DNA of 25,953 nt from a virus. Below, piece by piece: positions 1 through 25,953 of this stretch (positions are counted from its first letter, which is position 1; each line of letters opens with the position of its first letter). The notes under the pieces were generated by a model. The model made no database searches. It was not told where the DNA came from and worked only from the letters and a program-made list of their open reading frames with translations. Both the position numbers and the translations under genes were made by a program. The stretch lies in IMG/VR virus record IMGVR_UViG_3300045780_000007, positions 1 to 25,953 of that record, one strand, 5' to 3'.

Positions 1-495
1 CTCGCTCCCATCTCCGTATAACCACTGACCAGTTTTCATGACCAGCGTGGATTGCCAACTATACCAACCAGAAGAATAACTGCATCCAACACCGTTGTAC
101 GCGTTCCCTATTAAATGAACCATCGTATATCCGGCGTTGAAAGCGCTCTGTACCGCCGCAGCATCATCACCCCCAGTGGGACCGGTAAAAGTATACTCAC
201 CGCCCATTGCATAGCCTTTCCCGGCTAAGTTGACCATTGCCTGAGCTGAGTCACTAGCACCTGTACCACCCTGAGACACTGGCAGCGTTTTATGCCACAG
301 CCCGTCAATCCCGCAGGTCTGGTAATTCGTCGCGTCAGACGTATCCCGCCAGGTTTGGTGCACGTTGGCTCCAGAGCATACGTAAGTGGGGTGTCCAGTG
401 CCGGTGAGCAGCGGGAAACCGCCCTGGGCCTGTCCAAAGCAAACGGCAGGAAGAGCAAGGAAATACAGAATCAGGACTCTACGAAAGATGCTCAT
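1..495 (-). CDS. Tail spike/fibre-like protein with signal peptide, C-terminus beyond the window
   Basis: Partial gene: 165 codons are visible and the frame is still open at base 1. The start is an ATG preceded by TAGGAG about 9 nt upstream. Residues 1-22 look like a Sec signal peptide: MSIFRR, a hydrophobic stretch (VLILYFLALPAVCF), then GQAQ. A short Cys-containing segment follows, then LPVSQGGTGASDSAQAMVNL, close to the GGTGA...A..NL linker common in phage tail fibres. Next comes GPTGGDDAAAVQSAFNAG, which resembles the N-terminal strand/helix of pectate-lyase-like beta-helix tail spikes (GDDTAAIQAAI type). I infer a receptor-binding or polysaccharide-degrading virion protein. It is the last gene of the sheath-tube transcription unit, 11 bp after its neighbour. 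A signal peptide is unusual on a tail protein. Alternative: a secreted phage-encoded glycan lyase not in the virion. Confidence 0.6.
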   Translation of the reverse strand, partial: MSIFRRVLILYFLALPAVCFGQAQGGFPLLTGTGHPTYVCSGANVHQTWRDTSDATNYQTCGIDGLWHKTLPVSQGGTGASDSAQAMVNLAGKGYAMGGEYTFTGPTGGDDAAAVQSAFNAGYTMVHLIGNAYNGVGCSYSSGWYSWQSTLVMKTGQWLYGDGSE

Positions 496-506
496 TACTT
501 GAACTC

Positions 507-797
507 CTATGTCCCTTGCGAGATATTGAGCTGGACATTGAATGTGTTGCCGTCTGTGACGAATCCGATGAACGTGTTTGAGCCAACAGTCAGGAACTCA
601 GGCGAGTCACTGGGCAAGATTGCGAGTCCCGTCTGGGGAGTGACCGCAACAGGATACGAAGAGCCAAGCGCGACATATACCGGCTCGGCTCCGATGTTGG
701 CAAGACGCAGCGTAGTGCCACTAATGGCGACTGTCTGCGCCGTGCCTGTGGCTACGACCAGATGTGAAGATGATGGAGCATATCCGTTGGCTGCCAC
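507..797 (-). CDS. Small beta-rich virion protein (fibre or decoration type), function unknown
   Basis: A 96-residue protein starting at GTG with GGAGG 7 nt upstream. It begins 3 bp after the tube gene, so the two are probably co-translated. The sequence is almost entirely short alternating hydrophobic strands (TAQTVAISGTTLRLANIGAEP, then VYVALG, then a C-terminal VQLNISQG). This pattern (TLR.AN.G..PVYVALG...V......L...LP...PE.L.V) recurs in small phage head-fibre, decoration and tail-associated beta-sandwich proteins. There is no Cys, no membrane segment and no catalytic motif. Its place between the tail tube and the tail spike suggests a tail-associated structural role. Family membership is an inference from sequence style; no specific homologue is claimed. 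Confidence 0.6.
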   Translation of the reverse strand: MAANGYAPSSSHLVVATGTAQTVAISGTTLRLANIGAEPVYVALGSSYPVAVTPQTGLAILPSDSPEFLTVGSNTFIGFVTDGNTFNVQLNISQGT

Positions 798-800
798 TTA

Positions 801-1322
801 TCAACCTCCGATATTGGCGCGATAGTTCGCCAACTGGTCAACGCCGTTCACGACGTACTGATTCGAGAATGCGTCAAACAGATAGATTTGAGTCCCGCCA
901 ACGCTTAGATCGACGTGGTAAACGTCGAAGCTCGAAGTGAACTCCACCAACTCCTGAGACTTGAAGTCAATGTCGCCCACATCGAACGGAACGCCGTTGA
1001 AGTTGTAGATGACAGGACTCTCGGAAATCTCACCTGAGGCCGAGATAGTCTGGAGATCGCCCAGGCAACTGATCGAGCACGTCTGGTTGGACAATGCCAC
1101 TTGACCGATGGTGTCAGTATCAAAAGAAGACCACTTGATGGTGGACTCCATCGCATCCCACCCCGTGGGTATCTTGATGCGTGCGGCCATACCTAGGCCC
1201 TTGTAGTCAGTCCTCATGCGCTTGGGCTGGGGAATCTTGACTTCTGCGGCGCGCCCGAGGAGTTCGACACCGTTCAGGTACACGTTGCAATTGCTGAGGC
1301 TGTTGATGACGAGATTTGCCAC
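801..1322 (-). CDS. Major tail tube protein (P2 FII family)
   Basis: 173 residues, close to the usual FII length. In P2-type contractile tails this protein forms the inner tube that crosses the host envelope. The N-terminus has the family pattern of a strand, then N-V-Y-L-N-G, 'EVKIPQPKRMRTDYKGLGMAARI' read in part as P-x-x-x-x-x-x-x-x-Y-K-G-x-G-M, and 'GWDAMESTIKW'. The C-terminus VNGVDQLANYRANIGG closely parallels the P2 FII ending NGVDRLEQHRRNIGL. The start is GTG with AAGGAG 6 nt upstream, 10 bp after the sheath gene, which is the normal FI-FII order. Confidence is high because both ends and the context agree. Confidence 0.9.
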   Translation of the reverse strand: MANLVINSLSNCNVYLNGVELLGRAAEVKIPQPKRMRTDYKGLGMAARIKIPTGWDAMESTIKWSSFDTDTIGQVALSNQTCSISCLGDLQTISASGEISESPVIYNFNGVPFDVGDIDFKSQELVEFTSSFDVYHVDLSVGGTQIYLFDAFSNQYVVNGVDQLANYRANIGG

Positions 1323-1332
1323 GGTGCGCTCC

Positions 1333-3642
1333 TTATGCGGTCACATTGACGTTGCTGGTTGTGCTGGTGCTCGTTACAGATGCTCCGAGGTTCGCGAGCA
1401 GACTGGTGTCAACCGAGAATTTGTAGATGAGCTGCTCGGCTGGCGGCGGCGGCATCACGCTCACTTCGAATACGACGATCCCACTGGAGAGTTGCGAAAC
1501 AGGATTGTCAACCGGGTTATAAGTGACCGTGCTTCCGGCAAGCAATGCCCCCTGCTGAATCAGCGAGTTGATAAACCCATTCACGCTAACCAAGACGCTG
1601 TTGATGAGGCCGTTGGTGATGGGCTTGTCTGCAAAAGGGAGAGAACTGTATTGGAGGCTCTGCTCCACAACGTCAAGCGTCCTGCGAACGGCGATGAACG
1701 TGGTCACCGCACCGCTCGACGGGAAGCTCGATGCGCGGTTGCCCCACGTCCTGTAGCCAGTTCCGTATCCGTTGAACACGGTCAAGATGCCCTGCGCGTT
1801 CAGAAGGTTCGTGTCTGAAGTGCTGTCGTAGGCGCTCATATAGAGACTGACATCAGGACCCAGAATGCCGGTAATGACCGTGTTGGACGGAGAGAACCAA
1901 AAGCCGTTGGAAATGTCGCTGGCTGCCGTAGTGCCAGCTACCCAAGTGCTGTACGGCGTGTCTACCGTCCCGGTCACGGCCGTGTATCCGATGGTCCCTT
2001 GTGCGCTCACCGTGACGCCGGTGGAGCTGATGGCGGTAGGCGTCTTGAGCTGCCAGGGGAAGGTCAAGACGAGCCGGTCACTGGCCTGATTGAAGGCATT
2101 TCCTGCGGCCCCGCGGTTGGCGATGGCTGTTGCCACAGTCGTATTCGGCGGCGCATCGGTAAATGAGATGGCGCGCAGTTTCGCCGCCATCGCCAGCAAG
2201 TTGGCACTGGTCGAAGCATCGTAGAAGGTCGGGGTGATGAGCAGTTTGGCGAAGATTCCCATCGTCTGGAATGTGGTCACGAGGGCTTGGATGCCGGTGT
2301 AGACTCCGGCGGTTACGGTCCCGATGATGTCGGTGTAGGACACCTTCGACGGATCGCAGTATGCTGCCGTTACCTGCAAAGCCTGAGCCGAAGTGATTGC
2401 CCCTCCGGCCTTGGTGTAGAGCAGACCGTTCACGTAGTCGATGGTGTAGTCAGTGCCCTCGACGTAGGTCGTTGATCCGGCCTGGTTTTTGACCACGACG
2501 GTGGTAGGCGGTCCCGCAAAGGTCACAGTGAAGGTTGCACCGGTGCCGCTCCCCGACGTGCTGGCCTGAGAAACGGGGTTCGCAGGCACGGCCGAGTAGC
2601 TGCCCGCCGTCGATACCGTGGCCGTCAGGACTCCAAAGACGCCAAGGTTGAAGGTTGCTCCGGTTCCGAGTCCTGTTGAGCTTGCCTGCGTCAGTGCCGC
2701 GCTGTTCACCGTGAAGCTTCCAGCATTGACGATGTTGAAGGTGGCCACTCCCAGAGTGATTGCCAGTTGGGCACCAGTCAGTCCTGCGCCTGTTACAGGC
2801 TCAAGAGTTGGTGCCGTGGGGTTCGTGGAGTAGGAGCCAGCCAAAGAGATGGACAGAACCGCAGTAATCGCGCCGCTGGCCACAGTCACCGAGGCCTGAA
2901 AGCGAGTCCCGGTACCAGTCGTGCCGGTCACGGTCTGAGTCCCGTTCGTTCCGCCGCTGCCGCCGACCGCCACCGTCGCGCCCGTAACCTGAGTTGATGT
3001 CACAGTGATCTGCGGAGCAACCGAAGCCGTTCCGCCTGCCAGCGTAACGCTGTCGCCGGCTGCGTAGTTGTGCGACGTAGCGCCGCCGGGAGCATTCACC
3101 GCCAGCGAGACGAGCTTCGTTGTCGCGACGGTCAGGACCGCAGGAGTAGAAGCCGTGCCCCCAGCCAGGGTGATTGTGTCGCCTGTTGCATAGCTGTGGC
3201 TTGCCGCGCCGCCTGCCTGAGCCACGGTATCCACAGATGCCGTAGAAAGAGGGGTGTTGGGCAAGCCTGGACCGATTAGGCCCATGTGGCCGAGTGTCAC
3301 CGGCACACTGTTTGATGTGGGTCCTGTCAGCGGATTGATCGTAAACGTGCTCTGGTGCAGAAGCGGGTTGAACACGTCGATGACGATGACGGCCCCCGCG
3401 CCCTGCAACTGTATATCCGCAAGGGCTTCAGGAATCGTGTAACCGTTGATCTGCTGGCCGAAGTTGGACGCTTGATTTGCGGACTGAATGAGCGTCGGGA
3501 CGTTGATTCCAGGTCCTGCTCCAGACGATGCCGACCACTGCGGAGCCGAGCCAATGAGGCCAATAACTGCCGAGTTGACCACCTGAATAGAGACGCCGTT
3601 GGTATTGACCTCGGTTACTGTGATGCCATGGAAGAAAGCCAT
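1333..3642 (-). CDS. Contractile tail sheath protein (P2 FI family) with large inserted repeat domain
   Basis: 769 residues from the ATG at 3642, chosen over an in-frame ATG 57 bp upstream because AAAGGAG lies just upstream of it and the longer form would translate through the leader hairpin. The N-terminus MAFFHGITVTEVNTNGV matches the sheath start (HG..V.E.N.G). The C-terminal third has the sheath domain: GYGTGYRTWGNRASSFPSS, comparable to P2 FI GFRFWGNRT, followed by ADKPITNGLINSVLVSVNGFI and a final YKFSVDTSLLANLGASV. Between about residues 145 and 385 lies a Gly/Thr/Ala-rich tandem beta-repeat region not found in the compact P2 sheath (about 396 residues), which explains the doubled length. 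The sheath polymer contracts to drive the tube into the cell. First gene after leader A. Confidence 0.9.
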   Translation of the reverse strand: MAFFHGITVTEVNTNGVSIQVVNSAVIGLIGSAPQWSASSGAGPGINVPTLIQSANQASNFGQQINGYTIPEALADIQLQGAGAVIVIDVFNPLLHQSTFTINPLTGPTSNSVPVTLGHMGLIGPGLPNTPLSTASVDTVAQAGGAASHSYATGDTITLAGGTASTPAVLTVATTKLVSLAVNAPGGATSHNYAAGDSVTLAGGTASVAPQITVTSTQVTGATVAVGGSGGTNGTQTVTGTTGTGTRFQASVTVASGAITAVLSISLAGSYSTNPTAPTLEPVTGAGLTGAQLAITLGVATFNIVNAGSFTVNSAALTQASSTGLGTGATFNLGVFGVLTATVSTAGSYSAVPANPVSQASTSGSGTGATFTVTFAGPPTTVVVKNQAGSTTYVEGTDYTIDYVNGLLYTKAGGAITSAQALQVTAAYCDPSKVSYTDIIGTVTAGVYTGIQALVTTFQTMGIFAKLLITPTFYDASTSANLLAMAAKLRAISFTDAPPNTTVATAIANRGAAGNAFNQASDRLVLTFPWQLKTPTAISSTGVTVSAQGTIGYTAVTGTVDTPYSTWVAGTTAASDISNGFWFSPSNTVITGILGPDVSLYMSAYDSTSDTNLLNAQGILTVFNGYGTGYRTWGNRASSFPSSGAVTTFIAVRRTLDVVEQSLQYSSLPFADKPITNGLINSVLVSVNGFINSLIQQGALLAGSTVTYNPVDNPVSQLSSGIVVFEVSVMPPPPAEQLIYKFSVDTSLLANLGASVTSTSTTSNVNVTA

Positions 3643-3664
3643 TTTCTCCGCTCCTTTGCTGCCA

Positions 3665-3753
3665 AACGTGAAAAGGCCCGGACGGTGCTGGCTTATCAAA
3701 CCAGAACCATCCGAGCCTCAGTGCTTGAGTACCCGTCGATACAAAGTGTATCA
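3665..3753 (-). promoter_or_regulatory. Leader A: extended -10 promoter, conserved GTACCCGTCGAT box and hairpin before the sheath gene
   Basis: Read on the minus strand: TGA-TACACT (extended -10, 3753-3745), 4 nt, ATCGACGGGTAC (3740-3729), 10 nt, then a hairpin with 9-bp arms AGGCTCGGA / TCCGGGCCT (one G-U; 3718-3710 and 3682-3674) ending in TTTT, directly before the sheath SD. Leader B at 11.9 kb has the same parts in the same order and spacing. The hairpin plus T-run looks like an intrinsic terminator or attenuator inside the 5' leader. No good -35 is visible, as expected for an extended -10 promoter. The start site is inferred to lie at or near the ATCGAC box. Confidence 0.6.
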
Positions 3754-3758
3754 GGTTG

Positions 3759-4367
3759 CTACTCCGATGGGACGATGATCTGATCTCCGCTCGGAGTAAC
3801 GTTGAAAATCGCTTGCTGCAAGTTCGCCAGCGCGTAAGAGGGCAGCAGCCGCGGGCGAATGGTGAGGACGTTGAAAGTCAGGTCGTACAGCCAGACGCGC
3901 CCTTGTGGATCCTGTTCCGAGAATCTTTCCTCAGTGAAATACGCATGACGGCATCCGGTGGGCTGGAATCCCCCGAGCGCCGATTCAATCGCATCGATGA
4001 GCGCGTAGACTGAGCCCGGCCCGCTGAGGTTCCACGCCGTCTTGCGCGCCTCGACGTGGACCTTGAACTGGAGAGTGCGCTCCTGGACCATGCTCGAGGT
4101 TGCAAGCGGTTTCGATAGTCCTGTGTTGCTGTAGGAAATCAGGACAAAAGCAATCGCCGATGAGGCCCACCATGTATCAAGATCGAAGGCCGGGTAGATG
4201 TAGACCGGAATCGCCAGTGAACCGGAAGCGAAGAACGCCACTAGTTGCGCGGCAATCTGGTTCTGAATCGAGTCCACGGTGAGGGACGCGGGGGGCGTGT
4301 TGGTCCTGCCGGCCCATGCCGTAGGGTCCATCTGTACCGGGAGCGCTCCATAGGTGGGATCGCTCAT
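3759..4367 (-). CDS. Gp37-like tail/head-tail completion protein
   Basis: 202 residues; the ATG directly follows the TAA of the upstream gene (TAAATG), implying coupled translation. The C-terminal two-thirds fit the phage Mu Gp37-type family (function unknown, structural region): a strand region IAFVLISYSNT, an internal VQERTLQFKVHVEARK, a helix GSVYALIDAIESALGGFQPTGC, then YFTEERFSEQDPQGRVWLYDLTFNVLT, i.e. the 'GF.P.GC ... E.F.. ... W.Y.L.F' signature. The N-terminal 35 residues are extended and Pro/Thr-rich. The neighbouring sheath and tail-completion genes support a role at the neck or tail terminus. No enzymatic motif is seen. The stop codon sits 5 bp upstream of the extended -10 of leader A. 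Confidence 0.65.
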   Translation of the reverse strand: MSDPTYGALPVQMDPTAWAGRTNTPPASLTVDSIQNQIAAQLVAFFASGSLAIPVYIYPAFDLDTWWASSAIAFVLISYSNTGLSKPLATSSMVQERTLQFKVHVEARKTAWNLSGPGSVYALIDAIESALGGFQPTGCRHAYFTEERFSEQDPQGRVWLYDLTFNVLTIRPRLLPSYALANLQQAIFNVTPSGDQIIVPSE

Positions 4368-4811
4368 TTACGCGTTCGCCTTTGCGCTCAGTTTCTCGGC
4401 TCGCGTGGCCGCTTCCTCTGCCAACTTTTGATGCTCGGCCGCGCCCTTGGGAAGGTTGTCACGGTAGGAGTTCGCAGCATAACGGTAATGGTCCTGAGCT
4501 TGCCCGTGAGCGGCGGCCGCTTCCAGATGCTTGGCCTTCTGCTCGACAGTGAGTTCGGGCGGTGTCTGCCCATCCTGAACGCCTCCCCAGCCGTAAGCCT
4601 TGCGCTCATGATCGCCCTTCATCTGCGAGTGGTGCAGGCCATGGGCGATGGCCAGGTGCATCTTCTCTTCGCTGGCACCCGCGTCCCGCTTTGCCATTAC
4701 CAGCCCGCGCGTCTGGCCGCATAGAACGCAAGGGCAACCCGCGCCGTGATTGTTGTAGGGGTTAGGGGTTGCCGACTTCGCCATTCCCATTCTGGAGTCT
4801 TCGTAGAACAT
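4368..4811 (-). CDS. Hypothetical protein with CxCxxC motif and helical C-terminus
   Basis: 147 residues, ATG with GAGGTG 5 nt upstream. The N-terminus MFYEDSRMGM closely resembles that of the protein encoded at 5572-5988 (MFYNDARIGM), suggesting a shared short N-terminal module. A GAGCPCVLCGQ motif (CxCxxC) near residues 24-34 could bind a metal; the RHH protein at 18460 ends with a similar PGCKCLMCQ. The rest is His- and Ala-rich and mostly helical (HLAIAHGLHHSQMKGDHERKAYGW, then EQKAKHLEAAAAHGQAQDHYRYAA), without transmembrane segments. Its position between tail-completion genes suggests a virion or assembly role. Function is not recognised. Confidence 0.6.
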   Translation of the reverse strand: MFYEDSRMGMAKSATPNPYNNHGAGCPCVLCGQTRGLVMAKRDAGASEEKMHLAIAHGLHHSQMKGDHERKAYGWGGVQDGQTPPELTVEQKAKHLEAAAAHGQAQDHYRYAANSYRDNLPKGAAEHQKLAEEAATRAEKLSAKANA

Positions 4812-4814
4812 TTG

Positions 4815-5285
4815 TCACCTCGAATGCGGCAACACTATTTCGATGCCGAAGTTTTGCTTGCTCTGACGTTGCGCCGATGAGCCGGTAATAGTCAAGGTCC
4901 GATGCGTAATCCAGCACTCTTGTACCAACCCGCCCAGTGTCAAGTCCGCCGTTGGCCCGACCGAGTCCTGTATAGCGCTCTCAACCGCGTCCGCAAGGTT
5001 GTTAAGATTTGAGACATTGGTCTCATCTGGAACTTCGCCTTGAAGGGAAACAACTGAAATTGTGCAGAGTAGAGATACCCGCGCAGGCGCAAATAGAACG
5101 CTACGGTCATAGATTTCACCGGCCTCCATCATGAAGAATGCGGGGTACTGCTCCTCGGCTAGGTCAGTATCAGGAACCGGACGACGGCCAGCGTAGTTGA
5201 ACGGGCTTGTTGGGGTCACGAGCGCCGCCTTCAACTGCGCGAAGAATGCCGAGTATATCGTTTCGCGTCCGAGCGGATGTCCCAT
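4815..5285 (-). CDS. Tail terminator/completion-like minor tail protein
   Basis: 156 residues from the ATG at 5285, preferred over the ATG 18 bp upstream because GGAGG lies 7 nt before it. The pattern is that of small tail-terminator/completion proteins: an N-terminal RETIYSAFFAQLKAAL helix, an Arg pair (AGRRPVPD), EEQYPAFFMMEAGEIYD (the 'PALF...GE.Y' strand), a central LLCTISVVSL strand, LNNLADAVESAIQD helix and closing strands. Such proteins cap the tail or join it to the neck. The location just upstream (in transcription) of the Gp37-like and sheath genes agrees. The assignment rests on pattern and synteny, not on a diagnostic active-site motif. Confidence 0.6.
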   Translation of the reverse strand: MGHPLGRETIYSAFFAQLKAALVTPTSPFNYAGRRPVPDTDLAEEQYPAFFMMEAGEIYDRSVLFAPARVSLLCTISVVSLQGEVPDETNVSNLNNLADAVESAIQDSVGPTADLTLGGLVQECWITHRTLTITGSSAQRQSKQNFGIEIVLPHSR

Positions 5286-5319
5286 CAGCAAGCCTCCGCG
5301 CATTTAATAAACAAATTGC

Positions 5320-5348
5320 TTGACATTGATGCAGAGTTTGATAAACTC
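5320..5348 (+). promoter_or_regulatory. Plus-strand sigma70-type promoter with palindromic operator over the -10
   Basis: TTGACA (5320-5325), 16-bp spacer, TAAACT (5342-5347). A perfect 6-bp inverted repeat, GAGTTT-GAT-AAACTC (5334-5348), covers the -10, so a repressor bound there would block the promoter. It points at the small plus gene at 5396, against the surrounding minus-strand late genes, and lies just upstream of the minor tail gene start. Confidence 0.7.
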
Positions 5349-5395
5349 AGTTTGTACCTGAGAAACAGCCTAAACCAGAGGCATTGGGGGAAGAC

Positions 5396-5554
5396 ATGAC
5401 CTACTACTACGATGGACACGATTTGACGGCAAAGACTGACGATGGAGCACGGCGTCAAGCACGTAAACTGATTCGCGATGGCAAGGCGCGCGCTGGATGC
5501 AACATGGAGTTCTTCCGTCATTCTGACGGATGTCATGGATGGTTCGACCTGTAG
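5396..5554 (+). CDS. Small moron-like protein, function unknown
   Basis: 52 residues, ATG with a purine-rich GGGGGAAG just upstream, placed about 50 bp after a good TTGACA/TAAACT promoter. The protein starts MTYYYDGHDLTAKTDDGARR, then a basic helix (QARKLIRDGKARAG), and ends MEFFRHSDGCHGWFDL. There are two Cys and three His and no membrane segment. It is a single gene inverted within the tail-gene operon with its own promoter and operator, the usual layout of a phage moron, and is convergent with the minus gene at 5572. The weak GTAGAAA...TTTCTAC hairpin with a T-run at 5551-5575 may end its transcript. The role could be lysogenic conversion, superinfection control or regulation; none can be chosen from sequence. 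Confidence 0.65.
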   Translation: MTYYYDGHDLTAKTDDGARRQARKLIRDGKARAGCNMEFFRHSDGCHGWFDL

Positions 5555-5571
5555 AAACCGTTTCATTTTTT

Positions 5572-5988
5572 CTACATCCCCACTTGGCGGTTGATGGCGC
5601 TAAGTATGCTGTTCAACTCGCTGCGATTAGGCCCGCGTCCATGGGCGGATCGGAATTCAGCCTCTTTTTTGCTGCGAAGCGAGAACCTCAACGCAGATGT
5701 GCGCTTGATGTCAGCCTCGTGTCTGGCAATAGCTGATTGAATCGCATCAGGTTTATCGGGTAGGTCCCGACTCCCAGCATCCTCGTAGTCGCGTTCCCCC
5801 TTCGGGCCGCTATCGAAGTACCGACTATTGTTTTCTCTTGCGACTATTGCTTTCGGTCCTTTATCAGCTCTGCCCTCTGAGTTCAGATGAACCCGCGCAC
5901 CGTTGATCGTGATCCACGAGCCATCCTCATCGTCGGCCTTGTGAAGATCGCCTTGCATCATCCCAATACGTGCGTCGTTGTAGAACAT
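5572..5988 (-). CDS. Hypothetical phage protein with ITINGARVHLN motif
   Basis: 138 residues, ATG with GGGAGAG upstream, 2 bp after the preceding gene. It begins MFYNDARIGM, like the product at 4368-4811. Residues 26-50 (SWITINGARVHLNSEGRADKGP) match the short beta-hairpin 'WVTINGxHVxID.xG.I.KGP' that recurs at the ends of phage minor head and protease-type proteins. The C-terminal half is charged and helical (DAIQSAIARHEADIKR, KKEAEFRSAHGRGPNRSELNSILSAI). No catalytic motif or membrane segment. Probably a virion or assembly accessory protein. Function unknown. Confidence 0.6.
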   Translation of the reverse strand: MFYNDARIGMMQGDLHKADDEDGSWITINGARVHLNSEGRADKGPKAIVARENNSRYFDSGPKGERDYEDAGSRDLPDKPDAIQSAIARHEADIKRTSALRFSLRSKKEAEFRSAHGRGPNRSELNSILSAINRQVGM

Positions 5989-5990
5989 GG

Positions 5991-6587
5991 CTACTCTCCC
6001 GACTCCTTGATTCCTTCATCGACTGCCTGTTTCAATCGTGCTTCAATCCATGCCCGGTTTGCATCGAGAGCAGGACCCGCAAACGGACGCGCTGGTATTG
6101 AAACGTGATGCACGAGAACGAAAAGCAAGTGGACGATGCCGTCCATAACACCGAACATATACACGTTGTTGCCCACGTTGGAAAAGAAGATGCGATCATA
6201 ACCGCCTTCAGACTGTGCGTCCCGTGGTGCAAACCTTGCCGCGCCAGCCGGGGTGAGCGCGTCTTCCATGGGGATGGCCAGCATGTGGCCGTTAGCCGCA
6301 TCGATCTCCGCGCCGAACTCTTGCGCCTTCGCGTACTTGAGCCCTTTTCCAACCATCATGCCGCCAGTTATGCTGTGCGCGTCCTCTTCAACTGGCATTG
6401 CCGCCATAGACGCAGCAAGATTTCCAGAGCGTCTTTTGAGTCCTGATTCATCGAAGTGCTGTTGCCCGTAGCTTGCCAGGTGTTCGCCGATGTTCGCCAG
6501 TTGGCGGCGCGCGGCCGTTCTGATGGCAGGACCCATATGATCCAACCGTGCAGAGAGCCGCTTGCCGCCTTCTAGGGTGATGTCCAT
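5991..6587 (-). CDS. HK97 gp10-like / virion morphogenesis tail component
   Basis: 198 residues. The order is an N-terminal strand and helix (MDITLEGGKRLSARLDHMGPAIRTAARRQLANIGEHL, read in parts), a Ser/Arg-rich turn (SGLKRRSGNLAASM), a KYAKAQEFGAEI segment comparable to the 'YA...E.G' of gp10-like proteins, and a C-terminal IPARPFAGPALDANRAWIEARLKQAV helix comparable to the conserved 'ARPFL.PAl......' of phage virion morphogenesis proteins. These act in tail completion or head-tail joining. A hydrophobic insert (VYMFGVMDGIVHLLFVLVHHV) sits between these motifs and is atypical. The gene starts 2 bp after the 6590 gene, with no clear SD, implying coupling. Confidence 0.65.
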   Translation of the reverse strand: MDITLEGGKRLSARLDHMGPAIRTAARRQLANIGEHLASYGQQHFDESGLKRRSGNLAASMAAMPVEEDAHSITGGMMVGKGLKYAKAQEFGAEIDAANGHMLAIPMEDALTPAGAARFAPRDAQSEGGYDRIFFSNVGNNVYMFGVMDGIVHLLFVLVHHVSIPARPFAGPALDANRAWIEARLKQAVDEGIKESGE

Positions 6588-6589
6588 GC

Positions 6590-7369
6590 TTAGCTGATGG
6601 TTCCGTTAAGGTTTGCGGTCACATACCACGAACCGTTGAGCGCTGTGAGGTTGATGTAGTTGCCCGCAGCACCCGTGAACGTGATGATATGGTTCGCTCC
6701 GTTGACGCCATTGTTGGGAGTGGTGACCGTGTGAGCGTAGGCCGTGTTGGAACGGATGAGCAAATTCGCTCCATCCATACCTCCAGAAAAGGGAGCCCCA
6801 GCAATAGGAGCAGCGAGGGTAAGTGCGGCGGCCGAGCCCGCGGTGATGAACACTGTCCCGGTGCAAATGGTGATAGGTCCCGATGCCGACACGGTTTGCG
6901 GAGGCTCAAGGATGCCAATCGCCTGAACGCCTGAAGTATTGAAGCCGGGGGCGGTGGAAGCATCACCGGGAAGTCCGTTGTCTACCAGCGTGACGCTCTG
7001 GAGTGTGGCCTGAACGCCGCCGTAGGCGTTGTAGGTGACGCCTGGCAGGTTGGATGCAATCTTGCCCTGGTTCGATCCGCCGGCTGTGCGGTACACATCG
7101 TAGACCGCGCCGGGGATGGTATTCCAGTTGATCGAGTTGGATGCGGCTGCCGAGAGAGTTGCGGCGCCAGTGGTGATGGTCACGGAACCGGGAATCACAT
7201 CGCCGTTGACTTTCGCTACGACGACGTAGGTGTAAGTGGTGGACGCGGGCGCCAGCGGTGTCGCAGTGACCACAGGAGGAGCAAGGGGTACCGCCTGAAT
7301 GGCAGTCGTAAGAGCAGCGATGACATCGGACTGCTGGGCGGGATTGGGGAGCACTACGTTAACAGGCAT
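6590..7369 (-). CDS. Fibronectin/Ig-like virion protein, probable decoration or fibre
   Basis: 259 residues, ATG with AAAGGAG 9 nt upstream. Residues 40-110 form an Fn3/Ig-like unit: TTYTYVVVAKVNGDVIPGS, then INWNTIPGAVYDVYRTAGGS, the 'W..vPGA..Y.VYR' signature common in phage surface domains. The C-terminal half (residues 165-259) is a second beta-rich domain with TICTGTVFITAGSAAALTL and ITFTGAAGNYINLTALNGSWYV, typical of phage head-fibre proteins. No signal peptide. It lies between the head-tail connector and the gp10-like tail gene, so a capsid- or neck-surface role is likely. Capsid decoration versus neck fibre cannot be decided. Confidence 0.6.
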   Translation of the reverse strand: MPVNVVLPNPAQQSDVIAALTTAIQAVPLAPPVVTATPLAPASTTYTYVVVAKVNGDVIPGSVTITTGAATLSAAASNSINWNTIPGAVYDVYRTAGGSNQGKIASNLPGVTYNAYGGVQATLQSVTLVDNGLPGDASTAPGFNTSGVQAIGILEPPQTVSASGPITICTGTVFITAGSAAALTLAAPIAGAPFSGGMDGANLLIRSNTAYAHTVTTPNNGVNGANHIITFTGAAGNYINLTALNGSWYVTANLNGTIS

Positions 7370-7396
7370 TGTTTTGTTTCTCCTTTGAGGGTTCTG

Positions 7397-8230
7397 TTAG
7401 ACGACACCCATGCCGTCGATGGGAAAGACTTCTTTGTGCGGCGTCAACAAAGCAATGGTGGACGGATGTGCGTCCTTCAGGAAGTAGTTGATTCGGTCAG
7501 GGCCTACACCGCTGCCGGTATCGCCTACGCGAGTCCTGTTTTTGAAAAGCAGCGCCGATTGCTGCATACAAGCCATTTGGTAATCATCAGGCACCATGTC
7601 CGCATTGCTTGGCAGGACCGGAATAGCGCCCTCGCACCGCCAGAAGATGCCATTGTCGTTCGTGAGGGAGTTGCGCGTCTGGAGCCATGTTCCCGGCGTC
7701 GTTGCGCCCGTCGTGCCGCCGTTGACCGCTTCGTAGTAGAAACCGCCTACCTGAATCTGCGCGTTGGCCAGGGTGACCGCCGCCGCCGTCCATCCCGGCA
7801 AGGTCAGGACCCCAAGCTGCCCCGGTGTCATGAACCCACCAGAGTAGTTCAAGGTGATGTTCTGACGACCTTCCCAGAAGCACTCATCGCGTAGGTTGAT
7901 GAACCAGTTGTCCCACGAAAGGTGAGATGCTGAACCATTCGTAGACGGGAGGATTACGTGTCCTGTTTCCCCGTAGAATCCTGCCAGTACGACAGACGAG
8001 ACGTTCAGGACCGGATAGATCAGCGCGCGCATTGAGCGCCGTCCATTCCCGTTCCTAACCTCGGCAAAGGTGCCCACGGCCAGGGTGCGCGACACGTAGC
8101 GGTTGATGCCGTCTGATACCGCAGTGATGATCTTTGCCAGGGCTGAGTCTGATGCGGTTGTTTGGCCCAAAGCGGGGCTTATGTAGTTCTTCAGGTCCGT
8201 CAATGTCGTCAAATCAACCGCATGAGGCAT
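7397..8230 (-). CDS. Head-tail connector (gp6-like adaptor)
   Basis: 277 residues; ATG with GGTGGAG 8 nt upstream, overlapping the end of the preceding small gene's context. The N-terminus LTTLTDLKNYISPALGQTTASDSALAKIITAVSDGINRYVSR (read in parts) is the helical start of gp6-type head-tail adaptors: 'lT.LadvK.yL......DD..L..lI.aas..I..y..R'. The middle has strands typical of the family (ALIYPVLNVSSVVLAGFYG), and GGFMTPGQL precedes the C-terminal helix PDDYQMACMQQSALLFKNR. Extra beta sequence around residues 145-195 lengthens it beyond common family members (about 100-200 aa). It forms a ring beneath the portal. Synteny after the capsid gene supports the call. Confidence 0.75.
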   Translation of the reverse strand: MPHAVDLTTLTDLKNYISPALGQTTASDSALAKIITAVSDGINRYVSRTLAVGTFAEVRNGNGRRSMRALIYPVLNVSSVVLAGFYGETGHVILPSTNGSASHLSWDNWFINLRDECFWEGRQNITLNYSGGFMTPGQLGVLTLPGWTAAAVTLANAQIQVGGFYYEAVNGGTTGATTPGTWLQTRNSLTNDNGIFWRCEGAIPVLPSNADMVPDDYQMACMQQSALLFKNRTRVGDTGSGVGPDRINYFLKDAHPSTIALLTPHKEVFPIDGMGVV

Positions 8231-8235
8231 CTGCG

Positions 8236-8502
8236 TTACTCCACCTTGATGCGCGCGCTCTGCTTGCCTACAACCTTTACTTCTCCCGGAACTGGCAAGT
8301 TCAAATCCTTTGCGTTCGCGGTGATGACGTCAAAGTCCTCTTGGCTCACCGTCATGCTGAGTGGAGAAATCCTGAATCCGATCTCCATCAGCTTCGAGAC
8401 ACTCCCATCCTGAACGCTGACATAACCATTATCGTTAGCTTGATAGTTCCTGCCATCGACGGAAACCTGCGAAACTCCATCCGGACACTGTAGATTGACC
8501 AT
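8236..8502 (-). CDS. Small capsid-associated hypothetical protein
   Basis: 88 residues, ATG with GGAGGG 5 nt upstream. It starts MVNLQCPDGVSQVSVDGRNYQANDNGYVSV and continues to KLMEIGFR, the pattern of small proteins often encoded next to phage major capsid genes ('l.aP.Gv.s.s..G..Y..d..G.v.vp...a..L...Gf'). The tail of the protein is a second small beta/alpha segment ending in Lys/Arg-rich KVVGKQSARIKVE. It follows the capsid gene across a strong terminator-like hairpin, so it may be expressed at a lower level. Role unknown, probably capsid or connector accessory. Confidence 0.6.
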   Translation of the reverse strand: MVNLQCPDGVSQVSVDGRNYQANDNGYVSVQDGSVSKLMEIGFRISPLSMTVSQEDFDVITANAKDLNLPVPGEVKVVGKQSARIKVE

Positions 8503-8517
8503 TCATTCCCTCCAAAG

Positions 8518-8558
8518 AATAAGGCAGGCGGCGTTTGGTTGCCGCCGCCTGCCTTATT
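8518..8558. terminator. Perfect 15-bp stem, bidirectional intrinsic terminator after the capsid gene
   Basis: AATAAGGCAGGCGGC (8518-8532) and GCCGCCTGCCTTATT (8544-8558) are exact complements with an 11-nt loop and A/T-rich flanks. It lies 17 bp after the capsid stop and 15 bp before the next start, so it probably lets the capsid gene be made in excess over downstream neck genes. Confidence 0.8.
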
Positions 8559-8575
8559 GTAAATCCATCCGTAGG

Positions 8576-10168
8576 TTAGAACGTCTGGGTTCCTGTCGGC
8601 TGGTTGATGTTGGTGAGGATTGCGAAGGCTGGGGCGAAGTACAGAGCGAATGTCTCATCGACATACACGCCGTACTCGTTGCGCCGGGTGCGCAGAGGCC
8701 AGGACACTTGTACATAGTCCTGGCGGACACGCGCTTCGAGGATGTTAGCCACGCCGCTCAGCGGATACGGAGAGCGATCAGACCAGAACAGAATTGTGCC
8801 CGGCGGCAGGTTGGGGTGAGTTTCAATCGGCAGCGTGTTGCCGTAGATCTTGTTCTTGTAGGCATTGACCGCGCGTCCGGCAACGATCTGAGAGCCACTC
8901 CCCGAGTCCGCCTCAAACACCATGCGGAGGCTGTTGTTGGTGCTGGCTGTGTTCAAGAACTGAGCGATGTTCGAGTTCAGGTCAGTGCTGCTGACCAGAA
9001 TCCGGTCAAAGCCAATCTTGTACTGGTCGTAGGCAGCCTGGAAGACAGCGTCGAACTCCACGATGCTGGTACCGGCAATCGTCAGACCGGTGTTGCCGCT
9101 GGCACCCTGGAAGATCAGTGCGCCCGAACCCGCATAACCGAGAGTCCCGCTGGCCACAACGGGCAGGTTCGGGTTGGTTGCCATGGCGGTGCCAGGAGCG
9201 GCACCGGATACGGAACCGTTGATCTGGCTGAGGATGCCATCGGGCAGCAGGGTATTGGTCGAGTTGTCCTGATACGCGCCGTTTACCTGAAGAGCGGTAA
9301 TCAGTTGAGTGACGTTGGAAGGGACGGAACTGAACTTCGCCTGGTTCGTGGTCGTGATGCCCTGGAGCCGGGCCGCACCGGTGGTGGTCCCGAAGTACCA
9401 CGCATAGGCTACAGCGTTGACCACGGGGGTAACGGTGGCGGTGATGATCTGTCCGGCTGTCGGGGTGATGGTGGCCTGTGCAGAAGGCTGGGCCGATCCG
9501 CCGCCTACGTTGGTGATGGTTCCCGTGGTGCTGGTCAACGTGACCAGCCCAGGGATGCCGTTAGCTATGCTACCGGTGCGCCATCCGGCGTGACTGAGGG
9601 CAACGCAGACGAGGTAGTAGGGGACGTTGGACAGCGCCGAACCAGCACCGGCAGCGGTCAGGGTGGGCGTGGGAGTGATGCCCAGCGGGGTGGAGGCATT
9701 GCCGCCGATGAGCGTCTGCTCTTCGCCCACCATGACACCTTGGAGCGTGGCCTGAATCGTCACTCCTTGAGCATCAGGCTTGAGGTTGAGAGCGGCCAGA
9801 CGGGCTTCCCAAGACACGGAACCTTCAAGGCCCATCGTCTTGTAGCTCGCCAACTGGTCCTGAACGGTGATGGCGGAAGCGGCCGCGCGCTCGCCCTCGG
9901 GGACGCCGATGGAGACGTTATTGACGTTGATGCCGGTGACCCTCTTCCACCGGTGCGCCGTGCCGCCATCTGCGGGAACGCGGGGGAGGCTGGAGATCAG
10001 CGGAATCAACTGCTTGAACGGGTGCATTTCCTGGACGATGCGGCTCAGGTCGTACCACACCAGCCCCGTGTTCTGGTCAACAGTGTCGGCCTTTGCGAGA
10101 GTGCCAACACGCTCGTCAATGGCCTGCTTGAAAGTGTCGCTTTGCAGGAACTTCTCAAAATCATTCAT
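8576..10168 (-). CDS. Major capsid protein, HK97 fold, with Ig-like insertion
   Basis: 530 residues, ATG with TAGGAG 9 nt upstream. The N-terminal 130 residues carry a HK97-type N-arm/E-loop pattern (LSRIVQEMHPFKQLIPLISSLPRVPADGG, then VPEGERAAASAITVQDQLASYKTMGLEGSVSWEA read in parts, and MVGEEQTLIGGNAST). The C-terminal part has the P-domain/A-domain features: YDQYKIGFDRILVSSTDLNSNIAQFL, VAGRAVNAYKNKIYGNTLPIETHPNLPPGTILFW and VYVDETFALYFAPAFAILTNI. Between about residues 160 and 320 is a Thr/Gly-rich beta domain resembling surface Ig/Fn3 insertions, making the protein longer than a typical 300-400 aa capsid. It follows the protease/scaffold gene by 63 bp. Confidence 0.85.
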   Translation of the reverse strand: MNDFEKFLQSDTFKQAIDERVGTLAKADTVDQNTGLVWYDLSRIVQEMHPFKQLIPLISSLPRVPADGGTAHRWKRVTGINVNNVSIGVPEGERAAASAITVQDQLASYKTMGLEGSVSWEARLAALNLKPDAQGVTIQATLQGVMVGEEQTLIGGNASTPLGITPTPTLTAAGAGSALSNVPYYLVCVALSHAGWRTGSIANGIPGLVTLTSTTGTITNVGGGSAQPSAQATITPTAGQIITATVTPVVNAVAYAWYFGTTTGAARLQGITTTNQAKFSSVPSNVTQLITALQVNGAYQDNSTNTLLPDGILSQINGSVSGAAPGTAMATNPNLPVVASGTLGYAGSGALIFQGASGNTGLTIAGTSIVEFDAVFQAAYDQYKIGFDRILVSSTDLNSNIAQFLNTASTNNSLRMVFEADSGSGSQIVAGRAVNAYKNKIYGNTLPIETHPNLPPGTILFWSDRSPYPLSGVANILEARVRQDYVQVSWPLRTRRNEYGVYVDETFALYFAPAFAILTNINQPTGTQTF

Positions 10169-10231
10169 CTTAGATTCTCCTATTGCCGAGTTGCTGACGA
10201 ACTGGAACCGCTGTGAACTGCGCTGACCGGT

Positions 10232-10981
10232 CTAGTTGCCGCCCAGATCAATCTTGAAATTAGGGTCGTTGATCGACTTCGCAAACCCGCTGCCAGGGGT
10301 GCACATCAGGCCGAAAGCGCGCGCCGTAGCCTGCTCGGAACTGCGCTGATCGTTCGGATCGGCATCGGAGAGCGACTTGTTGATAAGCCGATTGAAGTCG
10401 GGCTTGCCGTCGCTGGACGGGAAAACATCGCCGGTCGAACTGGCAACGAACAGCTTCGGGCGCCGGCCAGCGGAAGGCTGACTCTCAATCACGGACATCT
10501 GGCCCTTAAGGAAAGCGTTGTCGGCAATCAGCGGGGCGGTAGCTTCGGCCACAGCAGCCTTGACCATCGTCGCAATCGCAGCCGCCGAATAGGGCGAGTC
10601 GCCAGCGCCGCGGTAACTGTTGCCCTCAACTTCTCCTTCAGTCATGCGCCGCGTGGAAAGCTCTTCGACGTTCTCCGAATCAGGCTTTTCGCCCACATCG
10701 GTTTCCGCCTTCTCGCCATCCCAGCCAGTCATAGCCTTGCCGAGGGAAGCGTGAGCTAGTTCGTGATGGTCGGCAATATCGTTCATGTGTCCTGAAAGCG
10801 CCGTGAGGTGCTTCTTGAACTCGTCGCCGCCGTCTGCTGCTTTGCCCATGCACTTGTGAAGGGCCTCAAGCTCATCAACTGCCTTGCCGTGGGAGGCCGA
10901 AGCCTTCTTGATATGCTCATCGGCCTTCTTGATAATCGCCCTTTTTCCTGCCGTGAACCGCTTCTGGAGGTCAGTATCCAT
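10232..10981 (-). CDS. Putative nested scaffold protein from an internal start
   Basis: In-frame ATG at 10981 (codon 297 of the protease) preceded by AAAAAGGAG with a 9-nt gap, as good as any SD in the window. It would give a 249-residue, mostly helical product (MDTDLQKRFTAGKRAIIKKA..., ELEALHKCMGKAADGGDEFKKHL, AAIATMVKAAVAEATAPL) corresponding exactly to the non-protease half. A separate scaffold made from the 3' half of a protease gene is well known (lambda C/Nu3). This is an inference from the SD and the domain boundary. Confidence 0.5.
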   Translation of the reverse strand: MDTDLQKRFTAGKRAIIKKADEHIKKASASHGKAVDELEALHKCMGKAADGGDEFKKHLTALSGHMNDIADHHELAHASLGKAMTGWDGEKAETDVGEKPDSENVEELSTRRMTEGEVEGNSYRGAGDSPYSAAAIATMVKAAVAEATAPLIADNAFLKGQMSVIESQPSAGRRPKLFVASSTGDVFPSSDGKPDFNRLINKSLSDADPNDQRSSEQATARAFGLMCTPGSGFAKSINDPNFKIDLGGN

Positions 10982-11869
10982 GATGGTGCTCTCCTTTTTC
11001 TTGGTGCTGCCCGGCCAGTCGGTCGGCAGAAGGTGTGTTGCGTTCAGCGCTTTCGCGCGTGTGACGATGTGAGCCTTGGCTTTCTCGGGGTCCGATGCGC
11101 GGCCATTCGCTAGGATTGCGTTCTCAAGATCCTTCACGTTCTGGACAGGAAAGGAACCATCGGGGAGTGCAACCCCTGTGCTGCCGAGGTGCTTGCGTTC
11201 CTTGTCGCTGAACTCCCGCTTCTCAAGGTTGACTCCGTCCGCAAACTTGGCGGTCAGGGTGTCCATTTCATCGGCGGTCAGCTCGTCGGACTCAACAGGA
11301 CTCGGAACGACTTCTGGAGCGGCTTTGGAGAGTCCCGGAAGCGCAATCTTGCCCATACTGAGAATCGTGCGGAACGTGTCAAGCGCTTTTTCCATCAAAG
11401 TTTCGTTACTGGTTTGATTCTCCATCGACCCTCCAAAGGCGAGTCCACCGGCAATCTTGCAAACGTCGATGCGGCAGTCGGAGTTCGCCGGCCGGTCAAC
11501 GAGGCTGATCTCTCGCAAGGAAAGCGCCTTGACCACATCGCCAACCTTTTCCAGCTTGGAACCGCCAATGCTGAATCCCTTGTATACGCCTTCCTTGCAT
11601 AGCTTCCACGCGGCGGGATCAACGATCTTGGCACCGATGTACAGCCCCTTGGCGTCAACGTGAGCCTCTTTGGTCACGCCAACGGCGTTGCTGGTGTGCA
11701 TGGTCCTGATGTTCGCCCACTTCATATAGTCGGGAAGGGCGGCCTTGATAGCGTCCAGCGGAACGATCTCCCCTTGCAGGTCCTTCGATGGCGTTGAGGC
11801 ATAGCCCCAGACCATTCCGCTCTGCGCGTCCACCTTTTCAATCGGGAGAAATACGCTGAAATCGTCCAT
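10232..11869 (-). CDS. XkdF-like prohead protease fused to scaffold-like domain
   Basis: 545 residues, ATG with CAGGAG 5 nt upstream, the first gene after leader B. Residues 1-140 fit the XkdF-type putative phage serine protease: VWGYASTPSKDLQGEIV, MHTSNAVGV (candidate catalytic His), LCKEGVYKGFSIGGSKL, SLREISLVDRPAN (candidate Ser). Residues about 218-290 hold the short domain LPDGSFPVQNVKDLENAI ... AKAHIVTRAKAL, seen in many phage head proteins (DUF6582 as I recall it). The remaining 250 residues are helical, His/Lys/Glu-rich and scaffold-like, ending just before the capsid gene. A strong internal SD precedes an in-frame ATG at codon 297, so the C-terminal part may also be made alone. It would mature the prohead by cleaving scaffold. 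Confidence 0.8.
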   Translation of the reverse strand: MDDFSVFLPIEKVDAQSGMVWGYASTPSKDLQGEIVPLDAIKAALPDYMKWANIRTMHTSNAVGVTKEAHVDAKGLYIGAKIVDPAAWKLCKEGVYKGFSIGGSKLEKVGDVVKALSLREISLVDRPANSDCRIDVCKIAGGLAFGGSMENQTSNETLMEKALDTFRTILSMGKIALPGLSKAAPEVVPSPVESDELTADEMDTLTAKFADGVNLEKREFSDKERKHLGSTGVALPDGSFPVQNVKDLENAILANGRASDPEKAKAHIVTRAKALNATHLLPTDWPGSTKKKESTIMDTDLQKRFTAGKRAIIKKADEHIKKASASHGKAVDELEALHKCMGKAADGGDEFKKHLTALSGHMNDIADHHELAHASLGKAMTGWDGEKAETDVGEKPDSENVEELSTRRMTEGEVEGNSYRGAGDSPYSAAAIATMVKAAVAEATAPLIADNAFLKGQMSVIESQPSAGRRPKLFVASSTGDVFPSSDGKPDFNRLINKSLSDADPNDQRSSEQATARAFGLMCTPGSGFAKSINDPNFKIDLGGN

Positions 11870-11884
11870 CTGGCTCCTGTAAAC

Positions 11885-11969
11885 GCAAAAAGGCCCGGAC
11901 GATTGAGCTTTGATAAGCCGTCACGTCCGAGCCAGATTGTTTCTGTACCCGTCGATTGAGATATTACCA
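11885..11969 (-). promoter_or_regulatory. Leader B: extended -10 promoter, conserved box and hairpin before the protease gene
   Basis: Minus strand: TGG-TAATAT (11969-11961), 4 nt, ATCGACGGGTAC (11956-11945), 11 nt, then GGCTCGGACG (11933-11924), a 22-nt loop containing GGCTTATCAAAGC, CGTCCGGGCC (11901-11892, 10 bp with one G-U) and TTTTT, ending beside the CAGGAG SD of the protease gene. Two direct CAGGACA copies (11973 and 11991, 18 bp apart on the plus strand) lie where a -35 or activator site would be. Same architecture as leader A. Confidence 0.65.
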
Positions 11970-11996
11970 CAGCAGGACAGATAAGCTCTTCAGGAC

Positions 11997-12030
11997 AAAA
12001 AGAGCCCGACATCTTCGCAGGATGCCGGGC
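11997..12030 (-). terminator. Intrinsic terminator closing the accessory minus-strand gene set
   Basis: On the minus strand, GCCCGGCATC and GATGTCGGGC form a 10-bp stem (one G-U, 7-nt loop; 12030-12004), followed by CUCUUUUUG. It is 43 bp after the stop of the YkgJ-like gene and just upstream of promoter B, separating the accessory island from the head genes. Confidence 0.8.
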
Positions 12031-12072
12031 AGGAGGACCATGTGTTCCAAGGAGGTCGCCGGTACCACCGGT

Positions 12073-12474
12073 CTAGGGAGATTCTACAGCCTTCACGAAT
12101 GGGGTCCTGCCAAAGACACACAACTCGTTAGTGCCAGGGACAAATATCCGACACAGCTTCGGACGCGTCTCATAGATTCCGCAACGCCCCGCTGCCGTCA
12201 GGTTGGGGCAGTCATAGCTAACGGTGACGTAATCGCGCCCACTCGCATCATCGTGAAAGGTTTCCGCGATCGATGACGCCTTGAAGTCGAGTCCGCGGTC
12301 ATCTACCCACTTCTGTGCGTCATGTTGCCAGTTCTCAATCCAGAAAGATTCGTGGACCCGCACTCCATCATCGTTTGGATAGTTCAGCATCAACCCCTTG
12401 CAGCACGCGCTAGGACTCGGACAGATGGAGCACAGTTGCATTTCAGGATGAAGGATCGGAAGGAGTTCACTCAT
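12073..12474 (-). CDS. YkgJ/UPF0153-type Cys-cluster protein
   Basis: 133 residues from the ATG at 12474, whose bases overlap the end of the upstream gene (stop at 12469-12467); an upstream in-frame ATG would extend deep into that gene. Cys pattern: LCSICPSPSACCKGL near the N-terminus (C..C......CC), YDCPNLTAAGRCGIYETRPKLCRIF in the C-terminal half. The 'C...C..Y..RP..C' segment is the signature of the YkgJ / Fe-S or zinc-binding UPF0153 family. Biochemical role of the family in phages is unclear; members are often thought to bind an iron-sulphur cluster or zinc. Last gene before the terminator. Confidence 0.65.
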   Translation of the reverse strand: MSELLPILHPEMQLCSICPSPSACCKGLMLNYPNDDGVRVHESFWIENWQHDAQKWVDDRGLDFKASSIAETFHDDASGRDYVTVSYDCPNLTAAGRCGIYETRPKLCRIFVPGTNELCVFGRTPFVKAVESP

Positions 12475-12826
12475 TGCGAGTCCTATTGATCTCTTCCATG
12501 GCGATAACGGCCAGCGCGTCGGGCGTGTAACTATCTTCGCTGTCTCGTTGTCTTGCGAACCGCTCTTCAATCCGATCTTGCAGTGTCTTCGGCTTGGCCT
12601 TGATGTGGGCGCGACGCGCGGCGAGAATGGCGTCTATGACTGGCCGGCTACTGCGATTCAGGTTCGACACACTGCTCATAAGAATCTGCCACTCTTCATC
12701 TCTCAGCGGCGCTCCTGGTTCCGTGGGGGCGTACTGGACGTAAGGGGTGATGGCATCAATGATCTCATCAGGACCCGTATGCCCATCGAGTTCTATGTCG
12801 TGGACCTTTCTCACGCCTACACCCAC
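12467..12826 (-). CDS. Hypothetical phage protein
   Basis: 119 residues. The start overlaps the end of the preceding DNA-binding gene by 10 bp and its end overlaps the YkgJ-like gene by 8 bp, so the three are probably translated in a coupled way. The product has an acidic N-terminal part (HDIELDGHTGPDEIIDAITPYVQ) and a basic helical middle (VIDAILAARRAHIKAKPKTLQDRIEERFARQR), with no Cys cluster or membrane segment. No family is recognised. Alternative start codons downstream are possible, since no strong SD is visible upstream of the ATG. Confidence 0.5.
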   Translation of the reverse strand: MGVGVRKVHDIELDGHTGPDEIIDAITPYVQYAPTEPGAPLRDEEWQILMSSVSNLNRSSRPVIDAILAARRAHIKAKPKTLQDRIEERFARQRDSEDSYTPDALAVIAMEEINRTRNE

Positions 12827-13518
12827 TTTCCCAGACCCTTGGCAACAGCGATAGTCGCCAGGGTCATAGAGCGCACCGTGGCGATGGTGCCGAGGCTTAC
12901 CGGCTGTCCGTGGGCTTCCAGTTCCGCAGCGATCTGAGATTGATTCCAGTCCTGATGTTGCATGACTAGCGCGCGGACGGCATCGGTTGCGGTGTGCTTG
13001 GGAAGCACGACGATATGGTTACCGTACTGATCTTCAAGCCTCGATGTGCCATTCTTTACTGCTTCAAGTTGAGACTTAGATACGACCGGCCAGTCTAAAG
13101 CGTGCGGTGAGTCCTGATCTGCTGGGGCGACAAACTGTCCATCTTTGGCCGCCAGAGGAACATGCGCTGCCTCCGAAGGATTGAAGGTATGCTCACTCTC
13201 GACCGGCGAGTCAGACACGATGTGGATGTCACCCTCTGGGCCTCGGTCTGGCCAGCCAGCATCAATGACGGCATCGACGATGGGACCGACGAAGCCGGGG
13301 CACTCTTCCAGGTCCTGATATGCCTTCACTCGCTTCGCTTGGGTGTTGTACCAGTCGCGCGCAGAGATGCTCAGTGCTTCCCAAGCCTCATCCGAGCACT
13401 TGGACACGGCCAGCACGAGGCGCCGCAGGTAATGGCCGTCCGGTTCGCTCTCGGCTTGCGACAAAAACTCATGTCCCGGTTCTACCGCTGCCAGCAGTTC
13501 ACTGTAGATGGTGCTCAA
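12817..13518 (-). CDS. Probable DNA-binding phage protein with C-terminal HTH
   Basis: 233 residues from a TTG at 13518. This start is chosen because TTGA overlaps the stop of the upstream 56-aa gene and AAGGAG lies 7 nt before it; the ATG at 13569 has no SD and lies inside that gene. Residues 10-80 include HYLRRLVLAVSKCSDEAWEALS and DWYNTQAKRV, a pattern (devWd.Ls..aq.WyN.A) I associate with phage DNA-binding proteins. The C-terminus (ATDAVRALVMQHQDWNQSQIAAELEAHGQPVSLGTIATVR, read in parts) is a clear winged/helix-turn-helix-like segment. It may regulate the accessory island; direct evidence is lacking. Confidence 0.6.
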   Translation of the reverse strand: MSTIYSELLAAVEPGHEFLSQAESEPDGHYLRRLVLAVSKCSDEAWEALSISARDWYNTQAKRVKAYQDLEECPGFVGPIVDAVIDAGWPDRGPEGDIHIVSDSPVESEHTFNPSEAAHVPLAAKDGQFVAPADQDSPHALDWPVVSKSQLEAVKNGTSRLEDQYGNHIVVLPKHTATDAVRALVMQHQDWNQSQIAAELEAHGQPVSLGTIATVRSMTLATIAVAKGLGKWV

Positions 13519-13685
13519 AGTTGCATCTCCTTCTTCTTCCTGCTGATCAGGCTTACGAGCAGGTTGCATTGGGTTGAGGTGAAGGTGTCGTGTCCCGGCC
13601 AGTTGTCCTCGATCAAGTCCAGTACCTCAATCATCGGTACGTGGGTCTTCTCGTAGACCTCATCGATCATCTCAGGGAGCGTCAT
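13515..13685 (-). CDS. Small 56-aa hypothetical protein
   Basis: ATG at 13685 overlaps the TGA of the upstream gene (ATGA), and its own TGA overlaps the TTG start of the next gene (TTGA), a textbook translationally coupled position. The product begins MTLPEMIDEVYEKTHVPMIE, continues VLDLIEDNWPGHDTFTSTQ, and ends in a basic LISRKKKEMQL. Acidic N-terminal helix, basic tail, one Cys. No family is recognised; size and context suggest a small phage accessory factor. Confidence 0.6.
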   Translation of the reverse strand: MTLPEMIDEVYEKTHVPMIEVLDLIEDNWPGHDTFTSTQCNLLVSLISRKKKEMQL

Positions 13686-13933
13686 TTGACTGGATAACCT
13701 CCGCGCTCTGGGTTTCTCTGCGGAAGCGATTTTGGCTCCTTTGGCGGGTTGCTTCCGTACTTATTGATGAACTCGTCAGCTAGGCGAAAGGGGCAGGACT
13801 CGGAGTGCTCATTTTCAAGCAACTCCCAGCAAAGGAAGCAAGAATCAGCCTCATCCATGCGCTGAGTGTCTGGCATTTCGTGCAGAATCCTCACAATTGC
13901 TTCGGCGTCTGCTTGTCTGTTGGTTGCGTACAT
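13682..13933 (-). CDS. Small Cys-containing phage protein
   Basis: 83 residues from the ATG at 13933, which has AAGGAGG 4 nt upstream; an upstream ATG would overlap the zinc-ribbon gene far more. The sequence is MYATNRQADAEAIVRILHEM, then DEADSCFLCWELLENEHSESCPFRLADEFI: three Cys in CxxC-x(13)-C with a nearby His (a possible metal site). C-terminus is Pro/Lys-rich. This 'C.LC......H...CP' style is common in small actinophage-like and other phage proteins of unknown role. Its coding start overlaps 43 bp of the upstream gene. Confidence 0.6.
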   Translation of the reverse strand: MYATNRQADAEAIVRILHEMPDTQRMDEADSCFLCWELLENEHSESCPFRLADEFINKYGSNPPKEPKSLPQRNPERGGYPVK

Positions 13934-14076
13934 GGTTCCTCCTTTTGAGTCCTGTTGAGGACGGTTATCATAGGCAGTATGCCCAACTGGCTTGCACAGG
14001 CCGGGCACTGCTCTGGAGAGTCGCTGATTGAGTCACAATCGGCACATAGGTAGGCGTTGCGGAGGTTAATGTGCAT
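13891..14076 (-). CDS. Small zinc-ribbon protein
   Basis: 61 residues. CADCDSISDSPEQCPACAS gives a CxxC-x9-CxxC knuckle pair expected to bind one zinc. Basic/Gln/Thr-rich C-terminal tail. The ATG overlaps the end of the membrane-protein gene by 11 bp (GGTGG upstream as a possible SD) and the gene overlaps the next by 43 bp. Isolated zinc ribbons of this kind are frequent in phage accessory regions and may mediate nucleic-acid or protein contacts; no function is assignable. Confidence 0.55.
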   Translation of the reverse strand: MHINLRNAYLCADCDSISDSPEQCPACASQLGILPMITVLNRTQKEEPCTQPTDKQTPKQL

Positions 14077-14359
14077 TGGCCACCAGCCAGTTAATCAGGA
14101 CCATGATGGGGTGATGCAGTTCCCACAGGCCCCAGATTACGAGTCCTGCCAGGACCTCCATCGCCAGCGCGTTGCGGATGCCTTCGAAGAACGCAATGCC
14201 GTCGTCGTTGTGTGACTCGCTGACATTTGGTCCCTCATCTAGAACGTTGGCGAGCGGGTAGTGATACTGGCCGGTGTGATCGAATCCAATGCCCATCTCC
14301 TCGTATCCCGTTTCTTCCCACTCTTGGTCAATTTTGATCTGCCGTTCTGTTTCTGCCAT
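14066..14359 (-). CDS. Small protein with one C-terminal membrane segment
   Basis: 97 residues from the ATG at 14359 (AAAGAGG upstream); the first gene of the minus arm of the island, about 25 bp downstream of a promoter-like -10. The N-terminal 60 residues are acidic and soluble (QEWEETGYEEMGIGFDH). The end, NALAMEVLAGLVIWGLWELHHPIMVLINWLVANAH, is strongly hydrophobic and can form one or two membrane helices. A membrane-anchored phage accessory protein (for example superinfection exclusion or a lysis-linked factor) is possible; nothing in the sequence chooses between these. Confidence 0.5.
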   Translation of the reverse strand: MAETERQIKIDQEWEETGYEEMGIGFDHTGQYHYPLANVLDEGPNVSESHNDDGIAFFEGIRNALAMEVLAGLVIWGLWELHHPIMVLINWLVANAH

Positions 14360-14386
14360 TCCAAGCCTCTTTCTGTGAACAGGATT

Positions 14387-14415
14387 ATTAAACCACCGCC
14401 AGGAGAGCTTATCAA
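14387..14415 (-). promoter_or_regulatory. Minus-strand promoter of the accessory island
   Basis: On the minus strand TTGATA (14415-14410), 17-bp spacer, TTTAAT (14392-14387), about 28 bp before the membrane-protein start. Back-to-back with the plus promoter at 14492. Confidence 0.5.
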
Positions 14416-14447
14416 GTGTTATTTTCAAGAGAATGCGCAATTTCTCA

Positions 14448-14468
14448 AGATTCCCGATTTGGGAATCT
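14448..14468. promoter_or_regulatory. Perfect 8-bp palindrome between divergent promoters
   Basis: AGATTCCC-GATTT-GGGAATCT lies between the two divergent promoters, 24 bp from the plus -35 and 33 bp from the minus -35. It could be a shared operator; the T-run after it on the plus strand is short (TTT), so it is a poor terminator. Confidence 0.5.
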
Positions 14469-14491
14469 TTCACGCTTATTAAACTTTACTG

Positions 14492-14519
14492 TTGACATAC
14501 GCATCAGGAGTGATATTCT
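14492..14519 (+). promoter_or_regulatory. Plus-strand sigma70-type promoter of the accessory island
   Basis: TTGACA (14492-14497), 16-bp spacer, TATTCT (14514-14519), followed at 14559 by AAGGAG and the first plus ORF at 14573. The spacer carries CAGGAGT, a near copy of the dispersed motif. Confidence 0.7.
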
Positions 14520-14572
14520 CAATTTATCAACTAAACGGTTGTTGGTACTCAACCGCACAAGGAGCAGAAAAA

Positions 14573-14806
14573 ATGATCCATATGAATCCAACTGAACTTG
14601 CGAGCCGATTGGTAGACCAGATGCTGCCAGTATGCCCCGGCTGCGGCCGTCCGCTCGATGCGCTCCTGCTCTGCCCTGATGCCAAGGACGACGATGTGCG
14701 GCAAGGGTGGGCGTTCTGCCGCGGAGCGGAAATATCTCACCCAGACGAATGCGGATGTGAGCGTTGCCACAACACGCGCCTGATCGTCGCGTATCCCTCT
14801 AAATAG
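14573..14806 (+). CDS. Small Cys-rich zinc-binding protein
   Basis: 77 residues, ATG with AAGGAG 8 nt upstream, first gene after the TTGACA/TATTCT promoter. CPGCGRPLDALLLCPDAKD supplies CxxC and a further Cys; ECGCERCHN near the C-terminus supplies CxCxxC with a following His. This arrangement suggests one or two zinc sites of treble-clef/ribbon type. The N-terminus MNPTELASRLVDQMLPV is helical. No enzymatic motif. It starts a three-gene plus cassette inverted against the flanking operons; likely an accessory, possibly regulatory, phage protein. Confidence 0.65.
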   Translation: MIHMNPTELASRLVDQMLPVCPGCGRPLDALLLCPDAKDDDVRQGWAFCRGAEISHPDECGCERCHNTRLIVAYPSK

Positions 14807-14826
14807 GGAATCGCAGAAAGGAACAC

Positions 14827-15081
14827 ATGAACGTCGAACTCGAAATAGCCAAGAAACTCATCGCAGAAATCGGCGACACGCCAGACATGTCGCCAGCCGC
14901 CAGGAAGCACCGCGCACGTATCGCCTTGATCGACTACAGGATGTTTCTGCTGGGGCGCAAGTCCTACGATGACCTCTGCCTAGCCCGAGCGAAGGCTATG
15001 GAATCAGGAGTGTCAGAACAGCAGTTGCTTGACGCGTCCTTCCGGATGCGGCAAATGTGGGCTGCGGAAAAGCTAAAGTAG
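14827..15081 (+). CDS. Small helical hypothetical protein
   Basis: 84 residues, ATG with AAAGGAA 5 nt upstream, 20 bp after the previous gene. It is almost entirely helical and charged (MNVELEIAKKLIAEIGDTPD, RKHRARIALIDYRMFLLGRK, LARAKAMESGVSEQQLLDAS), without Cys clusters, membrane segments or a recognisable domain. Middle gene of the plus cassette. Function unknown. Confidence 0.55.
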   Translation: MNVELEIAKKLIAEIGDTPDMSPAARKHRARIALIDYRMFLLGRKSYDDLCLARAKAMESGVSEQQLLDASFRMRQMWAAEKLK

Positions 15082-15140
15082 TGACTACAGCGCTGGCACA
15101 ACGATGCCAGCCAACCACTGTATTTAGTGAGGTGAGAAAC

Positions 15141-15416
15141 GTGGGGAAGCGAGGCCCAGAACCGTACCAGCGCGGAAAGAAACTAATGCCCACGGCGATC
15201 GCAGCCAAGCGCTTAGGAATCAATCCGCGCACCGCTCAGAAGCTATGGAATTCAGCGATAATGAAAATTGGCGGCGATATTTTCATTCGACAGCCAGTAA
15301 CATGCGAAATAGTGTTGCATCATGTGTATGCAGTGGATGCATCAGAACATGATCCACTACAGCCACAGAGCATTGAATGTTTAGTTGCCAGCGGAAGATA
15401 TATCCCAAACCTATAG
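15141..15416 (+). CDS. Small HTH-type DNA-binding protein
   Basis: 91 residues from GTG at 15141, chosen because GAGGTGAG lies just upstream; an ATG 84 bp earlier would overlap the previous gene. The N-terminus is basic (VGKRGPEPYQRGKKLMPT), then AIAAKRLGINPRTAQKLWNSAI, a convincing helix-turn-helix (A-x-x-LG-x-x-x-x-T-x-x-x-L-W). The C-terminal part is beta-like (GGDIFIRQPVTCEIVLHHVYAVD). A small transcriptional regulator of the island is the simplest reading; the palindrome at 14448 is a candidate target, by inference only. Convergent with the minus gene that ends 13 bp further on. Confidence 0.5.
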   Translation: MGKRGPEPYQRGKKLMPTAIAAKRLGINPRTAQKLWNSAIMKIGGDIFIRQPVTCEIVLHHVYAVDASEHDPLQPQSIECLVASGRYIPNL

Positions 15417-15428
15417 CCACCATCACGC

Positions 15429-15629
15429 TTAAATCTTGATTGACCACTTCCCAAACATAAGTCTCTGAGGACGACCATCTTCCCAAATGATGGTCGTCTC
15501 TCCGTAGAAGTCTTGGCAGGGCAACAGAGGGCGAAGGGCCATGGCCGCGCGCAGGATGGCCTCAGCAGTAGTTGGCATACTCTTCAGTGCGGACTCTTCA
15601 TCGAGTTTTATGCGTCCCGTTGCCGCCAT
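15429..15629 (-). CDS. Small hypothetical protein at the end of the packaging operon
   Basis: 66 residues from the ATG at 15629, which overlaps the TGA of the upstream gene (TGATG). MAATGRIKLDEESALKSMPT, a helix AEAILRAAMALRPLL, then a beta hairpin DFYGETTIIWEDGRPQRLMFG. The sequence is compact and compositionally ordinary for a small phage protein; no family recognised. No intrinsic terminator is visible in the 12 bp between its stop and that of the convergent plus gene. Confidence 0.5.
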   Translation of the reverse strand: MAATGRIKLDEESALKSMPTTAEAILRAAMALRPLLPCQDFYGETTIIWEDGRPQRLMFGKWSIKI

Positions 15630-15904
15630 CAATTTGCCCTCACCGTAAACCCTGGAATCCCCGGCATTATAGCCAACCCTTTTGGCTTGATAGGCGCTCT
15701 TAGTTCTTGAGCTGACGGATCAACCGTGGGACGGTCGGAAAGCAATACACATTGCAACCCTACGAACTCGACCGGCAGTCCGCATGTCAAACAGTGTATA
15801 TGTACCTCGCGTGTGTAGGCTGAGGGCGTAACGTCTCCATCTTTTTTAAGGATGCGGTCAACTCTCACGTCGGCCTTAAAATTCATATGCTCACACTTCG
15901 CCAT
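15629..15904 (-). CDS. Small CxxC hypothetical phage protein
   Basis: 91 residues; its ATG overlaps the TAA of the minor head gene (TAATG) and its TGA overlaps the next ATG. MAKCEHMNFKADVRVDRILK, then EVHIHCLTCGLPVEFVGLQC: C-x-H near the start and HCLTCG in the middle could form one zinc site. Arg/Asp-rich strands and a C-terminal PKGLAIMPGIPGF. The pattern 'MAKCEH..F.A.V.V.R.......... V...C..CG.PF.F.G' recurs in phage head-gene clusters, but the role is not known. Confidence 0.6.
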   Translation of the reverse strand: MAKCEHMNFKADVRVDRILKKDGDVTPSAYTREVHIHCLTCGLPVEFVGLQCVLLSDRPTVDPSAQELRAPIKPKGLAIMPGIPGFTVRAN

Positions 15905-16554
15905 TATTCTCCGTCCTCCGTATCAGAATAACCCACGCCGCACCGATCGTTCGGGTGAATAGGCGTGCAATCGTCTCCTGAAGGAAACGGCTCGTCTATC
16001 GGAATCAGGCCGGCTTCGATGTTCCCCATGCACTCCTCGCACGCATCCCCTGATCCGATCTGCTGCTTGAACTTCTGTCCTGTACCCTTGGCGGCCTCGT
16101 GCTTGCCGTGGTTGTAGGCGTACATGCTTTCGGTCCTGCTGATGGTCAGAGCCCGCGCCGCGCTGAAGTCCTCGATCTGCAAGATGTTGTGCTGAAGTTC
16201 CGTCGTCGTCCATCCCTCATCAACCGACTTGCTTATCAACTCTCGCAGGTTCTCGCGTGTCGTATCTGTGATGGCATAGCGGGCATCGGGATTATCAACG
16301 ATCTCGCCTTTGTCTGTGATGCGCTTGCCCACCAGTTCCGCGCCGCGCTCCCGCGCCATCTGCCGCGCCTGGTCAAGGACTTTGGTCCACATGTCCGAGT
16401 CTTCCGCAATGCCGCGGTCGGTCAGGAACTCTGTGGCGCCTGCAACGGCATCAGTCTCAAGGTAGGGCGTCACTTCGGGGATCAGGTCTCCCCAGTCCAC
16501 CAGAACGTCTATCGTGTCCTGATCCTCTGGCTTCTTCTTCGCAGCCTTCGCCAA
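15904..16554 (-). CDS. Minor head / head morphogenesis protein (SPP1 gp7 / Mu F C-terminal type)
   Basis: 216 residues from the TTG at 16554. The C-terminal half is diagnostic: SAARALTISRTESMYAYNHGKHEAAK (the 'Ar...RTE...a.n.g...' helix), ACEECMGNIEAGLIPIDEPFPSGDD and TPIHPNDRCGVGY ('C..C......G.I......F..G....P.HP..RC'). These proteins sit at the portal and help DNA ejection or head assembly. The TTG has no SD; the frame stays open upstream to about 16716 without ATG or GTG, and the upstream residues SLEQVLADYLKRKGKEAAA read like real protein. A CTG at 16626 behind GGGAAG would overlap the portal gene end. The true start is therefore uncertain. Confidence 0.8.
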   Translation of the reverse strand: MAKAAKKKPEDQDTIDVLVDWGDLIPEVTPYLETDAVAGATEFLTDRGIAEDSDMWTKVLDQARQMARERGAELVGKRITDKGEIVDNPDARYAITDTTRENLRELISKSVDEGWTTTELQHNILQIEDFSAARALTISRTESMYAYNHGKHEAAKGTGQKFKQQIGSGDACEECMGNIEAGLIPIDEPFPSGDDCTPIHPNDRCGVGYSDTEDGE

Positions 16555-16610
16555 CTTCTCGACGGTGAGTACCGCTGCCGCTTCCTTGCCCTTGCGCTTG
16601 AGGTAGTCCG

Positions 16611-18284
16611 CTAGTACCTGCTCCAGTGACTTCCCCGCTTTGCTAAAGGGTGGTCGGATTCCGTCCCGGCCTCCTTCTTCACTGAGGCGTTCTTGCTGGG
16701 CTGTTGCGCGCCGGGCTTACCTGGTCCTGAATCTCCGCCAGCGCCGCCCATAGCCGGTTGTGGCATCGCCTTCTGTGCAGCCAGGACCGCCAAAGGCATC
16801 CATCCGGTCCCAGTCTTCACCATCGGCACGTCGCCGCCCTCTACATCGTCCAGACCGTCCCGCGCGCGCAGTTCATTGACTGTCCGCTGCCCGTCTGAAA
16901 GGTGGGCTGTGTCGATGATTGCCTGGTCGTTTGCCGCCGTATCCTCGTTGGTGTCGAACGCGTGGCCGATGTCGTCCCATCCCCATCCGAGGTAGATCAG
17001 GCGCTCCACGAACGCAGACCACCATAGCATCTCACCGTTTAGCCCTTGTGCCCTCATCTGCTGAGAGAACTCTTCGGCGTTCGCCTTTGGCTGTGGGTCC
17101 TTGATGTAGGGCTTCGGGTCGGTCCTGAAGGCGCGGCAAACGATACGGGCCATCCACTCGTCATACTCCGACTTGAGAAGGTCTCCGGCCGAGCCCTTCA
17201 TCTCGAAAGGCTTGCCACCGCCAGGGATGAACCGCATCTTGGACTTGAGCTTGAGATTCCCGCTCATCAGCGCGTCGAATGTCCCCTGCCAGAGCGCAAT
17301 CTGTTCTGCAGTCCAGTTCTCCGGACAGCACACCATCACGTCCGGGCATGTTCCCTCGTTCCAGAAGTTGAGCATGTACATCGTCTTGCGGACCTGCTGA
17401 GTTGCCTCCATCAGGATTTGCTCGACCTCGGAGTATCCGTAGATTGGCATCTGCGCCCACCGATGCCGGGGCATGTAGACAATCTCCCGCTCGGTAAAGT
17501 TGTCCATCGGGAGGCCCTTGACGATCTGCGTGTATGCCAGGGATGGCCAGTCGGGGATACGTCCACGGTCGTCGATCTTTGGAACGATGGTATTCCCGTC
17601 AATCACTTCCAGCGCGTAGGGCTTTGTGCCGCCCCGATTCTTCCAGATGTAGACGGTGGCGGCATCGATGGTGTACCGCTCACGGAAGATCATCTCCATC
17701 CACTGCGGGTAGGGAATCTTCCGGTCCGGCATCTTGAAGAATGCATTCAGTTCCTTGATTCGAGGATCGTCTTCCGACTTCACACCCTTTGCCGGGTTCT
17801 TCAGGACAAACTTCCATGGCAGACTCACCAGCTCGTCAACACGCGCACTCAGTTCGTTGGCGATGATTCCCGAGCCGCGCACAATGCCCCGCAGCATCTC
17901 CCCAAGCACGATGTGTCGGTTGACGATCTCAAGGTTGTAGCCGGTGGGGTAGTCCCACTCACGGGCATCCACGATCGAGGGAGGCCCAAAGGGCGCTACA
18001 GGTTGATAAGGGCTGAAGCGGTTGCGCTGCTCGTCTACGTCAAGGATGAAGTCGGAGGGGATTTGGCGGTCATCAGGACCAGGACGGTCGTTTTCCGGGT
18101 CCCGATTTGGCAGAGTAGGACGAACTCCACCGCGATTCTTTGCGCTCAGAAGCCCATACCGCGGATTCAGGAGCGTCATCGAGCCGCCCGTAGCGTCCGG
18201 CATCTTCTGCAATGCCTTGTCGTTCAGCCGCTTGCCAAAAACTGTATCGTCGTTGATCTCTGTCGGTTCATCCCACAAGGCCAT
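16611..18284 (-). CDS. Portal protein
   Basis: 557 residues, ATG with GGGAG 8 nt upstream. The dodecameric portal forms the DNA channel and docks the terminase. Typical features: YNLEIVNRHIVLGEMLRGIVRGSG near residue 115, ELVSLPWKFVLKNPAKG, an RERYTIDAATVYIWKN strand (the 'lv.Gna.i.' segment), EIVYMPRHRWAQMPIYGYSEVEQIL ('i.H.r......pyG.S.'), GNLKLKSKMRFIPGGGKPFEM, ARIVCRAFRTDPKPYI (wing/crown region), and a polar Gly/Pro/Gln-rich tail from about residue 505. Order TerL - portal - minor head is standard. The end of the gene overlaps the possible extended start of the minor head gene. Confidence 0.9.
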   Translation of the reverse strand: MALWDEPTEINDDTVFGKRLNDKALQKMPDATGGSMTLLNPRYGLLSAKNRGGVRPTLPNRDPENDRPGPDDRQIPSDFILDVDEQRNRFSPYQPVAPFGPPSIVDAREWDYPTGYNLEIVNRHIVLGEMLRGIVRGSGIIANELSARVDELVSLPWKFVLKNPAKGVKSEDDPRIKELNAFFKMPDRKIPYPQWMEMIFRERYTIDAATVYIWKNRGGTKPYALEVIDGNTIVPKIDDRGRIPDWPSLAYTQIVKGLPMDNFTEREIVYMPRHRWAQMPIYGYSEVEQILMEATQQVRKTMYMLNFWNEGTCPDVMVCCPENWTAEQIALWQGTFDALMSGNLKLKSKMRFIPGGGKPFEMKGSAGDLLKSEYDEWMARIVCRAFRTDPKPYIKDPQPKANAEEFSQQMRAQGLNGEMLWWSAFVERLIYLGWGWDDIGHAFDTNEDTAANDQAIIDTAHLSDGQRTVNELRARDGLDDVEGGDVPMVKTGTGWMPLAVLAAQKAMPQPAMGGAGGDSGPGKPGAQQPSKNASVKKEAGTESDHPLAKRGSHWSRY

Positions 18285-18310
18285 GGTGTGTGCTCCCGTG
18301 GTCTAGTGTA

Positions 18311-18463
18311 TCAATGCGGCGCAGCACTCGAACCCTTTATGATCTCTTCTATTTCGCGAGCCCACTTTTCCACCATCTCGCGGCTGGCATACTTCATGCC
18401 GGTCCCGATAAAGAATATTCGCATCCTGTCCACGACAGCTTGAACTTTTTTCTCTGCGCTCAC
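18311..18463 (-). CDS. Small 50-aa helical protein
   Basis: GTG at 18463 overlaps the TGA of the upstream RHH gene (GTGA) with AAGGA just before it; stop at 18311, 26 bp before the portal start. The product MSAEKKVQAVVDRMRIFFIG, then TGMKYASREMVEKWAREIEE and IIKGSSAAPH, is basic and helical with one semi-hydrophobic patch. No family recognised. The start/stop overlap, continuity between the RHH and portal genes, and lack of any other open frame in this gap support it. Confidence 0.55.
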   Translation of the reverse strand: MSAEKKVQAVVDRMRIFFIGTGMKYASREMVEKWAREIEEIIKGSSAAPH

Positions 18464-18810
18464 TTTCCTTGGCACATCAGACATTTGCATCCCGGTGCGT
18501 GCGCTGGACGGGCATCACGGTTGTCGGCAAGACTGAGGTTTTCTGGTGTCCTGCCAAGGGCGCGCTTTGGCACCAGTTGGATGTTCTTTCGAGTCCTGCC
18601 AAGCTTCGGGGCGACAAGGGCTTGAATCGTCCGCTTGGCTGCGTCCGTCTTGCCGCCGCGCTGGTGGCCCTCCGCTACCTCAACAGGACACAGAGCAGCC
18701 CAAAGCCCGTTTACGATCACCGCAGTTTGGCTCATTGATTCCGCTTTGGCCCGTTCGTCGATCCTTGCCGCCAGTTCATCGGGGAGACGTATTGCAACCA
18801 GTTTGCTCAT
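18460..18810 (-). CDS. Ribbon-helix-helix regulator with C-terminal CxCxxC
   Basis: 116 residues from the ATG at 18810; an upstream ATG would lie within the repeat operators. SKLVAIRLPDELAARIDERA and SMSQTAVIVNGLWAAL form a complete RHH (Arc/MetJ-like) domain: strand KLVAIRLP then two helices. The middle is basic with KRTIQALVAPKLGR, and the end PGCKCLMCQGK carries CxCxxC, a possible metal site that resembles GAGCPCVLCG in the 4368 gene product. RHH proteins bind DNA as dimers to short repeated sites; three GTTATAC repeats lie directly upstream, suggesting autoregulation of the head genes. No clear SD, and a -10-like TTATAC sits about 10 nt before the ATG, so the mRNA may be nearly leaderless. 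Confidence 0.75.
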   Translation of the reverse strand: MSKLVAIRLPDELAARIDERAKAESMSQTAVIVNGLWAALCPVEVAEGHQRGGKTDAAKRTIQALVAPKLGRTRKNIQLVPKRALGRTPENLSLADNRDARPAHAPGCKCLMCQGK

Positions 18811-18819
18811 GGACGGAGT

Positions 18820-18861
18820 GTATAACAGTCCCGATGCGTATAACAAGCAAAATTGTATAAC
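18820..18861 (-). promoter_or_regulatory. Three GTTATAC direct repeats before the RHH gene
   Basis: On the plus strand GTATAAC occurs at 18820, 18838 and 18855 (spacing 18 and 17 bp), immediately upstream of the RHH start. The repeat nearest the gene coincides with a -10-like element, with TTGTTA 16 bp further upstream as a possible -35. Spacing near 1.5-2 helical turns fits cooperative binding of RHH dimers. Confidence 0.65.
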
Positions 18862-18864
18862 GCA

Positions 18865-20595
18865 TCAGGACGCCCACGATGGCCTTGCGCAGTCAGGGTG
18901 CATCCGGCGTATGCCCTCTTCTACCACGGTATCGCCAAGAGGCTTGCCGCAGTGATCACAAAGGTCTTGGGGCGCAAGGGCAGCCATGGCGCGGTTGTAG
19001 GCGGTCAGAGCCGGCGCTTTGACGGGAGCAGTGACCGTAGGCGCAGGTCTAAAGCCGGGAGTCTTTGGGTTTGGGTCCTGATCTCCACCCGTTTGTACAG
19101 CCGCGATGCCCTGGTAGTACTCCAGCAGCCCAGCGCCGTTCTTTGCAACTTTTGCAAATGCCAGCATGATTGCCTCAGCACGGTCCGGGCTCTTGACGCC
19201 ACGCTTCCGCATCGCTTCCTTGGACTCAATCTCCGTTTGCCCTCGGCTGTTCGGCTTCCACCGGATGCTGGCAAGTTGGGAGATGGACGTTTCGTCGTCG
19301 AGTCCTGATAGGTCTCCGGACTTCGCGCGCATCCGCAGGCCCCAGTACAGCTCAGCTTTGAGGTTCACGAACTGCTCTTTGTCGGCCGGAGACTCGCCCA
19401 CGTTGACAGCATTCGATGGAAAGCCAAGGTCTTGGAGGTGCTTGTGCAAGTAGTATCCGATGCCGGCCGAGTCAACGTTAAGAGTCCCGATGCGGCCTTC
19501 ATAGCGCCTGAGTGCGCTCACCAGCTCGCCGCGTGGGTCTGGATTGCCCCAGCCGATGATCTCAAGAATCTGGAAGCCGCACCGTGCGCACATCACCGTC
19601 TCATCCTCGCCAGGACCCGCCACGTCGATGCCGATGTCTACCTTGCCCTCGAATGTCCTGTTATCGCGTTGCGCACGCTCCAGCCATGCCAGAGACAGCA
19701 GGGCATCAGGACTCTGAGAGGGAAAGTCTCCCATCACGCGTGAATCCCAACGGAAGTCTCCCGACCCCCACTCCTCGAACCGTTCCTTCACCCATCTCCT
19801 GGTGGTCAGCCAAGGCATTACATTCTGGTCAAGCTCCTCTTCGGTCAGGTCCATCAGGTCGCGGCCGTTGGGATCACCGAGCGTTACGGTGATCGGAGCG
19901 CCTTCTGAGTCCTGAGCCTCATAGGAAAGCTTGATGCCTTCGAAGTTGGGCGTGTCGAACGCGCTGATCGTGAATGGCTGGATGCTGGCGCGCTTGCTGT
20001 GAAACTCGTCGTAGAAGGCGCCGGATGAGATGGTAGGGTTTCCCAGTTTCAGGATGCGCACATCGCCGCCGGCTCGGATACCCTCAATCGCTTCGATGAT
20101 CTTCGGGTCAACGCCGGGGGCTTCATCGATGATGATCAGCACATGGTCAGCATGGAAGCCTTGGAACTTGACGCCCTCATCTTGCTGCTGGACGGTAGTC
20201 GTGAAGCCGAGCGCGTACCGCATCGGGTATTTGGTCTTATCAAACTCCAGCTTTGTGAGGTTGGCAGATGGGAAGGGATACTTGCTCTTGACGAGGGCCT
20301 TGTGGATTTCACCCCACATCAGGACCTCAACCTGCTTCTTCGTGGGAGCAGTGGTCACCACGATAGCGTTCTCGTACCGGGCCAGCCACCAGAGCGTTAT
20401 CTGAGCCGCGAGGAACGTCTTGCCGGAAGAGTGGCAAGCCTTGACGTTCACTTTGGCTTGGGGCTTGAGCAAGGCCTTACAGATGGCCTTCTGCACGCTC
20501 CACAAGTCAGACCCGAGCCAGTGTAGTACAAACTTAATCGGGTCCACGAGTGTACTACGGATTTTAGAGCGCTCGTCGCTGGTGAAGGTGGTCAT
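18865..20595 (-). CDS. Terminase large subunit with C-terminal zinc-finger-like tail
   Basis: 576 residues; ATG overlaps the TGA of the small subunit (ATGA). ATPase motifs: Walker A CHSSGKT at residues 54-60, Walker B VLIIIDEAPG with D157/E158, and a TTAPTKKQVEVLMW segment. Nuclease motifs: DIGIDVAGPGEDET with D324, NVDSAGIG with D375, and SPDRAEA with D471, the three-acid RNase H-like set. So both packaging motor and cutting activities look intact. After a Pro/Ala-rich linker (about 505-530) the C-terminus adds CDHCGKPLGDTVVEEGIRRMHPDC, a CxxC...HxxC site not usual in TerL. Context: small subunit upstream, portal downstream after the RHH gene. Confidence 0.95.
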   Translation of the reverse strand: MTTFTSDERSKIRSTLVDPIKFVLHWLGSDLWSVQKAICKALLKPQAKVNVKACHSSGKTFLAAQITLWWLARYENAIVVTTAPTKKQVEVLMWGEIHKALVKSKYPFPSANLTKLEFDKTKYPMRYALGFTTTVQQQDEGVKFQGFHADHVLIIIDEAPGVDPKIIEAIEGIRAGGDVRILKLGNPTISSGAFYDEFHSKRASIQPFTISAFDTPNFEGIKLSYEAQDSEGAPITVTLGDPNGRDLMDLTEEELDQNVMPWLTTRRWVKERFEEWGSGDFRWDSRVMGDFPSQSPDALLSLAWLERAQRDNRTFEGKVDIGIDVAGPGEDETVMCARCGFQILEIIGWGNPDPRGELVSALRRYEGRIGTLNVDSAGIGYYLHKHLQDLGFPSNAVNVGESPADKEQFVNLKAELYWGLRMRAKSGDLSGLDDETSISQLASIRWKPNSRGQTEIESKEAMRKRGVKSPDRAEAIMLAFAKVAKNGAGLLEYYQGIAAVQTGGDQDPNPKTPGFRPAPTVTAPVKAPALTAYNRAMAALAPQDLCDHCGKPLGDTVVEEGIRRMHPDCARPSWAS

Positions 20596-21053
20596 TCACC
20601 TTTGAGTATAGAGTCGAGTACGCTCACCTGGATGGGATTATCGGGATCACCGGCCAAGACTTTACGCTCTCCAAGGTTCCTGTTGAGCACAGCCGCGCGC
20701 CGCATCAGTGTCCACACTATCAACTTCGCACGCTCCACGTTGTCAGACTTCTTGCGGATCGTCTCAGTGATGCGCCGTCCCTCTTTCTTGGTCTGGACAG
20801 TCTCTCCCAAGAGTGGGTTAAGTGCCACCTTATGAGCACGATCAAAGAGCAGTATCCCCTGGTTCTCTCGCGCGCGGGAAATCATTTCTTTGCACTCTTC
20901 AACCTCGCGCTGCCACTTGTACCATGTTTTCGGGGAAATAGCTTTATTAAACTTCTTCAGCACATCCTCAAGGCCCATATCCGTCGTGGAGATCGTGTCA
21001 CATATCTTCTCGGCAAGAAAGGGATCATAGGGGGCTGGGATTCCTTTAGGCAT
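20592..21053 (-). CDS. Terminase small subunit
   Basis: 153 residues, ATG with a GGGAG-like SD. It recognises the pac/cos region and recruits TerL. The N-terminal half is a HTH of the phage terminase small-subunit kind: PFLAEKICDTISTTDMGLEDVLKKFN, then SPKTWYKWQREVEECKEMIS and ARENQGILLFDRAHKVA ('l...fA..... Iyk W.....ef...y..ARe.qad...de'). The C-terminal half (ITETIRKKSDNVERAKLIVWTLMRRAAVLN, LGERKVLAGDPDNPIQV) matches the oligomerisation region. ATGA overlap with terL and 8-bp overlap with the upstream gene. Confidence 0.85.
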   Translation of the reverse strand: MPKGIPAPYDPFLAEKICDTISTTDMGLEDVLKKFNKAISPKTWYKWQREVEECKEMISRARENQGILLFDRAHKVALNPLLGETVQTKKEGRRITETIRKKSDNVERAKLIVWTLMRRAAVLNRNLGERKVLAGDPDNPIQVSVLDSILKGE

Positions 21054-21384
21054 AGGCTATCTCCCGCATATCCATTCCCGCTACATCAACGGCCCCGAAA
21101 TACTGGAGCAGAGGCCACACTTCATCTTCGGGAAGATCAAACCATTCTCCCATCATGCTGAACTGATCAAGTTTGCGATGCAGCGAACTTTCCTCTTCGG
21201 GTCCACCATCACAAGTGCAGATGACCATGATTTCCAGAGGGCATCCAACTTGAAGCACTGCGGCGCGTTTCTTGGGGTCATAGCGCGTCCACCCCACTTT
21301 GAACCATGAAGTATTGAACGCCCAAAACAGATACAACTTGTCGCGATTTGTACGAGGCTTAGGGCCTTTTACGAGGTTTGCCAT
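21046..21384 (-). CDS. T5orf172 / GIY-YIG-like domain protein
   Basis: 112 residues from the ATG at 21384; longer in-frame starts would read through the upstream gene. KLYLFWAFNTSWFKVGWTRYDPKKRAAVLQ, then CPLEIMVICTCDGGPEEESSLHRKL and MMGEWFDLPEDE follow the T5orf172/Mug113 branch of the GIY-YIG fold: an initial 'YLF' strand in place of GIY, 'FKVGWT' in place of YIG, an Arg helix, E.. LH..., and the closing GEWF. Such proteins are putative nucleases or DNA-binding modules common in phages. Ends within the start of terS, so co-translated. Whether it cuts DNA is not known. Confidence 0.7.
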   Translation of the reverse strand: MANLVKGPKPRTNRDKLYLFWAFNTSWFKVGWTRYDPKKRAAVLQVGCPLEIMVICTCDGGPEEESSLHRKLDQFSMMGEWFDLPEDEVWPLLQYFGAVDVAGMDMREIAYA

Positions 21385-21400
21385 GAGTTTATTAAACCTT

Positions 21401-21613
21401 CTATAGTGCTGTGTCGCAGGTGATTTCGAGTTCCTTGTAGACGCACAGCATCTCGATAGTGTCGCCACCAGCGATGGCATACTCCCCCTTCTTGATGTCT
21501 GCTTGAAGTCCCATCTTCCCAAACACCCCAGCCGGGCCGATCTCATCATAAACGGGAATGATCTTCTCGCGGATAAAGTTGCACTTTTGCTGGATGCCTT
21601 CGATCAGGTTCAT
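21401..21613 (-). CDS. Small hypothetical phage protein
   Basis: 70 residues, ATG with GGAGG 5 nt upstream. MNLIEGIQQKCNFIREKIIP, VYDEIGPAGVFGKMGLQADI, KKGEYAIAGGDTIEMLCVYKELEI: amphipathic helices with a GPAG turn. This 'MNLieeiq...nr.Re.ip.Y..IGpaG.fg...l...i..geaAia.gD...m...y..le' pattern is familiar in phage packaging-region genes of unknown function. No catalytic or metal motif beyond two scattered Cys. 16 bp before the T5orf172-like gene. Confidence 0.65.
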   Translation of the reverse strand: MNLIEGIQQKCNFIREKIIPVYDEIGPAGVFGKMGLQADIKKGEYAIAGGDTIEMLCVYKELEITCDTAL

Positions 21614-21628
21614 TGCTGCCTCCGGCGG

Positions 21629-21775
21629 CTACGCCGCCCGCTTCGCCGGCAGGATCAGGACACGCTCCGAACGCAAGGCCGAGCCACGCTCACACACCAA
21701 GAGGTGTACGAAGAGCTGTACTTGGGGCTTGGGGAGTGTCTTTTGAGTCCTGTCAGACATTGAAATCACCATTGT
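21629..21775 (-). CDS. Doubtful short basic protein
   Basis: An ATG at 21775 opens a 48-codon frame (MVISMSDRTQKTLPKPQVQL..., ending LILPAKRAA). There is no SD, though the frame fills a 170-bp gap between two more convincing small genes in the same direction. Codon style is uninformative at this length. Could be non-coding. Confidence 0.25.
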   Translation of the reverse strand, partial: TMVISMSDRTQKTLPKPQVQLFVHLLVCERGSALRSERVLILPAKRAA

Positions 21776-21783
21776 AGAGAGGT

Positions 21784-21969
21784 TCACAGGGGACGAGAGA
21801 AATCTTCGCCGCGCATCGTTACGCACGGGCCATCGTGAAACGCTCTCTTTTGGCACCATTCAAGAGCGTGCCCCACGCGCTGCTTCCCGGAGCATTGCTG
21901 CTTGAAGATTGCCGATAATTTGGCCATAATCTTCCGGATCATCCAGTAAGACCGTCCTGTACAAAACAT
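21784..21969 (-). CDS. Small Cys/His protein, probable zinc binder
   Basis: 61 residues, ATG with AAGGAGG 5 nt upstream, one of the best SDs in the operon. QQCSGKQRVGHALEWCQKRAFHDGPCVTM contains C-x8-H-x4-C and HxxxC, a spacing that fits a single zinc site and recurs in small phage proteins ('C.....GH.....C.....H.G.C'). The N-terminus is basic and hydrophobic. Function unknown. Confidence 0.55.
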   Translation of the reverse strand: MFCTGRSYWMIRKIMAKLSAIFKQQCSGKQRVGHALEWCQKRAFHDGPCVTMRGEDFSRPL

Positions 21970-22002
21970 CCCTGCCTCCTTGGATTTACCACCATGACGG
22001 GA

Positions 22003-22218
22003 TTATAAAGCATCTGAATTCGCTTTAGCTTTTACGCATCTAGCACACGTAACAGCCTCCCATCGGTTGGTCCACAAAGCCTTCTTGAGATTGATGCGCC
22101 GTGGAGTCTTTGCGCACCACGGGGATACTCCCCCCGTAGATGAGATTAGCTTCGCCATATGCACAATCTTGACACTCGGCAGCGCGCCGATAGCGTTGAG
22201 AATGTCGGCAGCGTTCAT
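22003..22218 (-). CDS. Small Cys-motif protein
   Basis: 71 residues from the ATG at 22218, which overlaps the TGA of the dps gene (ATGA). MNAADILNAIGALPSVKIVHMAKL, then SPWCAKTPRRINLKKALWTN and WEAVTCARCVKAK: a Cys, then 'W..VTC..C', the arrangement of short phage zinc-binding proteins ('H......P.C........w..VtC..C...'). Basic overall. Likely co-translated with dps; role unknown. Confidence 0.6.
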   Translation of the reverse strand: MNAADILNAIGALPSVKIVHMAKLISSTGGVSPWCAKTPRRINLKKALWTNRWEAVTCARCVKAKANSDAL

Positions 22219-22721
22219 CGCGTGGCCTTGAAGAGAAACCACGCGCGCCGCTCCGCTTCGTCAATCCACACCTCAATCATCGCGGTTGAGGCGTAGTCGT
22301 CCGCTAGGGCACAGACTGTATGGGCGCTGCGCAGTTGGGTGATGAGAGTCCTGTTGTCGGTCAGAAGCTCCTTGAGCATCTCCTCGGGCGCCGGGCCGGG
22401 CTCGTCTGAGTCCTGAATCCGCTGCAAACGGGCAATCTGGCCGATGGACTTGATCGTGGTCCCGCCGATCTTCCGCACCCGCTCCGCAATGTCGTCGGTG
22501 ATGGCGTAGATTTGCGTGGCTTGCTCGTCCAGCATCAAGTGCCAGTCGCGAAAGTGCGGGCCGGTCATGTGCCAGTGGAAGTTCTTTGTCTTCATGTACA
22601 AAGCGAAGCAGTCAGCTAGCAGCGCGTTCAGCGATTCAGAGAGTTTATCAACGTTCGCAGGACTGAAACCGTCTGCAACGTCTGAGCCTTGATAATCTCC
22701 GGTGGAGAATGGGAATTCCAT
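22215..22721 (-). CDS. Dps-family ferritin-like DNA-protection protein
   Basis: 168 residues from the ATG at 22721 (GAGGTG 6 nt upstream); a longer frame would run back into the terminator hairpin. Dps forms 12-mers that oxidise iron with peroxide and can bind DNA. The ferroxidase residues keep the exact E. coli Dps spacing: H49, H61, D65, D76, E80 within NFHWHMTGPHFRDWHLMLDEQ and the following helix, ending AERVRKIGG. The C-terminal helix (TAMIEVWIDEAERRAWFLFK) is the usual Dps ending. The N-terminal 20 residues are short and not strongly basic. It heads the packaging operon, an unusual place for dps, which suggests phage cargo or a protective role for DNA during infection. Confidence 0.85.
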   Translation of the reverse strand: MEFPFSTGDYQGSDVADGFSPANVDKLSESLNALLADCFALYMKTKNFHWHMTGPHFRDWHLMLDEQATQIYAITDDIAERVRKIGGTTIKSIGQIARLQRIQDSDEPGPAPEEMLKELLTDNRTLITQLRSAHTVCALADDYASTAMIEVWIDEAERRAWFLFKATR

Positions 22722-22772
22722 GGTGTTCACCTCGGGAAGATGATAAGCCTTTTGGGTCCTGATGCCCAACAG

Positions 22773-22800
22773 AAAAGCCCCGGCTGGTTGGCTCGGGGCT
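22773..22800 (-). terminator. Intrinsic terminator upstream of dps
   Basis: Minus strand AGCCCCG-(11 nt)-CGGGGCT followed by TTTTCT. It ends either an upstream minus transcript or, if the dps promoter is further upstream, acts as an attenuator, comparable in position to the hairpins of leaders A and B. GGCTTATCA, also found in the leader B hairpin loop, lies between it and the dps start. Confidence 0.65.
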
Positions 22801-22968
22801 CTCTGGTGGATCACTTCTGTCTGCGGTGGATAGGTGTGGGGGTTTGGTTACGCTTGCTGAGGGCGAGGACCAGATGAAGGGAGTTGCGCCACTTCTCCCC
22901 CACGCTTGTAATTCTACCACCAGATGTTGTGCAGGAGAGAACTTTATAACGCAACCGAGAAAAATAAT

Positions 22969-22998
22969 TTGACGTGATGAGCAAAGTTGGGCTATTCT
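22969..22998 (+). promoter_or_regulatory. Plus-strand promoter candidate
   Basis: TTGACG (22969-22974), 18-bp spacer, TATTCT (22993-22998). It points into the region of the broken small ORF and the regulator arm. Confidence 0.5.
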
Positions 22999-23025
22999 GC
23001 AATCGCTGAGGGATTCAAGGATCAG

Positions 23026-23187
23026 ATGAAAAAGACCCCGACAATTAGGCTTGCTCTTCTTCAATCGCATTCTTGCGCCTCGGCACGGGTTTCAGTGTAG
23101 AGCGCGAATGCTTTTGCTAACTTTTGGCGCATGACCTGGGGAGTGATCCTCATCCCGCGAAAACGCCGGAGCCGGAACAACAGCTAG
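23026..23187 (+). pseudogene. Possible small gene split by an in-frame TAG
   Basis: ATG at 23026 with AAGGA upstream gives MKKTPTIRLALLQSHSCASA... for 24 codons to TAG at 23098, and the same frame continues for 28 codons (SANAFANFWRMTWGVILIPR...) to a second TAG at 23185. The two halves together look more like one protein than either alone, so this may be a decayed gene or a read-through product. Evidence is limited to frame continuity and the upstream promoter. Confidence 0.3.
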
Positions 23188-23298
23188 CTGCTGCCGGTTG
23201 GTTCTGTGTAGAGGTTTTCTGTCGATGGGGTAGCGATCATCTTCAGGACTCCAATAGAGCGCAACTCCTCTGGAATCAAACTTAATAAGCAGGTAAAG

Positions 23299-23312
23299 TT
23301 GCTCTTGAGCAA
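23299..23312. promoter_or_regulatory. Palindrome before the first plus gene
   Basis: TTGCTC-TT-GAGCAA, exact 6-bp arms, 52 bp before the GTG at 23364. A candidate operator for the regulator arm. Confidence 0.4.
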
Positions 23313-23363
23313 AAGTTATCTGCGTCCTGATGGGGTTGATAAGTTCTTACAAGGAGAGGCCTG

Positions 23364-23603
23364 GTGGTCAACAGTTTCAAGGAAATACGATGCACAGTCT
23401 GCGGGGTCAAGCCACATAAGAACCACGGAAAGTGGACGAAAATCAAAAACATCAACGGCTTGGCATATTGCGTTCGATGCGCTGAGGAACATAAGCGGCG
23501 GTCTATCCACGTACTTGGAATCATTCACACATCCACAATGCCAGCGCAGATCGTAGTGATTGCGCCGAAACCAAAGGGGGAGAAGTGCTCGCAGAATCGG
23601 TGA
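23364..23603 (+). CDS. Small zinc-finger-like protein
   Basis: 79 residues, GTG with AAGGAG 7 nt upstream. IRCTVCGVKPHKNHGKWTKI and GLAYCVRCAEEHKRR give CxxC ... CxxC about 28 residues apart, with nearby His, as in a treble-clef or ribbon zinc site. Lys-rich throughout. First gene of the rightward arm. Its TGA is followed at once by an ATG for an 11-codon frame (TGATG) that may couple translation toward the next gene. Function unknown. Confidence 0.65.
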   Translation: MVNSFKEIRCTVCGVKPHKNHGKWTKIKNINGLAYCVRCAEEHKRRSIHVLGIIHTSTMPAQIVVIAPKPKGEKCSQNR

Positions 23604-23647
23604 TGAACCAGAACGACGGCGACGTTACAAAATCCTAATACGCCACG

Positions 23648-24043
23648 ATGAACACGAAAGGGTTACCCGGCCAGCTTGCCGTGGCCCTCTTTCGCGCACA
23701 GAAACGCAGCATGGCGGCCAAACGGTATCGCGCTCGCAAGTTTACGCGCAGCGCCTACGATGTGAAGAACTGGAGTCTCGGCGAGGTTTGCCGCATTCTT
23801 TCGGCAATGACCGCGCTTAAATCAGGACTCCCATGGGGATGGAAGCGTGATCCAAAGACGCCAGGTTATGAGTGGGTGCTTTACGTTGAATTGCCCACGG
23901 GTCAATGCTCGTTCCACTCACGGGATAGGCTTTCGGGTTCTGATTTTGCTGGCAAGTGGGATGGCCAAGGGATGAGTGCGCCGCGGATATGCGCGTTTTG
24001 TGATTCAGTTTGGGAACCAGTTTATAAAGGGGAATCGAAGTGA
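23648..24043 (+). CDS. Hypothetical phage protein with LPTGQxSFHS motif
   Basis: 131 residues. A very basic N-terminal third (FRAQKRSMAAKRYRARKFTRSAYDVKNW), then WVLYVELPTGQCSFHSRDRL, FAGKWDGQGMSAPRICAFCDSV. 'YVeLPTGQvSFHS..R..G.dy.G.WDG....s..RI' is a motif I recognise from phage proteins of unknown function; it is probably a small beta domain. ATG has no clear SD, and the stop overlaps the GTG of the antirepressor (GTGA). The basic N-terminus might bind nucleic acid. Confidence 0.6.
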   Translation: MNTKGLPGQLAVALFRAQKRSMAAKRYRARKFTRSAYDVKNWSLGEVCRILSAMTALKSGLPWGWKRDPKTPGYEWVLYVELPTGQCSFHSRDRLSGSDFAGKWDGQGMSAPRICAFCDSVWEPVYKGESK

Positions 24044-24729
24044 ACGATCTTGCATTGAACATCAGGACCATGAGCAGCCGGGAGATTGCCGAACTGCTTG
24101 AGTCACGTCACGACAGCGTGAAACGCACCATCGAACGCCTTGCAGCAAATGGAGTTATCGGTGATCCACCAATGGTGGAATACCTCGACTCGCTCAATCG
24201 GCCAGCTCACGAGTACCGACTCGACAAGCGGAGCAGCCTCATCATAGTTGCTCAGTTGAGTCCTGAATTCACCGCGCGCGTGGTGGACCGCTGGCAGCAG
24301 CTCGAAGCGGAATTGCAGAAGCCAGCGCTTCCATCGACCTACCTGGACGCCCTCAAAGAGCTTGTGGCGACAGTGGAGGCTAAACAGAAACTCGAAGCGG
24401 AGAATGGAGTCCTGCGGCCCAAGGCTTTGATCGTGGACCGCATCAACGACGCTGAAGGGCTTCATACCATGGCGGAAGCCGCCAAGATCCTCGGCACCGG
24501 CAGGACTCGTCTGTTTCAGTTCCTTCGTCAGCAGCACATCTTCGATTGCCACAACATGCCACTCCAGCAGTACATCCCCAACCGGTTCGTAGTCAAAGAG
24601 CGGCCGTATATGCGGCGAGATGAACGCAGTGTCTACGCCCAGGTGTACCTTACCGGGCGCGGGATAACGTGGCTGACTCCGAAGGTTGCCGGTTTGGGTC
24701 CTGATGGCCAAGGGGAGTTCTTCGAATGA
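24040..24729 (+). CDS. Phage antirepressor, Rha-like N-terminus and KilAC C-terminus
   Basis: 229 residues, GTG overlapping the TGA before it. N-terminal part: MSSREIAELLESRHDSVKRTIERL, VEYLDSLNRPAHEYRLDKRSSLIIVAQLSPEFTARVVDRWQQLE (read in parts), the Rha/phage-regulator domain that ends with the 'R.V.rW..LE' helix. A coiled segment (ELVATVEAKQKLEAENGVLRPKAL) links to the C-terminal KilAC/ANT domain: GLHTMAEAAKILGTGRTRLFQFLRQ, NRFVVKERPYMRRDE, QVYLTGRGITWL. Such proteins inactivate prophage repressors or alter early gene expression. Lies in the same operon as the DpdA-like gene and upstream of the repressor. Confidence 0.85.
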   Translation: MNDLALNIRTMSSREIAELLESRHDSVKRTIERLAANGVIGDPPMVEYLDSLNRPAHEYRLDKRSSLIIVAQLSPEFTARVVDRWQQLEAELQKPALPSTYLDALKELVATVEAKQKLEAENGVLRPKALIVDRINDAEGLHTMAEAAKILGTGRTRLFQFLRQQHIFDCHNMPLQQYIPNRFVVKERPYMRRDERSVYAQVYLTGRGITWLTPKVAGLGPDGQGEFFE

Positions 24730-25361
24730 TAGCAATGCTCGACACTAGCGAGGATGTGGACGTTTGCGCGGCTGAGTTAGGGTGTCCTGTCGAGCAGTTG
24801 TTTACGCCGCTTACTCGGTTCTCACCCCAACATCTTGAAGCACACTTCGGTATCGACAATGGGTGCTTCAAGCGATTTAACGAGGCCGCATTCCTCGCGC
24901 TATTGGAAAGAGAGAGACCGCGCCGTGACCTGTGCCGATTCGTTTGCTGCCCCGATGTGGTCGCGAGTGCCATCAGAACTTTGGAGATATTCGATATTTA
25001 CCGTCATAAACTTCAAGGGTGGCCGGTCGCTCTTGTGGCTCAGGACGGGCAAGAGTCATTGCCGATTCCATGGCATCAGATTCAAGCGATCTTCATCGGC
25101 GGTTCTACGCAATGGAAAGATGGTCCATATGCAGCGGCCATTGTGCGTTCGGCAAAGATTCTCGGGAAATGGGTCCATGTCGGGCGGATCAACACGCCAG
25201 GACGCTTTGAGAAGTTTGAGGCGCTAGGTGCGGATTCTATGGATGGAAGTGGACTTGCGCGTTTTTCGTGGATGCGAGAGCGGATATGGAAGGCTCAGAA
25301 CAATCCAACACTGTTTGACCAATCAGAAAATCAGGACACATCGAAAGATTGCTTCGAGTAA
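24726..25361 (+). CDS. TGT-superfamily protein, DpdA-like (putative 7-deazaguanine DNA modification)
   Basis: 211 residues, ATG overlapping the antirepressor stop (ATGA). It lines up with tRNA-guanine transglycosylase landmarks in order: IDNGCFKRF (cf. DSGGF), CCPDVVASAIRTLEIF (cf. PDV), VALVAQDGQE (cf. VQGG), AIFIGGSTQWK (cf. IGG), WVHVGRINTPGRFEKFEALGADSMDG (cf. GVGtPe.l..., then the nucleophile-bearing D.FD). The TGT fold is used by phage DpdA enzymes that exchange guanine in DNA for a 7-deazaguanine. At 211 aa it is shorter than bacterial TGT (about 375) and lacks the classical zinc ligands. No queuosine/preQ0 synthesis gene is visible, so the base would have to come from the host. The exact substrate is inference. 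Confidence 0.6.
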   Translation: MIAMLDTSEDVDVCAAELGCPVEQLFTPLTRFSPQHLEAHFGIDNGCFKRFNEAAFLALLERERPRRDLCRFVCCPDVVASAIRTLEIFDIYRHKLQGWPVALVAQDGQESLPIPWHQIQAIFIGGSTQWKDGPYAAAIVRSAKILGKWVHVGRINTPGRFEKFEALGADSMDGSGLARFSWMRERIWKAQNNPTLFDQSENQDTSKDCFE

Positions 25362-25370
25362 ACTTTCCGC

Positions 25371-25399
25371 TTGACACGCTCACAACCGTTCGGTTACAG
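25371..25399 (+). promoter_or_regulatory. Repressor promoter with overlapping operator, nearly leaderless
   Basis: TTGACA (25371-25376), 17-bp spacer, TTACAG (25394-25399). AACCG-TT-CGGTT (25384-25395) overlaps the -10, and CGGTTA is repeated 13 bp on, at 25404. The expected start site is 1-2 nt before the ATG at 25408 and there is no SD, as in leaderless lambda cI from PRM. Confidence 0.65.
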
Positions 25400-25407
25400 T
25401 TGCGGTT

Positions 25408-25626
25408 ATGAGGAAATACGCAAAAGGCGATGTGATGCTGGTCCTTCGCGGGATGATTGCAAAGTCAAGCCAGAGGAAAGTGGCAGCAGGACTCGGATAC
25501 ACTGCTCAGTACATTTCTCAAGTCCTGTTGGGCAAGAAAGCGCTGACGGCCGATATGGCTCTAAGGATTGGTTTCATTCAACTGCCCGATGCTTACGTGC
25601 GGGCGCCGAAAGGAAAGGTGAAGTAG
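25408..25626 (+). CDS. Cro/CI-type (XRE) helix-turn-helix regulator
   Basis: 72 residues. AKSSQRKVAAGLGYTAQYISQVLLGKKAL is a clear XRE helix-turn-helix (S.r.vA..LG.....Is..L.Gk), followed by TADMALRIGFIQLPDAYVR. Length fits a Cro-like or minimal repressor without a cleavage domain. Its own promoter carries an inverted repeat over the -10, suggesting autoregulation, and the ATG is at or beside the transcript start. Could be a Cro-like regulator or a DNA-adenine/cytosine-style control protein; the antirepressor nearby favours lysogeny control. Confidence 0.8.
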   Translation: MRKYAKGDVMLVLRGMIAKSSQRKVAAGLGYTAQYISQVLLGKKALTADMALRIGFIQLPDAYVRAPKGKVK

Positions 25627-25953
25627 TGGAGACTCTGCGAATCACCAAAGCAGATTTGAATGAGCGCAATGAATACACGCGCTCACGCGACCTTGAATTT
25701 GAAGGTCACATCGAAGTTGAGGCATCACTCGGGCGGGTAGTTGTGCTCGGCTTCATTCACGCCAGCGGCCGCTTGGGCATCAAGGCTGGCTCGGGCATCA
25801 AGGCTGGCTTGGGCATCGAGGCTGGCTGGGGCATCGAGGCTGGCTTGGGCATCGAGGCTGGCTTGGGCATCGAGGCTGGCTGGGGCATCGAGGCTGGCGA
25901 GGGCATCGAGGCTGGCTTGGGCATCGAGGCTGGCGAGGGCATCGAGGCTGGCG
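25626..25953 (+). CDS. Hexapeptide-repeat (GIEAGx) protein, C-terminus beyond the window
   Basis: GTG at 25626 overlaps the TAG of the repressor gene (TAGTG) with GAAAGG upstream. About 109 codons are visible. The N-terminal 50 residues (METLRITKADLNERNEYTRS..., DLEFEGHIEVEASLGRVVVL) read as short strands, then the protein becomes a run of six-residue units GI[EK]AG[LWSE]. At least ten 18-bp units are visible and the array continues past the edge. Six-residue repeats with a regular Ile and Gly are typical of solenoid beta-helices, so an elongated rod is the likely fold. Role unknown; DNA mimicry (Glu-rich faces, as in some repeat anti-restriction proteins) is a speculation. Confidence 0.6.
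   Translation, partial: METLRITKADLNERNEYTRSRDLEFEGHIEVEASLGRVVVLGFIHASGRLGIKAGSGIKAGLGIEAGWGIEAGLGIEAGLGIEAGWGIEAGEGIEAGLGIEAGEGIEAG
25776..25953 (+). repeat. 18-bp tandem repeat array
   Basis: Units GGCATC[AG]AGGCTGGC plus a variable codon start at 25776, 25794, 25812, 25830, 25848, 25866, 25884, 25902, 25920 and 25938. Only the sixth codon (Ser/Leu/Trp/Glu) and one Lys/Glu position vary. There are no unique spacers, so this is not a CRISPR. Confidence 0.9.

Follow-up and report, generated by a model that had tools for sequence, protein, structure and literature searches.

Phage DNA 7-deazaguanine transglycosylases of the DpdA type, described from phages such as 9g, CAjan, and Rosebush, are the closest characterized homologues of the gene reported here (PMC6884629). 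Some phages carry a DpdA as a singleton: dADG is present in the DNA of Salmonella phage 7-11 and Pantoea phage MED16, and the DNA of Mycobacterium phage Orion, which carries a different singleton DpdA, is unmodified (PMC6884629). That certain actinophage proteins are annotated as “DpdA-like” was already known; what is new here is the definition of a compact family that includes them, along with its plug-in pathway genes, a QueF-L-like neighbor, and a clamp-like C-terminal tail.

The gene lies in IMG/VR virus record IMGVR_UViG_3300045780_000007, a 26-kb stretch (25,953 nt) that was analyzed at full length and is referred to here as the window. The window encodes tail sheath, tail tube, portal, protease, and terminase proteins on the strand opposite to the gene of interest, indicating a contractile-tailed phage. 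The window covers part of a genome, with the gene close to one end. The product, which we call mini-DpdA, is most likely a DNA 7-deazaguanine transglycosylase and a compact variant of DpdA. Its reading frame starts with ATG and overlaps by 4 bp (ATGA) with the stop codon of the gene directly upstream. The initial annotation had placed it in a “regulator operon,” a fair label given the overlapping Phage_pRha/KilAC gene upstream and a weak, sub-threshold HTH_3 match downstream. The features of the locus, in window coordinates, are as follows.

24040..24729, + strand: antirepressor with Phage_pRha and KilAC domains (Pfam), directly upstream of mini-DpdA
24710..24717, + strand: AAGGGGAG, likely ribosome-binding site of mini-DpdA, from the sequence
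24726..25361, + strand: mini-DpdA, compact DpdA-type transglycosylase, 211 aa (phrog_15826 match, TIM-barrel model, phage DpdA profile match, family context)
24855..24857, + strand: D44 of DNG-F, aligned with the Asp of DSGAF/DSGGF in DpdA/TGT
24954..24956, + strand: D77 of PDVV, which pairs with an invariant Asp in the DpdA motif ASVLD
25041..25043, + strand: Q106 of AQDG, which pairs with the base-recognition motif VQGG in TGT
25098..25103, + strand: G125-G126 of FIGGS, which pair with the IGG motif in both TGT and DpdA
25242..25244, + strand: D173 of DSMDG, aligned with the TGT nucleophile Asp (mFDCV) and with DpdA YSVDSS
25302..25316, + strand: NPTLF, C-terminal short motif resembling a beta-clamp-binding motif (family C-terminal enrichment; low-confidence tail of the model)
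25408..25626, + strand: small HTH_3-like protein, 72 aa, downstream of mini-DpdA (weak HTH_3 match just below cutoff)

Elsewhere in this phage genome, a ferritin/Dps-like protein is encoded at positions 22215-22814 on the minus strand (PF00210, E 1.5e-24), and a plus-strand reading frame with repeated GIEAG pentapeptides (25629-25953) runs off the end of the contig.

The window protein matched phrog_15826 (E 6.5e-36), a family listed as having unknown function, and matched no Pfam or NCBIfam model. All 46 aligned members matched phrog_15826, and one of them also touched phrog_887 (queuine tRNA-ribosyltransferase). Using tblastn, we found relatives in 24 of 50,697 phage records, mostly actinophages in which the protein is annotated as “DpdA-like tRNA-guanine transglycosylase,” together with Synechococcus, Escherichia, Vibrio, and Erythrobacter phages; relatives are encoded in at least 562 viral stretches and at least 69 bacterial or archaeal genome loci. 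Comparison of the window with its closest relative (locus L005) revealed purifying selection on the gene (dN 0.14 versus dS 1.9). In L005, the gene directly upstream of the homologue (559-1008) encodes an SSB-like protein with the tail ISDDDIPF.

The initial annotation had recognized a TGT/DpdA-like order of motifs, and the order is as claimed: I-DNGCF (D44), C-PDVV (D77), VAQDG (Q106), FIGGS (G125-G126), H151-VGRINT, and ADSMDG (D173). These motifs are not due to chance, since they are conserved across 46 homologues, in which P76, D77, Q106, F123, G125, G126, K131, H151, and D173 are invariant and D44, N45, D107, G108, G153, R154, N156, R160, and G174 are at least 90% conserved (the D44 position is Glu in locus L009). 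When the family profile was aligned with nine canonical phage DpdAs using hhalign, the probability was 94.2% (E 1.1e-7); D44 was paired with DSGAF, D77 with the Asp of ASVLD, and IGG with IGG, and an extended alignment also paired D173 with the Asp of YSVDSS. The DpdA representatives were drawn from phage records, since searching viral contigs for close relatives of canonical DpdA gave only three loci. The match to ten bacterial TGTs was weak (probability 4%, P 0.01) and paired Q106, GG, and D173 with the Gln, GG, and nucleophile Asp of TGT, to which an extended form added D44. H151, invariant in the family, is not paired by profile alignment with the conserved His196 of 9g-type DpdA, a residue that is absent from DpdA2 (PMC6884629). 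The TGT Pfam model (PF01702) matched neither the window protein nor any of the 46 members, and the CxCxxC...H zinc site, which is present in the bacterial TGT alignment, is absent from the window protein, where D173 is followed by 38 residues with one Cys near the end. Without that site, the protein classes as a compact enzyme of the DpdA type and not as a TGT. TGT proper was rejected for the window protein on both counts.

An AlphaFold2 model of the window protein, made with the window and locus sequences as the input set, was a TIM barrel (pLDDT 95, pTM 0.88) whose last ~15 residues were of low confidence; this model and the profile alignments to DpdA and TGT uphold the TGT/DpdA-like barrel that had been proposed. 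In the model, strands 41-43, 70-74, 101-105, and 121-124 are followed at their C-terminal ends by active-site residues, so that D44, D77, Q106, and G125-G126 are predicted to be placed as expected for one pocket. The initial annotation had suggested comparing a predicted structure with TGT. That comparison returned the TIM barrel, with TGTs prominent among the PDB matches, but the fold did not single out TGT: the top Foldseek matches in the PDB were TIM barrels of other kinds, the many TGT entries beginning at rank 14 (E 2e-4), and a PDB sequence search, by protein and by profile, gave no meaningful match. In a viral model library, queuine tRNA-ribosyltransferases of Mycobacterium phage Bella96 and Arthrobacter phage Sonali were ranks 5 and 6. 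Because the top matches were diverse TIM barrels, the fold by itself is not specific for TGT, and the identification rests on profile alignment and gene context.

Gene neighborhood is the strongest independent evidence for a 7-deazaguanine role. An adjacent, same-strand 7-deazaguanine gene was present in 26 of 53 members dereplicated at 65% identity (VUT/YhhQ-type transporter, 10; QueF-L-like, 7; QueD, 5; QueE, 4; QueC, 3), and because the HMMs for these neighbors were partly seeded from the neighbors themselves, the linkage claim rests on independent Pfam scans of 30 whole viral records, in which all three QueC and all six PTPS (QueD) matches above cutoff were within ~260 bp of mini-DpdA. Pfam also confirmed the example neighbors QueC, PTPS, and Vut_1; QueE was assigned from weaker radical-SAM matches and similarity to annotated phage QueE. 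On the family tree, the minimum numbers of label changes were 6 for VUT, 7 for QueF-L, 4 for QueD, 4 for QueE, and 3 for QueC. The recurrent class of neighbor is Que genes and not regulators. A Vut_1 gene is immediately upstream of mini-DpdA in Phegasus (Mycobacterium smegmatis) and ReqiPine5 (Rhodococcus equi) and ~330 bp upstream in Aoka, and the family PF02592/COG1738 is known from experiments to transport preQ0/preQ1 (PMC11130926). The preQ0 pathway is absent from mycobacteria (PMC6884629), so an importer beside mini-DpdA makes sense. The window member itself falls within a supported 11-member clade, in which seven members have 7-deazaguanine neighbors. The earlier proposal that the gene belongs to a 7-deazaguanine system is borne out by these family-wide neighborhoods. 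As a separate observation, in Caballeronia/Paraburkholderia genomes (L143:10580-12415 and similar) a gene for a 612-aa protein with a PAPS_reduct domain comes after the mini-DpdA copy, and PAPS-reductase genes are also near mini-DpdA in ReqiPine5 and Erythrobacter phage R6L.

One recurrent neighbor, an unannotated protein of 80 to 93 aa without a meaningful Pfam match, occurs at L009:10615-10860 and ten other loci, with C13, P14, D20, Y22, Q51, E52, G70, and H72 invariant. Its profile matched the archaeosine synthase QueF-Like 5jyx (E 5.5e-4), and the top 13 PDB matches of its model (pLDDT 93.5) were QueF-L, with a TM score of 0.89 and 1.9 Å for 5k0p/5jyx; it shows the T-fold with the conserved Cys, Asp, and Glu of QueF-L. 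From profile and model, we identified it as a phage QueF-L (archaeosine synthase-like) family. Its position beside mini-DpdA leads us to predict archaeosine-type DNA in those phages.

Within the window fragment, we detected no QueC, QueD, QueE, FolE, VUT, QueF-L, or canonical DpdA gene. The base would therefore be supplied by the host or by phage genes beyond the sequenced part, and without a preQ0 gene in the window, the exact modification is not predictable. TGT was absent from 9 of 11 actinomycete genomes carrying a member, and among those nine, eight had no QueC match and one had only a marginal one.

Distant members have C-terminal endings such as QADLF, QPDLF, QLALL, QFALF, QLTLF, QLDLL, QPQLF, and NPTLF, and the spacing between barrel and motif varies. 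A strict clamp-like pattern was found in 15 of 53 members versus 21 of 678 control ORFs (P 2e-9) and a looser pattern in 32 of 53 versus 53 of 678 (P 2e-19); these motifs are short, and both P values are inflated by the relatedness of the members. None of ten bacterial TGTs had such a tail, 9g-type canonical DpdAs end in QDLFDE, QGLFV, and QRLF, and the window tail, NPTLF, is without the Gln of the QxxLF/QLxLF-type motif. The mini-DpdA gene is located between sliding clamp and DNA polymerase genes in SHIN8, phiG7, and R29Z, records that cover Seuratvirus and a Vibrio phage (the gene at the clamp position in the Vibrio phage is annotated as hypothetical). The SHIN8 (L002:11932-12524) and phiG7 (L017:2932-3524) copies, at this position, each consist of two overlapping frames, unlike the single-frame copy of Vibrio R29Z (L016). 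The tails, together with placement beside clamp and polymerase, point to DNA rather than tRNA as the substrate, a conclusion that is well supported but that we infer from context. Judging from the motif, the tail may recruit the enzyme to replicating DNA by putative clamp binding, a route to DNA of which we found no discussion in the literature searched.

The initial annotation had also suggested that the enzyme might relate to the word CAGGACY. The word is indeed enriched in the window (60 sites versus 7.5 expected, 8-fold), where it occurs on both strands and inside genes (positions 1-25953), and CAGGAC is the top 6-mer in a Markov test. The proposed link did not hold up, however: among 141 loci compared, enrichment was limited to the window, and the closest relatives had no sites in 4.9 kb (L005), 0.27x (L006), and 0.5x (L007). 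CAGGACY was therefore rejected as a word tied to mini-DpdA and, as far as tested, is unrelated to it.

We propose, with a probability of roughly 0.7, that mini-DpdA is a compact DpdA-type base exchanger that likely acts on newly replicated phage DNA via a clamp-binding tail and likely helps that DNA to escape host nucleases. Homology would make D173 the nucleophile and give the acid/base role to D44. Cleavage of the glycosidic bond at selected guanines would be followed by attachment of a 7-deazaguanine, either preQ0 or a derivative of it, with D77, Q106, and G125-G126 holding the incoming base. Newly replicated phage DNA, reached via the C-terminal tail, is the likely substrate, and in the window phage the base may be supplied by queuosine synthesis in the host or by phage genes beyond the contig. 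Escape from host nucleases is the likely benefit, and such protection is probable by analogy with work on canonical DpdA phages (PMC6884629). Literature searches returned no measured activity for any compact-family enzyme. Also weighing against this reading are the weak match to bacterial TGT, the missing zinc site, the other TIM barrels that lead the PDB matches, the absence of a preQ0 gene or transporter from the window, the unmodified DNA of Orion, the actinomycete genomes that lack TGT and mostly QueC, and the shortness of the tail motifs in a set of related members.

A TGT-like order of active-site residues, and Que genes that serve tRNA queuosine as well, could also fit a transglycosylase that modifies tRNA and tunes host or phage translation. 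We regard this as improbable: the zinc/tRNA-binding region is absent, there is no tRNA gene in the window, bacterial TGTs do not have clamp-like tails, the closest characterized homologues are DNA enzymes (PMC6884629), and the gene is grouped with clamp and polymerase. Marginally easier to entertain, but still unlikely, is a DpdA scaffold that handles a base other than a preQ0-type one, or one modified further by a neighboring QueF-L- or PAPS-reductase-like enzyme. Actinomycete hosts without TGT and QueC, the PAPS_reduct neighbors, and the QueF-L neighbors are consistent with such a base, whereas the direct association of many members with QueC, QueD, QueE, and the preQ0 transporter family argues against it.

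Least probable is a noncatalytic or unrelated TIM barrel, such as a purine sensor that works with the antirepressor operon. The operon in the window, an HTH gene directly upstream in Sonali, and the diversity of TIM barrels among the top Foldseek matches would suit a sensor, but the catalytic set is kept in 46 sequences and the recurrent neighbors are Que genes, not regulators. The compact DpdA-type exchanger thus remains our preferred reading. We extend it tentatively, at somewhat less than even odds, to a distinct, replication-coupled compact class in which docking through a flexible tail onto the sliding clamp of host or phage would let the enzyme exchange guanines in freshly synthesized DNA, each phage would supply only the step that its host lacks (importer, QueC, QueD, QueE, or QueF-L), and a salvaged or different base would be used in queuosine-less actinomycetes.

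This assignment gives a large phage family of “unknown function” a specific role in DNA base modification that can be tested. Which base a given phage may carry is predicted by its plug-in neighbors (archaeosine-like with QueF-L, salvaged preQ0 with a transporter), and the clamp-like tail, also present in 9g-type DpdA, offers a possible answer to how and when such enzymes reach DNA. For DNA labeling, small transglycosylases that act on DNA and take modified guanines would be useful as well.

Compared with known systems, mini-DpdA shares with bacterial TGT (PF01702) the TIM barrel and the D, Q, GG, D order of landmarks but has no Pfam match, no zinc site, and half the length. The annotated “DpdA-like” proteins of mycobacteriophages Phegasus and Majeke and arthrobacter phages Sonali and Aoka belong to phrog_15826, with 35 to 42% identity and the same active site. 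Phegasus and Aoka have a preQ0-transporter-like gene nearby, whereas the window member has no transporter, belongs to a lineage apart from all four, and has antirepressor and HTH neighbors. Like the singleton DpdAs of phages 7-11, MED16, and Orion, it has no biosynthesis cluster; those phages were absent from the BLAST matches of compact-family members. Phage DpdA of the 9g/CAjan/Rosebush type (PMC6884629) resembles mini-DpdA in profile homology (94%), catalytic Asps, IGG loop, preQ0-gene association, and, in several cases, a QxLF-like tail. However, it is ~300 aa long rather than ~200 aa, canonical DpdAs were not retrieved by BLAST with three mini-DpdA family members, and the pathway genes of mini-DpdA are single or paired, unlike those of canonical phage DpdA. 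The two types coexist in SHIN8, Sonali, and R29Z.
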